A stretch of DNA of 33,879 nucleotides from Bacteroidota bacterium (GTDB taxonomy: Bacteria > Bacteroidota > Bacteroidia > JABDFU01). The position numbers and the translations under genes were made by a program. Positions 1 to 33,879 of this stretch are shown here, piece by piece. The DNA is taken from the NCBI GenBank assembly GCA_016183775.1, contig JACPDY010000128.1, positions 1-33,879 of the forward strand. The letters run 5' to 3'. Position 1 is the first letter of the stretch. Every line of letters starts with the position of its first letter. Under the pieces are notes generated by a model. That model was given only the letters and a program-made list of their open reading frames with translations, made no database searches and had not been told where the DNA came from.

Positions 1-61
1 CCTTATGGACATCTATACCGCAACCGGTTGTTACAACCTGTTTGAATTTTATTTCTTGCAT
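1..61 (-). CDS. IS110-family transposase, N-terminal fragment (cut by window edge)
   Basis: Reading the minus strand from the ATG at 61-59 gives 20 codons, MQEIKFKQVVTTGCGIDVHK, before the window ends. The GIDVHK block close to the N-terminus is the hallmark of IS110-family DEDD recombinases, where its Asp is the first catalytic acidic residue. Everything downstream, including the other acidic residues and the C-terminal serine region, lies outside the window, so it cannot be told whether the gene is intact. It points away from the flippase gene. The 187 bases between them (62-248) contain no other recognisable gene; a 6-bp hairpin (around 171-186) is present but has no clear run of T. The other end of the element is not visible. 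Confidence 0.75.
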   Translation of the reverse strand, partial: MQEIKFKQVVTTGCGIDVHK

Positions 62-248
62 TACGTTTCATGTTTTGCACGAAGTTAAATATTCATCCTC
101 GGTTGGTGTGCTTCATTCTAGCTCATGACCATTTCATGGTTGCAATTTTTATAAAGTTTGAATAATATTATTCGAGAGCGAATATAATAAAACATCCATT
201 ATAAAGTAGATTTGATTCTTTGACCATAAAACTATAATAATCACCATT

Positions 249-1742
249 CTATTTACTCCTTTTAAAAACAAGATCGAGCGCTCCATCAATGTAGGAATTG
301 ATATCGGGAACAATTTTGAAATAATAAATATTTCCCAGGAAAATTCCGCATGAAACAGCCGAACGTACTGCCACATCTAAAAAAACATTATTCAAATACG
401 GGACAAGCAGGTTTATACCAAGGCTGATGCCACCGATCAGCAATATCCAAAGCAGCCGGATATCAAACGGGTGTATTTTAAAATTTACCTGTACAAAAAT
501 CAATCGTAACACATTATACAAAACAAGTGTGATCATTGTGGCGATCGCGGCTCCATTCATTCCCATTCCCAATGTTTTAATAAAAATATAATTTGAGCCT
601 ACAATAAATACAATTAAAAATACCGTAAAGAACAGGTCGTACATATATTTTTTTGAGGTGATCGTTATCACTCCATTTAGCCCTGTTGCCATATCGAACA
701 GGCGCCCGAGGCTGACGAAAAGGAAAACATATTTCGCACTGGCATATTCCTTTGGCATGAAATAAAAAATATTGTCGATGTTTACCCACAAACCAATAAA
801 CAGGAAGGTTCCTGTGGCCAGGCATATCAATGTTACCTGCTTATACAAGACCCGCATCCCTATCATATCATTGTCTTTCCAATGTTTGGCCACAAGCGGA
901 CTGGTTATCTTTAAAATAGATCTGAAAGGGATGAGCATTACTGTTGAAATAAAAAAAACTGTTGTGTAAATGCCGGTTGCGCCAAGATCAATATAGCGGG
1001 CAATCATAAGCACATCCACATTGGCAATAAATACATTTCCCGCCGAGCTGAGTATCGATGCCATACCGAACAGGATCATGTATTTTGAAAAACGTTTTAC
1101 TTTTTTGGAGAAAACAGGTTTCAAAGAAAGTTGTCCCAAAAAAGCCGCGTAAACCATAATTATAAGGCCAATAGAGCAGTTCAGAACAACATAGATCACT
1201 ACAAACTCATGGAAACTAACCCAGTTAACAGCATACAGCGTTATACTTAAAGTGACCATAAGGCGCAACACCACTTCGTTTAGGAATGAAGGGACCACCG
1301 TTTTAAACAGAGATCGCAAATAAGAATCGTATAGCTGGAACAAGAGTGTGGACAAACCCAATGGAATGATGTAATAATAATAATCCACAAGTAGTTTTGA
1401 ATTTTCGGAATAATGTTCAACTACCCATGGCCGGAAAAGGACAAACAGCAGCGTTACAATTGTAAAACCAAGAGTAATAACCAACTTGCTCCAGAACAGG
1501 AAACCATGATGCCGGTTTGGCTTATCATTGAAATAAGGAAAAAACTTCAACACAATACCCACCATTCCAAGCGCTGAAAACTGTGCATAAATAACTGCTA
1601 TGTTAACAATGATGTTGGCCAGTCCGACTTCTTCAGGCCTTAAAAAATTGGGAAACAGGAGTGCCTTATTAACATAACCCAACACAATACCGATGTATGA
1701 TACGATGGTTAATTTAAGTCCGTCGCGTTTAACTATGCCCAT
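249..1742 (-). CDS. Polysaccharide flippase, MOP/Wzx-like membrane protein
   Basis: A 497-residue, strongly hydrophobic protein with about a dozen or more predicted membrane segments spread over its whole length, ending in a short basic tail (FKRSK). Size and layout fit the oligosaccharide flippases of the MOP superfamily (Wzx/RfbX), which move lipid-linked sugar units across the inner membrane. The upstream ATG at 1772 lies in an intergenic hairpin, so I prefer the ATG at 1742-1740, giving MGIVKRDGLKLTIVSYIGIV, which places a short basic segment before the first helix. It is transcribed away from the glycosyltransferase at 2316 and shares the neighbourhood of sugar-modifying genes, which supports a role in surface polysaccharide export. 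No clear promoter is seen upstream. Function as a flippase is a family-level inference; the transported glycan is unknown. Confidence 0.85.
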   Translation of the reverse strand: MGIVKRDGLKLTIVSYIGIVLGYVNKALLFPNFLRPEEVGLANIIVNIAVIYAQFSALGMVGIVLKFFPYFNDKPNRHHGFLFWSKLVITLGFTIVTLLFVLFRPWVVEHYSENSKLLVDYYYYIIPLGLSTLLFQLYDSYLRSLFKTVVPSFLNEVVLRLMVTLSITLYAVNWVSFHEFVVIYVVLNCSIGLIIMVYAAFLGQLSLKPVFSKKVKRFSKYMILFGMASILSSAGNVFIANVDVLMIARYIDLGATGIYTTVFFISTVMLIPFRSILKITSPLVAKHWKDNDMIGMRVLYKQVTLICLATGTFLFIGLWVNIDNIFYFMPKEYASAKYVFLFVSLGRLFDMATGLNGVITITSKKYMYDLFFTVFLIVFIVGSNYIFIKTLGMGMNGAAIATMITLVLYNVLRLIFVQVNFKIHPFDIRLLWILLIGGISLGINLLVPYLNNVFLDVAVRSAVSCGIFLGNIYYFKIVPDINSYIDGALDLVFKRSK

Positions 1743-1771
1743 AATGATTAAATTGACCACCCTTGGCAGCA

Positions 1772-1838
1772 CGCACTTCGATAAACTCAGTTTGAGAACG
1801 TGCGTCCCGGGTCCGGTTGAGTTTAACGAAACCGTGCG
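1772..1838. repeat. 67-base imperfect palindrome upstream of the flippase
   Basis: Outer arms CGCAC (1772-1776) and GTGCG (1834-1838) enclose TTCGATAAACTCA (1777-1789) and TGAGTTTAACGAA (1818-1830), which pair at 12 of 13 positions. The centre carries CCCGGG and a second small CTCA/TGAG pairing. The arm resembles the common intergenic phrase CTTCGACAAGCTCAG of Bacteroidota. It could be a dispersed palindromic repeat or form a hairpin in the flippase leader. No function is assigned. Confidence 0.6.
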
Positions 1839-1954
1839 AAAGGCTTCATAACATAAAAGTCAGCAAAAAACAAGTTCTAAATCAGGTTTACAAAACAAGT
1901 AATTAACGCAGGGGTGTGGATTTTATTACGCCTCACCCGTTATCCTGGGTAATG

Positions 1955-2042
1955 GAACGCAGATTGTTATGATCCTTATGATAAAAATATGATTTATTTG
2001 TGCCATCATAACAAATCATAACCATCATAAAAATCAGCGTTC
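1955..2042. mobile_element. MITE-like element, copy 1, with the ends of the GxxExxY cassette
   Basis: An 88-base sequence bounded by 28-base imperfect inverted repeats, GAACGCAGATT... (1955-1982) and ...AATCAGCGTTC (2015-2042). The left end is the A-type end (GAACGCAG) and the right end, read in reverse, the T-type end (GAACGCTG). Each matches the corresponding end of the GxxExxY cassette at 10634-11088 at about 26 of 28 positions, but in opposite orientation. The 32 bases between carry no gene. No clear target-site duplication is visible. Confidence 0.65.
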
Positions 2043-2082
2043 TATTCGGAAAAGCAACTGACAAGGGGAGGCTCTTATTTAC

Positions 2083-2090
2083 TACTTTTG
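2083..2090 (+). promoter_or_regulatory. Duplicated -7 box, upstream copy
   Basis: TACTTTTG fits the Bacteroidota -7 consensus TAnnTTTG and is the counterpart, in repeat copy 1, of the box at 2298-2305. A convincing -33 TTG at normal spacing is not visible. If active it would start a transcript that runs through the second 88-base element before reaching the glycosyltransferase. Confidence 0.3.
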
Positions 2091-2169
2091 TTAAACAATA
2101 TGAATTACAAAACAAGTAATTAACGCAGGGTGTGGATTTTATTACGCTTCACCCGTATTCGCGGTAATG

Positions 2170-2257
2170 GAACGCAGATTGTTATGATCCTTATGATAAA
2201 AATATGATTTAATTATGCCATCATAACAAATCATAATTATCATAAAAATCAGCGTTC
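2170..2257. mobile_element. MITE-like element, copy 2, with the ends of the GxxExxY cassette
   Basis: Second 88-base element inside repeat copy 2, with inverted ends at 2170-2197 and 2230-2257. Its T-type end (2257 back to 2230) differs from the left end of the GxxExxY cassette at one of 28 positions. It lies 41 bases before the -7 box of the glycosyltransferase, and as RNA from an upstream start would fold into a long hairpin. Confidence 0.65.
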
Positions 2258-2297
2258 TATTCAGGAAGGCAGCGGACATGGGGAGGCTCTTATTTAC

Positions 2298-2305
2298 TAC
2301 TTTTG
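2298..2305 (+). promoter_or_regulatory. -7 promoter box for the glycosyltransferase
   Basis: TACTTTTG matches TAnnTTTG and sits 10 bases before the ATG at 2316, leaving a very short leader. The -33 element is not obvious, so this is a partial promoter call. Confidence 0.4.
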
Positions 2306-2315
2306 TTAAACCAAA

Positions 2316-3557
2316 ATGAATTCCACTAAACTAAGGATCATTGCTATTAAAGCCTGGCGCCTATTTTACCTCCGGTTTACAGCAATATTTGACTTTATTT
2401 TTTATCGTCTAAGAATACCGGCGGTAAATATTTCCGGGATCCATTTAAAGGATAAGAAATTGGTAGTATTTGTCGGCGAATTCCTCGCACCACGTATACC
2501 CCGAATGGCCAAATGGCTTAAAAGAGCTGATTCTTCTTTTGTTGCATTGTTGCTCTGCCACAGATCAGGATACGTAGAAAAATTCTCGAACGATTCATTC
2601 GATCAAACCATCCTGTTCAGGAATGAGTGGCACTTGAGGCGAATTATAAGGCAACTGCCTTCCATTTATATTATCCATGGTTTCGCGCCTAAAAGTTTTT
2701 TCCCTGATATTGCCCGCAAAATGGCTAAGTGCCCTTATGTGCACGACATGCAGGATGTATACTCCATTTATTACGGATTAAACCCCACATTGAACTGGCT
2801 TAAAAAAGAATTGCCCCACGAAAAAGAATGTCTTGAAAAGGCTGATGGTATTGTTGCCCATAGCCTTGAGCCCAATGCCGCTTACGGATTGTTTAAAACA
2901 AAACAGAAACCAAAAACATTATTTTTCCCGCTTTATTGCGACGATGATGTTTTTCAGCAAAACAATAAAATATTGGATCCCGACAATATGCATTTGGTGT
3001 ATGCCGGCGGGGTTGCAGGCTCACACCGGAATCCCAAACAATATGGAAATATACAGTTCCACAATTTAATTAAAACACTAAGCGAACAAAAAATACATTT
3101 TCATATTTACCCTAGCCCATCCAACATTAAAGCCGACTATGAAGAGTATGAAAAGATTGCTAAGGGTAATTCTTATTTTCATTTTCATAACCCATTAGGG
3201 CAGGAAGTACTTGCTAAAGAATTATCTAAATATCATTTTGGAATTTTACCCTTTTTCAAAGAATTATCAGAACAATCTTTGGATAAACTAAAATATGCAA
3301 CAACACTGAAATTATTCAACTATATCGAAGCCGGTATACCACTTATTGTATCAGGTGACCTTGACTATCAGAGTTGGTTGGTTAATAGGTATCAAATAGG
3401 ATGTATAATTCAGAAGGATGCTTTACCTGATTTAAAAAACATATTACGCAAGACGAGCTACAACAAATTAGTAATAAACCTCAACTATGCAAAAACGCGA
3501 CTATCAATTAAAAAAAATGTTACCCGTATTATATCCTTTTATCAAAGCTTCTATTAA
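2316..3557 (+). CDS. Glycosyltransferase, GT-B fold, GT4-like
   Basis: A 413-residue protein without signal peptide. The N-terminal half has the alternating hydrophobic strands of a GT-B acceptor domain (LVVFVGEFLAPRIPRMAKWL, then YVHDMQDVYSIYYG). The C-terminal half begins at LVYAGGVAG and contains TLKLFNYIEAGIPLIVSG with Glu338, matching the E-(x7)-E region by which GT4-type enzymes hold the nucleotide-sugar donor. It would add a sugar to a growing glycan at the inner face of the inner membrane. The start follows the -7 box at 2298. The acyltransferase begins 36 bases downstream, so the two are probably co-transcribed. Donor and acceptor cannot be read from the sequence; similarity to named GT4 members is weak, so the family number is tentative. 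Confidence 0.75.
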   Translation: MNSTKLRIIAIKAWRLFYLRFTAIFDFIFYRLRIPAVNISGIHLKDKKLVVFVGEFLAPRIPRMAKWLKRADSSFVALLLCHRSGYVEKFSNDSFDQTILFRNEWHLRRIIRQLPSIYIIHGFAPKSFFPDIARKMAKCPYVHDMQDVYSIYYGLNPTLNWLKKELPHEKECLEKADGIVAHSLEPNAAYGLFKTKQKPKTLFFPLYCDDDVFQQNNKILDPDNMHLVYAGGVAGSHRNPKQYGNIQFHNLIKTLSEQKIHFHIYPSPSNIKADYEEYEKIAKGNSYFHFHNPLGQEVLAKELSKYHFGILPFFKELSEQSLDKLKYATTLKLFNYIEAGIPLIVSGDLDYQSWLVNRYQIGCIIQKDALPDLKNILRKTSYNKLVINLNYAKTRLSIKKNVTRIISFYQSFY

Positions 3558-3593
3558 ACTTAATTTCTTAAATTTATAAAATAGTTCCCCTCT

Positions 3594-4238
3594 ATGAAAG
3601 TGATCATTGTTGGCGCCCGGGCCGATGGACATGCTAAAGTCGTTTTAGAAATTATTAATGCTCAAAAGAAGCATACTGTTGTTGGCTTTATTGATGATGA
3701 TATTTCAAAAACCGGTACTTCAATACGAAATATCAAGGTAATTGGTACTTTAATTGATTTGCCAAAACTTATTAAAAAACATAAAATAAAAGGAGGAATA
3801 GTTGCAATCGGAAATAACTCACAAAGAAGATCTCTAAGCAAAAAACTAGAGACTATGGGTTTGGAATTAATAAATGCTATTCATCCGACTGTACATTTGG
3901 ATTCTGATGTAGTAATCGGAAAAGGCAACTACATTGGACAAGGCTCGATCGTTATAACCGGAACAAAAATCGGAAATTGCGTAAATATTCATACAGGAGT
4001 AACGATTGATCATGACAATGTTATTGAAGACGGAGCAAATTTAGGACCAGGAGTACATACTGCTGGCAGAGTTAAAATAGGCAAGGATGCTTTTCTTGGA
4101 ACGGGAACTATCCTAATACCTGATGGGGTTGTTGGAGAGGCAGCTGTTACAGGAGCTGGCACGGTCGTTATTAGTCCGGTAAACCCATTTACAAAAGTTG
4201 TTGGCGTGCCTGCAAAAGAAATCGGAAAAGTACTATGA
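3594..4238 (+). CDS. Sugar O/N-acyltransferase, PglD/NeuD family
   Basis: A 214-residue protein with two parts. Residues 1-80 form a small Rossmann-like domain (MKVIIVGARADGHAKVVLEI, then VGFIDDD) typical of PglD_N. Residues from about 88 onward are left-handed beta-helix hexapeptide repeats (VVIGKGNYIG, TKIGNCVNIH, VKIGKDAFLG) ending in the usual VVGVPAKEIGKVL. His140 in TIDHD aligns with the catalytic His of PglD. These enzymes acetylate an amino or hydroxyl group of a sugar using acetyl-CoA. Together with the aminotransferase at 11098 it could make an N-acetylated amino sugar, as PglE and PglD do for bacillosamine; that pairing is an inference. The gene is convergent with the lipoprotein gene at 4316-4741, with no strong terminator between. 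Confidence 0.87.
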   Translation: MKVIIVGARADGHAKVVLEIINAQKKHTVVGFIDDDISKTGTSIRNIKVIGTLIDLPKLIKKHKIKGGIVAIGNNSQRRSLSKKLETMGLELINAIHPTVHLDSDVVIGKGNYIGQGSIVITGTKIGNCVNIHTGVTIDHDNVIEDGANLGPGVHTAGRVKIGKDAFLGTGTILIPDGVVGEAAVTGAGTVVISPVNPFTKVVGVPAKEIGKVL

Positions 4239-4315
4239 CAAAAATTTATCACCACAATACTTTTCCAAATACAAAATCTGCTGGAAATTAATTAAAAATA
4301 ATTTTAATGCTTTGA

Positions 4316-4741
4316 TCAATTGTAAATTACAACCTTGAACTGATATACGCAAGGAATGCCTGAAGTGTAGTTTTCATTCAATAAAGTTATGGTGTTAAGG
4401 CTATATGTAAAACGTTGGCCAGCTTGCCCAGTACCGGCTACAGTAAATGGCATAGCATACCAAACACCGGGATAAAGAGCCTGATTAGCGACAAATACGC
4501 TGACACTACCGGCATCTACTACATGTTGAGTAATTTTAGAATTTGTATGAACAAATTTATAATAATTTGTCTGCCACTGATTCCAGGAAGCTATAGGGAC
4601 AGAGAAAGTATCAATAGCAATAATTGTACTCGCTCCTGTTGGCCCAGTAGCTCCAGCAGGACCGGCAGGGCCTGTTTTTGTACAACTAAAGAAAGTTGAC
4701 ACAATAATCCCAATTGAAAATAAAACTAATATCTTTTTCAT
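4316..4741 (-). CDS. Small lipoprotein with a collagen-like segment
   Basis: A 141-residue protein beginning MKKILVLFSIGIIVSTFFSC: a signal peptide with Cys20 as the lipidation site. Immediately after it, residues 24-38 read as five Gly-x-y triplets (GPAGPAGATGPTGAS), a short collagen-like stretch. The rest (about 100 residues) is beta-rich with conserved-looking aromatic residues and no domain I can name. Small lipoproteins of this architecture are frequent in Bacteroidota and are presumed to sit on the outer membrane, with the collagen segment as stalk. The promoter at 4781-4812 supports the ATG at 4741. Function unknown. Confidence 0.8.
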   Translation of the reverse strand: MKKILVLFSIGIIVSTFFSCTKTGPAGPAGATGPTGASTIIAIDTFSVPIASWNQWQTNYYKFVHTNSKITQHVVDAGSVSVFVANQALYPGVWYAMPFTVAGTGQAGQRFTYSLNTITLLNENYTSGIPCVYQFKVVIYN

Positions 4742-4780
4742 TTTACAGGTTTTTTTATAATTAATTTATTTCTACTTAAA

Positions 4781-4812
4781 CGAATATAGACCATTTTACT
4801 TTAACATACAAA
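4781..4812 (-). promoter_or_regulatory. Promoter of the collagen-like lipoprotein gene
   Basis: On the minus strand a TTTG (4812-4809) is followed after 20 bases by TATATTCG (4788-4781), one mismatch from TAnnTTTG. Transcription would begin around 4774, giving a leader of about 30 bases. It faces away from the CHU_C gene at 4861. Confidence 0.5.
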
Positions 4813-4860
4813 CGTGTTTTAAAACATAAACCAGCATTGAAAATGTTTAACTTTGGGTCA

Positions 4861-7800
4861 ATGAAAAAGCTATTGAAATCCACAAGTGCACTTTGCGTGT
4901 TCTTTATTTCAAATTTATGCTACACTCAAAATCTTGTTTCAAATGGTGACTTTGAAACTTACTATAGTTGCCCCGATTGGTATAATCAAGTCGACTCGGC
5001 AAAAGGGTGGTTTAAATCATCTACTAAAAACAATCCTTCTTATCATACGGAATATTTAAATGCCTGTTCTCCTTCAAATTTATTTAAAGTTCCGACAAAC
5101 ACATGGGGTTACCAGGTTGCAGCAAGTGGACAAGCTTATATGGCACAAGTAACAATGGCTCCCACAGTCCAAAAAGATTACAGAGAAAATATTTACACAA
5201 AACTGACATCTCCATTGACAATTGGATCCACTTATTATGTTTCAATGAAAGTTTCCAGAACAGACAATACCCAACATGCAAGTAATAATCTGGGAGTTCA
5301 ATTATCTGTCAATAGTAGTTTCCCTCTAAGCAATCGTTCTCAGGTTTATTCTGGCACGATCATTACTGATACAACAAAATGGACCACTATTTCAGGGTCA
5401 TTTATTGCAGATAGTGCATACCAATATATCGCAATTGGAAATTTTTTCACTGATTCAGCGACAAGCTCATCAGTTGCATGTGGTTCATGTCAGTTTATTC
5501 AATATGGTTACTTCATTGACGATGTTTCCGTGGTTGCATGCAACGCATCAGTAACCCTAAACAGTTCTACAACTTCTATTTGTTCCGGAGAAAGCGTTAC
5601 TTTAACTGCAACAGGTGGAAAAATCTATAATTGGAATACGGGTGCAACTGATTCAGTACTGATCGTTTCTCCTACTTCCACAACAACATACACCGTTACT
5701 TCAAGTAATAGTTTATGTACCAGTCTTCCTAAAACTATAACAATAACCGTTAAGCCTTCGCCAACAATCAATATTACCGGCAATACACTTATATGTCAAG
5801 GGCAATCAACTACGTTAAGCGTAAGCGGAGGAAAAACATACAGCTGGAGTGATGGCTCGATTGATTCCGTGTTAATTATTTCACCATCATCAACAACCAC
5901 TTATACTGTAAGTACAAGTAATAGTATTTGTACCAGTACTCCGAAAACCATAACTGTAAACGTAACACCTGCTCCAACAGTTAATATAAACTGTGTAGCT
6001 CAAAACCTTGTTTCTAATCCAAGTTTTGAGCAATATACTCAATGTCCTTTCGATTATAACCAAGCTGACTTTGCAAAAGACTGGCTTAAATCCTCAAATA
6101 ATAACAATCCAACATATCATACCGAATATTTAAATACCTGTTCTCCATCCTCACTTTTTCAGGTTCCTACAAGTACCTGGGGCTATCAGGTAGCTTCATC
6201 CGGTCAGGCATATATGGCACAAGTTACCTTGGCTCCTTCTGTTCAAAAAGATTACAGAGAAAATATTTACACCAAACTTATTGCACCTTTAATAAAGGGA
6301 AATACATATTACGTTTCACTGAGAGCTTCTCACGCAGACAATTGTCAAAATGCCAGTAATAATTTAGGAGTAAAATTCTCTTCAAATTCTAATTTGCTTA
6401 TTAATAACATTTCTCCAGTTTATTCAAATTCTATTATTACCGATAACACAAAATGGATAACAATTTTGGGATCATTTATTGCTGATAGCACATATCAATA
6501 TCTTGGCATTGGAAATTTTTTCACAGATTCCGCTACAAGTAAATTAAATTCTTGTCCCGGATGTTCATTTGTTCAATATGGTTATTTAATTGATGACATT
6601 TCGGTAACCGGATGTAGTGGAATTGATGCTGTTACTATTTGCTCAGGACAAAGCGCAACTTTATCCGTAAGTGGAGGCAAAACATATAGCTGGAGCAACG
6701 GCTCAAATGATTCCATATTAATTGTTTCTCCGGTATCAAGCACCACATACACCATAACAACAAGCAATGGCTCGTGCACAAGTTCTACTAAAACTATAAC
6801 CGTAAATATTGTCTCACCACCCACAGCAAACATAACCGGAAACACCACTATTTGCCAGGGCCAATCAACCACACTTACCGTAAGCGGAGGTAAAACATAT
6901 AGTTGGAGCAATGGATCGAGCGACTCTGTATTGGTAGTTTCGCCCGGCTCAACCACTACATATACAGTAACAACCAATAATGGCTCATGTACGAGTGCCA
7001 CTAAAACAATTACTGTTAATGTAACACCAGCACCCACAGCAAACATAACCGGGAACACCAGCATTTGCCAGGGTCAATCAACCACATTAACTGCCGGTGG
7101 AGGCGGTACATACCAATGGAGCGGAGGTATCAGTTCAACATCAGCGTCTGTAACGGTTTCTCCTTCCTCCTCAACAACATATAGTGTTACTGTAAACAGC
7201 GGCGGATGCTTCAGTCTGCCCGCGGCTGTTACGGTTAATGTGTTAATGCCTCCTACCGCAACTATTACGGGAAACACTGCCGTTTGCCAGGGACAGTCAA
7301 CTACATTGACCGCTGGCGGAGGAACAAGTTACCAATGGAGCGGCGGCATCACTTCTGCTTCTGCATCAATTATTGTTTCTCCGTCTTCATCCACCACCTA
7401 TTTTCTTACCGCGAATAACGGAAGCTGCAGCAGCCCTCCAGCTTCTGTAACTGTTACGGTGACCCCATTGCCTATCGCCGGTATTTCAGGCAATACAACG
7501 ATCTGCCAGGGACAATCTACTACACTAACTGCCGGAGGAGGAATAAGTTATCAGTGGAGCGGAGGGATTAGCTCTGCGTCCTCTTCAATTACAGTTTCAC
7601 CTTCCACATCAACAACTTATTATGTTACAACAAATGACGGAACATGTACAAGTTCTCCGGCTTCTGTTACTGTGATCGTTACCCCTATCCCAACTGCCGG
7701 CATTACGGGCGTCACCACAATATGCAGCGGGCAATCAACTACATTAACCGCAAGCGGAGGCGGGAATTACCAGTGGTATGGAGGAATAAGCTCCACTTCA

Positions 7801-8646
7801 TCGTCTGTTACAGTCAGCCCATCAACAATAACAACCTACAGCGTTGTTGTTAATGATGGAAGCTGCTTCAGCCTGCCATTTTCAGTTACTGTTCAGGTAT
7901 TACCTGTGCCCAATACCACAGTAGCGGGCGACACCATATTATGTCCGGGTGAAAGCAGAACTTTAACCGCAAATGGCGGAAGTATTTATAACTGGTCGTC
8001 AACAAGCTCTGTCGTTTCATCAATAACAGTTTCACCAACAGCTACTACAACATACACTGTAATTGCGGGTAACGGCACCTGTTACGGAACATCCGCCATA
8101 ATTACAGTTCATGTCATGCCAACTCCAACTGCTTCAGCATCTCCTGCAACATCATTGATCGATCACGGGGCTTCTGTAAATATTATCGCAAGCGGAGGAG
8201 GCACTTATACCTGGACTCCCGCCAAAGGTTTATCCTGCACAAATTGTTCAAACCCAACCGCAACACCTGACACATCAACAATATATACAGTGACAATAAC
8301 CGATGCAAATGGTTGTACGGCAACAACAATGGTAAGCATACTTATAAAAGCATTTTGCAACGGAAATGAAAAGGATATATTCATTGCCAATGTTTTTTCA
8401 CCAAACAACGACGGTAAGAATGATGTTTTGAAGGCACAGGGCAATGGCCTTAAAGATGTTTACTGGGCCATATTCGACCGCTGGGGAAACAAGGTTTTTG
8501 AAACTGCAGATCTGAGTAAAACATGGGATGGGACTTACCGCGGCGAAATGGTGGTTGCCGGCACTTATTTTTATATCCTAACGGCAACCTGCATACAGTC
8601 AAACAGCGAAATTAACCTGAAGGGAAATGTTACTGTGATCCGGTGA
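4861..8646 (+). CDS. Secreted CHU_C (T9SS type B) protein with duplicated N-terminal module and Ig-like repeats
   Basis: A 1261-residue protein. An in-frame TTG lies 24 bases upstream (4837), but the ATG at 4861 starts a normal signal peptide (MKKLLKSTSALCVFFISNLC) and the upstream codons contain a TAACTTTG -7-like box (4848-4855), so 4861 is preferred. After cleavage near TQ|NLVSN comes a module of about 200 residues (NLVSNGDFE, SCPDWYNQ, SSGQAYMAQVT-like), two Ig-like units, a second close copy of the same module (from about residue 378), then about eight Ig-like units of roughly 70-80 residues, each opening ICQGQSTTLT and including YQWSGG or YSWSNG and TTTYTV. Residues 1165-1261 are the gliding-motility-associated sorting domain (VFSPNNDGKNDV, FDRWGNKVFET, WDGTYRG, GTYFYIL). 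It is probably exported by the type IX system and held at the cell surface. The ligand of the N-terminal modules is unknown. Confidence 0.88.
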   Translation: MKKLLKSTSALCVFFISNLCYTQNLVSNGDFETYYSCPDWYNQVDSAKGWFKSSTKNNPSYHTEYLNACSPSNLFKVPTNTWGYQVAASGQAYMAQVTMAPTVQKDYRENIYTKLTSPLTIGSTYYVSMKVSRTDNTQHASNNLGVQLSVNSSFPLSNRSQVYSGTIITDTTKWTTISGSFIADSAYQYIAIGNFFTDSATSSSVACGSCQFIQYGYFIDDVSVVACNASVTLNSSTTSICSGESVTLTATGGKIYNWNTGATDSVLIVSPTSTTTYTVTSSNSLCTSLPKTITITVKPSPTINITGNTLICQGQSTTLSVSGGKTYSWSDGSIDSVLIISPSSTTTYTVSTSNSICTSTPKTITVNVTPAPTVNINCVAQNLVSNPSFEQYTQCPFDYNQADFAKDWLKSSNNNNPTYHTEYLNTCSPSSLFQVPTSTWGYQVASSGQAYMAQVTLAPSVQKDYRENIYTKLIAPLIKGNTYYVSLRASHADNCQNASNNLGVKFSSNSNLLINNISPVYSNSIITDNTKWITILGSFIADSTYQYLGIGNFFTDSATSKLNSCPGCSFVQYGYLIDDISVTGCSGIDAVTICSGQSATLSVSGGKTYSWSNGSNDSILIVSPVSSTTYTITTSNGSCTSSTKTITVNIVSPPTANITGNTTICQGQSTTLTVSGGKTYSWSNGSSDSVLVVSPGSTTTYTVTTNNGSCTSATKTITVNVTPAPTANITGNTSICQGQSTTLTAGGGGTYQWSGGISSTSASVTVSPSSSTTYSVTVNSGGCFSLPAAVTVNVLMPPTATITGNTAVCQGQSTTLTAGGGTSYQWSGGITSASASIIVSPSSSTTYFLTANNGSCSSPPASVTVTVTPLPIAGISGNTTICQGQSTTLTAGGGISYQWSGGISSASSSITVSPSTSTTYYVTTNDGTCTSSPASVTVIVTPIPTAGITGVTTICSGQSTTLTASGGGNYQWYGGISSTSSSVTVSPSTITTYSVVVNDGSCFSLPFSVTVQVLPVPNTTVAGDTILCPGESRTLTANGGSIYNWSSTSSVVSSITVSPTATTTYTVIAGNGTCYGTSAIITVHVMPTPTASASPATSLIDHGASVNIIASGGGTYTWTPAKGLSCTNCSNPTATPDTSTIYTVTITDANGCTATTMVSILIKAFCNGNEKDIFIANVFSPNNDGKNDVLKAQGNGLKDVYWAIFDRWGNKVFETADLSKTWDGTYRGEMVVAGTYFYILTATCIQSNSEINLKGNVTVIR

Positions 8647-8676
8647 TAGTATTCTGAATTAGCTCCAAATTACGTT

Positions 8677-8706
8677 CAATCAAACGTTTGAACAAATGTT
8701 TGATTG
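8677..8706. promoter_or_regulatory. Inverted repeat overlapping the -33 box of the toxin-antitoxin/sugar operon
   Basis: CAATCAAAC (8677-8685) and GTTTGATTG (8698-8706) form perfect 9-base arms around a 12-base spacer. The right arm contains the -33 TTG. It could be an operator for an autoregulating antitoxin, or act as a terminator for the CHU_C gene that ends 30 bases earlier; there is no T run to favour termination. Confidence 0.55.
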
Positions 8707-8734
8707 ATAAAGCCCTCAATATTTCGTAACTTTG
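8704..8734 (+). promoter_or_regulatory. Promoter of the operon 8739-13256
   Basis: TTG (8704-8706), 20 bases, then TAACTTTG (8727-8734), an exact TAnnTTTG. It lies just before the ATG at 8739, so the leader is only a few bases or absent. It is the best promoter in the window. Confidence 0.6.
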
Positions 8735-8738
8735 CTTC

Positions 8739-9038
8739 ATGAAATCAACACCAAATATAAGACCTGAAACTTTTTGGGATACTGATTTTTCAAAAATAAA
8801 TTTTGATAAACAATATCAATCTGTTATCACCCGGGTATTTAATTACGGTACTATGAAAGATGTAATTGAAGTTTTAAAATACTACAAAGCCGATTTTGTT
8901 AAAGATATATTAGTAAATACAGAAAACAATTTACACTATAACGCCATAGATCTTGCGAAAGCTATTTTTCAGCTTAAAGATTCTGATTTCAAATGCTCCA
9001 GAAGTCCGCTGTTTCAGCAGAGTTATACCAAACATTAG
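8739..9038 (+). CDS. DUF6922-like protein, likely antitoxin partner
   Basis: A 99-residue protein with FWDTDFSKINFDKQYQSVI near the N-terminus and VFNYGTMKDVIEVLKYYKAD following, the pattern of DUF6922-type proteins (Phe-Trp-Asp, an invariant helix with RV..YG, then a second helix with YY). Members commonly precede AbiEii-type nucleotidyltransferase toxins in Bacteroidota, as here, and are presumed to be the antitoxin. The toxin gene starts inside its last 46 bases, so translation is coupled. No DNA-binding motif is obvious, although the palindrome at 8677-8706 would be a natural operator. The family assignment is from memory of the motif; the antitoxin role is inferred from context. Confidence 0.72.
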   Translation: MKSTPNIRPETFWDTDFSKINFDKQYQSVITRVFNYGTMKDVIEVLKYYKADFVKDILVNTENNLHYNAIDLAKAIFQLKDSDFKCSRSPLFQQSYTKH

Positions 9039-9652
9039 TCAAACTAATGGAGTTGGATTTATTACATGACCATCGCTTAGTTGGCGGAACAGCACTTGCC
9101 CTCCAAATAGGACATAGATTGTCTGTAGATATTGATTTGTTTTCCGATCAAAAACACAATTACGAGCAGATAACGAACACTCTCGCTAAAAAATTTAATG
9201 GCAACTTAAATATTATCAGATCAAATACCGATGGTATTACATTATTTATAAATACAATTAAAACAGATATTTACGATTGGGATGTACCATTTAATCACAT
9301 ACCATTTATTGAGAATAATATCCGGATGGCTTATAAAAAAGACATAATACCAATGAAGTTAAATACATTTTGCTCTTCCCATGATGCAAGATATGAGAAA
9401 AAAGACTATACTGATATTGCCGCATTGTTAAGGGAATACTCACTTAGCACTATGATTGACTTATATTTTCATAAGTATACTCAATCTTATTTGAATGAGC
9501 GGATAATAATCGAAAGGTTAGGCCACTATACAAAAGCTGAAAGCAATGGCAGCACAATGCCAATTATGCTTGATGGCAGCACATGGGATGACGTAAAGAA
9601 GCAAATTGACAAATCGATTAATAGTTATATTAATGAAAATATGAACGAATGA
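8993..9652 (+). CDS. AbiEii/AbiGii-type nucleotidyltransferase toxin
   Basis: A 219-residue protein. Residues 30-50, VGGTALALQIGHRLSVDIDLF, carry the AbiEii nucleotidyltransferase motif: GGT at 31-33 and the paired metal-binding acids Asp46 and Asp48. Later KLNTF and the KKDYTDIAALL block match the other conserved motifs of the family. Known AbiEii toxins block growth by transferring nucleotides, in some cases onto tRNA ends, and give abortive phage resistance. The start overlaps the DUF6922 gene by 46 bases. The stop overlaps the ATG of the epimerase gene by four bases (ATGA at 9649-9652), so the toxin reads directly into the sugar operon. The acceptor substrate cannot be deduced. Confidence 0.87.
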   Translation: MLQKSAVSAELYQTLVKLMELDLLHDHRLVGGTALALQIGHRLSVDIDLFSDQKHNYEQITNTLAKKFNGNLNIIRSNTDGITLFINTIKTDIYDWDVPFNHIPFIENNIRMAYKKDIIPMKLNTFCSSHDARYEKKDYTDIAALLREYSLSTMIDLYFHKYTQSYLNERIIIERLGHYTKAESNGSTMPIMLDGSTWDDVKKQIDKSINSYINENMNE

Positions 9653-10629
9653 AAAATATATTTATCACCGGAGGTGCAGGCTATGTAGGCTCAGTGCTTG
9701 TTCCTAAACTCCTTAAAAAGGGATATAATGTAACCGTACTTGACCTGATGATATACGGCGAAGATGTACTTCCCAAACACCCAAATTTAAAAACAGTAAA
9801 AGGCGATATCCGCGACCAGGAACTATTAAAAAAAATACTTCCCGGGCAGGATGCAGTGATACATCTGGCCTGTATTTCAAATGATCCCAGCTTTGAACTA
9901 AATCCAACACTTGGCAAGTCCATTAACCTGGATGCATTTGAACCATTGGTTAAAATTTCAAAGGAATCGGGTGTGCAACGATTTATTTACGCCTCTTCAT
10001 CCAGTGTTTATGGCATTAAGGAGGAGCCCAATGTAAATGAAACAATGACGCTTGAACCACTCACTGATTACTCAAAATTTAAGGCTCAATGTGAGGAAAT
10101 ACTAAGCAACTATCAAAGTGACAATTTCACTACTACTACTATTCGTCCGGCTACCGTTTGCGGGTACGGCTCACGGTTGCGTCTTGACCTGTCAGTAAAT
10201 ATTCTAACCAATCTTGCGATCAATAAAGGTGAGATAACTGTATTCGGCGGCTCTCAAAAGCGACCCAATATACACATTGAGGACATGACTGATCTTTACT
10301 GCATGCTATTGGAATTGCCAAAAGAAAAAATCGCGAATAAGATCTGGAACGCAGGCTATGAAAACCATACCATTTCTGAGATCGCCGGCATGGTAAAAAA
10401 TGTTATCGGCGACCAGGTTAAAATTGTAACTTCTCCTTCCAATGATCTGCGATCATATCACATTTCATCCGCGAAAATTAAAAATGACATAGGCTTTGTA
10501 GCTAAACATACAATTGAAGATGCTGTAAAGGATCTAAAAACCGCGTTCAATAAGGGTTTGGTTCCAAATTCATTAACGGATGATAAGTATTTTAATGTTA
10601 AGTTGATGCAGAAAATTGAGTTACATTAA
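9649..10629 (+). CDS. NAD-dependent nucleotide-sugar epimerase/dehydratase (extended SDR)
   Basis: A 326-residue extended short-chain dehydrogenase. Gly8, Gly11 and Gly14 in TGGAGYVGS form the NAD-binding GxxGxxG motif, Asp32-like acid follows the second strand, ASSSSVYG supplies the catalytic Ser region, and Tyr141/Lys145 (YSKFK) are the catalytic YxxxK pair. RPATVCGYGSRLRLD and FGGSQKRPNIHIEDM match sugar-nucleotide binding segments. It would epimerise, reduce or dehydrate an NDP-sugar in the cytoplasm. Translation is coupled to the toxin gene upstream. The stop at 10629 lies four bases before the left inverted repeat of the GxxExxY cassette, which therefore did not damage it. The exact substrate is not evident. 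Confidence 0.87.
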   Translation: MKNIFITGGAGYVGSVLVPKLLKKGYNVTVLDLMIYGEDVLPKHPNLKTVKGDIRDQELLKKILPGQDAVIHLACISNDPSFELNPTLGKSINLDAFEPLVKISKESGVQRFIYASSSSVYGIKEEPNVNETMTLEPLTDYSKFKAQCEEILSNYQSDNFTTTTIRPATVCGYGSRLRLDLSVNILTNLAINKGEITVFGGSQKRPNIHIEDMTDLYCMLLELPKEKIANKIWNAGYENHTISEIAGMVKNVIGDQVKIVTSPSNDLRSYHISSAKIKNDIGFVAKHTIEDAVKDLKTAFNKGLVPNSLTDDKYFNVKLMQKIELH

Positions 10630-10633
10630 AATA

Positions 10634-11088
10634 GAACGCTGATTTTTATGATCATTATGATAAATTAAGATGAGTAACTACAAGTATTCAGAGATCACTA
10701 ATACAATTATTAAATGTTACTATAATGTTTACAATACATTAGGGTACGGGTTTCTGGAAAAAGTCTATGAAAACGCTCTCCTGATCGAACTAATGAATAA
10801 TGGTTTGCGATGTTCAGCTCAATATCCTGTTGAAGTTTATTATAGCGCTAAAAAAGTGGGACAATATTTTGCCGATATAATCGTAAATGAATGCGTTATC
10901 ATTGAAATAAAAGCCGCCGAAGCTTTATGTGAAGAGCATGAAGCACAATTAACCAATTACCTCAAAGCAACTAATATTGAGGTCGGTCTGCTTCTTAACT
11001 TTGGCAAAAAGACAGAATTCAAAAGAAAAGTCTTTACCAACGAATATAAAATCATAACTGATCATAACGATCATAAAAATCTGCGTTC
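10634..11088. mobile_element. GxxExxY cassette bounded by 28-base inverted repeats
   Basis: The left end GAACGCTGATTTTTATGAT... (10634-10661) and the right end (11061-11088, reverse complement GAACGCAGATTTTTATGAT...) agree at 26 of 28 positions. They enclose almost exactly one gene, the GxxExxY protein at 10670-11101, whose ATG comes eight bases after the left repeat and whose C-terminus is encoded by the right repeat. The ends differ at the seventh base (T left, A right), and the same two end types occur in the 88-base elements at 1955 and 2170. The insertion leaves the epimerase stop and the aminotransferase start intact. No obvious target duplication is seen, and no transposase is encoded. 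Confidence 0.7.
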
Positions 11089-11101
11089 CCTTCGATCATG
11101 A
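10670..11101 (+). CDS. GxxExxY protein (PDDEXK_3 nuclease-fold family)
   Basis: A 143-residue protein. GFLEKVY at 27-33 is the name-giving GxxExxY motif. ADIIVNECVIIEIKA supplies Asp69, Glu79 and Lys81, the arrangement D-x9-ExK of PD-(D/E)XK nucleases, and Pfam places this family there as PDDEXK_3. Gln92 after the active site (EAQLTNYLKA) is also typical. Biochemical function of the family is not established to my knowledge. The last 15 residues (ITDHNDHKNLRSLRS) are mostly the translated right inverted repeat of the cassette. The stop overlaps the aminotransferase ATG as ATGA (11098-11101), so the gene is translationally coupled into the sugar operon although its fold has nothing to do with sugar synthesis. 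Confidence 0.9.
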   Translation: MSNYKYSEITNTIIKCYYNVYNTLGYGFLEKVYENALLIELMNNGLRCSAQYPVEVYYSAKKVGQYFADIIVNECVIIEIKAAEALCEEHEAQLTNYLKATNIEVGLLLNFGKKTEFKRKVFTNEYKIITDHNDHKNLRSLRS

Positions 11102-12240
11102 AAGTCCCTTACATAAACCTGGGTCTGCAACACGCCCCAATAAAAACGGAAATACTTAAACGTATTGAAAAACTACTGGAGAACGGCCAATTTATTTTAG
11201 GTGAAGAAGTCCGGATTTTTGAAAAACGTTTTGCGGAATTATCACAAACCAAATACGCCTTAGGCGTTGCCAACGGCACGGATGCGTTGTTCCTCTCTAT
11301 GCTGGCACTTGGAATTGGTAAAGGTGACGAAGTAATAACTGCTCCGAATTCTTTTTTAGCTTCAGCCTCAGCAATTGCCCTTATTGGCGCTACGCCTGTT
11401 TTTGCTGATGTCCGCGACGATTTTAACCTTGATCCCGCGAAAGTGGAAAAAGCAATAACCTCAAAAACAAAGGCCATTATTGCAGTCCACCTAACCGGAA
11501 GGCCTGCGCCAATTGACGAATTACTTCAGATAGCAAAAAAGCACAATTTGCATATTATTGAGGATGCCGCACAAGCTGTCAGCGCAGAATATAAAGGTAA
11601 ACCGGTTGGCGGTTTTGGAATTACGGGCTGCTTTAGCTTACACCCTTTGAAAAATCTGAGCGCAGCAGGTGATGGAGGTGTGATCACAACCAATGATGAT
11701 AAAGTGTATCAATACCTTGTTAAAGCACGTAATCACGGATTAAAAAGCCGCGATGAATGTGAACTGTGGAGTTACAACTCCCGTCTTGATAACCTGCAGG
11801 CCGCTATACTGAATGTTAAGTTGAATGTATTGGATAAATGGACCGAGCGAAGAAGGGAGATCGCCTCTATTTATCAGCAAAAATTTAAGGGACTTGATAT
11901 AGTAGTACCCTGTGATAAATCGTACGAAAAAGCGGTTTACCACACCTTCATCATTCAAACCTCTTACAGAAATGAATTGCAGAAGTTTCTGCTCGAAAAC
12001 GAAATTGAAACAAAGGTCCACTACCCTATTCCGATCTATCTCCAGGAGGCGGCAAAAAGCCTTGGGTATAAAAAAGGTGATTTCCCTGTCACCGACCACC
12101 AGGTTGAGACCATATTAAGCCTGCCCGTTTTTGCTGAGCTCACAAACGAACAGGTAAATTATGTTTGTAATAAGATCATTGAATTTTACACGTCAAAAAG
12201 GTCCGGAACTAAAACCAATCTATCAGCAGCAGGCAAATAA
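11098..12240 (+). CDS. DegT/DnrJ/EryC1/StrS-type sugar aminotransferase
   Basis: A 380-residue PLP enzyme with the full family pattern: NGTDALFLSM near residue 60 for phosphate binding, EDAAQAV with the Asp that holds the pyridine nitrogen, and CFSLHPLKNLSAAGDGG with Lys185 as the Schiff-base lysine. RNHGLKSRDECELWSYNSRLDNLQAA is the usual substrate-proximal segment. It would convert a keto-sugar nucleotide to an amino-sugar nucleotide. The neighbouring epimerases could provide the substrate and the acyltransferase at 3594 could acetylate the product. It shares its ATG with the stop of the GxxExxY gene, and its own stop shares a base with the ATG of the methyltransferase gene (TAATG). Confidence 0.93.
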   Translation: MKVPYINLGLQHAPIKTEILKRIEKLLENGQFILGEEVRIFEKRFAELSQTKYALGVANGTDALFLSMLALGIGKGDEVITAPNSFLASASAIALIGATPVFADVRDDFNLDPAKVEKAITSKTKAIIAVHLTGRPAPIDELLQIAKKHNLHIIEDAAQAVSAEYKGKPVGGFGITGCFSLHPLKNLSAAGDGGVITTNDDKVYQYLVKARNHGLKSRDECELWSYNSRLDNLQAAILNVKLNVLDKWTERRREIASIYQQKFKGLDIVVPCDKSYEKAVYHTFIIQTSYRNELQKFLLENEIETKVHYPIPIYLQEAAKSLGYKKGDFPVTDHQVETILSLPVFAELTNEQVNYVCNKIIEFYTSKRSGTKTNLSAAGK

Positions 12241-13256
12241 TGGCAACAAACTTCGACAAACAATTTTTTGAGATCTTTGAAAAGGATAAAGCATTTATCA
12301 AAAGCTGGCTCGTTGCATGGGATTATCAATTAAAGAGAAAAAAAAGGAATGTAAAATATGCCGATGGACAACTTTCTGACTTTTTCAGTTACGGCGGGCC
12401 CGAAGATCTTACCAAGTGGATGAGATGGTTCAGCCCTGTTTATGCAAGTTATTTTAGCAAGACACTTACTCAGCCTTTGTCAGAGGAGAGTCTTGAAAAT
12501 GACAGGCGGATCCTCTCCGGATTAAATTTAAACTATGATTTCTCATCCTATCACAATAACGTAGGGCTTAATAACGCCCATGATCTTTTAATTCCGCAAT
12601 TATATCCTGTACCGGAACGCAATCAGATCAAAACCATTCTCGACTTTGGCGCAGGTTATGGCCGCCAGGCTAATTTATGGACATCAAAAACAAAAGATGC
12701 CACATACATTGGCATGGATGCTATACCTAACTCCTACACACTGCAAAATCTATACTACAATCAGTTAACCTCCAATGTTTACGACTACATAGATTCTCCG
12801 GGCTCATTTAAATTTTCATCGGACAAAAAAGGTATTTATCATGTTCCGACATGGCGCAGTGATCTTATACCAGATAATTCAGTTGACATGGTGATGTGCG
12901 TGCAGGTATTGCCGGAGCTTAATACACGATTAGTAAAACACATGCTGGTGGAATTTGAACGAATACTCAAACCGGGTGGAATGTTATATATCCGTGATCA
13001 TTATGAAGCATGGAAACCGGCAGGCAACTTCAGCATTAATTCATTTTTAAACAACAACGGATTTGTGCTTGAATTTAAACCTCACATTATCCTGGATAAA
13101 GATCTGCATGGAATTCCTAAAATCTGGAGAAAGGCCGATCCGGAAGTAATGAGATCATTAACACGTCCGTTAAAAGCAAAAATCAAACAACTTGCGGAAG
13201 ATGCAGACGCCTTATCAGGTGGCTTACTTGCTAAGCTAAAACGTTCGATAAAATAA
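12240..13256 (+). CDS. SAM-dependent methyltransferase, class I
   Basis: A 338-residue protein. ILDFGAGYGRQA (Asp135 to Gly141 region) is motif I of Rossmann-fold SAM methyltransferases, YIGMDAIPNSY the acidic end of strand 2, VDMVMCVQVLPEL motif II-like, and LKPGGMLYIRDH the usual post-motif. The first 120 residues carry a helical extension (FFEIFEKDKAFIKSWL, GPEDLTKWMRWFSP) that resembles sugar O-methyltransferases annotated in polysaccharide loci, but no specific substrate can be named. It is the last gene of the operon starting at 8739, overlapping the aminotransferase stop by one base. A cluster of REP-like hairpins follows it and may end transcription. Confidence 0.82.
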   Translation: MATNFDKQFFEIFEKDKAFIKSWLVAWDYQLKRKKRNVKYADGQLSDFFSYGGPEDLTKWMRWFSPVYASYFSKTLTQPLSEESLENDRRILSGLNLNYDFSSYHNNVGLNNAHDLLIPQLYPVPERNQIKTILDFGAGYGRQANLWTSKTKDATYIGMDAIPNSYTLQNLYYNQLTSNVYDYIDSPGSFKFSSDKKGIYHVPTWRSDLIPDNSVDMVMCVQVLPELNTRLVKHMLVEFERILKPGGMLYIRDHYEAWKPAGNFSINSFLNNNGFVLEFKPHIILDKDLHGIPKIWRKADPEVMRSLTRPLKAKIKQLAEDADALSGGLLAKLKRSIK

Positions 13257-13284
13257 CGAGACTCAATAAACATGTAATATCGGT

Positions 13285-13371
13285 AAACCCCGACAGGGGT
13301 TTAATACGAATAACCACCGATGCAAGCGGTGGTAAATAAACAAAAACGATCCCCAACCCCGACAGGAGTTG
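13285..13371. repeat. REP-like hairpins, left of the transposase pseudogene
   Basis: Three hairpins: AAACCCC-GACA-GGGGTTT (13285-13302, perfect), ACCACCG-(7)-CGGTGGT (13313-13333, perfect) and CAACCCC-GACA-GGAGTTG (13354-13371, one mismatch). The AACCCCGACAGGGGTT form is a well-known intergenic repeat in Bacteroidota and the natural partner of the REP-associated transposase that follows. Confidence 0.8.
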
Positions 13372-13399
13372 AACTTTTTAGATAAATTAACAGTTGCAG

Positions 13400-13843
13400 A
13401 TGAGTAGTTATAGACAAATATTCTACCAGATAGTCTTCAGAACAAAATCGAACAAACACGCTTTGACTGAAGAACATTGCGATGAACTATACAAATATAT
13501 TAGTGGCATTATAAAAAATAAAAATTGCACTATTTACAGGATCAATGGCGTTAGCGACCATATTCATATTGTTTGCGATTTACATCCTTCAGTAGCGTTA
13601 GCAGACCTTATAAAAGATATTAAAATAGCCAGCAATATCTGGATGAAGAATTCAGGAAAGTTTCCTGATTTTAATGGTTGGTCTGATGGCTATGGTGCGT
13701 TCACTTATTCTATAAAAGAAAAAGACAGGTTGATAGAGTATGTAAAAAACCAATAAGAGCACCACAAAACATTTACCTTTATGGATGAATTTAGAAAGCT
13801 GTTAATTGAACAAGGAATTGAATTTGATGAAAAGTATTTATAA
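13400..13843 (+). pseudogene. REP-associated tyrosine transposase (Y1/HUH), broken by an in-frame TAA
   Basis: From the ATG at 13400 (MSSYRQIFYQIVFRTK, the family's normal N-terminus; an earlier TTG at 13394 is not needed) the frame reads 118 residues. HUH motif His54-Ile-His56 in GVSDHIHIV binds the metal, and Tyr98 in GWSDGYGAF is the probable nucleophile. At 13754-13756 a TAA stands where relatives have Glu in KNQEEHH. Beyond it the same frame continues without shift as EHHKTFTFMDEFRKLLIEQG and on to a TAA at 13841-13843, which is the normal family ending (FDEKYL). A single G-to-T change (GAA to TAA) therefore truncated a 148-codon gene. The N-terminal piece retains HUH and Tyr but lacks the last helix, so it is probably inactive. 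Confidence 0.88.
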
Positions 13844-13852
13844 TCGCAATAT

Positions 13853-14051
13853 TCAACCCTTATCAGGGTTGAGGTATCGTTTTACTTTTGTAACCATGCG
13901 TTTCACGCAAGGTTATTCATATTTAAGTCCTTCGGACTTATCCGCGGAAAGCATATAGAAATAGAATATAAATAATAAAAACATGAAATAGCCATCACGC
14001 CAAAAGGCGTGACCAACCGAAATGAATAATACGAGATGGCGTATTCCATCT
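13853..14051. repeat. Hairpin array, right of the transposase pseudogene
   Basis: Five different hairpins in 200 bases: TCAACCCT-TATC-AGGGTTGA (13853-13872), AACC-a-TGCG-(5)-CGCA-a-GGTT (13892-13914), TAAGTCC-TTC-GGACTTA (13924-13940), TCACGCC-AAAA-GGCGTGA (13995-14012) and AGATGG-(6)-CCATCT (14034-14051). A short TCCGCGGA palindrome lies at 13941-13948. The stems differ in sequence, so they are not copies of a single unit, but the first resembles the REP type on the left side. Confidence 0.8.
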
Positions 14052-14082
14052 GACAATTAAGAACTTACAAATTATATACAAG

Positions 14083-15069
14083 ATGAAAGTATTAGTTACC
14101 GGAGGATGCGGATTTATTGGAAGTCACACTGTTGACCGCCTGTTGCAGGATGGTCATGAAGTAATTGTAATTGACAATTTATCTTCGGGGAATGCCCGGA
14201 ACCTCGAACATCACAAAGACAATAAAAAACTGAGTGTACATATTGCAAGTATAACAGATCTTGAAAAAATTGAATCACTATTCAATGGAGTTGACTGGGT
14301 ATTTCATCTCGCCGCATTAGCGGATATAGTTCCATCTATAGAAAGACCGATGCAATATCACAATTCCAATGTAAACGGAACTATTTGTGTGCTTGAAGCC
14401 TGCCGTAAAAATAACGTAAAGCGGATAATTTATTCAGCCTCCTCTTCCTGCTTTGGCATTCCCGACACCTTCCCTACCTCTGAAACAGCGGAAATACGCT
14501 GCCAATACCCTTATGCCGTTACCAAATACCTTGGCGAAGAATATTGTTTGTATTGGAAACAGATCTATAAAATGAACATAACTTGTATGAGGTTCTTTAA
14601 CGTATATGGCCCCCGTGCCCGTACCGCCGGTACTTATGGAGCAGTATTCGGGGTTTTCCTCGCTCAGAAATTGAACAATAAACCCTACACCGTTGTGGGT
14701 GATGGTGAACAAACACGTGACTTTACCTTTGTTACAGACATAGTTGATGCCTGTGTGACAGCAGCTAAGCGCAATGATGTATCCGGACATGTATTTAATG
14801 TAGGCAGCGGTAACACCTACAGTATTAACAAACTTGTGGGGCTTCTTGGAGGTGAAATAACATATATCCCAAAACGTCCGGGCGAGCCGGATTGTACATT
14901 CGCCGACACTTCCAAAATATCAAAGCTGCTCGGATGGAAACCTAAAGTAAGCTTTGAAAAAGGAGTAAAAATAATGCTTGATAATATTGATTACTGGCGT
15001 GAAGCCCCGCTATGGGAACCTCATACAATTGCGGAAGCAACAAAAGATTGGTTTAAATACCTGGCCTAA
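14083..15069 (+). CDS. NAD-dependent UDP-sugar 4-epimerase-like protein (extended SDR)
   Basis: A 328-residue enzyme starting MKVLVTGGCGFIGSHTVDRL, with the NAD-binding GxxGxxG motif and IDNLSSG as in GalE/WbpP relatives. FHLAALADIVPSIERP, SASSSCFG and Tyr144/Lys148 (YAVTK) give the Ser-Tyr-Lys active site; MRFFNVYGPRA and VVGDGEQTRDFTFVTDIVDA are the sugar-nucleotide binding segments typical of UDP-hexose or UDP-HexNAc 4-epimerases. It stands alone after the hairpin array, converging with the giant adhesin gene 68 bases downstream. Probable role is supplying an epimerised UDP-sugar to the surface glycan. The C-terminal extension WEPHTIAEATKDWF is common in the family. Confidence 0.9.
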   Translation: MKVLVTGGCGFIGSHTVDRLLQDGHEVIVIDNLSSGNARNLEHHKDNKKLSVHIASITDLEKIESLFNGVDWVFHLAALADIVPSIERPMQYHNSNVNGTICVLEACRKNNVKRIIYSASSSCFGIPDTFPTSETAEIRCQYPYAVTKYLGEEYCLYWKQIYKMNITCMRFFNVYGPRARTAGTYGAVFGVFLAQKLNNKPYTVVGDGEQTRDFTFVTDIVDACVTAAKRNDVSGHVFNVGSGNTYSINKLVGLLGGEITYIPKRPGEPDCTFADTSKISKLLGWKPKVSFEKGVKIMLDNIDYWREAPLWEPHTIAEATKDWFKYLA

Positions 15070-15137
15070 TCACTTATACCCCTAAAAGTTTGTGAATAAT
15101 ATTTTCGCAGCTGAACTTTGAACCTTGAACACGGAAC

Positions 15138-18100
15138 CTATTTAACTAAGGTTACGTGACCTACATAAAACTTCCTCTCCTTTTTAAAGTTGCAGGTTTG
15201 TATTTTCCAGACGTAAACATCCTGTTGTGCAACTAATTTGCCTCCATTGGCCCTTCCATCCCATCCGACATTGAGATCTTCCGTTTCGAATATCAGGTTA
15301 CCCCAACGATCGAAGATCATCATCTTGTAACACTCTGGGTTTATCATAAATCCCTTCGGGAAGAAGGCGTCATTATTACCATCACCGTTAGGAGTAAACG
15401 CATTCGGCACATAGAATGTATAGTCACCTTCTATTTTAACATAATCAATAACGGTATCTACACAACCAAATACTGAAGTAACAACCAATTGAACCTCATA
15501 TCTCCCGGTATCTTTGTAAGTATAGGTTGGGTTTTGTTTTGAAGAAGAAGAATTGTATACATCCCCGAAATTCCAATCCCATTTAACCACATCTGTAGAA
15601 CTCTTATCGGTAAACACTATAGTTGGTGCAAGAATGGTCGTCAGGGTTGGCGTTGCTTTAAACGCGGCATCGGGTAATGGATGAACTGTAATATAATTTG
15701 TCTGGGAAACAGACGCAGTACAACCCGCACTATCTGAAACAGTTAAATTTACAGTATAAGAACCGGCCTTCCTGTAACAATTAACAGGAGAGCAATCTGA
15801 AGAAGTTCCGCCATCGCCAAAATCCCATGAGCAGGTCTTCGTACCACCCGGTGTGGTATTTGTGAACTTGACACAAACAGGTTCACAACCTGATGTGGTA
15901 TCAGCAACAAAAACAGGTGAAGGGGCTGTATTTACTTTAACAGTAACGGTATCATTTGCAGAAGGTGTACCGCATCCGTCAGAAACAACCACGGTATATG
16001 TTGTACTTCCCACCGGCGGAGTTACATTAATTGAGGCACCGGTGATATTCATTGGCTGCCAGGTATAGGTATAATTTCCATCACCGCCGGTGGCAATCGC
16101 TGTAAGGGTTGTTGAATCACCAATGCATATATTCTTGTCAATACCGGCATCAACCTGAAGCGGAGGCCGGACATTTACAGTAACTGTTTGGGTGACTGAA
16201 GTGCAACCGTTTGCATCACTTACATTCACAGTATAACTTGTTGTAGTAGCAGGACTCACGCTTATGTTTGAACCAAGCAGGGAACCCGGCATCCAGGTAT
16301 AGTTATATGCTGCAGTTCCTCCGCTTGCAACAGCAGTTAAAATAGCACTCTGTCCGATACAAACAGGTGTCGGTGAAGGTACCACTAAAGCCATCGGACC
16401 AGGCTCTGTAATAGTAACGATCGAGATCGCTGAGCAGCCTTTTGAATCGGTCACATTAACAGTATAACTTCCTGCAGATAGATTTGCAGCTGTAATACCT
16501 GTTCCTCCAACAGGTGACCATGAATAAGTGATAGGGGCAGTTCCTCCGCCAATTGTAGCTATGGCCGATCCGTCACTTCCCCCGTTACAACTTATACCTG
16601 TTATCATTGCCGCAGCAACAGCTATCGGACCTGTATTTCCAACCGTAGCCGCAGTAGTTTGAGAGCAACCATTGGCATCTGTAATTGTCACCGTATAAGT
16701 ATCGGCAATAAGTGAAGATGCTGTGGCCCCTGTACCGCCCACAGGCGCCCAAGTATAGGATAAAGTTCCTGAACCACTGGCGGTAACAACAACATTGCCA
16801 TTTGCGGCTCCGCAGGAAGCGTCGGTGATTGCTACAGAAATAGTCATCTGTACAGGTTCGGTGATAGACACAGTTGAAGCGATGAGACATCCGCTTGCAT
16901 CGCTTACATTAATAGTATAAGTTCCGGCTATAAGGCCATTAACAAAAGCAGAAGTGCTTCCGGATGGAAGCCAGCTGTATGTGTATGTACCTGTACCACC
17001 TGTAGCGTTTACCTGCGCGGTACCATCATTACCTCCAAAACAAGATACATTAGTTGATTGAGTTGTTATTGAAGGTCCGCTGAGGTTGTTAACAAGCGCG
17101 GTCAATGTTTCGGAACAGCCATTCGCATCAGTAACCGAAACCGTATAGATGCCTGCCGAAAGTCCGCTTGCCGTTGGGCTTGCTGCTCCGCCAGGTGTCC
17201 ATAAATAAGTATATGCAGTAATTCCGCCGGTCACCGAAACCGTTGCAGAACCATTGGCACTTCCGCAATTCGCATCAACTGTAGCTGTCGCTAAAATGAT
17301 CTTGGAAGGTTCAGTAATTGTAATTGTGGTAATGGCCGCGCAATTATTCGCATCGCTAACCGTAACTGAATATATTCCGGCCGACAGGTTATTGGCAGTT
17401 GCTGCTGTACCGCCATCCGACCAGTTATAAGTGAAAGGAGTTGCACCGCCCGATGGATTTACAACCGCGTTGCCATTTGTAAGTCCGTTACAGGTAACAT
17501 TTGCAGATGACAGGATTGCCGCAGTCAGACCACCTGCATTATTAACAATGCCGACTGATGTTGCTGTACAGTTATTGGCATCAGTAACAGTAACCGTATA
17601 TGAACCTGCTGCCAGGTTTATCTCTGTAACACCCGTTCCTCCGCTGGGCTGCCAGCTATAAGCAAGTGTACCTATTCCGCCGCTCGCGGAAACAACAACA
17701 CTTCCATTTGCCGCACCGCAGGCGGCATCAGTGGCAGCAACAGAAACATTTATTTGAGGCGGTTCGGTTATTGTGATCGTTGAGGTAATACTACATCCTC
17801 CATCATTTACACTAACTGTATAAGTTCCGGCTGAAAGGCCAATTGCGGAAGCGCCTGTACCACCCGAAGGCTGCCAGCTGTATGTATATATACCTGTACC
17901 TCCTGTTGCATTGATCTGAGCTGTACCATCAGTACCACCAAAACATGTTACGTTGGTGAATTGTGTTGTTGCCGTTGGGCCGCTAAGATTTCCGACAAGT
18001 GCGGTCGCTGTTGAAGAGCAACCATTCGCATCTGTAACTGAAACAGTATATCCACCGGCTGAAAGCCCATTAACCGTTATGCCGGTTGAACCTCCCGGAG

Positions 18101-21100
18101 TCCATGAATAATTTAACGATCCGGCTCCTCCTGTTGCCGAAACCGAAACTGAACCATTATTACTGCCACATGCAGCGTCAATCGCAGTAGTTGTCAATAC
18201 GATCTTGGCCGGTTCTGTAATAGTAACTGTTGTAATAGCCTGGCAATTATTCGCGTCTGTGGTTGTAACCGTGTATGTGCCTGCCGAAAGATTATTAATA
18301 GTACTTGCGGTAGCACCTGCCACTGACCAACTATATGTATACGGCGATGTGCCCCCTGCAGGAATTACAGAAGCAGTTCCGTCGGAAGACCCATTACAGG
18401 TGGCATTTGTTGATGATTGTATGGTGGCCGCTAAACTGCCGGTATTGTTAACAATTCCTATTGATGTTGAAGTACAAGCATTAGCATCTGTAACAACTAC
18501 CGTATAGGATCCTGCGATCAGATTACTTTCGGTTATACCTGTCCCCCCGGAAGGCTGCCAGGAATACGCTAACGTACCTATTCCACCGCTCGCTGTAACA
18601 GTTGCACTTCCGTTTGCCGAACCACAGGCAGCATCAGTTGTTGTAACAGCCACATTTATCTGAGGCGGTTCTGTTATCGTAACTGTAGATGTAACAGTAC
18701 AGCCTCCGCTATTTACACTAACACTATACGTACCCGCGGAAAGATTACCAACAGAAGCACCGGTACCCCCGGAAGGCTGCCAGCTGTATGTAAATACACC
18801 CGAACCTCCTGTAGCATTTGCCTGTGCTGTACCATTACCTGCACCATAACAGGTAATATTTGTTGATTGCATTGTGACCGTTGGACCACTGGAGCTATTG
18901 ACAAGTGCTGATGTTGTAACCGAACAACCATTCGCATCTGTTACAACCACAGTGTATGAACCGGCAGATAAATTGATTGCTGTAAGTCCGGTGCCGCCAA
19001 TTGGCTGCCAGGAATAATTCAGGGAACCTGTTCCTCCGCCTGCCGTAACCATAGCGCTGCCGTTTGCTGCCCCGCAAGTGGCATCTGTAGCGGTTGCCGT
19101 CGCATTAATCTGCGGCGGCTGAGTGATAACAACTGTTGAAGTAATTACACACCCTCCATCATTTACGCTAACTGTGTAAGTTCCCGCAGAAAGACCGCTG
19201 GCAGAAACGCCGGTGCCGCCTGATGGCTGCCAACTATATGTAAATATACCCGTGCCTCCTGATGCATTAATCTGAGCGGTACCGTCCGCGCCGCCAAAAC
19301 AGGTAACATTGGTAAATTGGGTTGTTGCAGTAGGACCGGACATGTTATTAATAAGCGCGGAAGTTGTTGCTGTGCAACCATTGGCATCAGTCACAGTAGT
19401 TATATAAGTACCTGCAGAAAGTCCTGTAACGGTTGAACCTGTGGCACCTCCCGGTGACCAGGAATAAGTATAAATGCCGGTACCGCCACCCGCTGAAACA
19501 GAAACCGTACCATCACTCGCCCCGCAATTAGCCGGGGTTGAAGAAGGAGTGACCGTGATTGGCGGAGGTTCGGTTATTGTTGCAACGGAAGTTTTGGAAC
19601 ATCCCTTACCGTCAGTTACCGTTACAGTATAACTGCCGGGGGACAATGTATTTGGTGTTGTAGCCGCAGTGCCTCCTGAAGACGACCAGGTATATGTATA
19701 TGCAGGAGTGCCGCCAGCTACATTTATTGCGGCTGATCCATTATTAGCACTGGTACATAAAACGTTGTTTGAAGTCGGGGTAAGTGTCATGATGGGGTGA
19801 ACGATAACCACAACCGTATCTGTATCACTTGCTCCTGTTACGTCAAACATAATGACTGTGTATATTGACGTAGCGGCCGGACAAAAATTATGAGGACCTG
19901 CGCCGGTTTGACCGCTGCTCCAGGTATAAGTATATGGAGGTGTTCCCGCGCTTCCGACAGCCGTAATATTTGTACATGAACCTGGACACACAGATGCACC
20001 TGTTGCAACAACCACCGGGTTAGCACAGCTAACAGTGATTTTTACGCTGTCCTTATCTTTACAACCATTCTTGTCTGTAACAAGCAATTCATAATCGATA
20101 GTTGAAGCCGGAGTGGATATAGGGTTGGCTATGTTTACATTATTAAGGAAAGTCGGGGGATTCCATAAATAAATGGTGCCGCCTGTGCCGTTAAGTTGTG
20201 TTGTACCTGTACAAAGTGTTACATCGGGACCGGCATTTGCAACCGGCTTTGGAGCAATGGTAAGACTCAGCTCGCCTGATGTGTCTTTACATCCCAAAGA
20301 AGTAGTAACGATCAACTTATAGTTTCCGCTTGTTGCCGCAATAATATCCTGAGTGGTTGCGATATTAGCCCCATTCCGCTGCCACTGGTAGGAGGCATAT
20401 CCCGGAGGACCGAATATAGTATCGGCATCACATCTTGTATAACAGCCGACAGGGAATATACTTAAGTCCGGCAATGGGTTTATAGTAAGACTCTTTCCTC
20501 CGTATGCCTTACAACCATTTTTATCTGTAAGCGTAAAATAAAAATACCCGTCGCCCTTAACTGTAATAGAAGCCGTTGTTTCTCCGGTATTCCATGAATA
20601 TGTATATGGAGTAGTTCCTCCGGTTGTACTTGCAGTTATTGTTGCGGCACTGCCCTGACAAAAAGAAGCAGGCCCGGTAACAGTGGGAGTTGCAGGAGAA
20701 GGGAGTGAGGAAACTGTAACGGGTGAAGATGATGCAGAGCAACTGGAAGAAGCATCAGTTACCCTGATATAATATATGCCGGCAGTAGATGTACACAGGG
20801 AGGAGGATGTTTTCCCGGCCATAGCACCACCACCATTATACCACTGATAAGTTAAACCTGTTTTAAAAGGAACGTTAGCGCAAAACGAACTACCGGCGCA
20901 AATAGTACCGACCGTGTTTGACAATGTAGCATCAGGAAGAGGCTTTACAATAACAGTAACCGGAGGTGGTGCTGCCTGGCAGCCTCCCGAACTGAATGTA
21001 GCGACAGAATAATCCCCGCTCTGATTAACAGTAATTGATTGCATGGTTGAACCATTCGACCATAAATAAGATGTCGCCGCAGGAGCGGTGAGTGTTACTG

Positions 21101-24100
21101 ATTGACCCACACAGAAAGTAAGAGGACCTGAAGCAGCTATAACTCCGGCGCCTGACGGCGCGGTGATCGTTACAGATTGTGTTTTTGTGTTAGTACAACC
21201 ATTAATATCTGTAACCTTCAGTTTAACGGTATAAGTTCCGCCGGCAATATAGGTATGCGTTGGATTCTGAAGTTGAGATGTTGTTCCATCTCCAAAATCC
21301 CAATCCCAGAACAAGATCGTTGTTCCTACGGAAGTAGATGCGTCAGTAAATGGAGTTGGTGTGCCGGCACAGGCTGTTGGGAAAGAAAACTGTGCAACAG
21401 GAAACGGTGATACAACCACATTTTTATTGATAGTGGAAGTACAACCACCGGCTGTTACAGTAAGTGTAACATTATAAGTACCGGGTGCGGCATAAGTATG
21501 TACAGGATTCTGTGAAGTGGAAGTCGAGGCATCTCCAAAGTTCCAACTCCAGCCGGTTATTGGTGAAGTTGGCGTATGTGTTGAAAGATCGGTAAAGGTT
21601 GCAGTACCACAACTTACCTGCGATTCAAAATCACCAACTACAGGTATTTCAATCGATTTTGAAGCTTTTCCAAAAGCTGTCTTGGTAAATTGCGCCCAAA
21701 AGACCACATAATAATAACCAGCCTTCGCATAAGTATGTGGCGGGTTTTGTAGGGTAGAAGAAGACCCGTCACCAAAATCCCAATACCAGGCAATAGTTGT
21801 GATCGGAGAGTTATCGGTATAGTTTATCAAATTAGTACAGAAAATTTTTGTGGCAAATGGTTTTACCCCTTCCCCGGGATCATTTCCGGGAACAGACATT
21901 ACAGAGGCTCCGATATCCGGAAACTTCCCCTCCCCCCCTGGCGGCTTAGGTTTTAACCATGAACTTCCATTTCCAAAAAAATCTATTGCTATTGAGTCAA
22001 CACGTACACAACCTGGAGGAGGAGGTACGCATGGGGGCATGCCACACATTGGAAGAGGAATACATCCCGGAGGCCCTCCACCGCAAGGACCCTGAGTTAT
22101 AACAATTGATGAAGAAGTTTTAGTACATCCCGAGGCATTGGTAACAACAACGTAATACGTACCGGTAGTGGTTGCAGTAAGGGAATTTCCGGTACCGGCA
22201 GGAGTTGCATTATAATACCACTGATAAGTATACCCGGGACCAACCTGTGCATACAGAGCTGTACTGATCACATCACCTGTACAATAGTCTCTTTTGTCCG
22301 GAGTAGAAATATCGGCTTTAGGCTCCGGCGCTGCAACAAGACTCGTAATCGTTTTGCCCTGACAGCCATTACTATTGGTAACCGTTAAAACATAAGGTTT
22401 AGCGGTTGCCGGAACCGGAACACTTATTGAAGAAGTTGTGCCTATAACAGTCATTGTACCGTCTTTCCATTCATAAGCAGGGAAAACACCCGCAGAAGAG
22501 AGGGTAACGGTGGAGCCGGGACACAGATTCCCGGTGATATTTATCACAGGCGACGGAGCAGGGTTCACAAGAACTGAAAGACTTACGTTTACCGGAGTAG
22601 AACATAAGCTGATAGCAACATTAATGGTCGCATTACCCGAAGCATTATACTGAATCTGCACTATATTGCCGCCCTGTCCTGAAATTACGCTTCCGGCAGA
22701 TGAAGGATTGAGCGTCCAGTTATATATTGCTCCGGGTAAATCAGGAAGCGAATAAGTATATGTACCATTCACGCAGGCAACCTGAAGACCTGTAATAGGC
22801 GGAGCAGTTGTTTTGATATCCTTTACACTTATTGTAACAGGTGAAGATGCGCAAGCCGGATAAGAAGGTTGCTGCGTAACACTTACTGAGTATGGGCCAG
22901 CGGCTCCCCAGGTTACACTTACCGGGTTTCCGCTTGTGGAAGAAAGTGTTCCGTTCACGGCTGTCCAGCTATAAGTTACACCGGCTGCGGTTGACCATGC
23001 AGTATATACGTGTGTTGTGCCGGGACAAATATATTTGTCGCCGGAAATTGAATCCACAGGAGGGGTATCTACAACGGTTATGGTTGTTGTATAGGAGGAA
23101 TTGCAATATACACCCGCAGTTGATGGTGTCGCAGTTACAGTGTATGTTCCGGCGGGTACATTCCAGTTAATTGTTACCACCGCGGTTCCCTGGCCAGAGG
23201 AAATTGTACCTCCTGTAGTTGTCCAGTTATAACTGCCAGTCGGATTAGCGGTAACTGTTGAATTTGAATTCCTGCAAACCTGATTATTACCGTATGCCGA
23301 AAACTGCGGAAGAATTTTAACCGGCAACGTAGCTGTACTCTTACATCCAATAAAAGGATTGCCAACCGTAACAACCAACTGGGCATTTGGATTTGTTGGA
23401 TTCTTCCATTGAACACTAACCTGATTGCTACCCTGTCCACTCATGATCTGTCCTGACGCCGCCGGCACAATAGTCCAGGTATAAACTCCACCCGGAAAAG
23501 CGGGAAGACCATACCAGTAAGTAGTCCATTGACATGGAGTAGCATAACCCGTAATTACAGGATTGGTTGGCAGAATGGGAATATTAACAGTTGTTGGTGT
23601 GGTGCAGTTAGCAGGCGTACAGCCGGCAGTGCTTAGTGTAATTGTTCCAACAGGACCAGTTCCCCAGTCAACAAGTATGTTTGGAGTATTTTGCCCGCCG
23701 GTAATAGTTCCGCCTGTAACCGACCAGTTGTATGTTGTACAAACCGCATCCGTTGAATAAGGTGAATTTAATGTATTAGCACAAACCGTAGACGGACAGA
23801 TGATTTTCGGTCCGGGTGAACAATTAACTGAAACTGTTTTAGTAATGACATCCGGACAATCGCATTTACCTTTCACCGTCAATTTAACTGTGAATGATCC
23901 GCATGAACCATAAATATGACTAGGGTTCTTTTCCGTGGAAGTTGTTCCATCACCAAAATCCCACAACCAACTTACAGCACCGACAGACATGTCGGTGAAC
24001 TGTGTAGCAATTCCAAGACAGGAAGTGGTTCCTAAAAAATTGGCAGTAGGTGTGGGTTTAATATTGACACATACTCCTGATGTATCGGAACAACCAAATG

Positions 24101-24734
24101 AATTCGTTTCAACTATTTGTATGGTTCCTGAACCGGGTATACCCCAATGAACAATAGCAGAGGATGAATTCAACCCACTGGTAACAGTACCACCTCCTAC
24201 GATCCAGGTATAAGTACTTCCGGGATTATTAGGGGTAGTATAAGTCTCATCAGTATTCGCGCATACGGACGGAATTGCGGAATGACTTGATCCATTGCCT
24301 GGAGTACTGCTACTTACGCTACATGTATATCCGTCAATTGGAGGATAGCCACCCTGCTTTCCTCCGCTATCCACACAATTTACAAAGCCACCTGTTATAG
24401 CCGGTTTAGGCAATGGATTTACTTTTATAGTTGTTGTGGCTGAAGAAGGAACGCCAGCAACATAGATCGTATAAGTAATGGTATGAGTTCCAACACCTGC
24501 TTTTGCCGGATCAAATGTATTACCGGTAACGCCAGGTCCGCTGTAGATTCCTCCAACAGGAGAACCATTGCTAAGGGTAAATGATTTTGATTTTTCACAT
24601 ACATCACTTAAAGGGGAAAGAGTTGGAGGCGGCGGTAATAAACGAACATTAAATATTTTCGAGGCAATAACTCCCTCATCGGGCATAAAAGACCAGAAAA
24701 AAGTTAAATAAATAATGTAAATTATTTTCTTCAA
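15138..24734 (-). CDS. Giant SprB-like adhesin with PKD domains, SprB repeats and CHU_C sorting domain
   Basis: A 3198-residue protein. MKKIIYIIYLTFFWSFMPDE is the signal peptide; its first codon is TTG, directly preceded by an in-frame TAA, so no upstream start exists. Ig/PKD-like domains fill residues 35-1640, including four PKD units (WLWDFGDGTTS, WYWDFGDGSSS, WSWNFGDASTS, WDWDFGDGTTS) and a Pro/Gly/Cys-rich linker near 880-960. Residues about 1647-2778 are 15 SprB-type repeats of about 75 residues (GGTG.YTYSWQPSGGTG, LSAGTYTVSV.D, ITEP). Further Ig-like domains and two more PKD units (CSWDFGDGG, WDWNFGDVY) follow, and the last ~96 residues are the gliding-motility-associated sorting domain (AFTPNGDGNNDAF, FDRWGNLIFET, WDGRANG). 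SprB of Flavobacterium is the mobile cell-surface adhesin of gliding; this protein is probably exported by the type IX system. A promoter sits at 24759-24788. Confidence 0.92.
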   Translation of the reverse strand: MKKIIYIIYLTFFWSFMPDEGVIASKIFNVRLLPPPPTLSPLSDVCEKSKSFTLSNGSPVGGIYSGPGVTGNTFDPAKAGVGTHTITYTIYVAGVPSSATTTIKVNPLPKPAITGGFVNCVDSGGKQGGYPPIDGYTCSVSSSTPGNGSSHSAIPSVCANTDETYTTPNNPGSTYTWIVGGGTVTSGLNSSSAIVHWGIPGSGTIQIVETNSFGCSDTSGVCVNIKPTPTANFLGTTSCLGIATQFTDMSVGAVSWLWDFGDGTTSTEKNPSHIYGSCGSFTVKLTVKGKCDCPDVITKTVSVNCSPGPKIICPSTVCANTLNSPYSTDAVCTTYNWSVTGGTITGGQNTPNILVDWGTGPVGTITLSTAGCTPANCTTPTTVNIPILPTNPVITGYATPCQWTTYWYGLPAFPGGVYTWTIVPAASGQIMSGQGSNQVSVQWKNPTNPNAQLVVTVGNPFIGCKSTATLPVKILPQFSAYGNNQVCRNSNSTVTANPTGSYNWTTTGGTISSGQGTAVVTINWNVPAGTYTVTATPSTAGVYCNSSYTTTITVVDTPPVDSISGDKYICPGTTHVYTAWSTAAGVTYSWTAVNGTLSSTSGNPVSVTWGAAGPYSVSVTQQPSYPACASSPVTISVKDIKTTAPPITGLQVACVNGTYTYSLPDLPGAIYNWTLNPSSAGSVISGQGGNIVQIQYNASGNATINVAISLCSTPVNVSLSVLVNPAPSPVINITGNLCPGSTVTLSSAGVFPAYEWKDGTMTVIGTTSSISVPVPATAKPYVLTVTNSNGCQGKTITSLVAAPEPKADISTPDKRDYCTGDVISTALYAQVGPGYTYQWYYNATPAGTGNSLTATTTGTYYVVVTNASGCTKTSSSIVITQGPCGGGPPGCIPLPMCGMPPCVPPPPGCVRVDSIAIDFFGNGSSWLKPKPPGGEGKFPDIGASVMSVPGNDPGEGVKPFATKIFCTNLINYTDNSPITTIAWYWDFGDGSSSTLQNPPHTYAKAGYYYVVFWAQFTKTAFGKASKSIEIPVVGDFESQVSCGTATFTDLSTHTPTSPITGWSWNFGDASTSTSQNPVHTYAAPGTYNVTLTVTAGGCTSTINKNVVVSPFPVAQFSFPTACAGTPTPFTDASTSVGTTILFWDWDFGDGTTSQLQNPTHTYIAGGTYTVKLKVTDINGCTNTKTQSVTITAPSGAGVIAASGPLTFCVGQSVTLTAPAATSYLWSNGSTMQSITVNQSGDYSVATFSSGGCQAAPPPVTVIVKPLPDATLSNTVGTICAGSSFCANVPFKTGLTYQWYNGGGAMAGKTSSSLCTSTAGIYYIRVTDASSSCSASSSPVTVSSLPSPATPTVTGPASFCQGSAATITASTTGGTTPYTYSWNTGETTASITVKGDGYFYFTLTDKNGCKAYGGKSLTINPLPDLSIFPVGCYTRCDADTIFGPPGYASYQWQRNGANIATTQDIIAATSGNYKLIVTTSLGCKDTSGELSLTIAPKPVANAGPDVTLCTGTTQLNGTGGTIYLWNPPTFLNNVNIANPISTPASTIDYELLVTDKNGCKDKDSVKITVSCANPVVVATGASVCPGSCTNITAVGSAGTPPYTYTWSSGQTGAGPHNFCPAATSIYTVIMFDVTGASDTDTVVVIVHPIMTLTPTSNNVLCTSANNGSAAINVAGGTPAYTYTWSSSGGTAATTPNTLSPGSYTVTVTDGKGCSKTSVATITEPPPITVTPSSTPANCGASDGTVSVSAGGGTGIYTYSWSPGGATGSTVTGLSAGTYITTVTDANGCTATTSALINNMSGPTATTQFTNVTCFGGADGTAQINASGGTGIFTYSWQPSGGTGVSASGLSAGTYTVSVNDGGCVITSTVVITQPPQINATATATDATCGAANGSAMVTAGGGTGSLNYSWQPIGGTGLTAINLSAGSYTVVVTDANGCSVTTSALVNSSSGPTVTMQSTNITCYGAGNGTAQANATGGSGVFTYSWQPSGGTGASVGNLSAGTYSVSVNSGGCTVTSTVTITEPPQINVAVTTTDAACGSANGSATVTASGGIGTLAYSWQPSGGTGITESNLIAGSYTVVVTDANACTSTSIGIVNNTGSLAATIQSSTNATCNGSSDGTASVIPAGGTSPYTYSWSVAGATASTINNLSAGTYTVTTTDANNCQAITTVTITEPAKIVLTTTAIDAACGSNNGSVSVSATGGAGSLNYSWTPGGSTGITVNGLSAGGYTVSVTDANGCSSTATALVGNLSGPTATTQFTNVTCFGGTDGTAQINATGGTGIYTYSWQPSGGTGASAIGLSAGTYTVSVNDGGCSITSTITITEPPQINVSVAATDAACGAANGSVVVSASGGIGTLAYSWQPSGGTGVTEINLAAGSYTVTVTDANNCTATSVGIVNNAGGLTAAILSSANVTCNGLTNGNAVVNPSGGATPFTYNWSDGGTAATANNLSAGIYSVTVSDANNCAAITTITITEPSKIILATATVDANCGSANGSATVSVTGGITAYTYLWTPGGAASPTASGLSAGIYTVSVTDANGCSETLTALVNNLSGPSITTQSTNVSCFGGNDGTAQVNATGGTGTYTYSWLPSGSTSAFVNGLIAGTYTINVSDASGCLIASTVSITEPVQMTISVAITDASCGAANGNVVVTASGSGTLSYTWAPVGGTGATASSLIADTYTVTITDANGCSQTTAATVGNTGPIAVAAAMITGISCNGGSDGSAIATIGGGTAPITYSWSPVGGTGITAANLSAGSYTVNVTDSKGCSAISIVTITEPGPMALVVPSPTPVCIGQSAILTAVASGGTAAYNYTWMPGSLLGSNISVSPATTTSYTVNVSDANGCTSVTQTVTVNVRPPLQVDAGIDKNICIGDSTTLTAIATGGDGNYTYTWQPMNITGASINVTPPVGSTTYTVVVSDGCGTPSANDTVTVKVNTAPSPVFVADTTSGCEPVCVKFTNTTPGGTKTCSWDFGDGGTSSDCSPVNCYRKAGSYTVNLTVSDSAGCTASVSQTNYITVHPLPDAAFKATPTLTTILAPTIVFTDKSSTDVVKWDWNFGDVYNSSSSKQNPTYTYKDTGRYEVQLVVTSVFGCVDTVIDYVKIEGDYTFYVPNAFTPNGDGNNDAFFPKGFMINPECYKMMIFDRWGNLIFETEDLNVGWDGRANGGKLVAQQDVYVWKIQTCNFKKERKFYVGHVTLVK
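16401..19796 (-). repeat. Array of 15 SprB-type repeats with a four-unit super-period
   Basis: Fifteen units averaging 226 bases (75 residues) encode residues about 1647-2778. Four unit types can be told apart: A (QSTNVTCFGG, ending ITEP), B (ATDAACGAANGS, ending NN), C (TCNG..DG, ending ITEP) and D (DA.CGS.NGS, ending SGP). After the first unit the order is D-A-B, A-B-C-D, A-B-C-D, A-B-C. The CCAAAAC-type landmark of the A units falls at 19294, 18844, 17938 and 17035, spacings of 450, 906 and 903 bases. Confidence 0.8.
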
Positions 24735-24758
24735 TTAACTGCGTTTAGCACTGTAAAT

Positions 24759-24788
24759 CAAATATATAAATAAATAATTTAAATCAAA
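24759..24788 (-). promoter_or_regulatory. Promoter of the giant adhesin gene
   Basis: On the minus strand TTTG (24788-24785), 18 bases, then TATATTTG (24766-24759), an exact TAnnTTTG. Transcription should begin near 24752, giving a leader of about 17 bases before the TTG start at 24734, which independently supports that unusual start. Confidence 0.6.
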
Positions 24789-25124
24789 AGAAAAGCGCGT
24801 TTCGTTTGCCCGTATTTCTTTAACAAAATTCAGATTTTGAGGCATTTGCTTCAATTCTAAATTGCGTTTCTACATATGTATAAATTCTATACATATTAAT
24901 CTATAAATATAGAAGTGAAATAGGCCTTTAATCAAATTAAAATATATATAATATTACTAGTTCAAATATGTAACATTTACACATTTAACTAAAAAAACAT
25001 TGTTTTATATAAAAAAAGCATTTTGTTGACTAATTTTTATTTTTTTTATTACTTGTCCAAATAAAATACATTTAAAAAAAATAGGCCTTTTTGCAAAATA
25101 TTCAACAGAATTTGATTTTCGAAA

Positions 25125-25263
25125 GGTGCCATACATCATGCGATGGGTGCGCGCCCCCTAATCTTACATTTTCGTCCTGAACGCAGACTATTTTATAATA
25201 GCTGATGCAGTGTCGCTTAGTTAAAAAAATGTTTTGGTGAAAACCTGTGACCGGGCAGGCACC
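25125..25263. ncRNA. Possible structured RNA with alternative closing stems
   Basis: GGTGCC (25125-25130) can pair with GGCACC (25258-25263), enclosing 127 bases. Inside are a GC-rich near-palindrome (GGGTGCGCGCCCC, 25145-25157) and a hairpin GCAG-a-CTATT-TTAT-AATAG-CTG (25183-25204). The 3' GGCACC can instead fold locally as part of GGTG-aaaa-CCTG...CAGGCACC (25236-25263), so two structures compete. It matches no RNA family I recognise and could be read on either strand. The case rests only on base pairing and on GC content above its surroundings. Confidence 0.2.
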
Positions 25264-25393
25264 ACATCCAAAAAAAAGAAAAATACGAACGACCAAATCC
25301 TTAACTAAAACGACATTGATAGTTGATGGTATAATCCGGATTTAGTATCCAATTATTGAAGTAATTTTCAAAGCAAAATCTCCTGCCATCAAG

Positions 25394-25401
25394 TATATTT
25401 G
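25394..25401 (+). promoter_or_regulatory. Possible -7 box for the kinase fusion gene
   Basis: TATATTTG fits TAnnTTTG 80 bases before the ATG at 25482. No TTG stands at the expected -33 distance, so this is a partial match. Confidence 0.3.
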
Positions 25402-25481
25402 TACTTTTATAATGCTGCTGGATTGGAATAAAATTTCGACGGCGACACAATATCTAACCTGCCAAGATTCAGAATAAGATC

Positions 25482-26999
25482 ATGAATTCGAAAATTGTAA
25501 GCCTCGAAGAATTAGCTGTACTATGTTCAAAGTTAAAAAGTGAAGGCAAAACCATTGCCCATTGTCACGGCTGTTTTGACCTGCTGCACCTGGGTCATAT
25601 AAAACATTTTGAAGCCGCTAAAAAAGCTGCTGACATTGTAGTTGTAACACTTACACCCGACCGGTTTGTAAACAAAGGTCCGGGCCGCCCTGTTTTTAAT
25701 GAAATGCTCCGGATGGAATCCATTGCAGCACTTGAGGCCGTTAGTTATGTTGCACTCAACAAATGGGATACAGCCATTGAAACGCTTAAATTAATTAAAC
25801 CCACTTTTTATGTAAAAGGCCAGGACTATAAAAAGAGTGAGAATGATATAACAGGAAATATCAATAAAGAAGAAGAGGCGGTCAAATCAGCCGGGGGACA
25901 ACTTTATTTTACCGAAGAGATCCAATTTTCTTCGTCAAAACTTATCAACGCCCACTTTAGTCCGTTAAACGATTCCATCCAGGAATACCTCAGCGGGTTA
26001 AAGAAAAAACACAACGCGGATAGTATCATTAATGAAATTGAAAAATTAAAGAATCTCAACGTACTTGTTATAGGTGATACAATAATCGATGAGTATCATA
26101 CCTGCAGGCCCCTTGGGAAATCCTCAAAATCGCCTACTATCTCAACTATGTTTCTGAAAGGCGAATCCTATGCCGGCGGTGTACTGGCCATTGCCAATCA
26201 CCTCGATCAGTTTGCGGGAAAAGTGGAGCTGGTTACCTGCCTGGGAAAACAGAACCCTCAGCAGGAAATCATTGAGCAAAAACTTTCCGGTAACATCAAT
26301 AAAAAATTCTTCCTGCGGAACGACGGCCCCACTCCAACGAAACGCAGATACCTCGACACTTACCTTAACCTGAAATTATTCGAGGTGACATTCATGAACG
26401 ATACTTACCTGGCAAACGATCTGGAAAAAGAAGTCATTGCACACCTTGAAAAAGCACTCAAAAATGCGGATATGGTATTGGTAGCTGATTTCGGGCATGG
26501 CTTTATAACACCGGGAATTATTAAATTCCTGTCCGGTTCCGGAAAACACCTTTCAGTGAACGCACAGACGAACAGTAATAATTACGGTTTTAACTATATC
26601 ACAAAATATAAACGTGCAGATTATATCTCCATTGATGAAAAAGAATTACGCCTGCCTTTTGGTGATAATTACGGCAAACTCGAAAATCTTATTGAACAGC
26701 TGCATACCATAACTCATGCCGATAAAATACAAATCACCCTTGGACAACAAGGCTCAGTATTATTTGAAAAAGGAAAATTTTATACGGCGCCCGCCTTTGC
26801 CTCATCCGTAAAAGATTCGGTTGGAGCGGGAGATGCAGTATTATCCGTAACTTCATTATGCGCTTACAACAACACTCCTCCTGAAGTTTTGCCCTTCATA
26901 GGAAATTGTGTGGGAGCGCTTGCCGTTGAAATAATAGGTAACGAGCATCCTGTTTACAAAAAAGATCTGATCAAATTTATCTCTCACTTTTTAAAATAA
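25482..26999 (+). CDS. Nucleotidyltransferase-PfkB kinase fusion, HldE-like with reversed domain order
   Basis: A 505-residue bifunctional protein. Residues 20-170 form a cytidylyltransferase-like domain with GCFDLLHLGH (His36-Leu-Gly-His39 is the HxGH nucleotide-binding motif) and YVKGQDY. Residues from about 192 are a PfkB/ribokinase-type sugar kinase: VLVIGDTIIDEY opens the fold, SYAGGVLAIANHL matches the GGAANVA block of heptose kinases, and DSVGAGDAV with Asp451 is the catalytic signature. HldE of enterobacteria makes ADP-heptose from heptose 7-phosphate with the same two activities but with the kinase first. The phosphoheptose isomerase-like gene abuts it directly, so heptose (or a related sugar) nucleotide synthesis is likely. 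Which nucleotide is used is not evident. Confidence 0.87.
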   Translation: MNSKIVSLEELAVLCSKLKSEGKTIAHCHGCFDLLHLGHIKHFEAAKKAADIVVVTLTPDRFVNKGPGRPVFNEMLRMESIAALEAVSYVALNKWDTAIETLKLIKPTFYVKGQDYKKSENDITGNINKEEEAVKSAGGQLYFTEEIQFSSSKLINAHFSPLNDSIQEYLSGLKKKHNADSIINEIEKLKNLNVLVIGDTIIDEYHTCRPLGKSSKSPTISTMFLKGESYAGGVLAIANHLDQFAGKVELVTCLGKQNPQQEIIEQKLSGNINKKFFLRNDGPTPTKRRYLDTYLNLKLFEVTFMNDTYLANDLEKEVIAHLEKALKNADMVLVADFGHGFITPGIIKFLSGSGKHLSVNAQTNSNNYGFNYITKYKRADYISIDEKELRLPFGDNYGKLENLIEQLHTITHADKIQITLGQQGSVLFEKGKFYTAPAFASSVKDSVGAGDAVLSVTSLCAYNNTPPEVLPFIGNCVGALAVEIIGNEHPVYKKDLIKFISHFLK

Positions 27000-27611
27000 A
27001 TGGATATTTCTCAATTCACAGCCAACTACCTCAACGCATTCAGGAAAGCACTTGATGCCGTTGAAGTTTCTGCAAATAGTAAAACTATTCCTTTTAATGA
27101 TGCCATGATCCAGGCTGTTGAACTGATCAAACAGGCGCAGCAACATAACAAAAAAGTGATGATGGTTGGAAACGGGGGCAGCGCAGGAATAGCCAGCCAC
27201 ATGGCGGTCGACTATTGGAAAAACGGAGGAGTGAGGGCCACTGCCTTCAATGATTCCTCATTATTAACCTGTATTGCCAACGACCTTAGTTACGCTGAAG
27301 TGTTTTCAAAACCCATCGAAGCCTTCGCGGATAAAGAAGATATCGCATTCTGCATCAGCAGCTCGGGAAACTCGAAAAATATTTTGAACGCCGCAGAGCA
27401 GGCCGATAAATCTGGCTGTACCGTAATTACGTTCTCCGGTTTCGCAAAAGAAAACCCTTTACGGAAAAGGGGCAAACTTAATTTCTATGTCCCCTCCTAT
27501 TCCTATGGTTTTGTTGAGATCATACATAATCTTATTATCCATACTATACTTGACGCAAAATTATATTGCATTGACAAGAAGGATGTGTTCAACAAAAACT
27601 TGCCTTATTAG
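27000..27611 (+). CDS. gmhA: SIS-domain phosphoheptose isomerase-like protein
   Basis: A 203-residue single SIS domain. MVGNGGSAGIASHMAVDY holds the phosphate-binding GNGGSAG (57-63); His67 matches the zinc ligand of GmhA and Asp71 stands where Escherichia coli GmhA has Glu65. CISSSGNSKNIL is the second SIS phosphate loop, and EIIHNLIIHTI carries the C-terminal His. GmhA converts sedoheptulose 7-phosphate to D-glycero-D-manno-heptose 7-phosphate, the substrate for the kinase half of the preceding gene. The start codon begins on the base right after the stop of that gene, indicating coupled translation. The Glu-to-Asp change and long N-terminal helix leave open a related isomerase activity. 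Confidence 0.8.
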   Translation: MDISQFTANYLNAFRKALDAVEVSANSKTIPFNDAMIQAVELIKQAQQHNKKVMMVGNGGSAGIASHMAVDYWKNGGVRATAFNDSSLLTCIANDLSYAEVFSKPIEAFADKEDIAFCISSSGNSKNILNAAEQADKSGCTVITFSGFAKENPLRKRGKLNFYVPSYSYGFVEIIHNLIIHTILDAKLYCIDKKDVFNKNLPY

Positions 27612-27682
27612 ACCGCTTTGATTATTATACACCTTTACTAAAGTCGATTTTTTTGTCGTAATTTCGTAGAAAAGCCATTCAA

Positions 27683-27979
27683 ATGTCAGTACACATAAAA
27701 ACCTTCGACGAACTAACGAATTTACTTCGAAAAGAAAATATTTTCGAAAAATTCGGACTTAGTAAAATCGGAGTTTTTGGGTCCTTTATTCGTGGCGAAA
27801 AATACAATGATATTGATCTGTTAATTGAAGACAATATTGAATATGAGCAGCGAATCTCGTTGAAACAAACCCTTGAAAAACTTTTAAATACAAAAATTGA
27901 TATTGTAATAAAAAAATATGCCGAACCAATTATTTTGTTCCGTGCATTAAGGGAAATAAAGTATGCAACCCGCAATTAA
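27683..27979 (+). CDS. mntA: MNT-family nucleotidyltransferase antitoxin (MntA-like)
   Basis: A 98-residue minimal nucleotidyltransferase. GVFGSFIRGEKYNDIDLLIE supplies Gly33-Ser34 and the metal-binding Asp43 and Asp45; IDIVIKK later provides the third acid. MntA-type antitoxins silence the HEPN toxin by adding AMP units to it. The loop between GS and DxD is eight residues, shorter than the roughly ten usual in the family, but all key residues are present. The hepT-like gene starts within the last 17 bases. A TAATTTCG box (27659-27666), one mismatch from TAnnTTTG, lies 16 bases before the ATG; a -33 box is not clear. Confidence 0.85.
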   Translation: MSVHIKTFDELTNLLRKENIFEKFGLSKIGVFGSFIRGEKYNDIDLLIEDNIEYEQRISLKQTLEKLLNTKIDIVIKKYAEPIILFRALREIKYATRN

Positions 27980-28406
27980 AAACGATATTGTTTTCTTATT
28001 AATTATTCTTGAATCAATCGGAAAGATAGAAATCTACAAGCGAGATTTCAATTCCGGTGAAGTTTTTTTCACATCAAATGACCAATTGAATTTCAATGCT
28101 TCTCTTCTCTTATTAGCAAATATCGGAGAACAATGCTCAAAAATAAGTGATGAATTGAAAGACAAATATCCGAAAGTTGAATGGCAGAAAATAAAGAATA
28201 TCAGAAATCGTATTGTTCATGATTATACCGGCATTGACTCTGATCTCACCTTCAACATAATCAATACTGAATTAGTCCCACTCCGCAATTCTATCCATCA
28301 GATCATTGCAAACGAATTAAAAACAGGGAACTTTAACTCCGATGAATTAAAATTTGCAGGTAAAAGTGCATTTTATAGCCATGTTAATTTTAAGGCATTC
28401 ATGTGA
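27963..28406 (+). CDS. hepT: HEPN-family RNase toxin (HepT-like, DUF86)
   Basis: A 147-residue all-helical protein. IRNRIVHDY contains Arg81, His86 and Tyr88, the RX4HXY motif of HEPN RNases of the HepT type; the Tyr is the residue AMPylated by MntA in the Shewanella system. NIGEQCSKISDELK upstream is the usual first conserved helix. It forms a toxin-antitoxin pair with the overlapping mntA-like gene. The stop (TGA, 28404-28406) overlaps the GTG start of the helicase-nuclease gene (28403), so the pair reads into that gene. Confidence 0.87.
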   Translation: MQPAIKNDIVFLLIILESIGKIEIYKRDFNSGEVFFTSNDQLNFNASLLLLANIGEQCSKISDELKDKYPKVEWQKIKNIRNRIVHDYTGIDSDLTFNIINTELVPLRNSIHQIIANELKTGNFNSDELKFAGKSAFYSHVNFKAFM

Positions 28407-31400
28407 ACTTCACCGTCTACAAATCATCCGCCGGATCAGGTAAAACATTCACCCTTGTAAAAGAGTACCTTAAACTCGCCCTGACTGACGATCAGAACCC
28501 GCCTCAAAAATACAAACATATACTTGCCATTACGTTTACCAATAAGGCTGCTGCCGAAATGAAGGAGCGTATTACCCGATCACTCAAAGAACTTTCTCAT
28601 CCGGAAGAAAACAATACTACTTTACTTGAAATAATTTGCGAAGAGACCGGACTGGATAAAAGTAATATACAAAGCCGGGCGCAAAATGTTTTGCACACTA
28701 TACTGCACAACTACTCTGATTTCGCTATAGGTACTATCGACAGCTTTGTACACAGGATCGTCCGCACTTTCGCCTACGATCTTCAACTTCCAGTCAACTT
28801 TGAAATTGAGATGGATGACAACAAGTTATTATTGGAAGTGATCGACCTGCTTATTTCCAAAGCGGGTAATGACGAACATCTCACACAGGCACTTGTTGAA
28901 TTTACTGAGACCAAAACCGAGGATGAAAAAAGCTGGCATATAGAACGGGATCTTTTTGGTTTTTCAAAAAATCTGCTGACCGAAGAAGGTATTGTTCATC
29001 TTGAGAGATTAAAAAAAATAAATACTGCTGGTTTTCTTTCTATCAGAAAAAGCCTCAATGAAACAATTAAAAAATTTGAGAGTACTGTAAAAAAGGCGGC
29101 GGGTGAAGCTTATCAAGCTATACAGCAACAAGGGCTTGAGCATAGTTCATTTTATCAGGGAAAGAATGGTATAAGTAAATTCTTCGCGAATATCTGCGAC
29201 GAAAATTTCGACAAACTAGAACCCAACTCCTATGTTGTAAAAACTATCCGGGAAGATAAATGGTTCTCAGAGAAGACATCTGCGGAAGATAAAGGCAAAA
29301 TAGAGAACATCAAAAGCAAACTTTCTGAATCATTCCATTTCATCCGGGATATCGTTGAAAAACAACAATCACTTTATTGTCTTCTTAAACTCATCAATAA
29401 AAACATTTATTCACTCGCCGTTTTAAATGAGATCGAAAAATTATTGACAGAAATAAAAAAACAAAATAATATCCTTCACATTTCAGAGTTCAATAAGATC
29501 ATTTCCAACATTGTCCTCAACCAACCAGTGCCTTTTATTTATGAACGAATTGGCGAAAAGTATAATCATTACCTGGTTGATGAGTTCCAGGATACATCTG
29601 TGCTGCAATGGCAAAATCTGCTGCCACTTATTGAAAATTCGCTTTCAGAAGGGCATTTGAGCATGCTTGTCGGAGATGGTAAACAAGCCATTTATCGCTG
29701 GCGCGGCGGAGAAGTTGAACAGTTTGCCCAACTACCGGATATTTTTATAAAAGAAAAAAACGAGTTTGTTCTTGAACGTGAACAAACCTTGAAACTCAAC
29801 TACAATGAAAAACAACTCAACAAAAATTACAGAAGTAAAAAAGAGATCATTGATTTCAACAATTCTATGTTCTCCGTCCTGGCAGGCAAACTAAGTGACG
29901 CATACGCCACTATTTACCAGGGTCATGCTCAGCAAAGTGATCCGGACAATACAGGCGGATACGTTTCCATAAATTTTGTAAAAGGAGAAGGAGACGAAGC
30001 GGAACAACAAACGCTTGAGCAGGTTTATAATAACATAATTAATCTTCAAAAAGAAAAATTTAAACTCAGTGATATCGCTGTTTTATGCAGAACCAACAAG
30101 ACCGGCAATACTATCGCTGAGTACCTTACAGCAAAAGGTATTGGTGTACTATCAGCGGATTCATTGCTGCTTAAAAATTCGAAAAAAGTACGCTTCATCG
30201 GATCTGTATTCAGGTATATTAACCAGCCATACAACGAAATTACACGTGTTGAAATCTTACAATACCTGGTAGAAAACGGTCTTATCGACCAGGATCTGCA
30301 TACCGTGATCGCGCTTCTTAAGAACAAGCACGCATGGGAATTTGATGCTTTATTAAAACAAAATGGATTTGAGTTTAACCAGCAGCATTTGATCAAATTG
30401 CCCTTATATGAATTAGTTGAACAAGTAGCAGGCATCTTTAAACTTGCCGCAGGCGCTGATGCATTCGTCCGTTTTTTCATGGATGAGGTTCTGGGTTATA
30501 CAATAAAAAACAACAATAGTTTACCCGGTTTTATCGAATGGTGGGAAACACGTAAAGAAAATGCCTCTATGAATGTTCCCGATGGCACCAATGCGGTAAA
30601 TATTATGACCATTCACCGTTCCAAGGGACTTGAGTTTCCGGCCGTCATTCTGCCATTTGCAACCTGGAAAATTTCGGACGGCAAAAAAAATCTTTGGGTC
30701 GACCTGAAGCACAACGAAGTCCCTCAACTTGAATCGGCATTATTACCGGCAACCAAAGAACTCCAAAAGACAACTTATTCCGATCTATATGAAGAAGAAA
30801 AAAACAAGTCACGGCTTGATAATATCAACCTGCTGTATGTTGCATTTACAAGACCGGAAGAACGCCTGTATATTATAACCGGCGAGCCATCGAAAACGCC
30901 TGATAACCTTGGAAATGTTAGCGATATATTTTGCTTCTATCTGCGATCGCTGCAATTATGGAATGATGCTCAACAACACTACGGGTTCGGTAACAGTATG
31001 CCGCATATACACAAAAACACGCAAAGTAAAAAAACTGTTAAACAAACAGATTTTATATCGTCGGATTGGCGCAGCATCTTAAAAATACGGGCTAATGCGC
31101 CCGAAGTATGGAATACGGATAATGTAACAAGTAAAAAAGATTTTGGATTAATTGTTCATGCCATCCTTGCGAAAGTCAAATCCGCAGAAGACCTCACTCC
31201 TACCCTTACCCAATATTTAAATGAAGGGGTTATTGACCTGCAGGAAAAAAAAATACTGTTTCAGAAACTAAATAATATCATTGAACACCCCCAATTAAAA
31301 CCGCTTTATGCAGCCGGCAATACAATTAAAACTGAAGCCGATATCATTTTACCAACAGGGGAAACCTACAGACCAGACAGGGTAGTTATAAACAGGGATT

Positions 31401-31567
31401 CAACCGTATTGATCGATTACAAAACTGGAACCAAACAGGATAAGCATATAAAACAAATAAAAAAATATGCGGAACTGCTCTCACAAATGGGATATACCAA
31501 TATTCGGCAATACCTTGTTTATATTGATGATGAAACGAGCATATTTAATTTACACAAAGAGTCATGA
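28403..31567 (+). CDS. AddA-like UvrD-family helicase with C-terminal PD-(D/E)XK nuclease
   Basis: A 1054-residue protein starting with GTG. SSAGSGKTFTL (Lys14) is Walker A; ITFTNKAAAEMKERI is motif Ia; DEFQDTS (393-399) is Walker B; VGDGKQAIYRWRGGE is motif III; LNKNYRSKKEII is motif IV; NIMTIHRSKGLEFPAVILP is motif V; NLLYVAFTRPEERLYI is motif VI. The C-terminal nuclease has Asp992 (YRPDRVV) and Asp1005-Tyr-Lys1007 (IDYKTG). This is the layout of AddA, which with AddB resects double-strand breaks for RecA loading. The partner addB is not in the window; an M13 peptidase follows instead. The start overlaps the hepT-like gene by four bases. It could also act in phage defence, but the sequence looks like the housekeeping type. 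Confidence 0.9.
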   Translation: MNFTVYKSSAGSGKTFTLVKEYLKLALTDDQNPPQKYKHILAITFTNKAAAEMKERITRSLKELSHPEENNTTLLEIICEETGLDKSNIQSRAQNVLHTILHNYSDFAIGTIDSFVHRIVRTFAYDLQLPVNFEIEMDDNKLLLEVIDLLISKAGNDEHLTQALVEFTETKTEDEKSWHIERDLFGFSKNLLTEEGIVHLERLKKINTAGFLSIRKSLNETIKKFESTVKKAAGEAYQAIQQQGLEHSSFYQGKNGISKFFANICDENFDKLEPNSYVVKTIREDKWFSEKTSAEDKGKIENIKSKLSESFHFIRDIVEKQQSLYCLLKLINKNIYSLAVLNEIEKLLTEIKKQNNILHISEFNKIISNIVLNQPVPFIYERIGEKYNHYLVDEFQDTSVLQWQNLLPLIENSLSEGHLSMLVGDGKQAIYRWRGGEVEQFAQLPDIFIKEKNEFVLEREQTLKLNYNEKQLNKNYRSKKEIIDFNNSMFSVLAGKLSDAYATIYQGHAQQSDPDNTGGYVSINFVKGEGDEAEQQTLEQVYNNIINLQKEKFKLSDIAVLCRTNKTGNTIAEYLTAKGIGVLSADSLLLKNSKKVRFIGSVFRYINQPYNEITRVEILQYLVENGLIDQDLHTVIALLKNKHAWEFDALLKQNGFEFNQQHLIKLPLYELVEQVAGIFKLAAGADAFVRFFMDEVLGYTIKNNNSLPGFIEWWETRKENASMNVPDGTNAVNIMTIHRSKGLEFPAVILPFATWKISDGKKNLWVDLKHNEVPQLESALLPATKELQKTTYSDLYEEEKNKSRLDNINLLYVAFTRPEERLYIITGEPSKTPDNLGNVSDIFCFYLRSLQLWNDAQQHYGFGNSMPHIHKNTQSKKTVKQTDFISSDWRSILKIRANAPEVWNTDNVTSKKDFGLIVHAILAKVKSAEDLTPTLTQYLNEGVIDLQEKKILFQKLNNIIEHPQLKPLYAAGNTIKTEADIILPTGETYRPDRVVINRDSTVLIDYKTGTKQDKHIKQIKKYAELLSQMGYTNIRQYLVYIDDETSIFNLHKES

Positions 31568-31636
31568 ACATAAAATGCGAGTTCCACTTGACCTTCAATA
31601 TCTTTAAAATATGTTCAAGTAAAAGTAGAGTTTATA

Positions 31637-31771
31637 CCGAATAAGGATTTTTGGGTGCTTTGGTGGCAAATGGATTTTCGCCACCAAAGCCTGTCTGCCG
31701 ACAGCAGGCACGAAAGTTCCAAATTTTCACCAAATGTTTTTCTGAAAATTCCATATAATAATCTTATTCGG
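31637..31771. repeat. 135-base four-stem palindromic element
   Basis: Closing arms CCGAATAAG (31637-31645) and CTTATTCGG (31763-31771) are perfect. Between them are three hairpins: CTTTGGTGGC/GCCACCAAAG (31658-31667 with 31680-31689, perfect), GCCTGTCTG-CCGA-CAGCAGGC (31689-31709, one bulge) and AATTTTCA/TGAAAATT (31722-31729 with 31743-31750, perfect). The second resembles short GCCTGTCTGCCG repeats common in Bacteroidota. It fills much of the 340-base gap between the helicase and peptidase genes and could be a mobile miniature element or a structured RNA. Confidence 0.7.
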
Positions 31772-31841
31772 CATAATCTCTGGTATTATAAAACTTTAAT
31801 TACTCCTTATATAAAGGTATTTTGCCATTTAACATCTATAA

Positions 31842-31872
31842 TTGTTATGCTCCGATAAATACCTTAATTTCA
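31842..31872 (+). promoter_or_regulatory. Candidate promoter of the M13 peptidase gene
   Basis: TTG (31842-31844), 20 bases, then TAATTTCA (31865-31872), two mismatches from TAnnTTTG. The spacing equals that of the promoter at 8704. The leader would be about 30 bases. Confidence 0.4.
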
Positions 31873-31907
31873 CGCCTCAATTTTAATTATTTAATAAAAG
31901 TATTCAA

Positions 31908-33879
31908 ATGAAAAATTCAATTTTAGCTATATCTATTGGAACGATCCTGGCGGCCGGCTGCTCAAACAGAAATGAACCGAACACAACTATTTTAGCCGCA
32001 AACAATTCAATTGATCTCTCCAACTTTGATACAACTGTGGCACCTGGCGATAACTTTTTTCAATATGTAAACGGCAACTGGTTAAAAAACAACCCCATCC
32101 CTTCCAACGAAAGCAGCTGGAGCAGTTTCAATATTATACGTGATGACAATTTTGCGAAACTGCGTGTTCTGCTTGAAGATGCCGCGAAAGCAAGCGGTGA
32201 AACCGGCAGCATAAAACAAAAAGTGGGCGATTTTTATGCCCTGGCGATGGACTCTACCAAATTGGAAAAGGACGGTATCACCCCTTTGAATGATGAATTC
32301 AAAGCAATAAGTGATATTAAAAATATGCAGGAACTCGCTAAACAGATCGCTCATCACCATTCTATAGGTGTAAAAACATTATTTGATTTCAGCGTTGGCG
32401 CTGATCCTAAAATAAGCACAGAAAATATTGCCACCATAAACCAGGATGGTCTTGGATTGCCTGATATGGACTATTACCTGAATCCGGACCCATCAATGGA
32501 AGAGATCAGAAAAAAGTATGTCACCTACGTCACCAATATGTTCAGGTTGGCCGGCGAACCGGAAAAACAGGCCGGTTCTATTGCTTCAAAGATCTTTGAG
32601 TTTGAGAAAGAACTGGCAAAAAAGTGCATGACGCGTGTACAACTTCGCAATATTGAGGCCCAATACAATAAAAAAACATTAAAGGAATTCACTGACGCAT
32701 ACAATAATTTCGATTGGAATACCTATTTCCAGACACTTGGTGTTGATTCAAAAATTCAAACCCTGATCATTGGTCAGCCTGAGTTTATGGCACAGATCAA
32801 TAAACTTGTGAGATCCGTTTCGCCTGATGACTGGAAAAATTATCTGCGCTGGAGCCTCATTAATTCATCTGCAGCTAAACTAAGTGATAATTTCGTCGCA
32901 GAAAACTTCAACTTTTATGGAACAACTTTAAACGGTATCAAAACCCTTAAGCCCAGGTGGAGAAGAGTTACGCAACAATCGGACGGATCACTCCGTGACC
33001 TTGTCGGACAATTGTATGTTGAAAAATATTTCAGTGAAGAGGCAAAAAAGAAAGTGAATACAATGGTAGACAACCTTACCGCAGCATACAAAGAGCGTAT
33101 CAACACACGTGAATGGATGGGACCGGAAACAAAAAAACAAGCGCTTCATAAACTGGAAACAGTTATGCGGAAACTTGCATACCCCGACAAATGGCGGGAT
33201 TACTCTTCGCTGGAGATAAAACGCGATGCTTACATTTTGAATTTTTTCCGAACCAATAACTTTGAGTTCAAATACATGACAAGTAAGCTGGGACAACCGG
33301 TTGACAAAACTGAATGGGGTATGACTCCTCCAACGGTGAATGCATATTACAATCCTTCGTTTAATGAAATTGTGTTTCCCGCGGGAATTATGCAGGCTCC
33401 TTTTTTTGATGCCAATGCGGATGACGCTGTTAATTACGGGGGAATGGGCGCAGTAATTGGTCATGAACTCACACATGGTTTTGATGATCAGGGCTGTCAA
33501 TATGATGCTGACGGAAACCTGAAAAACTGGTGGACAAAGGAAGACAGTCTACGATTCAAACAAAGAACAAATATGGTTATTGACGCCTTCAACCACTTTA
33601 CAGTGCTCGATACTTTCCATATCAATGGCCAGCTTACTGTCGGAGAAAATATTGCCGATCTTGGGGGCCTGACCATTGCCTATTATGCTTACAAAAAATC
33701 GCTTGAGGGCAAACCTGCACCGGGTAAGATCGATGGTTTAACAGGCGAACAGCGTTTCTTTATTTCATGGGCCCAGGCCTGGAGAGGCAGCATGCGTCCT
33801 GAAGCATTAAAACAGATGCTTAAAACAAATCCGCACTCACCGGCTATCGCACGTGTTATAATGCCTCTTTCTAATATGA
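31908..33879 (+). CDS. M13 (neprilysin/PepO) family zinc metallopeptidase lipoprotein, 3' end missing
   Basis: The frame is open from the ATG at 31908 to the window end, 657 codons, with no stop. MKNSILAISIGTILAAGC is a lipoprotein signal peptide with Cys18 as the lipidation site. The M13 N-terminal domain begins at FDTTVAPGDNFFQYVNGNWL. NAYYNPSFNEIVFPAGI is the substrate-binding block, HELTH (519-523) the zinc-binding HExxH, and GENIADLGG supplies the third zinc ligand Glu580 and Asp. The sequence reaches PLSNM, which in relatives lies about 25-30 residues from the C-terminus, so little is lost. It should degrade small peptides in the periplasm or at the outer membrane. It is preceded by the four-stem element and probably has its own promoter. 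Confidence 0.95.
   Translation, partial: MKNSILAISIGTILAAGCSNRNEPNTTILAANNSIDLSNFDTTVAPGDNFFQYVNGNWLKNNPIPSNESSWSSFNIIRDDNFAKLRVLLEDAAKASGETGSIKQKVGDFYALAMDSTKLEKDGITPLNDEFKAISDIKNMQELAKQIAHHHSIGVKTLFDFSVGADPKISTENIATINQDGLGLPDMDYYLNPDPSMEEIRKKYVTYVTNMFRLAGEPEKQAGSIASKIFEFEKELAKKCMTRVQLRNIEAQYNKKTLKEFTDAYNNFDWNTYFQTLGVDSKIQTLIIGQPEFMAQINKLVRSVSPDDWKNYLRWSLINSSAAKLSDNFVAENFNFYGTTLNGIKTLKPRWRRVTQQSDGSLRDLVGQLYVEKYFSEEAKKKVNTMVDNLTAAYKERINTREWMGPETKKQALHKLETVMRKLAYPDKWRDYSSLEIKRDAYILNFFRTNNFEFKYMTSKLGQPVDKTEWGMTPPTVNAYYNPSFNEIVFPAGIMQAPFFDANADDAVNYGGMGAVIGHELTHGFDDQGCQYDADGNLKNWWTKEDSLRFKQRTNMVIDAFNHFTVLDTFHINGQLTVGENIADLGGLTIAYYAYKKSLEGKPAPGKIDGLTGEQRFFISWAQAWRGSMRPEALKQMLKTNPHSPAIARVIMPLSNM

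Follow-up and report, generated by a model that had tools for sequence, protein, structure and literature searches.

The window considered here is the whole stretch of 33,879 nucleotides from a contig of a Bacteroidota bacterium. It contains, directly upstream of an open reading frame at 2316, two gene-less palindromic short elements and, further along, a cassette in which a gene for a GxxExxY family protein lies between two inverted arms (Table 1). A sequence-only reading of this DNA had delimited the two short elements by their cores, and these coordinates are exact; the ends of the cassette are confirmed at 10634 and 11088. According to that reading the short elements and the cassette have both ends in common, and recomputing the identities gave the same values, 26/28 for the A end against the A end of the cassette and 26/28 and 27/28 for the two T ends against its T end. 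The minus strand of the short-element A end does spell HKDHNNLRS, as had been remarked, and the likeness to the tail of the GxxExxY protein is the 3' arm of the cassette translated as final codons. Elsewhere the window carries two probable toxin-antitoxin-like pairs. One is a DUF6922 protein with an AbiEii nucleotidyltransferase (8739-9652); in the other (27683-28406), a Polbeta/NTP_transf_2 protein has behind it a 147-aa open reading frame that may encode its HepT/HEPN partner. The first three of these four proteins were recognized by Pfam.

Table 1. Positions of the short elements, their tandem duplication and the cassette in the window
Feature	Position	Strand	Description
Gene-less short element 1	1951..2046	-	AATGGAACGC...GCGTTCTATT; A end left, T end right; core 1955-2042
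Gene-less short element 2	2166..2261	-	Duplicate of element 1; core 2170-2257, 84/88 identical over the core
Tandem duplication unit 1	1888..2104	.	Holds short element 1, flanks and TACTTTTG promoter-like motif (2083-2090)
Tandem duplication unit 2	2105..2315	.	Holds short element 2 and second TACTTTTG motif (2298-2305); open reading frame at 2316 immediately downstream
5' (T) arm of GxxExxY cassette	10634..10671	+	GAT-word array GAACGCTGAT-TTTTATGAT-CATTATGAT; from arm alignment
GxxExxY protein gene (TIGR04256 / PF13366 PDDEXK_3)	10670..11101	+	143 aa; HMM matches, fold model
3' (A) arm of cassette	11051..11088	-	Repeats the 5' arm in inverted orientation; codes for the C-terminal protein tail
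Whole cassette, insertion unit	10630..11092	+	Congeners G003 and G004 have the two flanking genes without it between them

A 19-base pattern describing the ends (GAACGCWGATTNTTATGAT) has six exact matches in the window, one pair in each short element and a further pair in the cassette, at a chance expectation of 0.10 matches even with up to 3 mismatches allowed, and pattern and shuffle controls rule out that the palindromes arose by chance. Does the pair of short elements represent two insertions? A repeat search revealed tandem units at about 1888-2104 and 2105-2315 with a start-to-start distance of 215-217 bp and blocks of 92-100% identity, in which about 65 bp to the left and about 60 bp to the right of the short element are duplicated as well, including the TACTTTTG motif. 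Since both 88-bp elements sit in one tandem duplication of about 215 bp, the pair goes back to one insertion, and two independent insertions were rejected.

In the 4.54 Mb source genome the 28-base end has 18 matches at up to 2 mismatches, the reversed-pattern control none, and congener G004 one. The matches resolve to the one cassette, the duplicated window element, about eight further short elements (C80, C152, C103, C56, C21, C2, C131 and C42, of which C21 was picked up only with the 19-base pattern) and one truncated copy (C119), that is, about nine independent gene-less elements of some 87 bp and a single cassette with these ends. Such a genome-wide classification had been suggested in the first reading, and by it the polarity of one A end and one T end, from which kinship with the cassette had been argued, is not strict. 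Among the seven intact distinct short elements five have T/A ends (the window element, C80, C152, C103 and C2) and two have A/A ends (C56 and C131), in which strict polarity fails; C21 and C42 have one decayed end each. Moreover, the ends cross-match almost equally, as the short-element A end agrees with the cassette T end in 25/28 positions and the T end of element 1 with the cassette A end in 26/28, so that the polarity depends on about one base and the argument drawn from it is not supported.

Alignment of the short elements yields a consensus of about 87 bp (AATAGAACGCTGATTTTTATGATnATTATGATTTGTTATGATnAAATCTGCGTTnATCATAAnGATCATAATAATCTGCGTTCCATT), and most copies follow this one consensus with its own centre (ATCTGCGT). 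The window pair departs from it by a central expansion of 8-9 bp and is, in sequence, an atypical, locally duplicated short copy. With a length of 84-96 bp, terminal inverted repeats, no gene and single-strand folding z-scores of -4.2 to -7.0 indicating hairpins, the short elements have the make-up of MITEs, and their ends match in 26-27 of 28 positions those of the cassette of the same genome, which is the putative autonomous element. Rfam covariance models gave no match in the window at the gathering threshold.

What kind of protein is encoded by the cassette? By HMM it is a full member of the GxxExxY family, with 136.6 bits for TIGR04256 (cut-off 35) and 140.9 bits for PF13366 (cut-off 22), and it carries the signature and catalytic residues G27, E30, Y33, D69, E79, K81, Q93 and Y97. 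G25, G27, E30, Y33, D69, E79, K81 and R119 are invariant in an alignment of 51 proteins, and Q93 and Y97 are kept in over 90% of them, which corresponds to a PD-(D/E)XK fold with the catalytic D...ExK and the QxxxY motif of the RecB type. No sequence match to the window protein was found among solved structures. An AlphaFold model with a pLDDT of 92 has as nearest folds Cas4 SSO0001, LHK and lambda exonuclease, and Hjc resolvase (Foldseek E 8.5e-6 to 3e-3). The protein is thus predicted to be a minimal RecB/Cas4-like PD-(D/E)XK nuclease, and the model fits a minimal DNA nuclease acting on ends, junctions or hairpins. Unlike Cas4, lambda-type exonucleases and Hjc resolvases, to which its predicted fold is closest, it is a stand-alone protein of 143 residues encoded inside its own inverted arrays. 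The family is annotated as nuclease-fold protein with unassigned role, to which the window gene adds the flanking arrays and the gene-less relatives.

The arrangement of this gene is shared by its relatives. All five GxxExxY genes found by tblastn in the source genome, including two broken ones (L019 and L020), are bounded by inverted arrays of short words, each gene having its own word (TATGAT, CACAGAG, CGCAGAGG, ACGAAT or CGCAAAG), and gene-less copies are also present for other words than that of the window; an HMM search finds seven GxxExxY matches in this genome, and the arm analysis covers the five tblastn genes. In a public sample of 80 GxxExxY loci from Bacteroidota, Acidobacteriota, Verrucomicrobiota, Planctomycetota, Chloroflexota, Proteobacteria and other phyla, 77 of which had enough flank, the inverted-arm score exceeded the control maximum in 56/77 loci and in none of 368 controls of the same geometry from the same loci. 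In a second sample, 29 loci drawn by HMM score from Bacteroidota genomes, 22 scored at least 17 (control mean 10.8, maximum 19) and 13 exceeded the control maximum. About 25% of the GxxExxY loci have no arms above control, which may be due to decay or to a different arrangement. Self-similarity within the arms peaks at 9-10 bp in the public loci and at 9-12 bp in the second sample. Furthermore, proteins of higher identity have more similar arms (Mantel r 0.29, 0/2000 permutations). The two arms of an element are closer to each other than to any arm of another element in 38 of 53 cases. The word follows the phylogeny of the protein. A phage origin was rejected, as GxxExxY relatives occur in none of 50,697 phage records and only in 8 of 72,556 plasmid records.

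Comparison with congeners provides evidence for insertion. The genes that flank the window cassette are only 7 bp apart in G003, and in G004 the space between them is filled by 61 bp of other sequence. Of the other cassettes L018 is missing in G004 and G002 and L019 in G004. Empty orthologous sites were found for five short elements, for C103 in G004 and G002, for C2 and C80 in G004, for C152 in G001 and for C56 in G005, giving the polymorphism of insertion known from MITEs, and C42 and C21 are common to the source genome and G004. Since the cassette and the five short elements are missing at orthologous sites, both kinds are taken to be insertions; absence in a congener could partly be loss, and in several cases two congeners agree. 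In a search for target-site duplications none could be fixed, the boundaries being ambiguous owing to AT-rich junctions and divergent flanks. Cassette L017 is present at the same site in G004 as a unit of 465 bp with an intact gene, and its dN of 0.026 against a dS of 0.32 over 123 codons between the two genomes shows purifying selection on the nuclease after insertion, a result obtained for this one cassette common to two congeners. The window also has a palindrome at 1769-1840 (GCACGCACTTCGATAAACTCAGTTTGAGAACGTGCG), which is probably another dispersed repeat, as a similar sequence occupies the orthologous site of the cassette in G004.

Gene-less relatives are also found in other phyla. For five cassettes the genome of origin was searched with the arms, and among the 30 best loci, which were inspected, those near the gene are the cassettes. 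Short elements without the gene, or additional arms, that have the ends of the cassette occur in genomes of Acidobacteriota, Planctomycetota and Verrucomicrobiota: a Pyrinomonadaceae genome has several gene-less palindromes of about 100 bp with cassette ends (L277, L283, L287 and L291), a Planctomycetales genome has similar cases (L288 and L292), and a Verrucomicrobium genome has mostly solo arms without partner.

A parallel case is offered by genes of a different protein family. All nine genes for four-helix proteins of the S23/IVS type in the source genome (TIGR02436; L171-L179) are likewise enclosed by inverted word arrays, whose period in this one genome is 7 or 14 bp, and the elements L179, L173 and L172 are missing in congeners. 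At the G004 sites orthologous to L173 and L171 different repeats of the CCTCCCTTTGGGGAGG type are found (L264 and L265), which suggests insertion hot spots common to unrelated elements. Like the cassette, the intervening sequences of 23S rRNA genes with an S23 open reading frame, as in Coxiella, have one reading frame inside terminal inverted repeats and were proposed to be selfish (PMC4990558). The S23 protein, however, is helical and the period of its arrays is 7 instead of 9-10, and the classical intervening sequences, unlike the cassette, are located in rRNA and processed by RNase III. The window cassette was not assigned to these elements as it encodes GxxExxY and not S23.

How could gene-bearing and gene-less forms be related? 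We take the short elements, in our estimate with a probability of about 0.7, to be non-autonomous relatives of a minimal mobile element with the GxxExxY PD-(D/E)XK nuclease as its sole gene, and we infer that the nuclease mobilizes cassette and short elements alike. Each element is built from a pair of arms in inverted orientation, in which short words recur about every 9-12 bp; the gene-bearing form (about 455-475 bp in the source genome) has the nuclease gene between the arms, and in the gene-less form (about 87 bp) arm is joined directly to arm. The nuclease would recognize the word array of its element, probably by oligomerizing or by acting on an extruded hairpin or cruciform, and would cut there; repair would then copy the element into a new site, and the short forms would be mobilized by the nuclease in trans. 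In the window a single short element inserted among the promoter sequences of the gene at 2316, and a tandem duplication later copied it with its flanks. The GxxExxY loci without arms above control and the many solo arms of the Verrucomicrobium genome count against this reading. The common consensus with its own centre and the single cassette with these ends argue that the short elements spread as short elements. An integron was set aside as explanation, attC being located at one end of tandem cassettes.

The pair of forms is best read, by analogy, as resembling REPIN/RAYT or IS/MITE pairs with a different enzyme and different ends. In those systems, too, short intergenic palindromes share ends with one gene-bearing element and mobilization in trans is proposed. 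They use, however, an HUH/Y1 or DDE transposase, as opposed to the RecB/Cas4-like PD-(D/E)XK nuclease of the cassette, and their ends differ from the multi-word arrays with a period of 9-12 bp found here. It is conceivable, albeit unlikely, that mobility belongs primarily to the palindromes, driven by another enzyme such as a RAYT/Y1 transposase or an IS, and that the GxxExxY gene is a passenger in some of them. Gene-less copies exceed the cassette about 9 to 1, the S23 genes of another protein family occupy the same kind of layout, and the window has a Y1_Tnp gene of its own (13394-13756). The palindromes flanking this gene, however, are unrelated ones of its own, TATGAT-type ends are missing from its vicinity, and a random passenger would yield neither the association of arms and gene in many phyla nor a word that tracks the protein tree. 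Mobilization by the window Y1_Tnp as RAYT was rejected, as there are no shared ends and its palindromes are not those of the studied elements. The palindromes flanking this IS200/RAYT-like gene are REP-like (CCCCGACAGGGG...GCAAGCGGTGG). At 13982-14084 lies a repeat of about 95 bp that ends at a start codon (ATGAAATAGCCA...GGCGTATTCCAT...ACTTACAAATTATATACAA-ATG), found again at G000:C42:1978-2073 and in dozens of copies in the source genome and congeners, which has the look of a 5' leader or cis-regulatory RNA that recurs, and less that of a mobile element.

Quite improbable, in our view, is that the arms are functional sites of the host such as terminators, RNA hairpins or regulatory sites, that GxxExxY serves the host as a nuclease or in defence and binds beside its own gene, and that recombination spreads the arms. 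The strong hairpins, the intergenic placement and the purifying selection on one cassette would agree with such a role, but the units are present or absent as entire blocks at orthologous sites, most gene-less copies are species-specific, and the distribution of GxxExxY is patchy, with 1-12 copies in 59 of 118 sampled Bacteroidota genomes. Least credible is that GxxExxY cassettes repeatedly suffered internal deletions and left the short elements as dead remnants, which the shared ends and the missing gene would allow, since the short copies have one consensus of about 87 bp with a common centre and no gene remnants, and the single cassette with these ends in the genome speaks for multiplication as short elements. 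Of the kinship with the cassette that had been proposed from the first inspection, the shared ends therefore stand, as separate insertions of one family, and the origin by repeated deletion is not supported.

The reading as non-autonomous relatives of a nuclease-encoding mobile element has consequences beyond this genome. The layout of a nuclease gene between inverted word arrays in many phyla points to a class of minimal mobile elements that has hardly been described. In the open-access literature, with preprints and subscription papers mostly outside, we found no account of inverted arrays flanking GxxExxY genes, of mobility or of gene-less relatives; the strings of the words were not found there either, and GxxExxY appears as a gene label only, in one paper. 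More tentatively, one might envisage a transposable class crossing phyla, in which a lone Cas4/Hjc-like nuclease acting on word arrays with a spacing near the DNA helical turn, perhaps on extruded cruciforms, would move itself and gene-less elements, with a parallel S23 class using words of 7 bp, both together explaining many dispersed periodic palindromes of environmental bacteria. GxxExxY genes are common and no role for them was found in the literature; the arrays and the gene-less relatives give them a testable role as engines of mobile elements and suggest where dispersed repeats that lack another explanation could come from. Should the nuclease indeed mobilize these elements, the few enzymes that drive transposition would gain a RecB/Cas4-type nuclease among them, and a ready-made recognition code would be at hand in the word arrays.

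Follow-up and report, generated by a model that had tools for sequence, protein, structure and literature searches.

A candidate one-gene mobile element in Bacteroidota with inverted four-site arrays at its ends and a putative RecB/Cas4-like nuclease of the GxxExxY family

In the stretch of DNA analysed here (33,879 nt of a single Bacteroidota contig, hereafter the window), a small gene of the GxxExxY or PDDEXK_3 family lies between inverted repeats, and the question it raises is whether gene and repeats together constitute a mobile element and, if so, what would move it. A first-pass annotation, made from sequence alone, had taken the unit for a dispersed or mobile cassette whose nuclease might, as a speculation, drive its own movement, and had regarded the role of the family as unknown; no role was found in print in the open-access literature searched. 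The cassette claim is supported by the results below, and the speculation remains an inference. Our preferred explanation is that positions 10634-11088 constitute a one-gene mobile element of ~455 bp, nuclease-driven, with iteron ends and with non-autonomous derivatives. We consider this as likely as not, movement itself being inferred, since none was observed in the data examined.

The first-pass annotation described a gene between its own inverted repeats of 28 bases, matching at 26 of 28 positions, with the right repeat coding the C-terminus of the protein and the whole fitting between an epimerase stop and an aminotransferase start without harm to either. Each of these claims held, coordinates and sequence included, but the full arms extend to 38 nt (87% complementary, 33/38 paired in the inverted-repeat search, against 26 paired in the 28 nt as first read), and each is composed of four spaced units. 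The features are as follows.

10670..11101, + strand: GxxExxY / PDDEXK_3 gene, 143 aa, supported by profile matches and an AlphaFold2 model
10634..10671, + strand: left arm, GAAC followed by four units, a 38-nt inverted repeat
10638-10643 (GCTGAT), 10647-10652 (TATGAT), 10656-10661 (TATGAT) and 10666-10671 (TAAGAT), + strand: the left-arm units, spaced 9-9-10
11051..11088, - strand: right arm, inverted, with four units within 11051-11084 (9-9-10) and GTTC up to 11088
10630..10633, + strand: AATA immediately beyond the left arm; AATA or AATG precedes GAAC at many class-A ends

The epimerase ORF terminates with its stop at 10629, leaving four bases before the left arm at 10634; the last unit of that arm overlaps the GxxExxY start codon, the right arm is contained in the 3' end of the GxxExxY ORF, and the GxxExxY stop shares the bases ATGA (11098-11101) with the aminotransferase start. 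Both flanking ORFs are open across their full domains. The AATA at 10630..10633 could be part of the element end or, equally, of the target. The flank inverted-repeat score of this copy is 51, compared with a maximum of 26 among 100 dinucleotide shuffles. Profile matches are strong for both PF13366 (3e-41, 140.9 bits vs a curated cut-off of 22) and the GxxExxY model TIGR04256 (4.6e-40, 136.6 bits vs a cut-off of 35), and PF13366 is the sole domain inside the element, without a known transposase domain and without an HUH Y1 transposase. The element sits between sugar genes and outside rRNA, and the window as a whole gave no Rfam match. DUF6922 and AbiEii genes at 8739-9652, possibly a toxin-antitoxin-like pair, immediately precede the epimerase gene, and at 27683-28406 two small overlapping ORFs have, by eye only, the look of a nucleotidyltransferase/HEPN pair.

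Flanking repeats of this kind are not peculiar to the window, and the chance that they were a local coincidence, named in the first-pass annotation as grounds for refutation, was not borne out. The family occurs at six places (seven matches) in the window's genome, and each of the six has flanking inverted repeats that outscore its own 100 shuffles, the weakest (L004) scoring 30 vs 26. Their sequences differ from place to place, which corrects the first-pass annotation in that the copies of one genome may bear quite different ends. Three copies in this genome are decayed or short (L004, L006, L007), and at L007 (G000:C13) a short gene remnant lies within a perfect 25-bp inverted repeat. The main sample comprised the best 80 loci by match to the query, taken from a larger number and covering many phyla; 76 were testable, and 386 mechanical ORFs from those same loci served as controls. 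A score of at least 26 was reached by 61/76 GxxExxY loci vs 20/386 control ORFs, a score of at least 30 by 55/76 vs 6/386, and a score of at least 40 by 41/76 vs 4/386. These ends are shown; an inverted repeat scoring 26 or more was nevertheless absent in 15/76 loci, and high scores also occur in a few control ORFs. Stops or frame breaks interrupt 11/80 matches. Two further samples, both restricted to the window's class and sharing one locus (L291), agree: 24/28 loci in relatives reached 26, vs 58/420 in a cross-paired null that is inflated because loci share end classes, and 25/29 loci did so in array-rich genomes. PF13366 matches were present in 20/30 relatives, with up to 19 in one genome.

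Many of these ends obey a common code, in which four 6-bp units of the form NNNGAT (often ACNGAT or GCNGAT) are spaced 9-9-10 and inverted between one end and the other; the copy in the window matches this code exactly. When the 61 loci scoring at least 26 were classed by their outermost motif, GAACRC (often AATAGAACGC) accounted for 28, GCCACNGAT and GACAGGAT for 6 each, GGACGC for 5, CCACGAAT for 3, CCGCAAAG for 2 and other motifs for 11. In the 36 GAT-class loci with scores of at least 30, RCNGAT units recur at 9 or 10 nt in 62/73 spacings, and among 122 arms 9-9-10 was the commonest four-unit spacing (18 cases, the next having 3); other end classes have, by eye, units spaced at 8-11 nt. 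At the bioF-bioD site discussed below, 17/32 arms (16 loci; 6 left, 11 right) carry four units at 9-9-10, the remainder showing 9-10-10, fewer units or an interruption. In the loci that supplied the 122 arms, 33 arrays of the 9-9-10 type lie within 400 nt of the gene, vs 12 in the other 566,472 bp. The code is shown by these counts. Comparison of the two arms of each locus gave agreement within units of 109/109 at C, 106/109 at G, 106/109 at A, 102/108 at T and 100/109 at R, compared with only 74/109 at N, where 22 of the 35 differences were transversions; outside the units agreement was 792/953 (161 positions differ). Because units were located in either arm, the counts at the fixed positions presuppose a match in one arm, which the count at N does not. 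Since C, G, A and T of the unit are mostly kept while N is free, the arms resemble sites bound by a protein more than the two sides of an RNA stem, and their recognition as DNA sequence by a protein is inferred.

In an alignment of 43 GxxExxY sequences, V20, L24, G25, G27, L29, E30, Y33, D69, E79, K81 and F111 were invariant and Q93 and Y97 nearly so (at least 90% of sequences). The signature of PD-(D/E)XK nucleases of the RecB/Cas4 type consists of D, ExK and QxxxY, and the family meets this criterion. The AlphaFold2 model of the window protein (pLDDT 88.8) gave as its best Foldseek match the Cas4 protein SSO0001 (4ic1, E 6e-5), followed by LHK-Exo (8e-4) and also lambda exonuclease, with modest TMq values of 0.44-0.51; in a VIA structure comparison 4ic1 was again best (Z 8.7), with other chains at 8.4 and 8.1. 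Weak similarity to Cas4 models is detectable at the sequence level (3.7e-5, L001), and a PDB sequence search gave a best E of only 0.53. The protein is likely to be a small RecB/Cas4-like nuclease, although nuclease activity is inferred from the conserved residues and the model. Selection on the gene is strongly purifying, with dN/dS of 0.02-0.14 by two methods in 10 pairs, the majority of which come from a shared site. Several other identities were considered and rejected. Cas4 itself has conserved cysteines of an iron-sulphur cluster, and no cysteine occurs in the invariant or nearly invariant columns of the 43 sequences. A phage gene is not indicated, the window protein matching none of 50,697 phage records at 1e-5 and no PHROG (plasmid records matched in 8 of 72,556 cases), nor is a defence gene, no PADLOC match being better than 0.0059. 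A GxxExxY gene adjoining a reverse transcriptase is mentioned in the literature (PMC8934634).

The ends follow the protein across phyla. On the protein tree, which is limited by few columns and many weak forks, arm class required 20 changes vs a shuffled mean of 30.7, with 0/200 shuffles as low. The nearest protein from another phylum carried the same arm class in 32/48 cases vs 10.8 expected, and in 11/22 vs 1.8 expected outside the largest arm class; arm classes shuffled within phyla reached the observed cross-phylum agreement in 100/5000 trials. This cross-phylum association of gene and ends is shown. Over 50 rows of the protein tree arm class needed 11 changes and host phylum 19, but this contrast was discarded as unfair because phylum has more states.

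Evidence bearing on movement comes first from the extent of DNA homology between elements of different phyla. For the pair L053/L090 (Bacteroidota and Thermodesulfobacteriota) and the pair L106/L128 (Verrucomicrobiota and Pseudomonadota), blast homology of the element stops within about 7 nt of the arm ends. In one MAG, two copies (L058/L061) share 82.8% identity along 465 nt that run from shortly before the gene up to the end of the right arm; the left arms resemble each other but lie at different distances, and further homology of at least 150 nt was not seen in the part of the comparison covered. This pair, which is shown, is the one clear case of copies in a genome having common ends and different neighbours. 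Inverted repeats bound the moved unit, and the criterion used for insertion sequences and DNA transposons is met in that respect. No target-site duplication length from 1 to 12 nt was enriched in 34 loci, a constant 2-nt TA being invisible to the test; some transposons produce no target-site duplication. Locus-specific inverted symmetry continues outside the ends at 21 class-A loci (mean run 4.86 vs 2.70, 0/2000 shuffles) and is still detectable beyond 4 nt (1.81 vs 0.88, 2/2000 shuffles). The loci had been chosen by inverted-repeat score, so this test is biased towards symmetry; the outward symmetry may possibly reflect palindromic targets, and a single empty-site junction (L188) reads TTTTAAAAAA.

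Elements are read in the direction of both neighbours in 29/36 cases vs 49/111 control triples (Fisher 0.0002). Among co-directional neighbours, the upstream gene stops no more than 25 nt from the left end in 25/32 cases, and the downstream gene begins no more than 25 nt from the right end in 20/32 (mechanical starts). Insertions lie mostly in short co-directional gaps and are read in the host direction, so that expression is probably by read-through. Orthologous pairs of elements occupy nuoD-nuoE (L091/L107) and bioF-bioD (L089/L093), gene names having been assigned by eye from translations. A few kb past the nuoD-nuoE element, on its downstream side, further arrays of this code precede another gene, at 7441 in L091 and at 8202-8264 in L107. 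In two genomes (L003 and L092) one and the same pair of flanking genes encloses GxxExxY elements for which no DNA homology to each other was seen, possibly a recurrent insertion spot.

Empty sites were found for an orthologous element at bioF-bioD, in a search confined to that junction. The search used the joined flanks of L089 against 395 genomes of the class and 249 of the genus (Flavobacterium), plus 60 further stretches, and resolved both genes at 86 of the 122 loci examined. The two genes are at most 32 nt apart in 23/86 (7 from the genus search; one, L211, retains an arm remnant), a GxxExxY element is held in 17/86 (those of L199 and L093 being identical), and the remaining loci contain another gene, arm relics or other sequence; at L198 the right arm is kept and the gene is gone. 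These orthologous empty sites are shown. Sixteen rows of this site form one clade (SH-aLRT 98), with L099 placed by its bioF side alone. Over the same genomes the Spearman correlation was 0.07 for element v bioF and 0.52 for bioF v bioD, the control set giving 0.50 and -0.04; nearest-genome agreement was 7/15 vs 6/17 in the control, and vertical inheritance and sideways spread are not separated by these data. Candidates of 402-440 nt in the bioF-bioD gap were rejected as elements, since they contain another gene instead (DUF2007-like, by eye only), with a best inverted repeat of at most 29 in the 15 loci shown. Other occupants of this gap were also seen. Eight Flavobacterium loci (L194, L196, L200, L201, L210, L215, L250, L260) have gaps of 50-70 nt with lone CGCAAAG-type arms, in four (L246, L221, L261, L247) a CGCAAAG-type arm lies beyond the GxxExxY element, as though the two were nested, and in L208 and L225 the gap is filled by a different REP-like hairpin (CCCTGTCAG..CTGACAGGG).

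Arrays also occur without the gene. The pattern DMNGATNNNDMNGATNNNDMNGATNNNNDMNGAT identified 255 arrays in 41/149 genomes of the class, compared with 2 for the reversed pattern. At least 29 convergent pairs were counted, with inner gaps of 2-5 nt in 15 (exactly 3 nt in 11), 13 nt in 7, 18-117 nt in 4 and 373-380 nt in 3; the last three (the window, L285 and L365) each enclose a GxxExxY gene. As the inner gaps are mostly short, gene-less hairpins outnumber gene-bearing elements among these pairs. The gaps of 3 and 13 nt are one helical turn apart. Two such hairpins lie in the window itself.

1955..2042, strand not assigned: gene-less hairpin, 88 bp, with the element's ends; full array at 2005-2038 (- strand), other arm with three of the four units
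2170..2257, strand not assigned: gene-less hairpin, 88 bp; full array at 2220-2253 (- strand), other arm with three of the four units

The region containing them, 1888-2316, is a tandem duplication with a spacing of ~215 nt and one hairpin per half. Gene-less forms of 72-88 bp are present in the window's genome (G000) and in G008, and several gene-less arrays lie, by eye, immediately ahead of start codons. Such dispersed forms are shown, and they meet the criteria for MITEs, namely small size, the ends of an element, no ORF and several copies; the assignment of their ends to an autonomous element is an inference. PF13366 was detected in 27/28 array-bearing genomes tested vs 10/18 array-less ones (Fisher 0.0012), a test that left out 13/41 array-bearing genomes and in which 17 added ones had been chosen for at least 4 arrays. 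In G027 arrays are present and a PF13366 match was not found. An array accompanies only 6/29 GxxExxY loci of the array-rich genomes (on both sides in 5), and in G122, with its 22 arrays, the two GxxExxY copies are both flanked by ends of other types.

In the preferred reading, inverted arrays of four NNNGAT sites (9-9-10, about one helical turn apart) would form both ends of the element, and the encoded RecB/Cas4-like PD-(D/E)XK nuclease would bind these arrays as DNA, draw the two ends together and cut at or near the ends, at the target, or both, with host repair finishing the insertion; the gene-less hairpins of 72-88 bp would be its non-autonomous, MITE-like derivatives. Binding and cutting of the ends by the nuclease are inferences drawn from the association of arms with protein, from the grammar of the units and from the conservation of the active site; the chemistry of insertion is likewise inferred. 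It is possible that the arms are bound by some other protein. Purifying selection at one fixed site is stronger than would be expected of a purely selfish gene.

A bolder reading would see here a new class of transposable element in which a RecB/Cas4-like nuclease of ~125 aa is the sole mobility protein and reads four-site arrays, inserting into operon gaps without target duplication, perhaps at short palindromes, and spawning swarms of ~80-bp hairpins in many phyla, with the four-helix-bundle IVP genes as a second, parallel class of like architecture. Taken jointly, these claims fall somewhat short of an even chance. With regard to the last, all nine PF05635 genes outside rRNA in the window's genome (L013-L021) have inverted repeats above 100 shuffles, L016 barely so, and in relatives (L303-L331) 21/29 such genes lie between inverted repeats vs 23/435 when cross-paired. 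Their end units are short and tandem and differ between copies.

The alternative that survives best, and which remains possible, is that an IS200-like tyrosine transposase (RAYT/TIRYT) or another enzyme moves the ends in trans, the nuclease being a passenger or helper. Y1 transposases are available, with 8 matches in the window's genome, of which one falls at 13394-13756 of the window; published work describes long TIRs at TIRYT genes, together with dispersed TIR families (PMC3733652); and the 22 arrays of G122 are unaccompanied by any GxxExxY copy with those ends. Against this, ends of the window's type are absent near the 8 Y1 loci (two weak matches with 4 mismatches), a result limited to the window's genome, and arm class tracks the GxxExxY protein across phyla, arrays being concentrated at the gene (33 vs 12 in 566 kb). 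Upstream of the Y1 transposase gene in the window, AACCCCGACAGG occurs as direct repeats at 13286 and 13355.

It is unlikely that the gene is instead a host-useful repair or defence gene with operator arrays, for autoregulation or a hairpin regulon, its mobility being incidental. In favour are the low dN/dS (0.02-0.14), the single bioF-bioD lineage (SH-aLRT 98), the weak similarity to Cas4 models, the gene-less arrays seen by eye just ahead of start codons, and the inner gaps of 3 vs 13 nt, one helical turn apart as expected of co-operative binding. Against it are patchy presence, decayed copies (L004, L006, L007; 11/80 with a stop or frame break), inverted ends that delimit the homologous stretch, and the occurrence of the same element type across many phyla.

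Least likely is a unit that acts at the RNA level in the manner of 23S rRNA intervening sequences, with arms that pair in mRNA for cleavage by RNase III. This reading is favoured by the shared plan of one small ORF between complementary ends, the co-directionality with both neighbours (29/36 vs 49/111), the repeat-built inverted repeats of PF05635 IVS-protein genes (21/29 vs 23/435) and an excess of G-U type over A-C type arm mismatches in 55 loci (68 vs 53), and opposed by the non-significance of that excess (p 0.20), the 175 mismatches that are transversions, and the differences at unit N (35/109, 22 of them transversions), sequence being conserved more than pairing. An RNA-stem reading is improbable and unsupported, though not excluded.

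Should the preferred reading hold, GxxExxY would become the sole gene of a mobile element with iteron ends, with a testable function and predicted DNA sites; the short repeats dispersed through Bacteroidota and other phyla would find an explanation, a lone RecB/Cas4-type nuclease might be capable of driving transposition, and GxxExxY elements would be linked to the puzzling IVS proteins by a common architecture. No description of such an element was found in the open-access literature searched (titles and the starts of abstracts), nor did six arm sequence strings find a match there. Several known systems nevertheless share features with it. Insertion sequences and MITEs have terminal inverted repeats and exist in gene-bearing and gene-less forms, but here there is no DDE, HUH, serine or tyrosine recombinase and no target duplication was found. 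The heptamer direct repeats TAACTGA of Beggiatoaceae and Bacteroidetes are likewise short repeats ahead of start codons (PMC4679880), but nearly all are direct and not inverted, and the word "endonuclease" is absent from the main text of that paper. The intervening sequences of 23S rRNA are of similar size (~430-450 nt), have complementary ends and one small ORF, are patchily distributed and are excised by RNase III (PMC4990558; rRNA insertions, with mention of IVP, are also treated in PMC11270868), whereas the present elements lie between protein genes, encode an unrelated protein and have ends that look DNA-recognised; IVP ends are, by eye, mostly contiguous units of ~7 nt, while GxxExxY units are spaced at 8-11 nt. 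Homing endonuclease genes are comparable in being nuclease-only, patchy at one conserved site and under strong selection, but lack the inverted repeat-built ends and the several different sites per genome seen here. REPtrons and TIRtrons consist of RAYT and TIRYT tyrosine transposase genes enclosed by palindromes or terminal inverted repeats; they too have one small gene between inverted repeats, gene-less repeat families and expression that is presumed to be by read-through (PMC3733652); their protein is an HUH Y1 transposase, whereas here it is a PD-(D/E)XK nuclease, and here the ends are arrays of spaced units (9-9-10 in the window's type), of types shared together with the protein in several phyla.
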